A stretch of DNA of 64,000 nt. Origin: Utricularia gibba. Lineage: Eukaryota > Streptophyta > Magnoliopsida > Lamiales > Lentibulariaceae. This document shows positions 1 to 64,000 of the stretch, in pieces. The stretch is taken from NCBI GenBank assembly GCA_002189035.1, contig CM007992.1, positions 1,674,001 through 1,738,000 on the forward strand, given 5' to 3'. Each line of letters begins with the position of its first letter. The first letter of the stretch is position 1. Made by a program: the position numbers and the translations under genes. The notes under the pieces are model-generated. The model worked only from the letters and a program-made list of their open reading frames with translations. It was not told where the DNA came from and did not search any database.

Positions 1-1393
1 TAGAGACTCATGAGCTCCCTGCAACGTGGCGCAGATCCACCAATCCGCATGCGAAAGTGTCCAACCGAGTTTACTTGCGTTCAAGAATCCCTTCATTCTT
101 TAAGCATGATTTGATGCTCCGTTCCTTACATTTTGTGCATGATTTCATTTGAAAAGTTAGCGCATTCTTATCTGCAGAAAGAATGCGTCTTATGGAGCAA
201 AAGATGAAAAGCTCATGCACATTGTATTTTATTGGGTGGTCGTAGCCACACCACCGAAAAAGACGGATCCACCGGCAAAGATTTCCCCCGCGGTGAAAAA
301 AAAGCTTTCTGGAAGTCGGGTCGTGACCATTTGCTGTAGAGTTAACCACAGAGCGTCATGGTGGATTGGGCTGCCTGTTTTTAATAGCATTCACTCATCC
401 CACGGCTGTGCCTGTGTTTGTAATAATGATGGGCATGAGATTATGCAAGTGTTCCGGAACACTCAAAAGTTACGCACTGCAGCTGCATAGAGAGGTGTGG
501 TGTGCATGCTGGAAGATTGAACTCGTGGTTGGTTGGGGGAGTAAATGGGAGGCAATAAATGTGAACAAAGGGAATCTCTGCAAATGTTGTTTGGAGGAGC
601 TGCAGAGGGAGATGGAGGTGGATGCATTGAATTGCAACAGCAGACCAAGATTCCCTTCTCTTCATTCATTACCATTACCATTACCATTCATTGCCGGCTG
701 CCTGCCTTTCTTCATCAACCACCACCACTTGAACTTCAATTCTTTCTCACTCACTCACTCACTCACTCTCCCACAAAACACACACATTAAATGTGCCACA
801 TGCACGCAGACATGCCTCCATCTCCATTTGCATTTATCACTTCTGTTTCCCTGTCCACCCCGTACCTTGTAAAATGATTAACCAGGAGTGGAGGAGCAGT
901 TGAGCACTTTGTCCAATGCTCATAACCACTCCTCCCATTCCATTGGTGCATGGACAGACAGTTTAGAGCGTGGATAAGTTGGGAATTCAAAGTGAATCAG
1001 CATCTGATTTTTTCATGGGAATCCGGACAACATTCAACTTGGGGATCTTACAGCTGGGAGGGCCGGCAGATGGATGGGCTGTTTGTAGTATTCAGGCTGC
1101 AGCTGACTTGTGGAGCCACAAACACATCCTAAGGAGGTTTATTATCGTGCAGCATGCAGAAGAAAACACACAAATGAGACAACACAGCAATGGTGAAGAA
1201 AGCTAGGAAGACCGCAAGATGTTTCTAGAGCAACCAACTCGCAGCAGCTCCAAGGATATGCTCGAAATCAATGTGATCACCATAAGGCGAAAAAGAAAAT
1301 ATTTGGCAGCCTAGCACTGAGGGTTTTCAACTGTGACAAATATGGAACAAGACAAAATATCAGTTGAGTAATGTGCATCAGCAAACCATTAAG
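1..1393. other. Region with no recognised gene; downstream flank of BAG6-like gene
   Basis: No open frame here resembles a protein family I know. Several frames of 60-170 codons overlap one another and look like chance. The base composition is less AT-rich than the repeat regions further right, and two short simple repeats occur: an ATTACC-type run near 668-690 and an ACTC run near 746-769. The right end probably carries the 3' untranslated region of the BAG6-like gene, whose stop codon lies at 1394. The far left could hold the edge of a neighbouring gene cut by the window, but nothing in the sequence proves it. Confidence 0.4.
746..769. repeat. ACTC tetranucleotide microsatellite
   Basis: About six copies of a four-base ACTC unit run without interruption. 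A second short run of an ATTACC unit lies about 60 bases upstream. Both are simple sequence repeats with no visible coding role. Confidence 0.8.
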
Positions 1394-4300
1394 TTAATAA
1401 AGACATCCACCACGCTCTATGGATCCCCTTTCGTCCTCAAGTCTCTCCGAAAGATCATGATGGAGCATTTCCACGAAATCCTGTTAAGTCACAGAAAGAG
1501 TGAAAGAGCGGCAAAAACATGCATATTTCCACCTTCATGTATGGGTCAGCAGAGCAGACGAACCTGAAATAGCTCTTGATTATTGCACAAGTCATTGATT
1601 CCTTCGTCGGAGATGCCGATGTTGGAAATATTTACGGCACGGGCGATCACGGAATGAAATAAGGCTTCAGTTGAGTTCTGGTTTTCACGGTTCTGAAGCG
1701 TCTGTTGGGTTCCAACCTGCAGGGTGTCAAAAATGTTCTAGAAATAAATATAACCATAATGCAGGCAAGGAATAATAGACAACTCTAAAAAAAAGGTGGA
1801 TTATCACTCATGCATCACCTCTTTTCTAGTTCTGCTTTCTGAGGGAAGTGGTACGGTGCTAGCACCACGAGAACCGGACGAAACCCCACCCAACGCCTGA
1901 GACACTATGGGCATCATCTGCTGCATCATTCTTGATAGATCAAACCCACCCCCAGCCCCCCCTTGAATTCCTGGGAACATGCTTCCAAGATCTTGGCTTT
2001 CAACTTGTTGAACTATCCGATTCATAGTGCTCCTCATTGTAGGATTCTCAGTGAACTGTTGCAGCATGCCTCTGAAAACGTCTGGGGTACCAACCCCAGT
2101 TTGCTGTGCAACTCCAGCCAAGAGGCCATCAAGAGCAGGGCTCTGCATAATTTGAGACATCGCATCAGCAATGTCACCTTGATTATTGAAGTTCTGACTA
2201 TTGGTGGGCACAGTCGCTCCTTCGTTTGCTGGAGGGTCCACAGACAAAGGGGAAGTTCCTTTGCTAGCCTGTGATGCAAGAGAGAGCAGAACTTGTTGCC
2301 CAACATCTGCAGGCTGCTGAGTTTGATGCGCAGTACTACCTTCGTCATTACTCTTGACATGCGATTTCGTTTTCCTAGCTTGCCTCTGACCACAAGTAGA
2401 GAACCTCATTGAGCATGTCAAATATGTCCAACAGAGAACTTGGTCATAATTCAAACAAATAATTATGTACCAAATGAAAAAAAAAGGAAAAGCCAGAGAT
2501 TCCAGTAAAAATTTGTTGAAAGCAATTTTACGAGGTAGGTAATTAAACAGCTAAGGTGCAAGATGCATACTATGCTTCAATAATACAAGATCGGAGTATC
2601 GGAGTTCAACCTTAGGCTGAAGACCTCCCAATCCCAGACCAATAGGGACTTTGGCAGAACCATCAGAACCAGTGTTGTCAAGATTAGAAGCACTTGACCC
2701 TCCATCTGCCTTAGAGGAAAAATCAGCATTTGACTTCAAACACGATACCCCTTTGTTTTCATCAGCTAGGACCTGCAAGTTCTCATTCAGAAATCAAATG
2801 AACCAGCTGCATAATGCAACAAAAAACATTGAGTGTGTCCATTTAGCCTTATTCTTGTCTCTTACCACATCATCGCCTCTGGAACTAACAGGAACATCAC
2901 TGGTAGTACCCTCCGAATTACCTAACAAAATTCCAAAAAAAAAAAATTGCGATCCAATCTACACACCAAATGAAATTTATCACATAAATACCTGACGATG
3001 AATGATTCTGCACGTTAGGGAAAAGGCTTCTAACTTCAATTTCAGGAGGCTGCTGAAAATCATTAAGATTTGATGAAACGCCTGAGGATGATAAGGATGG
3101 AGCTTGTGAGGGCACAGCAGCAGCACTGGAAGCCATCCCAGATACAGCTTGTGAAGGACCAGTTACACTGGCATGCTCTCCACGGGCTCCTTCTCCATTA
3201 GGCGCCCTATTCCCAAGTATAGAAACATTCGGTGCCAACGATGCTCCTAGTTGAAAAACATAGAAAACCGCATATTGAGAATCATAACAGCGCGTAAAAC
3301 CCACCATAAGTTAGATGATATACCACCAGCATGTATATGAATATTCACATTCCTTGGAATAGCAGCCACACCATGATTTGTTGAGAACCCGGTGGATGAA
3401 CCAAAAAGAGAGCTGGTTTGAAGCGGAAAAGGCTGAAAATGATAAAACAGAAAAAAGTATTTCATTGGCATCAACTACACAGAGAAAAACTGAGAGAAAC
3501 AATGTTTATGACCAAAGCATACCAATGTTTTGCACGGTAAAGTGAAACAAAAATTGCTAAACATTAAGAAAGACATTGCTGGATCAAAATAACACACCAG
3601 CATATCAAATAAGAACCAAAAAGAAAACCGGGTCAAAAGCATTATAAAGAAAGACAAAATTCAGGATAAAATTCTATACAAAAGAAAGAAATTAATTATG
3701 AACCTGGGCCATAATAGGATTGGGTCCTGATGCAGATATATAAACAGCAGGACCAGCATTGACAGAAGATTCTTCCTGAATAGAAGTTAAGAATTGTTAA
3801 TAGTTTCATACAAAAAGATAAGTTATGAATGACTCAATCCATGGAGGCAGACATACAGATGTCCGCCCCAACCGAAGAGTCAAAATGGTCCTCCCCAGTT
3901 CCAGAAAAAGAGCTCCTAGGTGCTGCATCGCCATGCCTAACCGAACTGACTCCATCTGCATTTGCTCCCTCACTGAAGAATCGTTGGCTGCTGCCTCCCC
4001 ACTCAAGCGGCCTGCAGTGTGCTACAAATCAACATATGAGATGTTACTGGATTTAAAAAAATTGAACCAAAAAAAAATTAATAACAAACAAATCAGAAGA
4101 ATTTCAATTATCTCCAACAGCTCATTCTGACATGGGCTGTCTACATAGCCATCTGCATAACAGAAGTGAAAAACGTATACAACAGAAACAAACTAAATAA
4201 TGAAAAATTTCTTACAGATAATGAAGGAACAACGTGGTTGCTGAGAAGAGTTTGAGCGCGTTCTAGAACTATCTTCAGTGCTTCCACTGTGGGCAAGCCA

Positions 4301-6012
4301 CGCGAATTTAATGGAAGTTCTGAAGTGAGTCTGTCGGCACTGGTGGACACTGATGATGTTGGTTGATCAGCTGAGGATAGGCGCAAAAGCACTCTTAAAC
4401 AAGAGACACCAAACGAAGAGCATCTAAAAAATGTTAAATGGCATTACCATTTTGTGAGAATGCCAACTCCATTCTATTGATGAATTTAACAAGTGTGCTC
4501 AATGATTCAGGAATTGGCTGCAGCAGAGCAAAACAAAAAGTTGAAGTGAACCAAGTCATCCAAGTCCATGTAACAATAGAAATCGTATTTTACCATATGC
4601 AGCGAGGGAATAGCAATAGCTGCACCCAATGGAATTGGCATAGCACGGGAAGCAGGTTGAGTTTGACCAGAATGCAATGACACTGAAGGATTTGCATTTC
4701 CCTCGGTTCTAGGATCAGGTTGGGAAGCTTCTGCTTCATTTGGATGAAAGCTCTGTAATGATGGCAAGCAATGGAGGAAAAATCACTCGAAGAGTCAACT
4801 AAAATTGATCTCACAATGATTGGAAAAATGAGTGTTGTAGCATGAAACCACAAGCAATGATATTCCACTATCAAATATAAGAGAATTTTGAAGCAGCAGA
4901 AGTTGTTAATGTGCACACCCACTAGTAGTATTTAATGCTTATGCCAAGTGGTAAATGAGGGAATGTAATGGGAGGTCCAAACCGCTCGAAAAGGGTAAAG
5001 AAAGATATCCTTAATCTAGTGTACAAGACGAAAAATGAAAAAACAATGAAGAAGGCCAAACCGGAACACCATTTTGCATGCCTCCAGCTTGATGGCCGAT
5101 TCCAACAGTATTCAAAACCGCCCCAATGATCTAAAAAGGAAGATATTAAGAGTGTATGAACTATAGGACAACATATGAATTGGAAATGCTGTGAGAACAT
5201 ACTTCACCTACCCGATTTATATCCGGCACAGCACCTTCCGCTGGATCTCCAATATTTAATGTTCCTAAGACTATACTTTGGGCAATGGGCGTAATATGAC
5301 TGCGTGGTCCACCAACATTAAAATCAGGCCCTGCAATCATGGGAAACAAAAAATAAAATGATTAATCCAGAAATATCAAAACAATTTGCATGTTCGAGAA
5401 AAGTGGTAAACGTCAGTCAATACCTCTACCACCAAGTCCTGTGGTTGGATCTACAGTAGTCGACGAAGGTGGGGGTTGTGGCTGTCTCTCAACTAAGTGC
5501 AATGTATCCCCATTTTCTACATCTTTCATTTTGTTAAGAAAATGAAAAAGAAAAACAACCAGTCGCAGATGAATCTACAACCCACATAAAGATATAACAG
5601 GAATGCAGACTGTTGGCATTTAAAAGGGTGCCAAAGAAAATGCACTCAAATAACTGCACTGAAGATAAAAAGCAATATCATCAGGATACTATATTCCGAC
5701 AAACGATGATGATCCTTCAACACTTTCCCCCTAAAAATAAGACGTTGCTGTGCAACAGGTACTGCACACTGATCAGCTATTTTCTCCTTGAATGCAGATA
5801 CAACAGTCTGCAAGGGATCACATTAAGTGCATGGTAGGAAAAAAAAGAGTTTTTTTTTAAATAAAAAAAAATAACTGTACTACATTTTTATCCACGTGAA
5901 AGCTGTAAATCTGTGAATCTAGTGTCTTGATATTGAGCTGAATTGTTGAATCAGAATTCCCAACAGATACACCACTTGCACTTGCGCCTTCAGAAGACTT
6001 CCGCTGAGCCAT
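1394..6012 (-). CDS. BAG6-like ubiquitin-domain protein (17 exons, about 861 residues)
   Basis: Seventeen exons join in frame to a protein of about 861 residues: 5884-6012, 5690-5807, 5424-5522, 5212-5330, 5062-5130, 4594-4752, 4448-4517, 4216-4391, 3857-4021, 3704-3775, 3324-3432, 2992-3246, 2866-2921, 2611-2772, 1819-2385, 1564-1737 and 1394-1480. Residues about 25-98 form a ubiquitin-like fold with the typical QQRLIFRGKVL stretch and a following LVERQ. The rest is low in order, rich in Ser, Gly, Pro and Gln, with methionine-rich helical stretches near the C-terminus (RMMQQMMPIV). In animals BAG6 guides hydrophobic or defective proteins to the proteasome or to membrane insertion; the plant relatives (Arabidopsis At5g42220, from memory) are poorly studied. 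The start is the first ATG ahead of the ubiquitin domain. The fifth donor site is the least certain. A role in protein quality control is inferred from the family only. Confidence 0.88.
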
Positions 6013-6717
6013 GTAGTTAAAAGAGAAGGGTCCCTGGGCTCAAAGATATTAAAGTATTAGAGTTCTGAAATAGCGTTTAGCATCTCGATCGGCTTATAAC
6101 TGAATAATATCCAACTCTTTTGGAAAAAGCAGTTAAACCCCCAAGATATTTATAGCCATTCATTGCCAGCATTCTGGCGCACTTTAAGAAACATATACTT
6201 GACCATGCTATCGTCATAAGCTCAGAGAAGTCATATTCAACTTAAAAGGTTCAATTCCAGTAAAAAGATGTTCCACCACCAGCCCAATAGAGTTGCTTCC
6301 TTTTTTTTTTTTTCTTTTTCCAACGGAAATTCTTCTTGTCCGAAGATATTGAAAAGGAGATACTCAATGCGAAAACCAGAAAAAAAAAAGAAAAGAATAA
6401 CCTTCACAATAAACAAACAGCATCAGGTCATTAGACCGGCAAGAACAATATCAAGGAGAGTCCGCAGACCTAAATACCTATGTGGTAACCATAGCGTTCA
6501 CTATAACATCATTACTCATTAGCAAAATAACAAAACAGATGCAAGAGATGTAAAAAAATCGGAACTTCTCTAGCAAATATCAATGATGATAAAAAAAAGA
6601 AAAGCTCTGCAGGTTGGCAGAAACATGAAGCAAATCCAGAGGAGCGTAACAGACAAAAAAAAACGCAAAAACACAGAAACGAACGAAGATCTGCAAAAAG
6701 GAGAGGAATCGAAACCT

Positions 6718-6840
6718 TGAGGAATACGGAGATGATAATGGAGAAAAATCGCGTTGAAATGATTAAGATCGAACCGGAGAGACGAGACCAGGAAGGGCTT
6801 AGACGTCATCAAGGTTTCCACATTTCTTCTTTTACCAGTG
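6718..6840 (-). other. Probable non-coding first exon of the BAG6-like gene
   Basis: About 0.7 kb upstream of the start codon lies a pyrimidine-rich stretch on the minus strand that ends in CTCAAG followed by a GT donor. It looks like a plant 5' untranslated exon, with the intron closing shortly before the ATG at 6012. No transcript evidence is available, so both ends are approximate. Confidence 0.35.
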
Positions 6841-7039
6841 AAGACTATACCCCGCTTTTTGTGGCGGCCCGCGGCCCTCTCCTGTAACACGCTTTTGATT
6901 TGTTTCACATCGAAATGGAAGTGCAACTTTACTTTGCCTTCAAGCCCATTGGGCCCGGGGATTCAAGAACCGGGAATTATTTTTTCTGACCCGGCCTATC
7001 AATCCCTAGTTCTATGCATTAGTCCAAGCCCATCAAACC

Positions 7040-8560
7040 ACTGGGTCAAGTTAGGGATGTGCATGAACCTGATTGTACTTATTTACTTAAAAAATGATCA
7101 AATCCAAATTCAAAAAAATAATAAACTCAAATCCAAATCCAAAAAAATTGAACTATATTAAATTAAAAACCAATCCATTGAATTCACAATTTGATATATA
7201 TTGGCTTTAATCATATCTTCTATTAATATCTCATAATTGATTTTTTTCATATAAGATTTACGTGAATAAATTAATTTATATAGATGTTATTATTATAAAA
7301 CAACACAATAATATTTATATTCTTAAATAAAAAATAATTTATAATAAATACAATAGATTACTTAGCATTCATTCCAATTTTTTTAAAAAACATAGAAAAT
7401 TTTATTATATATAACAACAAATTCCTTAAATAATAAAGATTTTATTGGATAATGGACAACTAGGAATTGACTATAGAAATTAAATTTTCTATATCCTCTC
7501 TTGTTATCTTGAATATCACTTTTGTAAAATCATCCACCTCTGATTTCGAAGGAACTATTATAAAAATAAGAAACTAAAGTAAAATGAATATAAAATATAT
7601 TGATACCATAAATTGTTCTTTGCAATCAAACTAAAGCTTCAAAAATGTCATGGGACATTCCACTATGATATTCATCTAATATTCTCCCACCCCATACCAT
7701 ACAAAAGGCCAATTATTATGCTATGATAGAGGCTTAAATAGGTAATATATCTATTGTCATTTGTATTAATAATGGATATCTAGTTTTGTAAGTTTTTAAG
7801 AAATTTAATATATCAATCTCATTTGAATTAGAAGACCTTGTCTCATCAAGATAATGTTGTAGATGAATCTTTGAGAACATTCCAATCTTCTTACAAGAAT
7901 CAAATTTCTATATCATAAAAAAATTAAAATATATTGAAAAAAATATAGTTAATGACACAAATTTTATTGTTATTACTTGAAGTATATATCGAAGAACCTT
8001 GGGTCTGTAATGAGAAGAAAACTATCATACAACACTCATTTTGGGACCCGTGGTGCTACTAATGGCCTTGATATATTCTTGAAAAATCGGATACAATTTA
8101 TGTAGTACTCTTCTATTTTCTAAAGAACCATGTCTATATATTTCAAAATATCACCAATCAACAAATTCAAATTTGTATCCTTCAATATTTATAAAACTTT
8201 GAATGCATTTGTAGGGTCATTTTCTTCATGAACTCGTCCATGTTGTTCATTGCATTGATCAAAATAAATAGAATTTTAAAAACCAAGTGAAAAAATAATT
8301 TTCATATCAAATAAAATTTATAATCTCAACTCAATAATAAGCATTTCCTAAAATAAAATTTATATTAGAATTGAAGTTTATTATGAAGAGTAAGTGGTTG
8401 CAACATATTTTTTGACATACAAATTACATAATAGTTTTACTCTTAGTCTTAAACTAAACTAAAGACAGCATACAAGGTCAGAAATCTAAATCAGATAAAA
8501 ATTTAGAAAGTAACAAACTTAAGTTTATTTCACAAAATAAAACTATGGTACGTGCAGTTC
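7040..8560. other. AT-rich intergenic stretch, no gene seen
   Basis: Very AT-rich DNA with no reading frame above background. It may be decayed transposon sequence leading into the Harbinger relic at its right end, but I see no terminal repeat or duplication that proves it. Confidence 0.4.
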
Positions 8561-8569
8561 TTAAAGCTT

Positions 8570-8891
8570 GTTTGAAGATATCTAAAGATTGGATATATTT
8601 ATTTTGAGCTCACAATGTTACTCCTTCAGAGATCCAATTTGATGATCGATACTCATGTTATTTTAAGGTTGTATATGATGTATTAGTTTATCTATTCTCC
8701 TAATATGTTGTCTAATTATTATTGGATGATTTTTAAACTCTTATATTGCATTGGAGCCATAGATGGTACCCACATTGATGGAATTCTGGTACCAGAAAAG
8801 CAAACTCCATTTATCAGAAGGAAGAAGAAACCAACATAAAACATGATGGTTGCATGTGATTTTAATTTGTATTTCACTTTTGTGTCTGCCT
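8570..8891 (+). pseudogene. PIF/Harbinger transposase relic (DDE region)
   Basis: In broken frames the sequence reads as the catalytic core of a PIF/Harbinger transposase: a GAIDGTHI motif, which carries a catalytic aspartate, followed by an RRKKKPT segment and CDFNLYFTFV, in the family's order. In-frame stops and missing flanks show it is dead. The similarity stops at about 8891, where a sequence shared with the C-type repeats at 46.46 and 54.53 kb begins, so an insertion probably cut the relic. It is a different copy from the Harbinger element at 17.8-20.6 kb. Confidence 0.65.
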
Positions 8892-9960
8892 GTTAAGTGT
8901 CATTTTCTTATTATCTTTTAGTTCATTTTCTATATCTAAAGATAATCAGAATTGTCAAATTGTAGATTTATAATATAAGTTTTCAGTTTTATATAGATTA
9001 GGATAAATATCTTAATTTATGTGTTTTATCTAAGATTTTTATCTAATTTTGTTTAAGTTTTGTTAGGAGCGAACATGTGACAAAAAATGTGAGAAAGGAA
9101 GCATTACATGGTGATAAAATATTTTTTTCCAAACTGATGTTTCCTTGATTTCCAGAAAATTAAACATGCCTAATGATGAACCTTAATGTGCAATACATGA
9201 GAGCCTTTTACAGAAGAAATTATTAGCATATCAGTGTCAAAGTAGCAGGTACTTTGCAAGTCACTCCAGCTCATAGCAGGATGAGAGTGATACAAAAACT
9301 CAAATAGAAGGAATTCAATTCAGTTTGTAGTTTGGAGACTTGGAGTTCAATTTTCAATTCTAGTTTTAGACTTAATTTATCTCTATAGAGGATTTTACTT
9401 TAACTTCTGTGTATAATTTTGCTTTTGTTTTTGTTAGTTTGTATTACCGTTCATAGCTAAAAACCCTTGTTTCTACGTTGGGAGACTCCTAGCTCTACAT
9501 TTCACTAGTTGATCTCCACTTCTTTTTTAAATCTAATCATATTACAATCTTTCTGTAATAACCTCTCATTCAAGATTCACGGTTAATTGATCATTGCTCA
9601 TGAGTTTTGAAAAGAAATAAGGTGTAAAGCACCAATTCACACTCTAATGGTTCAAGGGAGACAACGTTTTGTTTGTAGCCATATTTCAGAATCATTGAAT
9701 AGATAGTGATATCGTATCTCTACCCATTGAGTCATTGGCTATACTCGGGCACATGCGTGTCATTTGACAATGAGAGTGAGGATGGTAGGACCTCTTGTCT
9801 TCCCGTTTGTGCAAGGAGGAGCAACATTGGACTATTTCCATGTTTCCTTGCAAAAAAGTATAAGGAAGGGTAAGCAATTACTTATTCCTACAATCAAGTA
9901 CTTAAGAAGATTATAGAAGAGTGAAAATGCAATGAACATAGTTAAGTAGAATTCCAATCC
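8892..9960 (+). repeat. Family C repeat, copy 1 (LTR-like)
   Basis: This copy starts TGTTAAGTGTCA and shares ordered blocks with stretches near 46456-47500 and 54530-55560: the start, a TGTTAGGAG block, and a block containing CAATCTTTCTGTAA. All three copies lie in the same direction. Length near 1 kb and the TG start suggest an LTR, but no coding part, primer-binding site or clear target duplication was seen. The right end is approximate. Confidence 0.5.
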
Positions 9961-10560
9961 CATAAACTTCCCTTAAATTAAGTTTTATTGCTTAAGTTTA
10001 TTTGTATTATTTTTTTTACAATTTCCTTATTCAAGCTTCACTATTTACGTTTTTATCATCTTTTACTTTACAAATCTGTTTAAAAATTAACTCCTTATGT
10101 TCGACATCCATATTATGTATTTTATGTTTTACAAGTTAAAAATCTTCAAACATCGTTGTGAAAACGATATGCATCAAATTCACATGTTTGCCTAATTTCC
10201 TTATTCGAGCTTCACAATTGCCTGAGTTGAGCTTGAAATCTTTCCTAATCTCGATCTCTATACAAAATGAAAGAAAAAAAAAGGGAAGAGAGGAAGAAAT
10301 GAAAAGAGACCACCGGTATTCCTTTGGAAGTCTAACTATGTCATGTTAGCTTATTTAATCTTTGAAAGCACTTATTATGATGAAATTCACATATATGCAT
10401 GAGTGATTACTTGTCTTACACATTGGCACTCTTCCAATTCTTGTATTTTGGACTTAAATGTTAAGTGTTTGCATGCCTGTTTGGAAATCCCTCAATTGCT
10501 TAGCTCCTGTTAGTCTTAGTTAGGACTTGAGGACAAGTCTAATGTCGTTATAGCATAATG
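9961..10560. other. Intergenic stretch, possible internal end of a family B element
   Basis: No gene is visible. Just before the B-type LTR starting at 10561 the sequence reads GGACTTGAGGACAAGTCTAATG. A similar TTGAGGACAAGCAAAC motif sits next to the polypurine tract of the Athila-like element at 13.3 kb. This suggests that the last 100 bases or so are the internal 3' end of a retrotransposon whose LTR follows. Confidence 0.35.
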
Positions 10561-11585
10561 TGATAACATATATTTTTGAGTGTTTAGGAGTAGGAAAATG
10601 CCTAATATTTTACTACAAAACTCGAGTTCTAGCATGAATTCTTATATTTTTATGACTAATACTGCAATCACGTGTTTTATTCCTAGCTGGGACTAGGTTT
10701 AGTCCCAACTCTGTTTGTAATAGTTACTTTGAGCAATGCAGCGATTGTAAGCTATCCCAAATCCCGAGGAGTCGGAAAAGAACAGTGTAATCACAGAAAG
10801 TATGGGCAAAAAACTGGATAAAGTACAAACAAATCCCAAGGAAGAGGAAAAGAAGATTTTGAAAATGATGGGAGAGAGAAAGGGGGAGAGGACCATTTTT
10901 TGAATGAGGATGGAGACTTTTGGAAATATATCTCGATCCCAAGAACACCCAGAAAAGGGAGGAAGACGATCTAGAACAACAAGCTCTCTTTTGAAGATTT
11001 TCTTCCGCTTTTGAAGAATGCTATTTCTAGTTTAGAATAGTTTTAGCTTTACTGCGTGAACCATTGGTATTTTCTATTTCTGTTATGCATTACTTGTTGT
11101 TGTTTAACTTTAAGACTATAATGTTGCTTAAGATATGGTATGAAAACATTTTTTTTCCTTATTATAAGTGACTAAGTACTTAGAGGGGTGCCTTAGGGTG
11201 AAAAAGAGAGAAATGTGCTAATCAATCTTTAGACTTTATTAACCTAAGTCATGCCACTTCCTTTACAAACCAGGATAGATCCAGGAGAGGGAATTAGTGA
11301 AACTTATCTTAACAACTCTAATTAGAGGTACACAAAAAATTAGGAGGAAAACAAGAGTCTAGTAGACCTAAACTTTGTTTGTTAGTTATTTGATTTATGG
11401 TTTGTGAGAGCGTGTTTAGTGATAAGCATACATCTCCTAGGAGTCCCAAGACATAACCCATTTCATCTTAGAAACAATCGATTTCAAAAGTTTGTTACTT
11501 TTCTTTACTACATTCTATCACAATTTTATCTTAATCCCAGTTAAGATCAAATCTATCAACGTGACATTGATTGCATGCACTGACC
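10561..11585 (+). repeat. Family B LTR, copy B2
   Basis: It starts TGATAACATATATTTTTGAG and follows the same block order as the copies at 35.7-36.8, 53.1-54.3 and, inverted, 21.1-22.1 kb. Shared blocks include the stretch around the first GGACTAAA/TTTAGTCC, the GAAGACGAT-type segment and a TAATTAGAGGTA block. Similarity fades after about 11585, so the end was lost or has diverged. It is non-coding. Confidence 0.65.
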
Positions 11586-12115
11586 AACAAAGTGTCAGTT
11601 GCAAGATCTCGAATATGACAACCATGCAAGTAAACTTAAACTTAAGATCAACAAAGTTATCTTGATCTTAAGCTCGCATTTTCCCTCATTACTAATGATA
11701 GTTTAACCATGGCTTGCCTACTGTGGATGAGAAGGAATGTGACTCCTTAAAGTTAGAGATAGTTGATTGATCACTAAAGAATTCATCACTCATGTTAGAT
11801 ATGAAATCTTATTTCAAGTAATTGCATTAAAGCCTAACAGTAAGTCCTGAGCTTAGGGTAATGACACTCGAAGTGTTTGAGTAGGTCATTGAGTATTAGT
11901 GCTTAAATGCAATTATAAGTTGGATACATCAGAAACACATACACCCATGTTCTGATATCGAATGTGATATAAATATGATGAAAGTTGTTCATTGCATGGT
12001 GGCTAGTCATGAAAAGACTCAATCAGTTCACTTGATTATTTGTACATTTTGGGATCATAATATATTGCTAGACATCACTCATGATTGATAATAATGGATT
12101 TGTTAATTAAGAGTT
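11586..12115. other. Intergenic stretch, no gene seen
   Basis: No reading frame, inverted termini or duplication stands out between the two LTR copies. It is probably decayed repeat DNA. Confidence 0.4.
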
Positions 12116-13308
12116 TGATGGTGATTCTGCAAGTGTACAGAAACCGTCGAAGTAATAAAATAAGATCGTATCCACAGGGAATTGTTATTGGAATTTTCTT
12201 TTCAAACAAAGACTAAAAAAGACTGAAAACAAAAGAAAGATTTGATTTTGAAAACACTAAGAAAAGTGGCATTGGATCTAAGATCCACTTTGCTTAAAAC
12301 TCGTCCTTGCGTGTGTACAAACCTTGAGAACTGACTTACTTGCGCAAGCTTAGGGGTGTTATGCTAAAGTAGTGCTACTCGATGACCGTTATAGCACCGT
12401 CTCTTGTTTTGTGGGATTATAGAATCAACCACGCCACCAAAGTCATTTCATCTCTTGTGATAACCCATGTTTTCCCCACACCCAAATCTAACCCCTACAC
12501 CTCTCACCTCGTAGACAGATTAGACAGAATGTGTCTTACCAACGATGTTCAATTGAGTCCTTTTCTTTAGGTGCTTGAGGCCAACCTTTGATTCTCCCAC
12601 ACTCCCTTAAGGTTATATGGTACTAAAGATCACATTGGTAAAGAAAACGTTGCGAAAAGCAGAATCAGACCTCAAATTAAATACTGAAAAACATAGTAAG
12701 ACAGTCACACGCGCAGAACTTGCGCAAGCAAGGCTTCATAGCAGATCCTCAGCTGCAAAAGCCTACATGCGCATGCTTGACTCTAAACATCAAAAGTTGA
12801 TGAAAAACGAAGGGAAAGGAATCCAAAAATAACATGCTAGACTCGACTCTAAGCCCTAAATTGACTCTCTGATCGTCGACTATTGACTCTCCTTTAGGTC
12901 TTCGCGTTTGGATCTTTTTATAATGGTGGGGATTTGTCGGGCTTTCTTGATGGGCTCTCATCAAATTTTCTATCCGGATCTTCTAAGATTTTATACAAAT
13001 CTTCTAGAATAAGGTCCAAATTTTCTAAAATAAGATGCGAATCTTATCTTATCCAAGAGTCTTTGACCGAGTCTTCATCCAGATAGACCAAATATTTGCC
13101 TCCATCAAGATCAACTCGAAAATCCTTCAAATTATTCCAAATTCGTCCGGAAAAATCACAAAAACACTTTTCCTCTAAAAAGATCAAAGTGGTATGAAAG
13201 ATATAAAATTCTTCTAGAAACATAAGGAAAGTAGAATAAAAAGAATGCAAAAATCATCTAAATGAGTCCTAAAAAACACTAATATAGGTGACACAAAATC
13301 ACTTATCA
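12116..13308 (-). repeat. Family A LTR (3' LTR of the Athila-like element)
   Basis: About 1.19 kb, reading TGATAAGTGATTTTG at its start and CACCATCA at its end on the minus strand, the standard TG...CA form. A polypurine tract lies directly upstream of it. The same LTR type occurs as a solo copy at 43175-44359, in a truncated copy from 62967 to the end of the window, and as two head-to-head halves at 34798-37202. Confidence 0.8.
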
Positions 13309-14172
13309 ATTCCCCCACACTTAAATGTTTGCTTGTCCTCAAGCAATTGTTCAAGACATTTTCCATCAAAATAGTAGCTTGCAAATAGAGTTAAGGCAAC
13401 AATATGCATTAGTTATTCAATGGCATACCATACACTAGCCCCCCTTGCACGTAGCTACTCCTCATAGGTGTCACTCAATACGCTCAAGAAGAGAAATCCA
13501 TAAGAGGAGGGTAAAATGAAAAAGGTTCGCTCAATACGTGAATGTAGGCGAGTCAGTAAACTTGCGCAAGTGATCTACTGGTTTCAACAAGCTTGCGCAA
13601 TCATGAGGTCTTTTTCTCGGGTTGTAGCGCGATAGGAGCTTGAGACAGGTGGGAAATTCAGCTGGAGGCTCCATTTCATGAGTAATAAAGAGTGAGCATC
13701 CATCAAACAGTTTTGCTATGCTTGTCCTTTGATTTTCGTGCTCCAAGAAACCCCTCTTTCAGTTTTGTGGCTGTTCCAACCTTTCATCTTCTTCTTCTTT
13801 GTTTTATTTTTTTTTTCTTCTTTTTCTTTTTTTTATTCTTTTTTTCAAACATCTCTCTTTTGGACAGGATGTTGTTGAAAATCCCTTCATAAGTGATTGA
13901 GATAGAGCTTGATGAATGAGTTGAAAATTGCTCTCAACTTTTCTTCTTTTGTAATAGAGCTCCTTGTCGTGCAACTTGTGCAAGCAAATGAACAGAACTA
14001 TTCTCTAGATGCTCATTCCTTGGGTCAAGAGAAATTGCAGTAGGCTGTAATTGTAAAAAAAAAGAGTTGGCTTCTGATGTGGTGAATCAAATAATAGGTT
14101 TCAGGCCAAGCAGGGCTCACTAAGTGGATTCAAGGTGGGATATTGGGATAAAACAAGGCAATTCCTAATGCC

Positions 14173-15560
14173 TCAATTGAGTACCAAGTTGCACTCAATA
14201 CACCTCTCCAAAATGATGCCTAAGTTCTGCAAACATGAATCGAAATAAGTCCTATAAACAGATATATCATCCATAAATACCTCCATGATCTTCTCCACAT
14301 GTTCTAAAAAAATGGCTGTCATGCAACGTTGAAAAGTTCCAGGAGCATTGCATAAACCGAATGGTATTCTCTTGTATGCAAAAGTGCCAAAAGGACAAGT
14401 AAATGTGGTCTTGTGTTGATCTTCCGGATGGATTGGAATCTGAAAATATCCGGAATAACTATCAAGGTAATAATAGAAAGCTTGGTTATTTAACCTTTCC
14501 AGAATTTGATCAATAAAAGGCAATGGGTAATGATCCTTTCTGATGACATCATTGAGTTTCCGAAAATCAATACACATCCTCCAGCCAGTGACCTTGCACA
14601 AGGGGATGAGGTCTCCCTTCTCGTTTTGAGTCATTGTCATGCCTCCTTTCTTTGGTACGCAGTGCACTGGGCTAACCCATTGACTATCTGAAATAGAGTA
14701 GATGATATCATCATCCAACAATTTCAAAATTTCGTTTTTCATCACCTCCTTTGGCATCGGATTCGCCCGCCTTTGTGGTTGCACAATTGGTCTCACCTCA
14801 GCTTCCAAATAAATCTGATGACTGCAGAATTGATGGTCAAGCCCTTTCAAGTCATCCAAGGTGTACTCAATGGCTTGTCTGTGTTTGCGCAAGACATCCA
14901 GCAGCATTTGGGTGTGGTATTCATTCAATCCTGCGTTAACAATCACGAGGTAAGTGTGATCATCCTCAAGAAATTCGTACCTCAATGATGGTGACAGCTT
15001 CTTCAACTCAATTTTTCCTCCAGCATCAAGTTCCTTCTTTGTTAGCCAAGCCATCATTGGTGTGTCATTTGGAGTGTCTTCTTTTTTATCCTTCATAAGA
15101 TTTACTTCCTGAATTTCTTGTAGAAAAACTGCTTGTGCATGCTCTTGCGTAACAGCATCTTCCGCTCCCCCTTGCACAAGCTCGTCGCAGTCAAATCACT
15201 TCATTGCTTGATCAACATTGAACTCCAATTCCTCTTCCCTGAATTTGAGTGTCAATTAAGGCTCCTGTGATGGCCATAAAGGGTCTCCCAAAAATGATTG
15301 GCACTTCCACGTCAAGTACCATATCCAAAACAACAAAATCACAAGGAACAAAATTTTTTCCAATTTTTACCGGTACGTTTTCTACCACTCTTTCAGGATT
15401 CTTCATGGATTTATCAACAAATACCAGTTGAATTTTCGTGGTTCTCAGCTCCTCAAGATTCAGTGCTTTGAATAAGAAGTAATATCAAGCTGATACTTGA
15501 CCCAAGATCATATAAGCACTTCTTAAAATTGCTTCTTCCAATGATACAAGGGACTGAAAA
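14173..15560 (-). pseudogene. Retrotransposon protease and reverse transcriptase remains
   Basis: The protease keeps its DLGSS active-site type near 15.5 kb and a VPIIFGRPF segment near 15.3 kb, in different frames. The polymerase frame (334 codons, 14173-15177) shows the WVSPVHCVPKKGG, RMCIDFRKLN, PFGLCNAPGTF and FMDD segments in order; FMDD is the two-aspartate catalytic site. The frame stops just after CIECNLVLN, short of the thumb, RNase H and integrase. Stops and frame changes between protease and polymerase show decay. Confidence 0.85.
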
Positions 15561-15626
15561 AATTCTTGGATCTGCATGCTTTTGAATCAGCCCTTGTGTA
15601 AGAACCGTGCTGCATTGCTTGGATAA

Positions 15627-16787
15627 TTAAATAACACCATCATTTTCAATCTTCCTTCGATTGGCCAAAATATCCTTCAAGAATTTTGCATAAGTGGGCA
15701 TTTGCAACATCACATCAGTGAATGGGATGTTCACATGAAGAGTTTTCAGCATCTCTAGAAACTTGGAATATTGTTGATCCACTGATGACTTGGCATGTCT
15801 ATGTGGATAAGGGATTGGAGGATTATAATAAGGTGGAGACATGTACACGGGAACATCCAGCAATTTGTCTGCTTGCGCAGGGGCTGCTGTTGTTGTACTC
15901 TGCATCCCACTCCTCGTTGCCACAGCTTTGCATTTAATAGGATTTTTCTCTGGTTAACTTGGGAGTCTCGAAGCCTTGTGGGTTTGAGCAGCATTATTCA
16001 TCCGACTTTCCAAGATGCGAGTAGTCATGCTGAGTTGCTTCACACGCTCACTTATCTCACTCACCTTTTTCAGCTTCTCCATCACTTCTTTATTCACTCC
16101 TTGCTTTTCTATGAATTGACCAAGCATATCTCGTAAGAATGGGTGTTGGGGTTGCTGCTGGTTCTGATTCTCGTTTTGGAAAGTGTTGCCTCGATTTCCC
16201 CAATTGTTCCCTTGCGTAGGCACAGATGCTCCTTGTGCAAATTTTTTGAAAATTCACAAAATTAACATTCGTACCTTCCTCTTCTGCCTCACTCTCTGTC
16301 TTTTCTGAGGCTGCTTGGACTTGAGCAATGATAGGTTGGAGTTTGCTGATTTTATCATATAATTTTTGCAATGTTTCGGTAATCTTTGAAACGGTATTGT
16401 CACGTGGGTTGTCCCGAACTCCAGTTTTTGAGTTCCTTGCTGGTTGAGACCATCGTGCCTACCGTTTTGCAAACTCATCAATTAGTTCCCAAGCTCTTCT
16501 AGGACTTACCTGGTCCAGGGTTCAACACCCGCATTCAACAGTCCCTTTGCTTGCGAAGTCAATCCATCATGAAAGCACATGATCATAGCAGTGGGGCTGA
16601 GTCCACGCTTGTCCATGACTCGTGTAATTTCCTTAAATCTCTCGCAAGCTGCTGCTATTCCTTCTCCTTCATCCTGTGAAAAATTGGTGATCTTAAAGCT
16701 GGTGTTAGAGTACTTTGTGGGTTCAAAATATTTGTCCAAAAATGCATCCTCCAATTCTTCCCACGTATAAATAGAGTTGGGTGTCAA
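15627..16787 (-). pseudogene. Retrotransposon Gag remains
   Basis: The longest piece (16506-16787) reads as the retrotransposon Gag fold: WEELEDAFLDKYF, then a GEGIAAACERFKEI stretch. Further pieces follow in other frames down to about 15.6 kb, with glutamine- and asparagine-rich sequence near 16.15 kb. Several frameshifts and stops break it. In a living element this protein would form the particle shell that packages the RNA. Confidence 0.75.
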
Positions 16788-17039
16788 AGAGTCTAATCAT
16801 CGCCTTGCTGACCCCCATAACGATCAATGAAGGCTTTGTCAAAATGGGCTTTGTTGTACCATGGTGATCAATGAAGGCTGGAGTTGGAATCTTCGCACGT
16901 TAATGGCTGGTGCAGCAATGGGTCCGGGTTTCCTCGTGTGTCGAAAGTTATCACCTAAAGAGACTTCATTCCAAGGATGAACAACAAATCTGTTAGCAGC
17001 CTGCTCCCTGCTAAATGATTTAATTAATTAAATTCATTA

Positions 17040-17611
17040 TTATAACCTTGATTGAAGAAGCCTATAGGGTACACATAATAGTGAAGTTACTCCTCGATAT
17101 AAAATAGAATAACACAATTACATGAGATGTAATTAGTAAAGTTGATAAATTAAATAAAAAGTTATTTTGAGATTAATATTGATTAAACTCAAAATAAAAG
17201 ATTTGACAAAGATAAGATTTGAAACATATATATCTTCACAAAATAAGATCTTTGTGGAAATTTGATTAGATATATTACCAAATATCTATAAAAAAAGTTT
17301 GATCCGCAGAGATTCCCATATCTTCATTCTCTTTAAGATTTATTTGAAAGGGGCGACTTTCTCTACTAGCATTTGAGGAGATCGACCATCATTTTGCTAT
17401 TTTGATAAGGTTATCGATGGAGTGCTTCATGTGTGTATACCGAGAGGCCGTCTACCATTGACGGTTGGTGAACAACAGAGTGCATTGAAAAGTATTGTTA
17501 ATATCTCTTTATCTAACGTATACCATATTCTAGGATTTGCGTTTGAGGTTTCTCTAAAATTTTTAAATTTCATTGCTTTTGTGACATGCGATGTCTACAA
17601 GAAACCTAACA
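17040..17611 (+). repeat. Copia-like LTR remnant
   Basis: It ends GAAACCTAACA at 17611. About 280 bases before that end match the inverse of 48323-48620, including blocks around CGATGGAGTGCTTC and GGTTTCTC. The other copy has TG...CA ends, which supports an LTR. The left border is uncertain. The right end abuts the truncated end of a family B LTR. Confidence 0.5.
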
Positions 17612-18086
17612 CTAATTCACATACAATCATATGAAAAATATTAGCATAATGAATTAGGGTAGAACATAAGTAGCTAGATGCTTGCTATGTGAAAGTAGAG
17701 ATGAAAGTTTGGCCGGGCCGGGCTAGCCCAACCCTATTTCAGAGGGCCTCACCAACTTTCGGGCTAGGGTCGGACTAAAGCCCGATCACATAAAAATAAG
17801 AGCCTGTTTGGAACTGCTTCTAAAATTAACTTAAAAAAAAGTGATTCTGTAAAAGTGCTTTTTTTGAAGCAATTTCTATTTGGTCCATCAACTCCAAACA
17901 GATAGAAACAAAACGTGTTTGGTGTAATTTGCTTCATATGAAGTTTTTTTTGTATTGATATTACTAATATACCCTTTATGAATTTTTTTTCAACTACTCT
18001 CTTAAATTCATACCTACCCCTACTATTACATACACTTGTTTTGCATCTTCTTGATTTCTTTTGTTCATGAACGACAATACACATCC

Positions 18087-18377
18087 ATGGCTTTTGAGAT
18101 GGAGTATTCATTGTCTCCTTTGAAGTCATACACAGATGATGATCAATTTTCAAGAAGAAATAAAGAAGTTTCAAAAATGGTGGTTAGTGTTGTATCTTTG
18201 ATTGGTAGTTATTATGCTAATCGGGTGCATAAATTTCCATGTAAGAATAAAAAGTTTACGGGTGCAGAATTGTTGAAGGAGATGTTAGAAGGCAATCCAA
18301 TTAGGTGTTATGATAAGTTAAGGATGAAAACTCATGTTTTTTATCAACTTTGTGAATTATTGAGTCTTATGGGTTGA
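18087..18377 (+). pseudogene. Harbinger transposase, N-terminal part only
   Basis: About 96 residues remain. They end with the segment typical for the N-terminal helical part of PIF/Harbinger transposases (NPIRCYDKLRMKTHVF, then LCELL). The frame stops at 18377, and no DDE catalytic region follows before the ORF1 gene on the other strand. A large internal deletion has removed the enzyme core, so the element cannot cut DNA by itself. Confidence 0.65.
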
Positions 18378-19141
18378 AACCTATTGGGGGTGTTTGGTGT
18401 CATTCGGGAACAACTTGCTCATGTGGGTGCCTCGGGAGGGTGTTTGTGAGTCTGCAACCAAATTCCAGGCACTCAGCTTTGCTCATGTGGGTGCCTGGAA
18501 CCGAATATATCCAAACGTTTCGGTACGAACCGCGGTTCTGGTTCGAACCGAACCCACCTCTACCCATGTGTATCTTGTATTAATACTACCTATGAAATAA
18601 GTAATTTGGTAGAAATCCAATACATGGACATAGGTTATGCATAAACCACACCTGTGTGTATCCCATCCCTCATTAATGACACCTAGGAAATAAATAATGT
18701 GGTAGGAGTACAACACATTTGTGTATTGGACTCCTACCAAATTAGTTATTTCGTAGGTAGCATTAATATAAAATAATTTAATACATGAATTTAAATACAT
18801 AAATCAAAGTTTATGTTGAACGTTGTTTTTTTATTGTAAAACAGATTAATAAAACAAAAATTAATATTAAAAAAAATTCAATTTATGTGGTTATTCGAGA
18901 ATGAAATATATGTTGTATATTATTCACATAAAAATAAATCATTAAATTTTGATATAGACATATATTAGATTCACTTGTTTCTTAAACTGTAACTCAATAG
19001 ATTTATATGCTAAAATAGAATAACAAAAATTTAGAAAATATGATAACATCCAACTCATTATTTTGTCTTCAATACAACAACCTCAAATCTAAATGAAATA
19101 GACAATATCAAGATAATCTACTTTTGCAAATAACACCAACT

Positions 19142-20150
19142 TTATGGGACATTCTTCCCCATTTTGTGGCAATGAATTTGATAATCATATTTGAGATAAG
19201 CTACTCTTGCATCATCATTTTTTGCCAATAACCAAAGATTGCGCTTGGTTTTTGATGCAAACATCGCCATGGTATGTACATATATCTCATCACCAAATGT
19301 TATGCCACTGCAGTTGTCCAAAAAGTCCAAACAAATTTTTATTTCAGCCTTCTCATGGTCTACAAGACACTGCTCCCGTGAAGGTCCAACAACTTTTGCC
19401 ACCTTTTCCAATGTCTGAGCAATTATGTTGCTGTCATTTGTCCTAGCACGCTTTCTTGTGCTTGCTAGTGCTTTTCGCACCGGTGTTCGTATGCTCGATT
19501 GACTACCCTGTTGATTGGAAGTACAACCATATGGAGAGTTCTGAACTTGTGTAGCGACTTCATAGCCTTCAATATTATCTTGAATGTCATTTGCATCTTC
19601 AAAAGAAGGCGATGAGTGTTGTCCACCTGTCGAATAATGCACTGATTCTTCTGTGACTAATATATTGCTAAACATTACCTCTAGCTCTTCTAGCAAAATT
19701 AGTATTGCATTCTTATAATAACTTTGTTATCCTACAAGTATATAATATCACTTATGATGAAACATTGCAAAAACATAAAAAAACAAGCATTTGTATCATA
19801 AAAAATAGAATCTTGAAATAAATATAATGTACCTTTAAGTAGTCACTCCACCAGGAATCAGACATATCTACAACACCATTAGGCTTAAATCCAATTCCGG
19901 TTTGCTTCATCAATTTAACCCATGCATCCCAAGCTTTTTTCATTTTATCCCATTTGTTTTTCAATTGAGCTCGAGAATAATTCTTACCTGTCAAAGAATT
20001 AAAATTTCTAACCACATTCTCCCATCCCAATCTGTTGAAGTGGCTATTCGGTTTATTTCCCGCATGAACCTCTATCGTACAAACTCGAATAAAGGTCTCT
20101 ACTAGGTTAGGATCAACCCATCTCGCTTGTGAGCTATCTCCTCCTTCCAT
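19142..20150 (-). CDS. Harbinger ORF1, Myb/SANT-like protein
   Basis: Exon 1 (19833-20150) starts at ATG 20150 and encodes a Myb/SANT-like DNA-binding domain: RWVDPNLVETFI, then WENVVRNFN and KNKWDKMKKAWDAW, with the spaced tryptophans of the fold. It closes with a GT donor after WWSDYLK. Exon 2 (19142 to about 19690) has the conserved tail of these proteins, ending MFASKTKRNLWLLAK and then a tyrosine-rich end. In PIF/Harbinger elements this protein binds DNA near the ends and helps the transposase enter the nucleus. Some damage near the exon 2 acceptor is possible. Host genes of the same domain type exist, but the position inside the element makes a transposon origin clear. Confidence 0.65.
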
Positions 20151-22099
20151 ATATCTACAGAAAATGGTGAAATAATGAAGGATAAAAAATGCAACAAAAA
20201 CTAAAGAAGATGTGGGCAACTGAAGCAAATGAAATAACGAAAACTGAAGAAGATCTATTTCATTCGAATGAGATCTGAAGATAGAGACCAAATTTGGAGG
20301 AATCGCACCTACTTTTCACGCTGCGTTCGAGTGAGAATAGTTGTAATTTTGAAGCGACAACTTCAACCCTAGATGAAGCGGAGGGGTAATTTATTGAAAT
20401 TTTAAAATGAAGTGAGGGTAAAATAAGTATATATATTTAAGAAGTGCTTCAATTTTTATTGAAACAGCGGTCCCTCAGCTTCTCAAAAAAAGTGGAGCGC
20501 TTCACTGCTCCAACTCCAAGTGGAGCAGAAGTAGCACGTGTTTTGTCCGGGAATCACTTCTAAAAGCGATTTTTTTGAAGGTGAAGCTGCACCAAACAGA
20601 ACTTAAGATTAACGTGGCCCTAGCCCAATTATGCATAGGGTTGGGCTGGCTCCACTCGGTCCATATACTTACCATATAATAAATAAAAAATTTTAAAAAA
20701 TTATTAAACATTAATATACATTTTTATATTATTTAAATAATTTATAGAAAACAATTTAAAATTATTATATAAATTATTATTTCATATTATTTATATTTAA
20801 AATAAAATAGTATATATAAAATAAACTTAAATTATTTAAAATAAAAATAATTATAGTTATTATAAATAAAAATTGTATTTTTAAATTGGCCCTAGGCCCG
20901 TCAGGCTTTAAGGCCCGAAGCCCAATCGGCCCTAAGGGCTTAGGGCTTTGGGCCAAAAAACCCAACAATCTTTCGGTTCATCAATGTATAGGCCCTAGCT
21001 TGATATTTTTTAAGGCCGGGCCGGGCCGGCCCCCGGCTTGGGCTTTAACTTTAATCTCTATGTGAAAGTCAATGCATTCAAATTTTGTCATAATTAATAG
21101 ATTTAGTCTAAACTAAAATTAAAGCAATTCGACGATAATGTACAGAAAGATAGTAAATGGATAAAAGCATATATTTATGTAAAATAAAATAAGGTGATAC
21201 CTTGGGCACTCAAGGGTAGCATACTAATCACTACAACTGTCCAACTCAAACATAAAATCATTTATTTGACAAGCAAAGTTTCAAGTATACCCAAACTTTT
21301 GTTTTTTCCTAATTATTGGTCTACCTTTAATTAGGGCTGTTTATGATGAAAACCACTACCTCCCCCTCTTGGATTTATTCCGGTTTGTTAAGGAAGTAGA
21401 GTGATTAAATAATATTGTGATCTAGTGAACAATAAGAATGCTCATCTCCCTTTGTACCAAAACACCTCCAAATGCCTAGCCACTCATAATAACGGAAATG
21501 AAAACACTTTAATGACATTTCATAAACATCATCTTGGTTCTAAAGTTCAACAACAACATAAAACGCATAACAAAAACATAAACAATAAATAGTTCTTGCA
21601 GAAAAGCTAAAACAACTCCTAGATAATAATAGTCTTTCATAAGTAGAAGAAAGCTTTAAAAGATGGCTTAGATCATGGTTTCATCTTCTTCATCCTTCAT
21701 GGTTCTATTATTCCCTTCTATACGATCTCCCTCCCAATATTGTTTTCGTGTTCTTCAATAGGGGTTAGTATTCTCTTTATTCTTTATTACAAAAATCTAC
21801 TTTTTTTCTTCACATTAGGATTTGGTGTACTTTTTTCAGCTTTAATCAGATTTTCATGATACCTCCACTATTTACTTTTCGACTTTTTGGAATTTGAGCT
21901 TTTAAAACATGGTACATTACACAAGAAATTGATTAGAATTGAGATTGTGACTAAATTTTGATTTAGCCCCAATTAAAAATAAAAGATGAATATTATGCTA
22001 ATAATCATAAAAATATATAAATATATAATATAATTAGAGTTTTATAATAAAATATTAATTATTTTCTTATCTTAAAATACTAAAAAATATGTGTTATTA

Positions 22100-22516
22100 T
22101 TTGCTCAATTGACTTTTCCATTTGTGTAAATAATCCCTCAATCATTATAGAAGATTTTGATATGTTGTAAAACATAGACTATGAACATGATCAGTCTTCT
22201 ATCCACCATGGATTCAAGTTGCGTATAAGAAAATCTCTTATCATATTCCAACATTATTTTCTATCAATTTTAGATGAAAATATACGAAAAAAAAATCATA
22301 AAAATGTATACAAATATAATATTAATAATTTTTTAATAAAAATATATTAGTTATTAATATAAATCCTAATTAGGTAACATGATTCTATATTAATAACTAA
22401 TAATACATAATAAATGTATAGAAAATGACATTTAACAAATTTATACCCAACTTAACAACGTCATAGCGAGACTGCTGTTCTGTTACTCAACTGGCTCAAA
22501 AGCTTCCCCAGATCCC
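22100..22516. promoter_or_regulatory. Upstream region of the alcohol dehydrogenase-like gene
   Basis: AT-rich DNA between the end of the B4 LTR and the start codon at 22517. The proximal promoter and 5' untranslated region must lie here, less than 0.42 kb from a retrotransposon LTR. No single TATA box can be chosen with confidence, because the stretch has many TATA-like words. Confidence 0.35.
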
Positions 22517-24356
<1,840 letters not shown>

Positions 24357-24714
24357 TTGATCAGACTCAAATGGTCGAGAATAAATATTTACATCACATT
24401 TGGTCACATTTGGTTACTGCATTGGAGTCCATATTGAAAAGAACCGAGTGTTTAACTGTACCGTGTGCCAGAATGTGATTTACTAGTAATCTTGAGATCC
24501 ATTTTGCAGCCACATGATCAAAGGGAAAAGAATTGATGCGCCTCTTCATTGATGGCTTGGCCAAACTGAAATGCTCGTGGCATGATCAATTCGTCAAAAA
24601 CTCTTGTACATTTAAAGGTTTACACATGAATTTTGTTTTGAAAGCAACAAAGATTGATTCCTCATACAATTTGTGCACCAGCACAGCCCACTCCCCCCAG
24701 CCTGTATTTCAGTG

Positions 24715-27377
<2,663 letters not shown>

Positions 27378-28406
27378 ACGGACGCCGGGTATGGACAACT
27401 CTGGAGACAGAAACTTTACACGATGATTGACCACAACAGACCTGCCTCAGCTGTAGAGCAGCAGCCGATCGAATAAAAGTTCTCCCTTGTCCTCGCAACA
27501 AACCCAAAATCCCGTGAAACAAAAACCCACTTGGCAGGATGTCTCGCAATTAGCAGGACCAGTAGCAGCTACATCGATAGGCAATACCTATACTAAACTA
27601 AGCCCACACCGGCGGTCTCAGGGGAATAGTAAAAGAATCAAGAATGGAACTTCGTGGAAACTCCCAAAGGGAATAGTGAAAATGCTTGCTGGGTGGATTC
27701 AAGTTAAAATTTTCTTGGACCTTCGAGGAAGCCACCACCAACCTCCGTTGGTTTGGTCAAATTCTTCTACACGCACGATTCAAATATAAACTGCTAGCAA
27801 ACTGTAATAAATTACACTAAGACAATGCTTTGTTCAGTAACTCCACTTGGTTTATTCAAGGGCCACACGTCTTCTGGTTCTTGCCTTCAAAATTACAGAA
27901 GAGACTCTGATTTGCTCCTTTGATGCATCCTTTTTCTTTTATTCGTTCCCATGTTCGAGCCAACGTGTGTCCTAATGCAAAGCCTCCGAAATTCATCAAC
28001 AAGTATGTCAGTCTATATAACAGGAACTGGGAGGTGATGTCCTGTACGGTATTTGCAGCAATTTTTTGAGGGAGGACAGAAAGACGTACGCTCGATAAGA
28101 AAGTCATGCAAAGGATGGACTGAATTATGTGGAGGTGTGAATGAAAATGTCGTAAGAAGACCGTGTGAGGCAAAATGCGCCAGCCATGTGAGCTTCTCCA
28201 ATGCTGTCTTTTTTATGTTTCTCAGTAGCTGGCTAAGCATCTTGACTTTTCATCTCAGGCATTTTCTTCCTTCTTTCCTGACAGCAGTCATGCTTCCTTC
28301 CTCCTTCCTTCATGTAACTGACAAAGGTCATTACTTTTAAGAGCAATGTCCATAGCAGTTTCTCATTTGGAGCCTCTTCCACGATTCTCTGACTTCTCTC
28401 AAACTA
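27378..28406. promoter_or_regulatory. Shared upstream region of BSK1-type and LRR receptor kinase genes
   Basis: These roughly 1.03 kb separate two start codons that point away from each other, so both promoters and 5' untranslated regions must fit here. Short open frames in it (for example near 27.5-27.8 and 28.0-28.3 kb) do not resemble any protein. I could not pick out specific cis-elements with confidence. Confidence 0.4.
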
Positions 28407-31400
28407 ATGGGCATCTTCTCAGTGTCAAGCTCGCTTCAAGTGCACCTGCTGATATGTCTCTTGGTTGCTTATTCAACCACAGCCTCCATGGATTTGAGCA
28501 CCGATGCAATGGCTCTCTTAACCTTCAGAACGCAGCTATTTGGGGAGCCTTCTTCACTCAACTGGTCTGATACTACTCTTGTTTGTAATTGGACAGGGGT
28601 CACATGCGGTTCTCGTCATCTCAGAGTGGTTGGCTTGAATCTTTCTGGTATGGGATTACAGGGGAGTTTACCTCAGGCAATTGGAAATCTCTCGTTTCTC
28701 ATCTCTTTGGATATGTCGAGAAACCATTTTAACGGCAGCATGCCACACGAATGGTCTGGATTGCGAAGACTCAAAATCATGGACTTGAGCGAGAATGATC
28801 TGAGTGAAGCAATTCCTCCGTGGATCGGACTCTTGAACCAGCTCCGGCTACTGCGTCTTCACAGCAACTCACTCGATGGCTTCTTGCCATATTCCATAGG
28901 CAATGCATCAAGGCTTGAGGTGCTGGTCCTGTACAATAACCAGATAGGGGGTACACTACCAACATCACTTTTTAACTTATCCAGCTTGCAGCTCCTGAGC
29001 ATTGGGTCCAACAGATTTGAAGGCACTCTCCCATCTCATCTCTGTTCCGGAATTCCGAGCATCATGTTCTTGATGCTTCAGATGAACCAGATAGAAGGAG
29101 AGATACCTTCCAATATCTCCGCTTGTACACAACTAGAAAGGTTCAGCTTGTATAGAAACAAGTTGGGTGGTACCATTCCTTCAGACATGAGCTCTCCTCT
29201 CACACCACTATGGGAAATCCATCTAGCTTACAACAATGTAGTTGGTGAGCTCCCCAGAACTTTAGGGGAATGGAAGGCACTTGAAATTTTTTCTATAGAA
29301 GAAAACAATATTACAGGAACCATTCCATCCGGACTCTCCAACTTGACCAATTTACAGAGGATGGAGTTCAGAAGCAATAGAATCTCAGGCATGTATCAAA
29401 TGCTTTTACGTTCGAAAATGCTTGTCTCTTTGTTCACTCTTTTGTACTCATCTCCAGGCACAATTCCGAATGAGTTTGGAACACTTAGTAACTTGGAGGC
29501 CTTTGGAGCGAACAACAATAACTTACGGGGAGAAATTCCAAGTGGGTTTTTCAATGTTTCAACTCTTCAAGTGCTTACCATTGCTAACAACAGAATTACT
29601 GGACAACTTCCTGTTGATTTCTGCTTTCGGCTTCCTAATTTGGTGGGACTATACTTGGCTGTGAATGAACTCTCTGGGGAACTTCCACGATCCATTTCCA
29701 ACTGTTCAAGTCTTCAGGTCGTAGATTTTTCATCAAACCACTTCACAGGGATTATTCCGAGTACCATCGTAGAGATGAGATTCCTAAGGATAGTAAACTT
29801 AGAATTCAACAACTTTAGCAGTGAATCATCGGGAATGAGTTTTCTTAGTGCAATGACGAACTGCAGACAACTAAGTGTATTGGGGTTATCAGGTAATCCT
29901 TTTATAGCATCACTGCCAAATACTGTTGGTAATTTGTCAACTTCACTTGAGTACTTTCGTTGCATCGATTGTGGCCTCCATGGAGTCATTCCTGTAGGAT
30001 TTGGAAATCTTACCGGCTTGCTCTTATTGTCTCTGCCACGAAACAATCTGATGGGATCTATTCCAACCACGTTTGATAAACTTCAAAAGCTTCAAGGTTT
30101 GCATTTATACAGAAACAACATCAGTGGATTCATACCGAGTGCTCTATGTAACTTGCACAGTGCGAGCTCCATAGGTCTTTATGGAAACCAGATTGGTGGG
30201 AGTATTCCTACATGCATCGGAAATCTAAGCTCTGTAAGAGAACTCTGGATTTCTGAAAATAACTTAGAATCCACCATACCATTGAGTTTGTGGCAACTTA
30301 ATAATCTTCTTGAGCTAAACTTGTCTAGAAATCACTTGAGTGGTTCCATTGCTTCTGATATTGGAAATCTGAATGCTGCACATCTTCTTGATCTTTCGGT
30401 AAATAATTTTTCTGGTGTTATTCCAACTTCCATTGGATACATGAGTAGATTGACAGATTTGTCATTCGCATATAATGAATTCCAAGGCATGATTCCAGAG
30501 ACTATTGGCATGATAATGAGTTTGGAAAGATTGAATCTGTCTCACAACAATCTTTCCGGGGGGTTCCAAAAGCTTTACAGCAAATTTCAAGTCTTGCGGT
30601 GCTTGATGTTTCTTACAACAGGTTAAGAGGTGAGATTCCTACAGAAGGGGCCTTTCGTAACTTCTCTTATCAGTTCTTTGAATCAAATGAAGAGCTTTGT
30701 GGTGAACCTCGATTCCATGTCCGTCCATGCCAGGTCTTGAGGAATGGATCACAAAGGAAAAAAGTGATTCTTTCCCTCATGGCTGTTTTGCCAATACTCA
30801 TTGTTTTTTCAATAGCTCTGCTGGTGGGATGGACCTTGAATAACAGGCGACATGCGTTACACGACGAAGAAAACCAACCATCAAGTGTACTCCCACTTAG
30901 AATATCATATCATGCTATTCTCCGAGCAACTGAGAACTTGAGCCAAAGTTACTTACTTGGCAATGGAGGATTTGGGTCTGTTTACAAAGGAGTTCTGTTG
31001 GATGGGCAAGTCGTGGCAATCAAGGTGTTCAATCTACAGAACGAGAAGGCCTTGAAAAGCTTCGATGTAGAATGCAACATACTCCGAAGCCTGCGTCACA
31101 GAAACCTATGCAAAGTCATCAGTGCATGCTCCAATCCTGATATCAAAGCACTGGTCATGGAGTTCCTTCCTAATGGGAGCCTCGAGAGGTGGCTCCATGG
31201 CGAACACCACTTCTTAGACATCTTCCAAAGATTCTCCATCATGATAGATATTGCTTGCGCTCTCGAGTATCTCCATCAAGATTATGACGTTCCCATTGTG
31301 CATTGTGATTTGAAGCCAAGCAATATACTTTTGGACGAAGCTATGACTGCCTACTTAAGTGACTTTGGGATCGCCAAGTTTCTACAAGACATGGACAGCC

Positions 31401-31913
31401 CTGTGCAAACTACTACCTTCGCAACCATAGGATACATTGCTCCAGGTAAATTTTACTTCCCATGTTATACTTTTCCAACGTGAAAAGACTTACCAGCGCT
31501 TCTTTCCAGAGTATGGCTCTGAAGGTTTGGTGTCGACAAGATGCGATGTGTTCAGTTTTGGTATAGTTTTAATGGAAGTGTTCTCTGGGAGGAGGCCTAG
31601 CGATGAAGTGTTTGTGGGAGAATTAACTCTCAGGAACCTGGTAGAGAAGTCCATGTCCACTGGCATCACACAAGTAGCAGACCCAAGACTGGTGAATCTC
31701 GATGATACAACAGATTTCTCTGTGACATTGAATTGTTTGTCTTTGGCGATGGAGTTGGCCTTGAAATGTTCAATGGAAAGTCCAGTAGAGAGACCCACAA
31801 TGAAAGATGTTGTGGCTACTCTGAAAAGTATTGCACGTATGCTTCCAAATAATTCTACAGAGAAGATAAGAGATGCATTGCCTGCAACGCAATTCCCCGG
31901 TTACCGGGTCTAA
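28407..31913 (+). CDS. LRR receptor-like kinase, subfamily XII, non-RD, with one-base frameshift
   Basis: The order is signal peptide (about 1-27), LRR cap with CNWTGVTC, about 23 leucine-rich repeats, a membrane helix (around VILSLMAVLPILIVF), and a Ser/Thr kinase. The kinase has GNGGFGSVYKG, VAIKVF, HCDLKPSN and SDFG. HCD instead of HRD makes it a non-RD kinase, as in Xa21, EFR and FLS2. A GT-AG intron (31446-31509) splits the kinase at the position common in this subfamily. Two oddities occur. A run of six G at 30558-30563 shifts the frame between the last LRR and the juxtamembrane part. A 69-base in-frame insert at 29389-29457 looks like a small intron. The rest is well kept, so either the gene broke recently or the assembly has a homopolymer error. 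Its ligand cannot be told. Confidence 0.85.
31446..31509 (+). other. Kinase-domain intron of the LRR receptor kinase
   Basis: GT-AG intron between GYIAPG and EYGSEG. Its removal joins the activation segment to the APE-equivalent part of the kinase in frame. The 64-base length is short but normal for plants. Confidence 0.85.
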
Positions 31914-32135
31914 AAGAAAACTGCAAGTTTCTCCCAGAGTAAATGCTGTACAAAATTTGTCAAGTTTCCGGAATCTGATCAAATGGTATCCAGTCATGTA
32001 TGATTGCAATCTATGAACGCCATCTCGTTCTGCGGAGAGCGATCTCCTGCATATTACAGACACGTCGTCATTAATCCGTGGGAGCCCGGCGACCCATCAA
32101 ATGGCGTGGTCGTGGCAAAGCCGCATGCATGTAGG

Positions 32136-34551
32136 CTAGGATCTTAATCTGTATGCATCCTTGAGTGTGGACTTCATGTATTTCAGAGCGGATCTCAGCA
32201 CTGCCTTTGCTTTCCTGTCAGGAGCAATGCCAGATACCAGCATTTCTTGAAAAACAGCAGGAACCTGCAAACCAGCAACAAAAAAGGCTAGTTATTTGGT
32301 TCCCCGGATACAGCAACAGCAGAATAAAGTGGCTACGGACCTTATCAAACTTCTCCACACGAATCAACGCTTTCATGAGTGTGGTGTAAGTTACAACATC
32401 AGGTTTCAAGTCCTGCAGTAACAGAACGCAGCAAGGGGATGAATCAGACGTAAATTGACGAATCCCCAAGATCTCAACCTCACCCTCTTCCTATTACCAT
32501 CCTGCTCTGTCTATATTGTACTCAAAAGATGATGCATTCGGTTGGAGTCACTTACATTCTCCTTCATGTACTGCAAAACTGCAAATGCTTCGGTGTCTCT
32601 TCGATCCTCACTGAATGCATTAAGCAAGGTGTTGAGAGCTAACAAGCTTGGCTTTAGGCCTTCACCTCTCATGACCTTGAAAGCAATTACAGCATTCTCA
32701 GATAAACCCTGCAGAGAAATACACAGAACAATGGATTCAACATATTGTCCCTCCATGTAACGAAAAAAAAAAAAGTGTAACAATCTGTCCGATATATAGA
32801 GTGCAAACCCTTCGAGCATAGGCATTGATGAGAGCATTATACATTGTGGCAGAAGGTCTCAGCCCGGCTAACTTCACTGCCTCCATGCACTCTATTGCTT
32901 CATCAAATCTCCCAGATTGTCCGTATACGTCTACTAGGGTGGTGTAGGTGAAAACATTGGGAACCAGTCCTTGGCTTAGCATCTTTCCCAAAAGCTTCTT
33001 CACATCATCCCATCTCTCTTGGGCACCAAATGAATTTATCATGATGTTGTACGTTGTGGCACACGGTATGCAGCCATTCTGTTGCATCTCCTCGAACAAT
33101 TCCTCCGCCTTTTTGTGATGCCCTTGCTTGCAGTGACAATCTATAAGCGTGTTCCATGTCACGTTATCGGGTTCAAACCCATCTGCCTTCATCCTCTCAA
33201 ATGTGTCCATCATATGTTCAATACAGTTGCATTTCCCAAACATGTCGATCATTATATTGTAGAACTGAGCATCCGGGCTCACACCAAATTCTTTCATTTC
33301 ATTCAAGACATGGAATGATTTCTGCCATTCTCCTTTATCTCTGTAATTTGTCAATATTCTGCTGAAAACGAATGAAGTAGGCTTCACACCAGATGACTGG
33401 ATTTCTTTCAGAATAATCCTTGCACAATCCCATCTCCCAGCGTTTCCATATGCATCAATGAGCAAACTATGCGTATGCTCATCTGGTAAAATACCACTGT
33501 TTTTCATTTCTGAAACAATGTACTCTGCACTTTTCAAAGCTCCCACCTTTGCATATCCTTTCAAAAGAGCATTATATGCTCTAGTGCGAGGTTTCATTCC
33601 ACCATCCTTAAACTCCTCGAAAACCGCCTCTGCTTCTTCGATTCTTCCCAAGTTCCCCAACTCGTTCACTACTGAAACAATAGTGCTTGTCTTTGCACTC
33701 AAACCACTTCCCTGCATAAGCCCTAAGAAGTAAAGTGCTCTATCTATATCTCCAGCTTTGGAAAAACCCAAAATCAAATCGTTCAACAATTGCACGTCTA
33801 ACTCTATAAAATCATCCTCCATTTGGTTGTACAGCTTCTCCAGCATGGCTGCATCGACACAGTGACTCTTGATCAAAGATTGAATAATCAGACTATAATT
33901 AGCAAAATCATTCTGATGCCCATCCAGCCGCATTCTTTCCATCAAATTCAACGCTTTTTCAAGATCTCCATTCCTCGCACACGCCCCAATAAGAGCGTTG
34001 TAGGTCAAGGGAGTCAAGCTCTGACGCTGAGATAAAAGAAAAGCCTCGTAAAGCTTCTCATCCCGTCCCAAAGCATGGACTAGAATGGAGTAAAGAAGTT
34101 CGTAAGAGAAACAGATTTTGTGTCTTTGAAGCCATGTGACTAGAGAATAAGCAGTAGAAAGAGAGGAAGACGACAGACAGAGATTTTTCAGGAGGGAATG
34201 CCAATGAGTGGCAGGAACAGCGCTGTACAATTCTGCAAGGCGGAGCTCCACCGGGTCAGTATACGACGATGGGTCGGATTCTGAGGTAGCTCGATATTGA
34301 TTTGAGAGGAAATCGAGAAGTGGAGTGAAGTCGAAACGAGCGTTGGGCAGCACCCCGACGCATTCGAGCGGGTCAAGGCCATCTTCCGCTGAAGTGGAAT
34401 CAACTTCTTGGGGGATAGCCGGCAAGACTAAGCGATAATGGAGATGATAACTGCGGCTGCGATAGCGGAGAAAGGTGCCCGGCAACGGCGGCCGGAGAGG
34501 AGGGTGCCGAATATGAAACAGCGGCTGAGGGAGCAACAACGTGTTCATCAT
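32136..34551 (-). CDS. CRP1: CRP1-type chloroplast PPR protein (4 exons, 698 residues)
   Basis: Exons 32809-34551, 32556-32708, 32341-32412 and 32136-32264 give 698 residues. The first 60 or so residues are rich in Arg, Ser and Pro with few acidic residues, as in a chloroplast transit peptide. Behind residue 170 follow about a dozen 35-residue PPR units of the pure P type, recognisable by repeated TYN-LI, G-M and P(D/N)-TY patterns, with no E or DYW tail. Such proteins bind single RNAs sequence-specifically. Length and order match maize CRP1 and Arabidopsis At5g42310 (from memory), which are needed for petB-petD transcript processing and petA and psaC translation. The last three small exons sit where other CRP1 genes also have introns, as far as I recall. 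It converges with the LRR receptor kinase gene; the stops are only 222 bases apart. Confidence 0.9.
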
Positions 34552-34797
34552 CCAGCCTCTCTCCCAATGGAAATCGCTCTATGTTATTTATTTATAAAAT
34601 ATATGTAACTATAACATAGCTATACGTAAATAAATTTTTAAAATATTATAATAAACGTATTTAAAATATATAAAAAATTAAAACATAATTGATTAATAAA
34701 AATAATGTGAAATAAAAATTTTGAAGTGTATGATTAAATGGATTGTGCAATTGTTTTATAAATCGTACATACATTAAATAATATTTTTATCACATTG
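34552..34797. promoter_or_regulatory. Upstream region of the CRP1-type gene
   Basis: This AT-rich stretch lies directly ahead of the CRP1-type start codon and ends at the border of a palindromic LTR structure. The whole non-repeat upstream region is thus about 250 bases. No specific element could be assigned. Confidence 0.35.
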
Positions 34798-37202
34798 TAA
34801 TAATTAATTTTGTATCGTTCCAAAACATGTTCTTTTATTACTCTTAAGTATTGTTTTTACTTATTTTAGACTCTAATTTCTCATTATTTTCAATTAATTT
34901 TGTATTTTTCACACTACTTTGATTTTTTTGAAGATAAATTATATTTTGTAGATTTTTGGAGTACTTTTGGATCAATTTGATGAGAAATCAAGACCCACCA
35001 AATTATGGACTTGATGGGTCACGAATCTCAGCCCAAGATTCGGTCAAACGATGAAGATTTGGTCCAAAATTAATGGATAAGATAGAGATATGAAGAAGAT
35101 TTTTAAAGATTTGAATATAAGATATTATTCAACCCCATCAAATAAGTTCAATACGAAAACTTAGATCTAATGTCTTACAAATAGTCCACCCTCTCAACCA
35201 TTAGAGATGTCTTTGACTACTTTTCTTTTGTATCTTTCCTATTTTCATGTCTATTTTCATGTTAAAGTCGAGTTTGTGCGCATAGGTGTTTGCAGCTAAG
35301 GATCTGCGGTGAAGCCTTGCTTGCACAAGTTCTGCGCGTGTGACTGTCTTACTATGTTTTTTAGCATTTAATTTGAGGTTTGATTCTGTTTTTCACAACG
35401 TTTTCTTTACCAACGTGATCTTTAAAAACAGAATCAAACCTCAAATTAAATGTTGAAAAACATAATAAAACAATCATACGCGCAGGACTTGCACAAGCAA
35501 GACTTCACTGCAGATCCTCAGCCGCAAGTGCCTACATGCGCATACTCGACTATAACATGAAAATAGACATGAAAATAGAAAAAATACAAAGGAAAAGTGG
35601 TCAAAGAATGTTTCTAATGGTTGAGAGAATGAGGTATCTATAGAAGAGTAGATGATAAACGAAAAATTCACACGTCGTAAATGTAAACTTTCCTATCAAA
35701 TAAATTTATAACCTAATACACATTCAAGCATAAAACAATTATGAGCATAGTGGATTAGGGTCGAACACAAGGAGCTAGGTGTTTGCTATGTGAAGGTCAA
35801 TGCAAGGAATCAATGTCTTGTTGGTAAAATTGGTCTTAGCTAGAACTAAGGCAGAACTAAAACGAAATACAGTAAAGAAAAGTAATAAGTTCTAGAGTTC
35901 GGTTGTTTCTGGAATGGAATGGGTGATGCCTTGGGACTCGTACGGGATGTATGCTCATCACTAAACAAACTCACACAAATCACAAATCATACAACTAATT
36001 CACAAGATCTAGGTCTACCCGGATTCTTGTTTTTCCCCCTAATCTTTGGTCTACCTCTAATTAGGGTTGTTAAGTTGGGTTTCACTACTTCCCCCTCCTG
36101 GATTTATCCTGGTTTGTTAAGGAAGTGGCGTGACTCATGACTGTTTAGATCTAAAGGTTGATTAATATGTTTCTCCCCTTTTTACCCCAAGGCACCCCCT
36201 AAGTACTTAGCCACTCATGCTTAAGGCAAACGAAAGTGAAAAAGAAAACATCACCCACAGTGTGCTCATTTCACAGTCAAATACTAGAAAACAAACAAGT
36301 AAGTAATATGAAGTGTCAACAAAAACTAAAAAACGTCACTAGCTACTCTTAGCTAGGGGTAATATTCTTCGAAGACAGAAAATAATCTTGAACTTCAGTT
36401 TCATTCCTGTTTGTCTTCTTTCTTCTTCCTCCCCAGAAAACCTTCTCCCCAGAAAATGTGTTCGTGAGTCTCCAAGGGTAGATCTGATTTCTCTCTCCAA
36501 CTTTCCTTATTTTTTTCCAAAATCTCCCTTTTTACTCCTTGGATTTTGTGTGCACCAATTTTCAGACTTTTGGACTCATCTTCTGCCACTACATTGTGCA
36601 TGTTCGGCTCCTTTGGATTTGTGTTGTGACCTACACTGCATTGCTTGAATTAAACTATTAGAAGGTTGGGGCTAAATCACAGATTTAGTCCCAATTAAGA
36701 CTAAAATCACACAATTACGGTACTTATGCACAAAAATATAAAATTAGGTAGTAAAACTAAATTTTTGTAACACAATATGAATTTTTTCATGTATTTAATC
36801 ACTCAAAAATATGTGTTATCAGTAGATCTAAGTCTTTGTATTGGGGTTGTGTTGATGTATTTAGATAATATCTTCTATTCAAATATTTTATCCAAATCTT
36901 CGAAAATCATCTTCATATTTCTATGTTATCCATGAATCTTGGACTAAATCTTTTGATCGAGTCTTAGGCTAAGATTCAAGGCCCATCAAGTCCATAATTT
37001 GGTGGGTCTTGATTTCTCTTTAAATCGATTTAAAAGTGTTCTAAAAATCCACAAAATATACTTTTTCTCCAAAAAAATCAAAGTAGTTTGAAAAATGTAA
37101 AATTAATTGAGAATAATAAGAAAATATAGTCTAAAATAAATAAAAACAACACTCAAGAGTAATAGAAGAACATGTTTTGAAACGATACAAAATCAATTAT
37201 CA
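34798..37202. repeat. Head-to-head pair of family A LTR halves (palindrome), right arm split
   Basis: The left arm (34798 to about 35424) reads as the first half of an A-type LTR. The right arm (about 35425-35652 plus 36827-37202) is the same segment inverted. The arms are about 0.6 kb each, and the centre lies in the AACGTGATCTTTA/AAAACAGAATC region. Both outer ends are the LTR start, TAATAATTAATTTTG at the left and the inverse of TGATAATTGATTTTG at the right. The second half of the LTR is missing from both arms. A transcript through it could fold into a long hairpin, though the arms differ at many positions. The flanks share only ATTG, so how it arose is open. Confidence 0.8.
35653..36821 (-). 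repeat. Family B solo LTR, copy B1, with 5-bp target duplication GTAGA
   Basis: The ends are TGATAAACG and GTTATCA, which also form a short inverted repeat. It is flanked by GTAGA at 35648-35652 and at 36822-36826, the 5-bp duplication usual for LTR retrotransposons. Length 1169 bases, non-coding. It interrupts the right arm of the palindromic A-type structure and is therefore younger than it. No internal retrotransposon sequence remains, so recombination between two LTRs has removed it. Confidence 0.9.
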
Positions 37203-37860
37203 ATTGTATAAAACTTATGATAAAATTAATTAAATGTGATTAATTTATTAAATCGCGAAAACTAATTATTTCAAGCATTCAAATACGAGAAATCAACCAA
37301 TTAAAGATCAAATATAGTAATATGCCGTATTTTGAGATTAATTATATCTGATATGCAAGATGTTGAGAATCAATTTTATTTTCTAATATCAAATATTTTA
37401 TCTAAATATTTTAAAATAAGATGTAAATCTTATCTAATCTGAAATTTATAGATTGAATTTTCATCCAAATAGCTATATATTTTATTCCATCAAGATTATA
37501 TATTTTTTTTAAATTACAAGCATATTTTCTTTATAAAAACGATAATTTAATATAAAAGATATAAAAATAATTTAAAATATAAGAAAATCTAGATAAAACA
37601 AATGTAAAGCGATTTAAAAATATTACAAATATAAGTGATAAAAAAATTAATTATGTCTGATATGAAAAAAAATATTGAGGATTAATTCTACCAGTGGAAA
37701 TGAAATGTGTAATTTATATTAAAAAATAGATTATTTTATTAAAATATTAAATAATAGAATATTTTAACGTATTTTTCAAAGATTTAGATAACGCTAAAAT
37801 CTGTCTTTTAAGGGTAGGGTGGATAAATGGGCCTGAGGGTGAAGCCCATCTAGAGAAAAT
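37203..37860. other. AT-rich intergenic stretch
   Basis: Very AT-rich DNA without a reading frame of note. The right end approaches the pyrimidine-rich 5' exon of the next gene and likely holds its promoter. The tract at about 37.2-37.7 kb looks like degenerated LTR sequence, but the match is too weak to name. Confidence 0.4.
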
Positions 37861-37869
37861 AGCGAGTGA

Positions 37870-38175
37870 CCACGTGTCGAATAGACCCTGTCAAATGTCC
37901 CTCTCATTCCCTCTCATCTTTATTTTTCACATTTCTTTTTCTTTAATTCACATCACTTTCTCGCTTCCTGGTTCTACTCCTTCCAAGACGCTCAGAAGGC
38001 CTAGGAATCTGCGTAAAGTAAAAAATCTATTTACTTTCGGTTTATCTTCCAGCTCCCACTTTTTACTGGCAAACACTCCTGCTTATCGCAGAGATTTGGA
38101 TCTCGTTTTCTTCTGCACAAATGTGGATTTAGTTTTCTATCCGGAGTGGTTTTGGAAGAGATTGCTGGTGGATCT
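37870..38175 (+). other. Possible 5' exon of the CaaX-tail gene
   Basis: A CT-rich leader-like stretch, followed by a GT donor-like site near 38175 (ATCTGTATGTCTG), precedes the coding exon at 38.6 kb. This pattern is common for plant 5' untranslated exons. It may contribute the first base or bases of the start codon. No transcript is available to fix it. Confidence 0.35.
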
Positions 38176-38637
38176 GTATGTCTGTGCTTCTTTTTTTATA
38201 TTCGTTATCTGCTTTAATTTTGGGTGTCCAAATTGGCTGTTTTTCGGCCGATTCGCGTTCGAATTGCGAGATCTAATGTTGTTGTGCTGTTTGCAATTTT
38301 GAAAGTTTGAAGATTTTAATGATATAGAGGTCCGTGTTGAAGTCGGTCTTCTGGGGCTCGTGAATTCTTGATACCGTTTCCGGGCGAGAAAGAAAACTAT
38401 CCTATGCCATTCCTGTTTGTTTGCTTCTTTTTCACACTTTTTATTGGATTGAACCGTGCGTGGATCTTCTTAGTACGGTGACGTAGCTCATAGTTGAGAA
38501 TTATTTTTTTTATGCAGTGTTGGGTATGCATCAGATCCCTGGTTTGTGTTGCTGATCAAAATTGCAGTCTCCTAAAATGGCATTTTGTTTTTTTCTTTCC
38601 CCTTATATGAAGCTTTTCTTGAACTTCTTATGGTAGG

Positions 38638-39518
38638 TGGACTAAACTACTTGTGCGTTGCTCAAATGAGAAGGGGCTAATGCTACTGGCAGGAGAAGGA
38701 GGAAACTTTTTCTATTCTTCAGCTGCTGGATACAGTAAGGCCCTGACTCTACTTATATTGGGCCAAAGAAAAACAAAGAAACCAATGAAGATAACACCCT
38801 GTAATCAGTACCAGTTGGTTGACCAGGAAACTGATCCTGAACTGCTGGCTTCGAGTAAGAACTGGCTGATTTGGCGGTGTAACTCATTTTTGTGCTTTGA
38901 CTGCGCCGCCAACCGTAGAGATGGGTCATCTCCAGTAAAAGTTGGACTCACAACTGATAAAGAAGTCTCAGCCGCATATCTGAAATTTGATGACGGTAAA
39001 GATCTAGTTCGTCTAGTTGAACCAGTTAGTGGCGGTGATGAGCCGGTTTACCCCCCTGAGGATGCTGTGAGCCACATGAAGATGAATTTTCCAAAGGGTG
39101 TCCTGAAAAAATCTGTAAATGATGATCCAGTTGCGAACAATGCTGTAGATCATTCCGCCGAAAATGCCAAGAACGATGAAGCATCATCTGAAACAGATAG
39201 TGATTCGCCATTTCAAATCGACAAGAGGAAAGTACAGTGGACTGATATAACTGGTGGAGAGCTTTTCGAGATTCGAGAATTTGAGATGAGGTACATCTTT
39301 CAGTTGAAACAAACTCAAAGTAAAGCGCATCAATCTGCTATTGGATTACCCATGTTCATTTATATACTTTTGGCTTCTGCATTCTTGAACATTGATTGAT
39401 GCCTGGTCTTCCTCTTTTCACTCAAGAATTCATGTGTTCTTGCAGTGAAGGTGAATCAGGAGATGAACTCGACCACTTCACTGGAGATACATGTTCAGGG
39501 AGGTGCAGCATAATGTAA
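38638..39518 (+). CDS. Conserved plant protein of unknown function with CaaX-like C-terminus
   Basis: Exon 38638-39290 and exon 39446-39518 join in frame across a GT-AG intron, for about 240 residues. I do not recognise a named domain. The N-terminal part reads RCSNEKGLMLLAGEGG; the middle is acidic and Ser-rich; a conserved-looking RKVQWTDITGGELFEIREFE segment precedes the exon border. The last four residues are Cys-Ser-Ile-Met, the form of a CaaX farnesylation signal, so the protein may be lipid-anchored. The true start is unclear. The open frame runs back to an acceptor-like AG before 38638 with no ATG at the expected place, so an upstream exon probably supplies the start codon. Similar plant proteins exist to my memory, but I cannot name them. 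Confidence 0.65.
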
Positions 39519-40941
39519 ACTAAGATGCGATCAATTCCTATACCAGTTCCACATAGAGGAGTTGATGATGATTTCTGGCAGCCAAAAGAGGCATTCAAAG
39601 GTACTCCTCCCAAAGCACCTCCAGCTCGGAATGAGTATAAGCCGCATCAATTTATGGCTGCAACCTTTGGTTGTCTGTATTAGTTTCAGTGAAGTAGCTG
39701 TGTCTTCCCTTGTTGATTGGTCTATAGTCCTTGATTCCGACTCTCGGCATCTGATATGTCATCATGCTTGGATAATTCTCCTACCCATTTCTTCTATTGG
39801 ATTTGGTAAGGGCACCCTGTTGGCCCCTTACCCCCGAAGTCACAACACTTTTTACATGTCACCACCACCAATAAGGTAGAAAGTAAGGAACCAATTGGAG
39901 CTCCTATTTCCCACACTGTGTGGATCATCCAAGACAGGTTTCACTAGTCAAACAAGTGTTTGTGGAAATAAGTGCGGCAACGCCAGTGTGTTCGACCCCT
40001 CTCTCTCTCCACCGCTAAAAAAATTTTGACAAAAAAAAAAAAAAAAGTGTCGGGATTCTGATTCCTTAGGCGGCTGCCGCACATCAGTAACTTTTCCTGC
40101 ACACCCACCACCCTCTCCTCTCCCTTATTTGCATGCACGTACCGCTTTTGCCTCCTCCCATTTCCGCAGACCCACCACGCCCCCAATTCCCTTGCCTGCC
40201 GACCGACTATTTCCATGCCCACTCCTCTACATTCAACAAATTTCCGTCCAGTGTTATGAGGGTAGCCCGGTTTTTGTGATCCTCAATGTCGGTTTTTCTT
40301 CACGGAAGGAACTCTTCATTCATTGATTCTGCTCGAGTCGCGTCGTGTTTGGTTGTGCTACTGCCCACCGCTAGCCATCACTGCCTGCTGCGCCGTAGAA
40401 TCAGTTACCAGACAGCGCACGAGTGCGTAGTCGTAGTCTGCTTTGTTACCCATACGGACCAAATCCCCTTATATTTAGTTCCAAACTTACGACAAATCAA
40501 TTATATCGACGTATATGCTAATTCTTTAAATCATGATATTATGTAATTTTGGAATATTATTAGTAGCATAGCATAAGAATCATTTCATGGTACCAGTGAA
40601 CCTATTTTTATGGTATAAAATTCACATTATTAGACGTGATCTTGAATCAATTTTAAAATCAGGAGTATCCATTCTGGTAGGCTAAATTTAGTGACGTTGA
40701 TTGGGAGTTTGCCATATACTCTTCCTGGTAGTGCTCAGTTTCCATGGAGTCAAATCTGGAAAGTCCCTAATGCCCGGGATTCATGATCTGGATGCGCAAT
40801 TCTGGAATTCCATTCATCCTTCCCCTTGATTCCAAAATGATTCCTATTTAAGCGATGCGATTAATGTGAGGAAAAATGAGTTGGGGTATTTCGCCCCATT
40901 CGTCGTTTTTCTTTTCTTCTTCTATTCACCGTACCAGCAAA
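39519..40941. other. 3' region of the CaaX-tail gene and promoter of the PMEI gene
   Basis: The first 370 bases read like a 3' untranslated region. An A-run near 40031-40046 follows. The stretch from 40.05 to 40.45 kb is richer in C but has no frame that resembles a protein. The last few hundred bases must hold the promoter of the PMEI gene; the TTCCTATTTAAGCGATG sequence at about 40842 offers a TATA-like word roughly 100 bases before the ATG. Confidence 0.4.
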
Positions 40942-41462
40942 ATGTGCGCTTCCAGTCTCCAACTGCTGCTTCTCGCGTGTCTCGTCTTCGCCCAATCCTC
41001 CACCGCCGCGCCCTCGCTGATCCAGAAAGCATGCACCATCACACGCGCAGCCGTCGATCGGCAGCAATGTATCGCCACGCTGCAATCGCAGCCGCCAATC
41101 GCTGCCGCGACGGGGATGAAGTCTCTGGCGGTGAGAATCGCGCAGGCAGGGTTTCAAAACTCCACCGTAACTAGAAACTACATCAGGCAGATTAGCGGCG
41201 GTGGCGCGGGGTTGAAGGACTGCGAGGAGGCGTACAATGTGATTATCCGTCCTTCCGGAGCGCGGAGGAGGAAGTTAGGGATAAGGATTACGAAACGGCG
41301 ACGTATGACCTCCTGCTCGCGGCTACGGATTATTTGTCGCAGTGCGAGAATGCGACGGCGACGTACGGAATCAAGAACGAGGTCATTCTCAGGGGGAATA
41401 AAGCCGTCGAGATCTTCGCCTTCGCGGCGTATACGGTGGCGGATGCCCTCGGTAGCAGCTAG
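40942..41462 (+). pseudogene. Pectin methylesterase inhibitor (PMEI) gene with one-base frameshift
   Basis: The single-exon gene starts at ATG 40942 with a signal peptide (MCASSLQLLLLACLVFA). It continues with the PMEI four-helix domain, including the paired cysteines (KAC, QQC, KDC and, after the shift, SQC). At about 41246-41252, after EEAYN, the frame moves by one base. The second frame then runs on cleanly for about 70 more residues to a normal PMEI end (FAAYTVADALGSS and stop at 41462). The span is 521 bases, one short of a multiple of three. PMEIs block pectin methylesterase in the cell wall. With the shift the product would lose helices 3-4. A sequencing error is possible, since both halves are otherwise intact. 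Confidence 0.8.
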
Positions 41463-42185
41463 CCTTCTCTTCAGGGGGTAAACGCTGAGTCGTCACCATA
41501 AATGCGTGAGTGAATTGGGGAATATCAATGTCATACCATCGCATAGAGCGATATCATCCAAAATAAAAGCGCTTTTGCTGCTAATCATTTTGATTTCTTT
41601 CTTTAAATTTTCTGCCTTTTCCCAAAATAAAAAGGCTACAAATTAATTAAATCAAAGTCGGTGCTCGGGATGATAAAAATTCCAGTCCTCTGTCTCCTCA
41701 TCCTCACCAATTGCAATGAATGATTCTCAAATTCATTTACATATGTTTGTAGTCTACTTTATTTACTATAAAAATGTTAGTATTTAAATATAATAAAACA
41801 TATATAAATTAAGAAGTTTGTAGAGGAGTTATACAAGTCTTTTACGAATGATACGTCTTTTGAATATACAAAGTTATCAATACACGTGTTTTAAACCATA
41901 AACAAACTTAGTTTTATTTGAGGATAACTCCAATAATTATGCAAAAGTAGCGGTCTATGTATATATGTAATGTTGTTGCAAGTCATTCATGTGACCACAT
42001 GTGGGGCCTTCAAAATGATTTACAATGATCTAGCATTATATATTTATTATGTTATTCATTAAAGAAACATAAATATAAGATAATATATGTATTTATGAAA
42101 ATAAAAAAGTACACCTCGGATTTAATATTCTTTCAAAAATTTTATCTTATAATTTTATGGAATTTTTAATAACTAAGCGTTGGAT
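41463..42185. other. Intergenic stretch, no gene seen
   Basis: AT-rich DNA with no frame of note. The first part is the 3' flank of the PMEI gene. Confidence 0.4.
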
Positions 42186-42400
42186 TTGCCGTACGATGTG
42201 AAGGTGATGCTGGCGTATGTAGTAAGTCCAGCTGGCGTGGAGACTTCTTCTACTAAATTATTGCATCTTATTTGTTTAGTTTCTGTTATGCATCTGTATG
42301 GTTATATATAGCCACCTTCCTCAATAATATTGTAGCCATTTTTCTTCTATTTGTACGCTCTTTTCAACATTGGGATATGAGAGCCACGCATCTTCTGCAA
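42185..42400 (+). repeat. Possible copia LTR end with degenerate primer-binding site
   Basis: The stretch ends TTTTCAACATTGGGATATGAGAGCC. The part after CAACA resembles the initiator-methionine tRNA binding site used by most plant LTR retrotransposons, with two or three changes. Upstream lies a TATATATAGCCACC segment, as in copia promoters. No coding part follows. The left end is not defined. Confidence 0.4.
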
Positions 42401-43169
42401 GAACGATCCAAAAAGTAGTATTAGTGGGGAATTTATCTAGGTAATTGATAAAGAAGTGAATTATAAAATATTGAATTTTTGTATTAAATACATATACAAA
42501 ATCCTAATATACATGAATCTACAAATTTAAAGAAAATGTGTAATACTTCATTAGTCAAACTTAAGAACCTAGTGCTCATGTGTGTTGGTTAATGGATTAT
42601 TGGTGTCAAATATAATTCTTAGTCTTTGCTAAAACTAATGATGATTTGGTAGTAATTAGAAAAATAAAAGTAAAAATATAGAATGATATAAAGTAATTCA
42701 AATAGCATAAATACAATATCTCAAGATTTCAAGGGTAGTATGTTCACTCAAACTCTAGTACTAACCCTCTTGATAAGTTAACACAAGATGGCTGATTCTA
42801 CCCAATGTGTTTCGTTAAATTTTTTATTTTAATTTTTCTAAGTATTCTAGATTCTGGCACTCTTAAATCTATCATATTGCAAGATTTCCATGGTTATAGT
42901 GTTGAAAACAAAGTAAAGTTAAATTCTGAAGGTGTCACATAATTGGTTTTGTTTTTACAATGCTATACATAGTTGGAAGTAATATTCTTGGAACTTATTA
43001 GAGTTCTTCAACTAGGTTGAGATTCTTTTTGTTTTCTTCTTTCGTTATTTTTATTCAAATAAAGAAGTAGAATCAAAATAATTTTAGTTATCAATTCTAA
43101 AAATCCTTTTAACCAGAAGCCACAAACAACAATGTATATGCTCTCAAACATAATCTTAGTAAGACATTG
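42401..43169. other. Intergenic stretch, no gene seen
   Basis: AT-rich DNA of probable repeat origin. A few words resemble the family B repeats (for example the GTTAGTCTTTGC and CAAGGGTAGTATG types), but no full copy can be traced. Confidence 0.35.
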
Positions 43170-43174
43170 AATGC

Positions 43175-44359
43175 TGATAAGTGATTTTGTGTTACTTATA
43201 TTTGTACTTTTTAGGACTCACTTAGATGGGTTTTGCATTCTTTTTATTTCACTTTCCTTATATTTCTAGAATAATTTTATATCTTTCATACCACTTTGAT
43301 CTTTTTGGAGGCAAAGTATGTTTTGTGATTTTTCAGAACGAATTTAGAATAATTTGGAAGATTTTCGAGCTACTTTGATGGAGGCTAAAATTTGATCTAT
43401 CCGAATGAAGACTCGATCAAAGATTCTCAAATAAGATAAGATTCACATCTTATATTGGAAAACTTGAATCTCATCTTGGAAGATTTGTGTCAAATCTTAG
43501 AAGATTTGGATAGAAGATTTGATGTGAGCCCATCAAGAAAGCCCGATAAATCCCCACCATTATATAAAGATCCAAACGCAAAGACCTAGAAGAGAGTCAA
43601 GAGTGGACGACCAAAGAGTCAATCTAGGGTTTAGAATTGAGTCTAGCATGTTTTGGATTCCTTTCCTTTCATTTTTCATCAACTTTTATTGTTTAGAGTC
43701 AAGCATGTGCGTGTGAGCGCTTGCGGCTGATGATCTGCTGTGAAGCCTTGCTTGCGCAAGTTCTGCGCGTGTGACTGTCTTCCCATGTTTTTCAGCATTT
43801 AATTTGAGGTCTGAATTCTGTTTTTCGCAATGTTTTCTTTACCAACGTGATCTTTAGTACCATATAACTCTAAGGGAGTGTGGGAGAATCAAAGGTTGGT
43901 CTCAAGCACCTAAAAAGAAGAGCTCAATCGGACATCGTTGGTAAGACACATTCTGTCTAATCTGTCTGTGAGGTGTGAGGGATTAGATTTGGATGTGAGG
44001 AAAACATGAGTTATCACAAGAAGTGAAATGGCTTTAGTGGCGTGGTTGATTCCATAATCCCACAAAACAAGGGACGGTACTATAACGGTCATCGAGTAGC
44101 ACTACTTTAGAATAACACCCCCAAAGTTTGCGCAAGCAGGTCAGTTTTCAAGGTTTGCACACACGCAAGGGCGAGTTTCAAGTAAGGTGGATCTTATATC
44201 CAAGACCATTTTTCTTATTATTTTCAAAACCAAATATTTCTTTTGTTTTCGATCTTTTTGAATCTTTGTTTGAAAAGAATATTCCAATAACAATTCCCTG
44301 TGGATACGATGTTATTTTATTACTTCGACGGTTTCTGTGCACTTGCAGAATTACCATAA
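43175..44359 (+). repeat. Family A solo LTR with 5-bp target duplication AATGC
   Basis: It starts TGATAAGTGATTTTG and ends TTACCATAA, with a length of 1185 bases. It is flanked by AATGC at 43170-43174 and 44360-44364, a perfect 5-bp duplication. The last bases are AA where the other copies have CA, a mutation at the very terminus. It is the plus-strand counterpart of the LTR at 12116-13308. No internal sequence remains between LTRs, so it is a solo LTR. Confidence 0.9.
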
Positions 44360-44419
44360 AATGCAATCACCTCTCAAGAGGCATCGTGTGAATTAAAACC
44401 CACTATGGACCACTTAATA

Positions 44420-44640
44420 ACTTTTGTGTGCTAGAGGCAAATGGTTCAAAACTTGATGCTATAAGTATACCATGTGTTTTGTTAGGTGTTTATGTAGGAT
44501 CCAAAGTCTACTACTTGTACAATCCGACTACAAACATGTTTGTGATTAGAAAAAAATGTAATCTTTAAGGAAAAGAATATGGCATTAGAAGAAGGATGAT
44601 TCATCTCTAATTATTCTCAGTTTTTTTTTTTTGAAGAAAA
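44420..44640 (+). pseudogene. Copia polyprotein fragment
   Basis: In one frame the sequence reads CVLLGVYVGSKVYYLYNPTT and on to FVIRK. This is the end-of-integrase segment of Ty1/copia polyproteins, where the words YxLYNPxT and a following V-I-R/S are conserved. A frame break follows within 30 bases. The rest of the polyprotein cannot be traced in the next kilobase. Confidence 0.5.
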
Positions 44641-46450
44641 TGATGATATTATTGAGAGAGAACTAATTATAGTATTGTAACCGCTTTTCATGATGTAGAA
44701 TTCACAACATTGTCCTCTTGTAGTAGTATTGGAGAAACTGAAATGCCAAGCACATTAGAGCATTTGGGAATCTAAACATATGATCATATCTTTAGTTACT
44801 TAAAGGATTTGGATTCTTTATCAACTTGATATTAAATCTACATTTCTTCATAGTACATTTAATGAAGATATCTATGTTTGAGAAATCAAAAGCCTTTGGG
44901 AAGGATAATGCATCTTTTTAGAAGTTAGAAAGCTCTTTAGTCCTTAAGGATTATTGAAGGCATTTTTGCACTTCGATTTCTCTTTCATTCCAATAATATC
45001 AAATCTAATGTTAACATATTTTCGCTATGCAAATCGGAAGCAAACTTTCAAGCATGTACATCTAACGATATAGGCAAATCATGTATGCTTACTAATTACA
45101 AATGTTTCCTCATTGTTCGAATGGTAAAAGGAAGATTTCATTTCCGCCATGAAATGCTCTAAAAACAATATCCCAAAAAATACAATTTTATTGATAATGT
45201 CATTAAACCTTCATACATTGTCATAATCTTGTCTTTTAATAACTATATATCTATTTTTTGTACCCTTACTTTATACATCTGCTATCTAGAGTCCTAGATT
45301 TTTAATTAGCTTAAGTCTTCCTTCAACGAAATCAATTGTCAAGATGGAATTCTACTAACTTTCAAAATTAGTAAAATAACCTTCTAAACTGCAACACATG
45401 GTGAAAATGCACTCAAGGAGAGAATTGATTTTAGAGATGTTGAGCGACAATGATGTGGTGTCATTGGCTGATTATGGAACCCAACAACTCATACAAGTGG
45501 AACACGCATGAGCTTCCAGAGATTTCGCCTATATACAACACATATAAAAAGGAATTGTGTCATGGACTCATATTCTCTATTAACCTCAAGATTGCCATTG
45601 CCGTGAGCAATTTCTTGATCTTCATCACAAGATAAGAATTTGTTGTGCAACATAGCGTCAACTCCGAGTGCAAGTTAAGTTTAAATCATCTTAGAGTAAT
45701 TCCATTATCCTTAGAGGATGTAATATAGTTATAATCATGTGAAATATTTTTACAAGATTACAAAGCTAGTAGAGTCTCACACACATGACGTGTGCAATTC
45801 TCTCATGTTGAGACATGTGAGTTTGAGGAAGGATTTTCTAACTCAATACTTGAGTTAAATGGTAAGATGCAAGTTAAAGTGCAAGATATTATATTGAGAG
45901 TAGTGCAAACAAAGTTGTATAAATATCTTCTTGAATTGCGAAGAGCAAATCAACAAACTCATTTTGTATTCAGCAATACTAGTTAAAGGTATGGGGAGCA
46001 TATAGTGGAGATGTTTTGCACTACTTTTAATCAATTAACTTACAAGTAGTATTCAGTGAAAGTTAACTTAAAGGAAAAGTAAAATTAGAGGTTGTTTGTA
46101 TTGGATTAAAAGGAATAAGGAAATACAAAAGCAGGAAATCACATGCATGGCAATCCAATCTCATCAAATATATCATTAGAAAGTTAAGGATTAGAGCTTT
46201 CTATAGAATCAAACACCATTGCAATCCAACCATCCAATCATGACTTTTGAATTTTTTTAAAGTGAGACTCAGAAAAATAGTGTATGGATTGACTGAGCTT
46301 CCGAGCAATTTTCATAAAAAACACCATACATCTTGCTCCATGATCCAAACTGAGCAAAGAATAAGAAACCTTACTCGAGGATCTAAAATATTCATGTTCA
46401 TCACATAATGACATTCACAGTAAATAAGCACAGAAAAGCGATAAAACATA
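44641..46450. other. AT-rich intergenic stretch
   Basis: No clear gene. Open frames of about 60 codons near 45.5 and 45.8 kb resemble nothing I know. Given the copia fragment at its left edge, the whole may be decayed retrotransposon. Confidence 0.35.
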
Positions 46451-46455
46451 AAGGT

Positions 46456-47500
46456 AGTGTTAAGTATCATTTTCTATGTGTTTATTATATGTTATTATGT
46501 ATTAAATTAGGATTAAGTCATCCAAATTAGAAGTTATTGACAGGTATTTGATTTTATTAGAAAATTTCTATTTTTGTATTTTATACATATTTTGTTCTCT
46601 TTTTTTGTACACTTTCATCCAAAATGTTAGGAGACAGGCTTGGAGTATTAAACACTGACATTTCGTGCCTTTATGCGACATGGATCAATTGTGGACAGAA
46701 AACTGACACTAGTCAAGATTCCCGATTTACGGCATGTCAGAGTCTGCAACAATGATTGGATGCTTATTTGCATGAATGGGAAAGCTAGCTGCACACACAA
46801 GATAGAAAGAATGATGGACAAGGAGCAAAAAAAGTTAATGGACATGGGGAGTGAATTAAAACAAACTTGGAACACTTGTTTTCAGACCTTTTGACCTTTT
46901 TTCTCACTTTGTTTCTCACATTAGAACTTTTTTTCCCCCTCTCCATCAAAAGAAAAACACTTTAGCTTTATGTTTTTATTTTGTATTTTCATGGCCATTT
47001 ATGGTTATACCTTTTTAATTTTTAGGAATAAATGAAGTTTTCTTCTATTTCTTGAACATCAATCTAGATTCTTTATTGAGATTCTTTCAAATTTTGCATA
47101 TTTCCATATGTCATGTTACAATCTTTCTATGACATCGCTTAGTCACGATCCATGAGTAGTAGGCCACTCCTTATAGATTTTAATAAAGAGAAAGGTGAAG
47201 AGTACTATCTCCAACCCTATTGGTTCGAGGAAGATAGCAAGTTGGTTGTGATCGAGATATCGCAACAGTGGACAGCTAGTGATCGCATATCTATCACTAG
47301 ATATTGGCAATAGTTGGGTACCTACAAAATTTGGTTTTGAGGAAATCGACATAAATTCTTTTGTCCTCTCAATCATTCAAAGGGAATCACATGAGGTTAT
47401 TCTCGTGCCTTCTTTTCAATCGTAGTGTAAAGGAAAGTAGGGTATTCCTTGCTCTTATAACCAGTTATTTGGAAGGGATCAGTAAAAACTGAGGCGAGGA
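46456..47500 (+). repeat. Family C repeat, copy 2 (LTR-like)
   Basis: It begins TGTTAAGTATCATTTTC. It shares ordered blocks with copies 1 and 3, for example the ACACTGACATTTCG block, GACACTAGTCA, the CATGTTACAATCTTTCT block and a CTCCAACCCTATTGG block. No coding region. The right end is approximate. Confidence 0.55.
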
Positions 47501-47869
47501 TATATAAAATGAGGAAACGGAATCCATATTGCTAGCATTGTATCTTTTATTTTTGTATTTCAAAAACTTCTTTTTACAAATTCGTGATAATTTGTAAAAG
47601 TTTAGTACAAAACACTTTCGCAAAACTGAACTCCTTGAGATTGACATTCATATTGCCCTTTATTAGTGTTTTACATTTTTCTAAATTAAAATTATTGAGG
47701 AAATGACATGAAACATGCAGTCACATAATTGCAGAATCAAACAATATAACACATAGCAGAATCTTGGAAACCATCAGTGTGTTTACACATACTGAATTTG
47801 ATTGTTCCAATGCTGAAAACTTCCATTATATCTGTATTTCAGTGCTGCAAAAATTTAGAATTTTAGGAT

Positions 47870-49683
47870 TGATAAATGGAAATTTCATAATGTCGTTGCA
47901 AAAATAGAAATTTCGTATCAAATAAATTTATAAGCCCTAATTTTCACAAGATACAAATTAAGCACAAATGTAAAGTGGAATTTAGGGTCGATCACAAGGA
48001 GCTTGTACTTGCAATGCATTTTTCGTGATGCAAAATTCGGTGTAACAATAGTTCTTAGTGTAACCTCAAATTAACAGTGATAGGTAAGTTCAATAAACAA
48101 GATCAAGTCTTAATGCTGAAAATAACATATACTAGTTTTAACACAGACTAATGCGAAGATTCCTTACAGGTCTGCAGGTGGTGTGGTACTAAGATGTCTA
48201 ATTTAATTTACTATGTTCCTATACTCACAACTTCAAACAACCTAAGTCTACCCAAGTCATTCATCATATTTTTGACTAAGTTAGTCCCAAATATCATTAC
48301 CAACAATACAATTAGATCTACCTGTTGGTTTTCTCGTAGACATCGAATGTTAGAAAAGTAGTGGAATTTAAAATTTTTCGCGAAACCCCTAACGCAATTC
48401 TGGGAATATGGTATACATCAGACAAAGGGATGCTAAAAATACCTTTCAAAGTACTCCATTGTTCACCAAATGCCAATAGCTGACGGCCTCTAGTATTCAC
48501 ACGTGAAGCACTCCGTCGATAACCTTCTCAAGGCTGCAAAATGTTGGTCGAATTCCTCAGATGCTAGTAGAGAAAATCGCCCCCTTGTGGATCAATCTCA
48601 AAGAGCAGGAAGATGATGGAAGATCTATAGATCTCAATCTTTTGATAGATATTTGGTAACATATCAAATCATATCTCTATAATTTTATAGCACATAGATT
48701 AAGGAGAGGGTTTTTTCAATGATGTAAACTTGATCACAATTCAAGGTAAATATCAAAAGATAAGATTTGCCAATGAATTGATTGTCTCTAGAACACATAC
48801 TCTAACACTATACGCATGAAAATATATAAAACTAGGTCTACCCTGAACTAATACCTATTGCTCCTGTCTTGATCTATTGGTATACTTCTAAATCAAGTAT
48901 CTTAGTTGCGAAGTTACTTGTTCTCTTCCTTAGATCTACCCATTGAATGATAGAAGAACTAAGATATAAACATAAATTTCATTATTAACTCTAGATCCAC
49001 ACCATCATGCTTTACCTTAAGACATCCATAAAGTTTTTGCTACTCATACTTGGAAAATAAAAAACCTAATTTCATTTAGAGAATGTAGCGAAAATAACAT
49101 AAACATTGTAAGTAATTCAGATACAGAAACTCAAAATGTTCAGTAAACGAAAAGGAAATAAAGATTGTTCGGTTGCCCGGTTGCTATTGTTCACTGCTCG
49201 GAATAGTAGCGATGGATTGGCTCTTATGCCATTCTTGAGGATGAAGCCCTTCTTCTCTTCTCATCAGTGTTCTTCGTGTTGGAGGAGAAGCCCCCTCGTG
49301 TGTGTGCTCGCTAAAACTCCTGCTCTTTCTTTTTGAAAAAAAAGTATCTCCCCTGCTTTACTCCAATGTATTGTTTCTGACACTAGCTCTGTTCTTGCCC
49401 TAAACTTGCAGTCTGTAGGCGGCAGAACAGTGCTCTTTGTCTCTCTTCAGATGTGCCTTTTTCTACTTATTCCACATGTTTGTGAGTTTGGTTTTGCTGC
49501 TGAGCTTAGTTAAACATCAGTTGAAGGTGGTGGACTAAATCACAGGATTTAGTCCCCTTTTCAACATAAACACACAAAATTAACATAAACAACACATAAA
49601 TGTGAAAAACCTCATATAACTAACCTAAACCACAATAAAACATAACCATTTTTCATTATAAAATTCAAAGAAAACGTGTATCA
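47870..49683 (-). repeat. Family B LTR, copy B5, diverged, with a copia-like LTR inside
   Basis: The left end TGATAAATGG and right end CGTGTATCA fit the B-type LTR termini. Typical blocks are GGTCGATCACAAGGAGCTT near 48 kb and GGACTAAATCACAGGATTTAGTCC near 49.5 kb. At 1.81 kb it is longer than other B copies (about 1.17 kb), and most of the excess is the 485-base insert at 48323-48807. No matching target duplication was found, so the ends are less certain than in B1. Confidence 0.55.
48323..48807 (-). repeat. Copia-like solo LTR inside family B copy B5
   Basis: The insert reads TGTTGGTTTTCTCGTAG at one end and TACTCTAACA at the other, a TG...CA form of 485 bases. About 280 bases of it match the inverse of the stretch ending at 17611. 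The flanks (CTACC left, CTATA right) share only three of five bases, so a target duplication is at best decayed. Confidence 0.6.
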
Positions 49684-51467
49684 TCATCAAGAACACTCAA
49701 TCAGCCCACCATAAATTTATTCTCACAACTACAAAGACTACGCACTCTTTTCATCTAGCTTGTTGTTCTTCAGTTTTCTTCAATTTATGGGGCTTACAAG
49801 ACCTTTAAAGTTTAATTTTCATCCTTATACTATTTCAAGTGATCCTTATCCTTAATACCATGGTGTTATAACCCTCTTTCACATCTTGAACAATGCTATT
49901 GGCCCAAAAGGTAGCTACCACATTGCTGCAACTATTTTGATGTATTCTATTTCCTTGTTCCCTCCTTTATCGTATAAATTTCAGATGAAATGTTGATATC
50001 TTACAGGGTGCTCAAAACAAACAATATCTTGCAATGATTTGATGACTCGTTAAATCATGATACAAATCATTAACATTGGAGGTCTAATGGTTGACTCATC
50101 ATTAATGCAAATGAAAATCTTGCAGATATTGTATGCCATTCATTCAATAAATTTTAAAGAAAATAAATATAACACAATTTACATAGTATAAATATTAGTT
50201 ACATAGAACTAATTTTCTAGAGAAAGGTGAATTTGCAAATCTTATACACATTATTACAATTTTTTTAATTGGAGTTGAATAATGGAAACAACATAGATAG
50301 ATTTTAAATAATGAATCTTGAATAAGGAAATTATATTAGGGACTAAAAATTTTTTCTAGCAATATTTGCTCTAAATGTCATCTTTATTTGACTCTTTCAA
50401 GTAAATGGTTATAGGGGAAAATAACTATTTATGCTCCCTTATATTCTTTGGTAAGGAGGTAAAGGAACTACCTTGTGTGATTCCCCTCTCATGACGAACA
50501 AGGAATCAATAAGATTTGTCACACTTTTGCGTCAAAGAGTAAATTATTCATGTCTTCTCAAATGTTATCAATAACTAAATGACATAGTTATGAGGTCATT
50601 GTCTGCCCATGATGGAGTTCATTTGGTTAATGATAAATCAGTATCGCTCTCAAACTAGAAGAATTGGAGATAATCCTAAAATTAACATTTATATGCAATA
50701 AAACATGTAATAATAAAGAAAATTACATTGATATGAAGAAAACATACAAACTATTATATTGGAATCCTAATTGAACAAATGTAACCACATTTTAACATAA
50801 AAATATATACAAAATAATAAGAAAAACTCACTTAACAACAAGTAATACTAATCCTCTCTATTTTGAAGGTCATATTTTCTTTGTTGCACTATTTTCCTTG
50901 AACCGTATAAATATATAAGATGGAGGATATTGCATTAGCTGAAGGCGGGGAGGTGTAGACCTGGAAAGGCTTTTAAGGGAAATGATGTGTCGATCCATGT
51001 GAATGAGGGTAGTATTTAACAAGCCTCACTGAATTTTGAATGTCTAATGTTGCACTACTACAATGTGCTTATCTAACACACTGGAAGACCTTTATTGTGG
51101 ACTCGTATACACCCTTTTTTACAATGATGTGGATGTGTGTAGACATGCACTTTTGTTCTGATCATTGTTGCACCATTGTTTGCTAGGAGCTTCTTTTGTC
51201 GTGAAGATAGACATGCTTTAAACTGCTCAAATTCTAAGCAAGATGAATGTTCATTTGCGGAGAATATCAAATAAGTGAAAATTTCAATCACCGCAATTTA
51301 GTACTTGTGATCCCTACATCTCCTGGCATACAACCCTTTGAGTTAATGCAAATATGGTATGTGGTATTTGGAAGTCATGTGTTTATAAATCATTTGTTTG
51401 ATTTCATGCATTTGTGGTGCATCAAGCATGATATTGAAAATCACCAAGTCATGAGTGCATTTATACG
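49684..51467. other. AT-rich intergenic stretch
   Basis: No reading frame resembles a known protein, and no terminal repeat was seen. It is probably old transposon remains. Confidence 0.35.
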
Positions 51468-51707
51468 GAATCCCTTATCAAAAACAAAATATGTGATTAA
51501 ATAGTAAACACCATTAAATAATCTTGTATATTTAGAATAAAACTTAACCAAATAAAAGCTTAGTGATTGTTTCTAAATTCTAGTCATACAGAATCCCTTA
51601 TCAAACACAAAATATGTGATTAAATAGTAAAAACCATTAAATAATCTTGTATATTTAGAATAAAACTTAACAAAATAAAAGCTTAGTGATTGTTTCTAAA
51701 TTCTAGG
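51468..51707. repeat. 123-bp direct tandem duplication
   Basis: The segment starting GAATCCCTTATCAAA at 51468 is repeated from 51591, with only a few differences (for example AAACACC against AAAAACC). The period is 123 bases. Neither copy is coding. Confidence 0.9.
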
Positions 51708-52271
51708 TGAAGAACCGTGGAGGAAAAGCCATGATTTTAGCCTAAAACATTAATTATATATTTCTATTTTTAACAATAGTTATGTGCCCAAAGGCAGACA
51801 ATTATATTTTGAATAGTCGTATGCTCCAAAACAGTCACCCATTAGTCAAATTTGACCAGTTAACTATCAAGCCCACTTTTTTTTTAAAAACACTGATACA
51901 TGTATTTTGTGCTTTGTGTATATCGGGTACACATTTGATACATAGGTACATGGACACATTCTGATACTTCGCTATTATTAAAAAATTTTAAAAAATGGAT
52001 GAGCATTTTTATTGTTTTCATGTCTCTACCGACCATTACATATAATTTGGTTTTGCCTTTCTTTTGGGGATTGGATTGCTACTCTTTTCCAGTAACACTT
52101 TTTGAATTATTATCACCTATCAATAACTCAAGTAAGTTGGAAATAGACTTCTAATTTATGGCTTAGTTATTCATATTATTTAGAGTTTTATTTTAAGGTT
52201 TATAGGGAATGCATAAATTTGCTTCTTGATCATATTTAATGTTTTTTTTTTTTTTCAGAAATCTTCACCAC
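51708..52271. other. AT-rich stretch upstream of the hAT transposase relic
   Basis: No gene. The last bases form a T-rich run closed by CAG just before the relic's reading frame, which looks like an old intron acceptor. Confidence 0.4.
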
Positions 52272-54430
52272 ATGACTCAAGAGAATAGAAATTCAGATTT
52301 CATAAACTTGGAAGAAATTTCAGTTAATTCTGAAAATATTGATGATGATAAGTGGCGTTTATGAGCATATGTTGAAATAGAAAAGAAACAAGGAGATAAA
52401 AGTGGAAATTCAACCATGAAGTGTTATTTGTACTCTAAGGTTTTTAAAGATCATGTTCTAGAGTTAAAGCATATTTGATGAAGTTACCTTGCAATGAGGT
52501 TTCTGTTTGCAAAAAAAAAAAAAAAAAAAAAAAATCACAGGGCCTCAAATTGAAGAGCGGAAAAATATGGAAGAAGAAGTTGTAAAAAAGAGATAAATAT
52601 CTAGAACTAATGCCAGTTTATTTACAATTCAAGACTCTTTTAATTTGTCATTTATCATCATCTAGTTCCTTGTGAGTACACACACAAAAGACATTCACAC
52701 AATTGAAGACATATGATGTTTTTAATACAATAAATTTAGAGAAATTTGATGCCATTATTGCCAGAATGTTTTACTTAATAGGCCATCCATTTCATCTTGC
52801 AAGGAATTCATACTATATTAAGGTTCTTTCTATTGATGCAACAAGAATAATTCCAAATAAATTATATCTTTCTTGAAATGCTATTATTATATTTTATGTA
52901 TTTTTTTATTATATTTATCTTTTGAATTATAGGTTACAAGCTACCAAGAGATAATAAGTTGAGAATTACCTTTTTGAAAAATGAAAGAGCACGTGTTGAG
53001 AAATCATTGACACTGCACCAAGTGCTTGAGACTCTTCAAGATTAACTTTGACATGTGATGGATGGATTAATCAACAAAAAAAGCTTTTGATAAATTTCAT
53101 AGTTTTGAATCAATGTAGATGATAACACATATTTTTGAGTGTTTAGAAGTAATAAAATGTGTAATATTTTGTCACAAAACTCAAGTTTTTGCATGAACTT
53201 CTATACTTTTGTGGTTAGTATTGCAGTTGTGTGTTTTATTTCTAGTTGGAACTAAATTTATGATTTAGTTCCAACCCCGTTCTTAATTGTTTCCTGAAAC
53301 AATGCAGCAATTGTCGGCTGACCCAATCCCTAGGAGTCGAAAAGAGTACAGTGAAATTACAGAAAGTATGAAGAAAAAGTTGAAGGAAGTACAATCAAAT
53401 CTTAAGGAAGAAAAAAAGGGAATATTTGGAAATGATGAGAGAAAGAAGAGAGGGGAGTACCTTGAACAATAGACTAGAGACTACTAGAGAAAATATCTCT
53501 CATCGAAAGAACACCCAGATGAAAGAGGGAAGACGATGCAGAAAGACAAGCTCCCCTTTGAAGATTTTTTTCACTATTCACAAATATTGTACTTAGTTGA
53601 AACTAGTTTTAGTTTTCCTATGTGAACAATTTTCTGTTTATGTTCTGTTATGCATCTTATATTGTCGTTTAATTTTCAGATCCGAATGTTGCTTAAGATA
53701 TGTTATGAAAATGATTTCTTTTCCCTTATCATAAGTAGTTAAAGCACCTAGTGGTGCCTTGAGGTAAATGGATTAACAAGTTTGTTATTCACTAAACCAA
53801 ATTAAACAAGTTTCATATTATTTCCTTACAAATTAGGATAAATCCAAGAGAGGTAAATAGTGAAAGTCACTAAACAACCCTAATTAGAGGTAGAAAAAAA
53901 TTAGGAAAAACAAAGATTTGGGTAGACTTAGACCTTTGCTTGTTATGTGAATGATATATGGTTTAGGTGGGATAGTTATAGTAATTTGCATATTAACCCA
54001 AGGCACCACCCACCTTTTCTTAGGTACAATCGAGTGCAAAAGTTTGTTGTTTTTATTTATTGTGTTATCGCAAATCTACCTTAATCCTACTTAAAACTAA
54101 ATCTATCAACGTGATACTGATTGCATGCATTGATAATCACATGACAAGTACCTGCTCTTCGTGTTCAACTCTAAACACTATGCTCATAATTGTATTATAT
54201 TTCAATGTGTATTGGGTTATAAATTTTATTTGATAATAGAATTTACAATTTGAATGACGTTATAAAATTTTCATTTATCAATGGGGTAATGTTCATTAAA
54301 ACAGTGAATTGTGAGTCAAAATTCAAGAATAGTGAATAAAACTCAAAGGTGTATAGGGATGTTGGTTAAATTATTGAAAAAAAAATATTCTACGGTTTTT
54401 TTTATTTTATTAATTATAATTTGATTTGAT
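52272..54430 (+). pseudogene. hAT transposase relic (BED finger and DUF659 part), split by an LTR
   Basis: In broken frames the order is that of plant hAT transposases: a BED-type zinc finger remnant (GNSTMKCYLYSKVFK), then EKFDAIIARMFYLIGHPFH, GYKLPRDNKLR, ERARVEKSLTLHQ and TCDGWINQQKKLLINFIV. At 53120 a family B LTR begins. After its end at 54280 the frame resumes with GVMFIKTVN, the expected next segment. Several stops and a run of 24 A at 52511-52534 interrupt it. The catalytic C-terminal part with the dimerisation region is not found downstream. Confidence 0.75.
53120..54280 (+). repeat. Family B LTR, copy B3, inserted in the hAT transposase relic
   Basis: It runs from TGATAACACATATTTTTGAG to TTTTCATTTATCA, 1161 bases, with the same block order as copy B1. 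The hAT coding sequence stops at its left edge and continues at its right edge. The flanking five bases (GTAGA left, ATGGG right) do not match, so the duplication has decayed or the border has shifted. Confidence 0.75.
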
Positions 54431-54529
54431 GATTGATTTTAATGTAAATTTACTTTTGTTTTATGAACCAATTATATTGTTTTTCTTTTTCAGATCTTTT
54501 GAACAACTTGTATTGTATACACTTTAAAT

Positions 54530-55560
54530 GTTGTTGTTATGTGTCATTTTTATATAATTGTTATATATTATTTTATGTTAAATTAGAATTAAGTCGTTCA
54601 AATTAGGAGTTATATTAATAAATATTTTATTTTATTAAGAAAATCCAATTATTGTTATTCGTGCATATTTTTATTATCTTTTTCATATATTTTTATTCAT
54701 GGTGGTAGTAGTCAGTTTTGAAGTATTGCAAGAGATCAAATACTGACATTTCGAGACTTGCACATGATTTGGAGCAATTGTAAGTGAAATAATGACACTA
54801 GTCAGGACTCATGATTTACGACATATCAAAACCAAGTGCACATGCAAAACAGAAAGATTGATGGAGAGGGAACAATGGAAGTTGATGCACTTGTGGGAAT
54901 GAACTAAAGAACACTTGGATTACTTTGAATGTGACTTTTCACACTTTGTTTATGGCACTTGAACTTGTTCTTTTCTCTCTATCAAAGAGAGAAAGAATAC
55001 TTTAGCTTTTTGTTCTCATGATCTTTCATGGTTAAACGTTTTTAGTTTCTAAAAATAGATGAAGTTTCCTTTTATGTCTTGAGCATCAATCTTTATTCTT
55101 TACTGAATTTCTTCTGGATTTCATATATTTCCATGCATCATGTTACAATCTTTCTGTAACGTCTTCTAATCACGGTCCATGAGTAGCATACCATTTCTCA
55201 TGGATTTTGGTAAAGAGAAGGTGAAGAACACCATCTCCAATCCTATTGGTTTGAGGGAGATAACGAATTGTCTATGATCGGGATATCGCAATAATGGATG
55301 AGTAATGACCTTGTAGCCACCATTAGTCATTGGTAAGAGCTAGACACACACATGGAATTAGGTTTTGAGAGCAATCAATGACAATCCTCTTATCCATTCA
55401 ATCGTTCAAGGGAGGATCATATAAAGCTATTCTCATGGCTCCTTGTCAATGAAAGAGAGCATAGATTATTCTTTACTCCTATAATTAATTATTCGGAAGG
55501 AATCAATGAAAGTCAAAGTAAGGATAGACAAAAGGAGGAAATGGAATCTCCTTCCCAAAA
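54530..55560 (+). repeat. Family C repeat, copy 3 (LTR-like)
   Basis: It begins TGTTGTTATGTGTCATTTT and shares the blocks ACTGACATTTCG, GACACTAGTCA, CATGTTACAATCTTTCTGTAA and CTCCAATCCTATTGG with copy 2, in the same order and spacing. No coding sequence. The right end is approximate. Confidence 0.55.
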
Positions 55561-58500
55561 ATTGCTTCCCTTAGGCAATAAGAATTTCTCCAAGTTGTGC
55601 AATGGTATCATTTGTTTGCTTAGTGATTTCTTTCAACTCTCCCATTAAGGTATCAAGTTATGAACCTTGCCTCTTTCTTTTCGTCATAGACTTATTACTA
55701 ATAGTCGGTGCATATCGATTACCTATGTGATTTCTAGGAGTCCCTCATGATGATGGATGCTTCTCATATGTGGAAGATTTCTCATATGATGGAGTACCTC
55801 ATGATGATTTCTAGGAGTCGCTCATGATTTCTTTATTAGGTTTTCATTGCCTTTTAGTCTTATTGTTATCACCACTTCTACCGTATGTGCATTTCGTTGT
55901 TGGCATGTTCTCCCCAACCATTGTTACTTCAAACTCGTCAATAAACAATGAATCAAAAAACCATCATACACACCTACCTTGAAATCCTAGAACAACATAA
56001 CAACATTATGATCATGAAAGGGTCTCAATTGTCATCCAAAATCCTCATAAATCATTAGACACGATTAAATGCCATACGAACAACAAATGAAACAAACGTC
56101 CTAGATATTAGTCAAAAGCATCTACCTAATGCATCACCCAGCACGTTGTTCATCAATCGATCACTTTTGATCCCTCAATTACATGCGCCCGAGATCCACG
56201 ATGGTGCAACGCATATGCACAACTCTAGGGTTCAGAATCCCCAATCCCTGAAATTCATGTTCATTTTATATGGATTTAAAACAGGATAATATTGTAATTG
56301 TCTAATATAAAATAAGGATATATTAGATAATTCATATTGCTTATTGAGAAATATCTACACATAAACATTTCTAATAAACATTTAGAATGGGTAATCCCAG
56401 ATAATTGTAACCTATCTATCAAATACATACTTATTAATAAACCATTATTCAGGTATTAAAATAAATCATAGTAATCTAAACCATTTTAATTTACACAAAC
56501 GTGGCAAAGGGTCGTCTATCCGTCGGTTCCATGGGCTTATCCGTATCCGCGTCCGTGTTCTTACCAACCACGGAAATGAAGTGGAGGTGTTATTGCCTGA
56601 TCCAGAAGGCGAAAAACGACAAGTGTGTAGCGCAAGTGGGCAAGTTATAATTGTTTGACCTTTATTCTATTTGTGAATGCGATGAGCATGAATGAAATGA
56701 AATGACAAGGTCAATTCGAATTTGATAGAGGACAAATTAGAGAGCATTTGGCATCGCCCCTGGCTTGGCTTGCTAAATTCAGCAATTCATTGAATGGGAG
56801 CATGTCACATGACATGACATGCGGAATGGATCAACCACTAGACTTTACTTGTCCCACACGTTCTCAACACCGTGCTGCCTGCTGGCCGTGTACGGATGGG
56901 ATATTTGTGGGTCCGGTTCCGTCGCGTAGGATCAAATCCCATTAAATATTCAATTAATCCTTTCATACCTCAAAAACTATCAGACAATGGGTAATGGGTT
57001 TATACCTTACACTTCAGTTTCAAATATCAATTATATTTTATTTGGTTGAATTTCAAATAATACATTATTATTATCAACTTTAAATAACATATATTTACTC
57101 ATAAAAATAAATTATTTTTAATTAATTTTATATAACAATTATTTACATAAAAATAAAAAAATAAGTCATTCATATTCAAGTAACACAATTCCTTAGAGTG
57201 TGTTTAGTTTGTGTAGGATGTTAAACTGGGTTTAATTTATTTATGTTTGAATTAATATATTTTTGAGTATTTAAAAGTTTATTCATGTTTGATTCATACA
57301 TATAATTTATTTGATTTAAAATCAAAATACATAGTTATGTAAGTTTAAAAATATGATTTTATTGAATTTTGTGTAAAATTACTAACATACCTTCTAAATT
57401 AATTAAAATCAATTATCACATATTTAATTTAGTGTATTGTCTTATAAGTTCAACCAAGTATCTAACCAAAATCATGGTGTTTAGTTGAAGTAGTATCCGT
57501 TCATAAGTTCAATCAATTATCATATAATACAAATTATAATGCTTAGTTGAACTTGTATTCCTACGTAAGTTGTTTAAAAATGAAAATATCCAAAAGTTTT
57601 TAGTCAAATGCATATTAAATAATACCTTAAGAGATCGAATCATTGCATCCAAATAAATGCAGAAGTAACTTATAAATTCCATCAGTGCTAACTAACTACA
57701 CAAATAGTAACAAAAAAAGAACATATTAGAACCCAAACATAAAACCCTAATCAAAAGACAAACACGACAGCCCTAGAGCTTCCCAATGCGTGCGACCTAC
57801 ACATCTAGTGGATCTATTTTCAAAAAAGAGGTGTTAATGTCATGAATGACAAAATTGGAAGACACCGGCGCCGTGTTTACATATAAAGACCTTCCTCCCT
57901 CGGTTGATGTAAACAGGTGTGCACCAGTTCCCATATATGTTGTTTCACCCGTCTATAACCAAGTACCACATATGGGTTTATTGCTAAGTTCGCATTCAAA
58001 CGCATCTAAACTATCCAATCATTTATAGTCAACTTTTATCATTTAGATTTAGATCATTTATAGTCAACTGTTATAACTTGATATCCATATGGAAACCATT
58101 CATTATCGGATGTAGTAGTTTTTAAATTTATCATCCTCAGTCATCTCATCATTTCTAAACATAAAGCTTTTATCTTTCTCTTCTCCTAAGAATGGCCACC
58201 TACTGTCATCTTCTCTAATCTCCATTGATCTCATGTCAGTTCCCGTAATTCCTCTACTTATATCCTATTTTAGTCCCAAGGGGGCATCTCTAAGCCCACC
58301 AAACCAACTTTAATGGCCTTAATTCTTACCAAGCACTCATCCACATCCCAGGTATTTCTTTCGTGTCGTCCCTTTTAGGCTGCCGCTCGCTCTATCGTGC
58401 TCGAGGCCATTGACCTCTCGGGCATTAAATCACCCTCGAGCCTTCCATACTGCATCTCATCCATCCTGAGCTCCATCACCTCTCACCTTAGGTCATTCCC

Positions 58501-59230
58501 AAGCTCTTTTTTGTTTTTTTTTTTTCTCTTTTTGTTTGTGCTTGCATGTCAACAGGGGTGGTTCTTCTTTAGGGTAAGAATGAACCCTGTTTAAAATTTG
58601 GATTACTTTTTACCCCTTCCACCCACGCTGAATTTCAAAACTTAAAATTGAAGTTTAATATCCACCCTTGCCTGTCAACCCCAAGTTGAGCTTCAGTTCT
58701 AGAACCTTATAACTCTTTTGTTTTGTCTGTGGAATCATGATATTGTACAAGTGAACTTGCCAAAACATAGAAAAAACCTTGTTGAGTTGTTGAAAGCTTT
58801 TATTGAATTTCTACATTGTAGTCATTGCACATTTCACATTATTTGATAGATTCGTTTACATTTCTACAATGTTTATCTAATCTATTGAACATTAGGCGCT
58901 TTTGATAAATACATTCCATGATACACACATAATATATAAATATTTGCATAATCCTTTCATTTTATAACTATTTTATTAAATGTTTTTCATTTATTCTAAA
59001 TGTATTTATCAAGGTTAAGCATATATGTATAACATTGTAAACACATTTTCATTGATAGCTCTACGTAAATACATAATTAATTAAATAAGGTAACTTCTAA
59101 TGCCCATCATATTTTCGATTGGTGAACTAATTTTTATAATATTTTTATCTGTTGCTCAAACAAAAATGAAAAGACAAGATAATTTTCAAAATCCAGATTT
59201 TATTTCACTCCGACAAACTCGGCCAGACTA
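55561..59230. other. Intergenic stretch with no gene recognised
   Basis: The first 0.4 kb could be retrotransposon gag-like sequence on the minus strand (a LDTLMGELKEITKQTND stretch near 55.6 kb), but it is too short to claim. The part from 56.4 to 57.0 kb is less AT-rich and has no frame of note. At 58.15-58.55 kb a pyrimidine-rich stretch with an ATG and two short open pieces might be an old gene fragment. The rest is AT-rich. Confidence 0.35.
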
Positions 59231-59295
59231 ACAAATGCAATCAATACCGAAAAGGAGAATCCTCTACGCGTGTGATTCCTAGTGAGATGCAGACA

Positions 59296-60312
59296 TCACG
59301 AACTGGAAGACGGAGGAGGAGGGCCGCCTGGATCCGCCGGCGGGTTTCCTGAACGGCTTCCCGGTTCATGTGGGGTACTCGGTGCGGCAGGTGGATACAA
59401 CATTTGAAACTGAGGAAAGGCGGGCGCGGGCGCTCCAGTTGAAGAAGGTGAATTCGGTGTGTTGAGCGCTTGCTGTGAATGAAGTACACCGTAAGAAGAC
59501 AATGATCCATAAAGCATCTGCTGAAATGCATTCGGCGTCGGCAAGGATTGAAAATCGCCGCCGCTGCTCTGGAGAATCCGCGAGTACTCCAGGTAATCTC
59601 TTCCCGTGCTGTCGTGGAGGAGCGACGGAGGCGTGGCGGCGGGAAGCGGTGGCGTTGGGCTTATAGCCACTGGAGTTGGAGAAGGGTGTAAGGCTCTGGC
59701 CGTCTCTGGAAAATTGAGTTTGGCACGGCTTCCCCTGAACCGGAACGCCGCCGCGTCGTATGCTCTGGCAGCGTCCTCAGCCGTGCCGTATGTTCCTAGC
59801 CAAACTCTGGCGGCTTTCTGGGGATCCCTGATTTCCGCTGCCCATTTTCCCCATGGCCTCTGCCGAACTCCTCTATATTTTCTCCGCGTTCCCCCTGCGG
59901 AGCCACCTCCGGCGTTGGGACGATCATCGCTCGTACTCCCTAAATCTCCCTCTAAGAATAAACAAGAAACCAAATTTCTTATGTATCTGATTACTGAAAT
60001 GCGTATCCCCAATGAACAAAAATTTACATCAGTCAAGGAACAAAAGGATTGAGGGCACAGAGCACGAAGCAGAGACAGAGGTTTCTCGCAAGTCTGTTTT
60101 ATCCACTAACCAGAAGCTTCGGGTTGCTGGGTGCTTCGGCGGCGCTTTTGATTTGAAAACGGAATTGAACCCGAGCTCGAGCAAGAATAGGCAGAGGGAG
60201 AATCAAGGGGAGCAGTTGTACTCGTAACTCCGGTACTGGCCACAACGTGAGTGAGAGCCGACACCATCTCCGACGTCTCGCGGTGGTACCCTGGCCCAGA
60301 GAGCACCGTCAT
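59296..60312 (-). CDS. AP2/ERF transcription factor, ERF group X type (2 exons)
   Basis: Exon 1 (60111-60312) and exon 2 (59296-59951) join in frame across a GT-AG intron to 285 residues. The AP2 domain in exon 2 reads [20 protein letters not shown] and on through [17 protein letters not shown] to KLNFPE. Ala and Asp at the positions that define ERF (not DREB) are present, so GCC-box binding is expected. Exon 1 carries MVSALTHVV, a motif of ERF group X (ABR1, RAP2.6 and ERF110-115 relatives), and a basic QKRRR tract that may be a nuclear signal. The C-terminus is rich in Pro, Ser and Gly. Group X factors act in wound, stress and regeneration responses. The start at 60312 is the first in-frame ATG after a stop; a longer N-terminus in another frame is discussed among the findings. 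Confidence 0.88.
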
Positions 60313-61138
60313 CGGCGCCACCACCGCAGAGAGAAGATAATCCTGCTGCTCTTCCTCCCCCTCACCCTCTGCATGCCTAACAATCCCTCATCAAAACCAC
60401 CCCCTCCCCCTACTCCCGTTCCCGTACTACTACTACTCGCCTCCTGCTCGCGAGGCATGGCGGTACTACCTTCTCCCTGTCTTCCCCTTCCCGCATCTCC
60501 CTGACCCCGCCTACTGTACCCGCCGCTCTCTCCCCTGTTCGCCACAATTGTCCAACCAAGGCGGCACTTCACAGGTCCCTCGTTTCTTTGAAATCCAAGA
60601 GAGCACGAAGAAGAGAAGGCAAAATTGGAAGGTTGGAGATGTGAATGGGACAATTGTCAACCGCCAACGAGCCGAGCCATCGTTTGAACAGTGTCCATGT
60701 GTCCCAATTTTATCAGATCCTGAAAGAACCAACCGACTTAAGAGGTCGAATGGAATAAAGAGCCAGCGCAGTCCATGCTGCTGACCGACCGACCTCTTCG
60801 TCAGGGAGAAGAGTACGAAAGAAGAAGAACACAACATGTTTGATTTGGATTCCTTCGGATTGTAATATTCCTTTCTTTTTATGTACGGTATGAAAAGTGC
60901 GTGCGCTGCTAGAATATTACATAACAAACCTTTTCTTTTCTTTTTTGCTTTGCGCCACTTTTCCAATGTGCCTCATTCAACAGGAAGAGCATTCAACGTG
61001 TTCTCACATATTCTCTGTCCAAGTCTACCATTTACAATCTAAATTGAATACCTTTTTCGAAATTTATTTTAAAACATGCATATAAATGTTTCCACTAAAA
61101 TTTATACAATGGTTCTTATTTTTGAAATTATGGATATA

Positions 61139-61140
<2 letters not shown>
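60313..61140. promoter_or_regulatory. Upstream region and possible extended N-terminus of the ERF gene
   Basis: The first 150 bases or so contain a second open frame on the minus strand starting at ATG 60458, which could belong to the ERF protein if the frame is shifted. Beyond about 60.5 kb the region likely holds the 5' untranslated part and promoter. No cis-element was assigned with confidence. Confidence 0.35.

Positions 61141-61141
<1 letters not shown>

Positions 61142-61178
<37 letters not shown>
61142..61178. repeat. TA dinucleotide microsatellite
   Basis: About 18 uninterrupted TA units. Such runs are common in plant intergenic DNA and vary in length between individuals. Confidence 0.9.
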
Positions 61179-61184
<6 letters not shown>

Positions 61185-62966
61185 TTGCTTAGTTTTGAGG
61201 TAAACCGGCTACAAAACCCCTGAATTTCAAACACGTGATTGGAATGAAGCAGGAGGGCGATCTCCCTTTTCCAAGTGCATATTCTCCATCAACTTATTAT
61301 TTACTTTTAAGTATTATATTTATGGTAATGGTGAGATTATTTTAAGATGCATCTGGAGTAATGACTAAGAGAGCGCTTGGTTTTTGTTTTTGAGGAGAAG
61401 AGATTTGTTTTTGAAGTAGGATGAAGTATACTTGTTCTCAAGCAATCTTGTCTAGGAAAAGAGAAAAATCTGTCGGAGTGTGTTATTGAAGAAGTCTTAT
61501 CCCTTATGAGTCTTGGAAGCCTCATTATTAAACTTTATATACAATATGAGTTATCAGCACTTTGTTATAGTTAAATTAAACAATGGATTCACGTGCGTAC
61601 GAATATTTTTCTTTAATTAACATAAATTGGATTTAGTTGAAATTGAAGCAAATTGTAGACTTCAAAGACTACAGGCACCGGGTGTGAATCTTGCCCCAAA
61701 AAGCCCATGTTGGACAGCACGCATGTTGGCCCCTTTCGTTTCAACTCGATCTGCAACTAACAAAATTTTTTAATCTTATGAGAAGTGAGGAGTCGCATCT
61801 CTTGGAAGTTGTTCATCTTTATAAAAGAATGTCTTCCTTGGGAGTAAATGATCAAAAGTATGACAGAAGTATTTTTAAGACATCAAATTATTCTACCTAT
61901 AATTTTGCTTTGTTATTCCTGTTTCATCCAACAAAGCAATTCTGGTCATAAGCACACTTTCGTTCCTCTCTCTCTTCGCACGTGAGAGAGTTGGAGGAGA
62001 GTAGATGTTGCATGCATTGGATTCTCGATTGGAGCTATCAAAAGAACTGGAGAAAGGAAAAGTCTGCTGATAAAAAATCACATCCGTAGATATGAAGGAT
62101 CGTAGTGTCTCAAGATTGTAGAGGCAACAATTCCCTGGAGTAAGTCTGCTCATAAAAAAACAGAGTTGGATTTGGATATATTGTTGATCATGAAAATTTA
62201 ACTCTTTTAGATAAGGAAAGGAACACTCATTTGTTAAATATTTAGTAAGCAAAGGAACACTCATTATAGAACCCATCCATCTGTCTGTTTGGGAAAAAAA
62301 TATTTTATTCCGTATCAAATCCCAAGTATTTGATTGGTTCGTAAGATAACCAAAATTATGATTGCAATACATAGTGTTGGGTTATTTACATAAAAGGCTG
62401 GAGAAAATTGTAGAAAATGGGACAATTGTATCATATTTGTATTATGTAGCACGTTGGGATTATTTAGCTACTATGCTCAAGAAATCATAACCGTAAATGG
62501 ATTCAAGCACCTTGGAAAAATTGAAGCACCTAAAAGAGATAGTTATATAAGAACAATTATGTTATAGTTAAGTCGTATCGTTTCACATTTATTATGGCTT
62601 GAACCTTTTATGACAGATCCTAACAAGATGCACATGAAGCATATTTATTTTAATACCAAACGAGTAATACTGATCTACAATATGGATGGATCGGCAAGTG
62701 TTTGGATTTTTGTGATTATTTTTTAATTGAAATTACTGAATACCAAAAATTTATTATAAGGAATTCTATTTTTCTCTAAAACCATTATGATTGACACACA
62801 AAAGCCATAACTTGGGGTTTATCAAGTCCAATGTTCTGTGCTTTTGGAATTGATAAACTAAAATAAATAAATTTTTGTAAAAATTAGATTTTCATATTAA
62901 ATAAATTTATGAATTTAGTGCACATAATTTACAAGTCTAAATAACATGGATAGTTGCTTTCAAATT
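61179..62966. other. AT-rich intergenic stretch
   Basis: No gene recognised. A minus-strand frame of 159 codons at 61893-62372 contains a CLYNLETLR stretch that recalls the LRR part of plant resistance proteins, but one short motif is not enough to call it. Confidence 0.35.
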
Positions 62967-64000
62967 TGATGGTGATTCTACAAGTGTACATAAATAGTCG
63001 AAGTAATAAAATAAGATCGTATTCACATGAAATTGTTATTGAAATTTTCTTTTCAAACAAAGACTCAAAAAGACTCAAAACAAAAGAAAGATTTGGTTTT
63101 GAAAACAATAAGGAAAGTGACATTGGATCTAAGATCCACTTTACTTGAAACTCGTCCTTGCGTGTGTGCAAACCTTGAAGACTCACTTGCTTGCGCAAGC
63201 TCTAGGAGTGTTATTCTAAAGTAGTGCTACTCGGTGACCGTTATAGTACCGTCCCTTGTTTTGTGGGATTATGGAATCAACCATGCCACCAAAGCCATTT
63301 CACCTCTTGTGATAACTCATGTTTTCCCCACACTCAAATATAACCCCTATACCTCACACCTCGTAAACAGATTAGACAGAATGTGTCTTACCAACGATGT
63401 TCGATTGAGCCCTTCTCCTTAGGTGCTTGAGGCCAACCTTTGATTCTCTTACACTCCCTTCTGGTTATGTAAAGATCACGTTGGTAAAGAAAACGTTGCG
63501 AAAAACAGAATCAAACTTCAATTTAAATGTCGAAAAAAATAGTAAAACAGTCACACGGGCAGGACTTACGCAAGCAAGGCTTCACCGCAGATCCTCAGCC
63601 ACAAGCGCCTACACGCGCAGGCTTGACTCTAACATGAAAATAGACACGAAAATAGGAAAAGTACAAAGTAAAAGTGGTCAAAGACGTTTCTAATGGTTGA
63701 GAGGGTGGGGTATTTATAGGAGAGTCAATCCAAGTCTTCGTATTGAGCTTATTTGATGTGCTTGGATAAAATCTTCTATCCAAATCTTTTATTCAAATCT
63801 TCGAAGATCATCTTTATATCTCTATCGTATCCACGAATCTTGGACCAAATCTTCATCGGTTAACCGAGTCTTGGGTTGAGATTCGTGGTCCATCAAACCC
63901 ATAATTTGGTGGGTCTTGATTTTTCCTCAAATTGATCCAAAAGTACCTTAAAAATCCACAAAATACACTTTCTCTCTAAAAAGATAAAAATAGTGTGAAA
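62967..64000 (-). repeat. Family A LTR, truncated by the window end
   Basis: It starts TGATGGTGATTCTAC, the inverse of the A-type LTR end, and continues in the same order as the copy at 12116-13308 through at least 1034 bases. Its right part, around TAATTTGGTGGGTCTTG, is closest to the palindromic halves at 34.8-37.2 kb. Whether it is a solo LTR or belongs to a full element outside the window cannot be seen. Confidence 0.8.

Follow-up and report, generated by a model that had tools for sequence, protein, structure and literature searches.

The question raised by this locus is how two first halves of the same kind of long terminal repeat (LTR) came to lie back to back, as an inverted pair, at positions 34798-37202 of the 64-kb window (the whole stretch of DNA analysed here), and what such a palindrome might mean for the gene beside it. 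Two facing LTR halves of about 0.6 kb had been described by the first-pass annotation, and both the repeat scan and alignment to the LTR family bear this out. The left arm (34798-35424, plus strand) consists of the first 627 bp or so of an LTR of a family that we call family A, while the right arm is the first 605 bp or so of the same LTR, reversed, starting at 35424 on the minus strand and divided into an inner part (35424-35652) and an outer part (36827-37202). The outer limits of 34798 and 37202 and the axis near 35424, as first proposed, correspond to the LTR termini and the inversion junction. The repeat scan recovered an outer arm pair (34800-35052 with 36948-37200; 253 nt, 87%) and an inner one (35210-35393 with 35424-35607; 184 nt, 86%, 30 nt between), and these are the sole inverted pairs of at least 100 nt within 2.5 kb of each other across the 64-kb window.

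The right arm is split by a solo LTR of a second family (1169 bp, TGATAAAC..TGTTATCA, 35653-36821, plus strand) which is flanked by its own target duplication, GTAGA, at 35648-35652 and 36822-36826. Copies of this second family elsewhere are 86-95% identical to it, and most of the copies read have 5-bp duplications. When the arms were aligned in pieces, left arm against the inverse of the right with the intervening solo LTR counted as a gap, the identity was 85.8% over 579 columns. The 82 differences comprise 64 transitions and 18 transversions (K2P 0.16). Plant substitution rates lie between 1.3e-8 and 6.5e-9 per site and year, and if the arms were identical at origin this distance corresponds to about 6-12 million years. 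The structure is an old, decayed scar, present as a single and unusual locus.

Family A provides the reference against which the arms can be read. Its LTRs are about 1130-1170 bp long, start with TGATAAG and end with CACCATCA, and a 5-bp target duplication was found in 17 of the 29 rows read, some of these rows being one locus fetched twice. Some copies are preceded by the purine tract GTGTGGGGGAGT, while others have AGTTTTTGGCGCC.. directly after them, and in two loci (L007 and L078) the polypurine tract GTGTGGGGGAGT stands directly before TGATAAG. A primer-binding site follows the LTR as ..ATCA|AGTTTTTGGCGC in L054 and L070 and as ..GGCGCCGTTGCCGGGGA in L005; it resembles a primer site for tRNA-Asp. 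Elements of the non-chromovirus Ty3/gypsy type include tRNA-Asp among their primers (PMC6317226). The TG..CA ends, the duplication of fixed length, the polypurine tract and the primer site together identify family A as a true LTR, and some copies are the 5' or 3' LTRs of fuller elements. One such nested copy, L054 (G000:C4:1637700-1645000), lies about 30 kb before the window and has two direct family-A LTRs 5.3 kb apart, between which a further LTR of a related subfamily is inserted in reverse; its five ORF fragments, searched for coding domains of family A, gave no Pfam match. Within the window, a minus-strand ORF (14173-15177) near a family-A-related LTR (12114-13308) encodes a reverse transcriptase domain (RVT_1, E 1e-20).

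At the other places where the arm sequence was read, no fewer than 19 loci, it forms the first half of a whole LTR and the normal second half follows it. The palindrome is therefore a peculiarity of this one site, and family A is not normally built in this way. Nor is it an ordinary solo LTR, which would be one complete LTR between duplications; here there are two inverted copies of the first half and none of the second. A 25-base junction pattern has one occurrence in the 100-Mb assembly with up to three mismatches allowed. When a 191-base query spanning the axis was searched, all matches outside this locus were to single LTRs, to which its two halves aligned in opposite sense at overlapping places. 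No second palindrome of family A was found by the junction search, the junction pattern or a repeat scan of the other LTR loci (best 40 candidates, three mismatches or fewer), and a search of the same genome for a duplicated or empty copy of the locus gave AT-rich matches only. DNA transposons of the fold-back or MITE-like type, which have long terminal inverted repeats, would look similar, as an inverted repeat with a short flanking direct repeat. Such an element is nevertheless a very improbable explanation, and was rejected, given that the arms are halves of LTRs which in the other copies examined are whole and non-palindromic and have a polypurine tract and a primer-binding site, and that no dispersed palindromic copies were found in the searched genome or among the other LTR loci scanned.

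Palindromes are also a known artefact of hairpin-adapter reads, and the first-pass annotation had named assembly artefact as one finding that would overturn its description. An assembly or long-read fold-back error, however, should not leave arms that differ by 14%, a solo LTR with its own duplication in one arm alone, and arms that stop at the LTR termini and do not extend into the flanking DNA. We consider this explanation excluded, and the least probable of all those discussed here.

The outer ends of the palindrome are both LTR 5' termini. The right arm stops exactly at the terminus (AATTATCA, the inverse of TGATAATT) and is followed by ATTGT at 37203-37207, a candidate target-site duplication. 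The left arm starts with TAATAATT and is preceded by ATTG, its terminus reading TA instead of TG (TAATAA.. here, TGATAA.. in the family). The flanks therefore agree at four of four positions without gaps (ATTG), or at five of five (ATTGT) if the LTR has lost its initial T, and the left candidate duplication occupies 34794-34798 on the latter count, of which ATTG is certain. A match of this kind arises by chance in 0.9% of mismatched family-A flank pairs and at 2.6% of local AT-rich positions. In plant LTR elements duplications are mostly of 5 bp, with 4 bp in 6% (PMC6317226). The left end can be read in an alternative register, with a 2-bp insertion, that leaves no target duplication, and for this reason we regard the duplication as moderate evidence. 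Neither a polypurine tract nor a primer-binding site was found beside the outer ends.

At the axis, the left arm agrees with the family sequence up to ..GATCTTTA / ..ACGTGATCTTTA (35424), and the inverted copy starts with AAAAACAG.. / AAAAACAGAATCAAACC.., a single A at 35424 being common to both. In LTR coordinates the inverted copy starts 30 nt further upstream than the point at which the left arm ends, and the resulting offset (35394-35423, plus strand) belongs to the left arm only and would form the loop of a hairpin. It is conceivable that such a junction arose by fold-back DNA synthesis at a double-strand break in a resident LTR, half of which was copied in reverse; short inversion junctions with a loop of a few tens of nucleotides are typical of that process (PMC11724301), and the 1-bp overlap would agree with it. 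Copying of this type should have continued into the left flank, whereas the inverted arm stops at the LTR terminus, and documented inverted insertions are mostly 5-34 bp in length, not 600 (PMC11724301). The position at which the inverted arm ends makes repair of this kind an unlikely origin.

Close to the junction, a stretch of about 95 bp in the left arm (35330-35424) is 94-97% identical to many LTR copies, including those at 12624-12773 and 43721-43856, against only 84-87% for the whole left arm and its best matches. This peak of similarity may mark either a conserved segment or an old recombination between two LTR subfamilies.

The descent of the arms bears on whether one or two source copies were involved. 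The similarity between the arms does not exceed that of either arm to other family-A copies. Maximum likelihood trees were built for three pieces, the outer one, the inner one and one of 148 bp near the junction, and in none of them do the arms group together. The right arm is placed with L059 in the outer-piece tree (98/94) and the left arm with L070 in the inner-piece tree (97/88). In spite of this, the AU test does not reject sisterhood of the arms for the three pieces (p 0.55, 0.38, 0.44), so that a single source molecule is possible and so are two source copies. Derived states shared by the arms were considered as a signal of kinship and discarded: there are 23 of them relative to the majority, mostly C-to-T or G-to-A. 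L059, which is not palindromic, has an equal number in common with the right arm in the outer piece, so that parallel decay accounts for them.

These results leave two explanations of some weight. The main rival supposes two independent family-A insertions in opposite orientation, both reduced to solo LTRs, followed by a central deletion that removed the second half, the spacer and the inverted second half, perhaps through the instability of long palindromes. It is a possibility to be taken seriously, although we doubt it. Opposed or nested LTRs of the family do lie close together elsewhere, as in the inverted pairs of L054, and the family occurs on both strands in the window; the placement of the arms apart in every tree (right with L059, left with L070), and the fact that they resemble each other no more than either resembles other copies, would also suit two insertions. 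On the other hand, the match of the ATTG(T) flanks would then be a coincidence (1-3%), by our own estimate only about 5% of pairs of independent deletion ends would come to lie so close (30 nt) to one another in LTR coordinates, and sisterhood of the arms is not rejected.

We favour a single integration of an aberrant palindromic cDNA, with a probability of roughly one half (0.52), because the ATTG/ATTGT flanks would match by chance in only 1-3% of cases. The LTR 5' terminus at both ends with no polypurine tract or primer site outside it, the single locus in the searched genome and the tendency of the family to make 5-bp duplications also speak for this. Against it are the TA at the left end, a duplication that is exact only at 4 bp or with one assumed deletion, and our literature search, in which no published palindromic half-LTR insertion was found; the separation of the arms in the trees of all three pieces counts against one molecule folded back on itself. 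Sabot and Schulman (2007, PMC1950507) relied on a shared target duplication to tell complexes formed by template switching from those due to recombination after insertion, and applied to this sequence the same test appears positive, with moderate confidence and not beyond doubt. Aberrant retrotransposition and repair had both been offered as origins by the first-pass annotation. The former, with LTR 5' termini on the outside and a candidate shared duplication, is now the best supported, while fold-back repair has become unlikely.

The single integration could have come about as follows. During plus-strand synthesis the strand copying the LTR would have stopped about 627 nt in and switched, by means of a 1-nt match, onto cDNA of the opposite sense, which may have been the element's own cDNA after folding back or another cDNA packaged with it. 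A template switch fits the near-symmetric breakpoints, which are 30 nt apart in an LTR of about 1150 bp, and the 1-bp overlap. After the switch the LTR would have been copied back to its 5' terminus, placing one such terminus at each end, and integrase might then have inserted the palindromic cDNA as it would a normal element, duplicating the target. Co-packaged RNAs that differed slightly would account for arms that were never identical. Subsequently, the arms would have decayed by C-to-T change and the solo LTR of the other family would have been left in the right arm. What the sequence shows directly is the anatomy, the LTR termini on the outside with no polypurine tract or primer site beside them, the junction with its 1-bp overlap and 30-nt offset, and the divergence of the arms; that a template switch took place, that integrase was used and that the duplication is shared, with its ambiguous left register, is inferred.

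Whether the palindrome has consequences as RNA is a separate matter. The neighbouring ORF, on the minus strand (32737-34551), encodes a 604-aa PPR protein, putatively CRP1-type according to the first-pass annotation, whose start codon at 34551 is 247 bp from the palindrome, in agreement with the distance of about 250 bases reported before. A transcript of the palindrome could possibly form a hairpin: folded in silico, the inner arms (463 nt) give -279.8 kcal/mol compared with -99.9 for shuffled sequences (z -34), and exact arm-to-arm matches of 26, 29 and 37 nt remain, which makes such an RNA physically possible. The conserved TATA motif of family A (TATAAATA, at about LTR position 377-393) is present in both arms in mutated form, as TACAAATA in the left (35176-35183, plus strand) and TATAGATA in the right (35635-35642, minus strand), positions being counted along the sequence. 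If still active at all, these relic LTR promoters would converge, and a transcript started at either of them would run directly into the other arm.

Traces of use were sought in the pattern of decay, with L059 serving as an ordinary, non-palindromic and equally diverged control copy. The arms show C-to-T change of 30/13/19-23% at CG/CHG/CHH sites, and L059 shows 25/27/20%, CHG counts being small; there is no excess of such decay in the arms relative to this control. There is also no strand-specific bias towards pairing, the 32 G.U differences, which keep pairing, being equalled by 32 A.C differences, which break it. The earlier proposal that the hairpin could feed small-RNA pathways accordingly divides in two: the fold is strong in silico, but the traces of use that were looked for in the sequence were not found. 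C-to-T decay matches that of L059, G.U and A.C differences are equal in number, both TATA boxes carry mutations and a 1.17-kb insertion interrupts the right arm. Regulation or silencing of the PPR gene by the palindrome would be unsupported speculation as far as the sequence is concerned.

Two other features of the window may be recorded here. Between 28407 and 31913 an ORF with an LRR domain (28407-30626) and one with a kinase domain (30599-31483) lie in different, overlapping frames; they could belong to one receptor-like kinase gene in which either a frameshift has occurred or an intron was not recognised. At 51463-51706 a 121-bp unit occurs twice in tandem, with 97% identity between the copies.

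If one integration did occur, it would follow that the LTR integrase of plants is able to act on an inverted cDNA that has a 5' LTR end on either side. Tentatively, and at somewhat less than even odds, we suggest that integrase joined a palindromic cDNA of half-LTRs to the genome by its two LTR 5' termini, giving a class of insertion, with target duplication, that would be annotated as two truncated LTRs and in which two promoters converge on their own hairpin. Other genomes may then hold palindromes mislabelled as pairs of truncated LTRs, and these could be natural sources of hairpins near genes. Claims of this type can be checked from sequence alone by means of the termini, the target duplication, the phylogeny of the arms, decay relative to an equally old control, and the balance of G.U and A.C differences.

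Among known systems, break fold-back insertions (PMC11724301) resemble this locus in the microhomology at their inversion junctions and in a loop that is some tens of nucleotides long, but at mostly 5-34 bp they differ from an arm of 600 bp that ends at an LTR terminus. Plant Ty3/gypsy-like solo LTRs similarly consist of LTR sequence and lack an internal region, and have a target duplication, for which there is a candidate here; they are, however, one complete LTR produced by LTR-LTR recombination, whereas here there are two inverted first halves and no second half. The Mu killer locus of maize, an inverted repeat of MuDR (PMC2725412), is likewise derived from a transposon by rearrangement, and like the palindrome it could be transcribed into a long hairpin from which small RNAs arise. 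Mu killer is a demonstrated trans-silencer of a DNA transposon, while the present palindrome is known as sequence and its arms have diverged by 14%. A further parallel is with the template-switch LTR complexes that Sabot and Schulman (2007, PMC1950507) described from Triticeae and rice. These are abnormal products of reverse transcription of an LTR element, recognised by one duplication around the complex, as is proposed for the present locus. Those complexes are built of direct repeats, with three LTRs and two internal regions, unlike the inverted pair of LTR halves described here, which is joined without any internal region.
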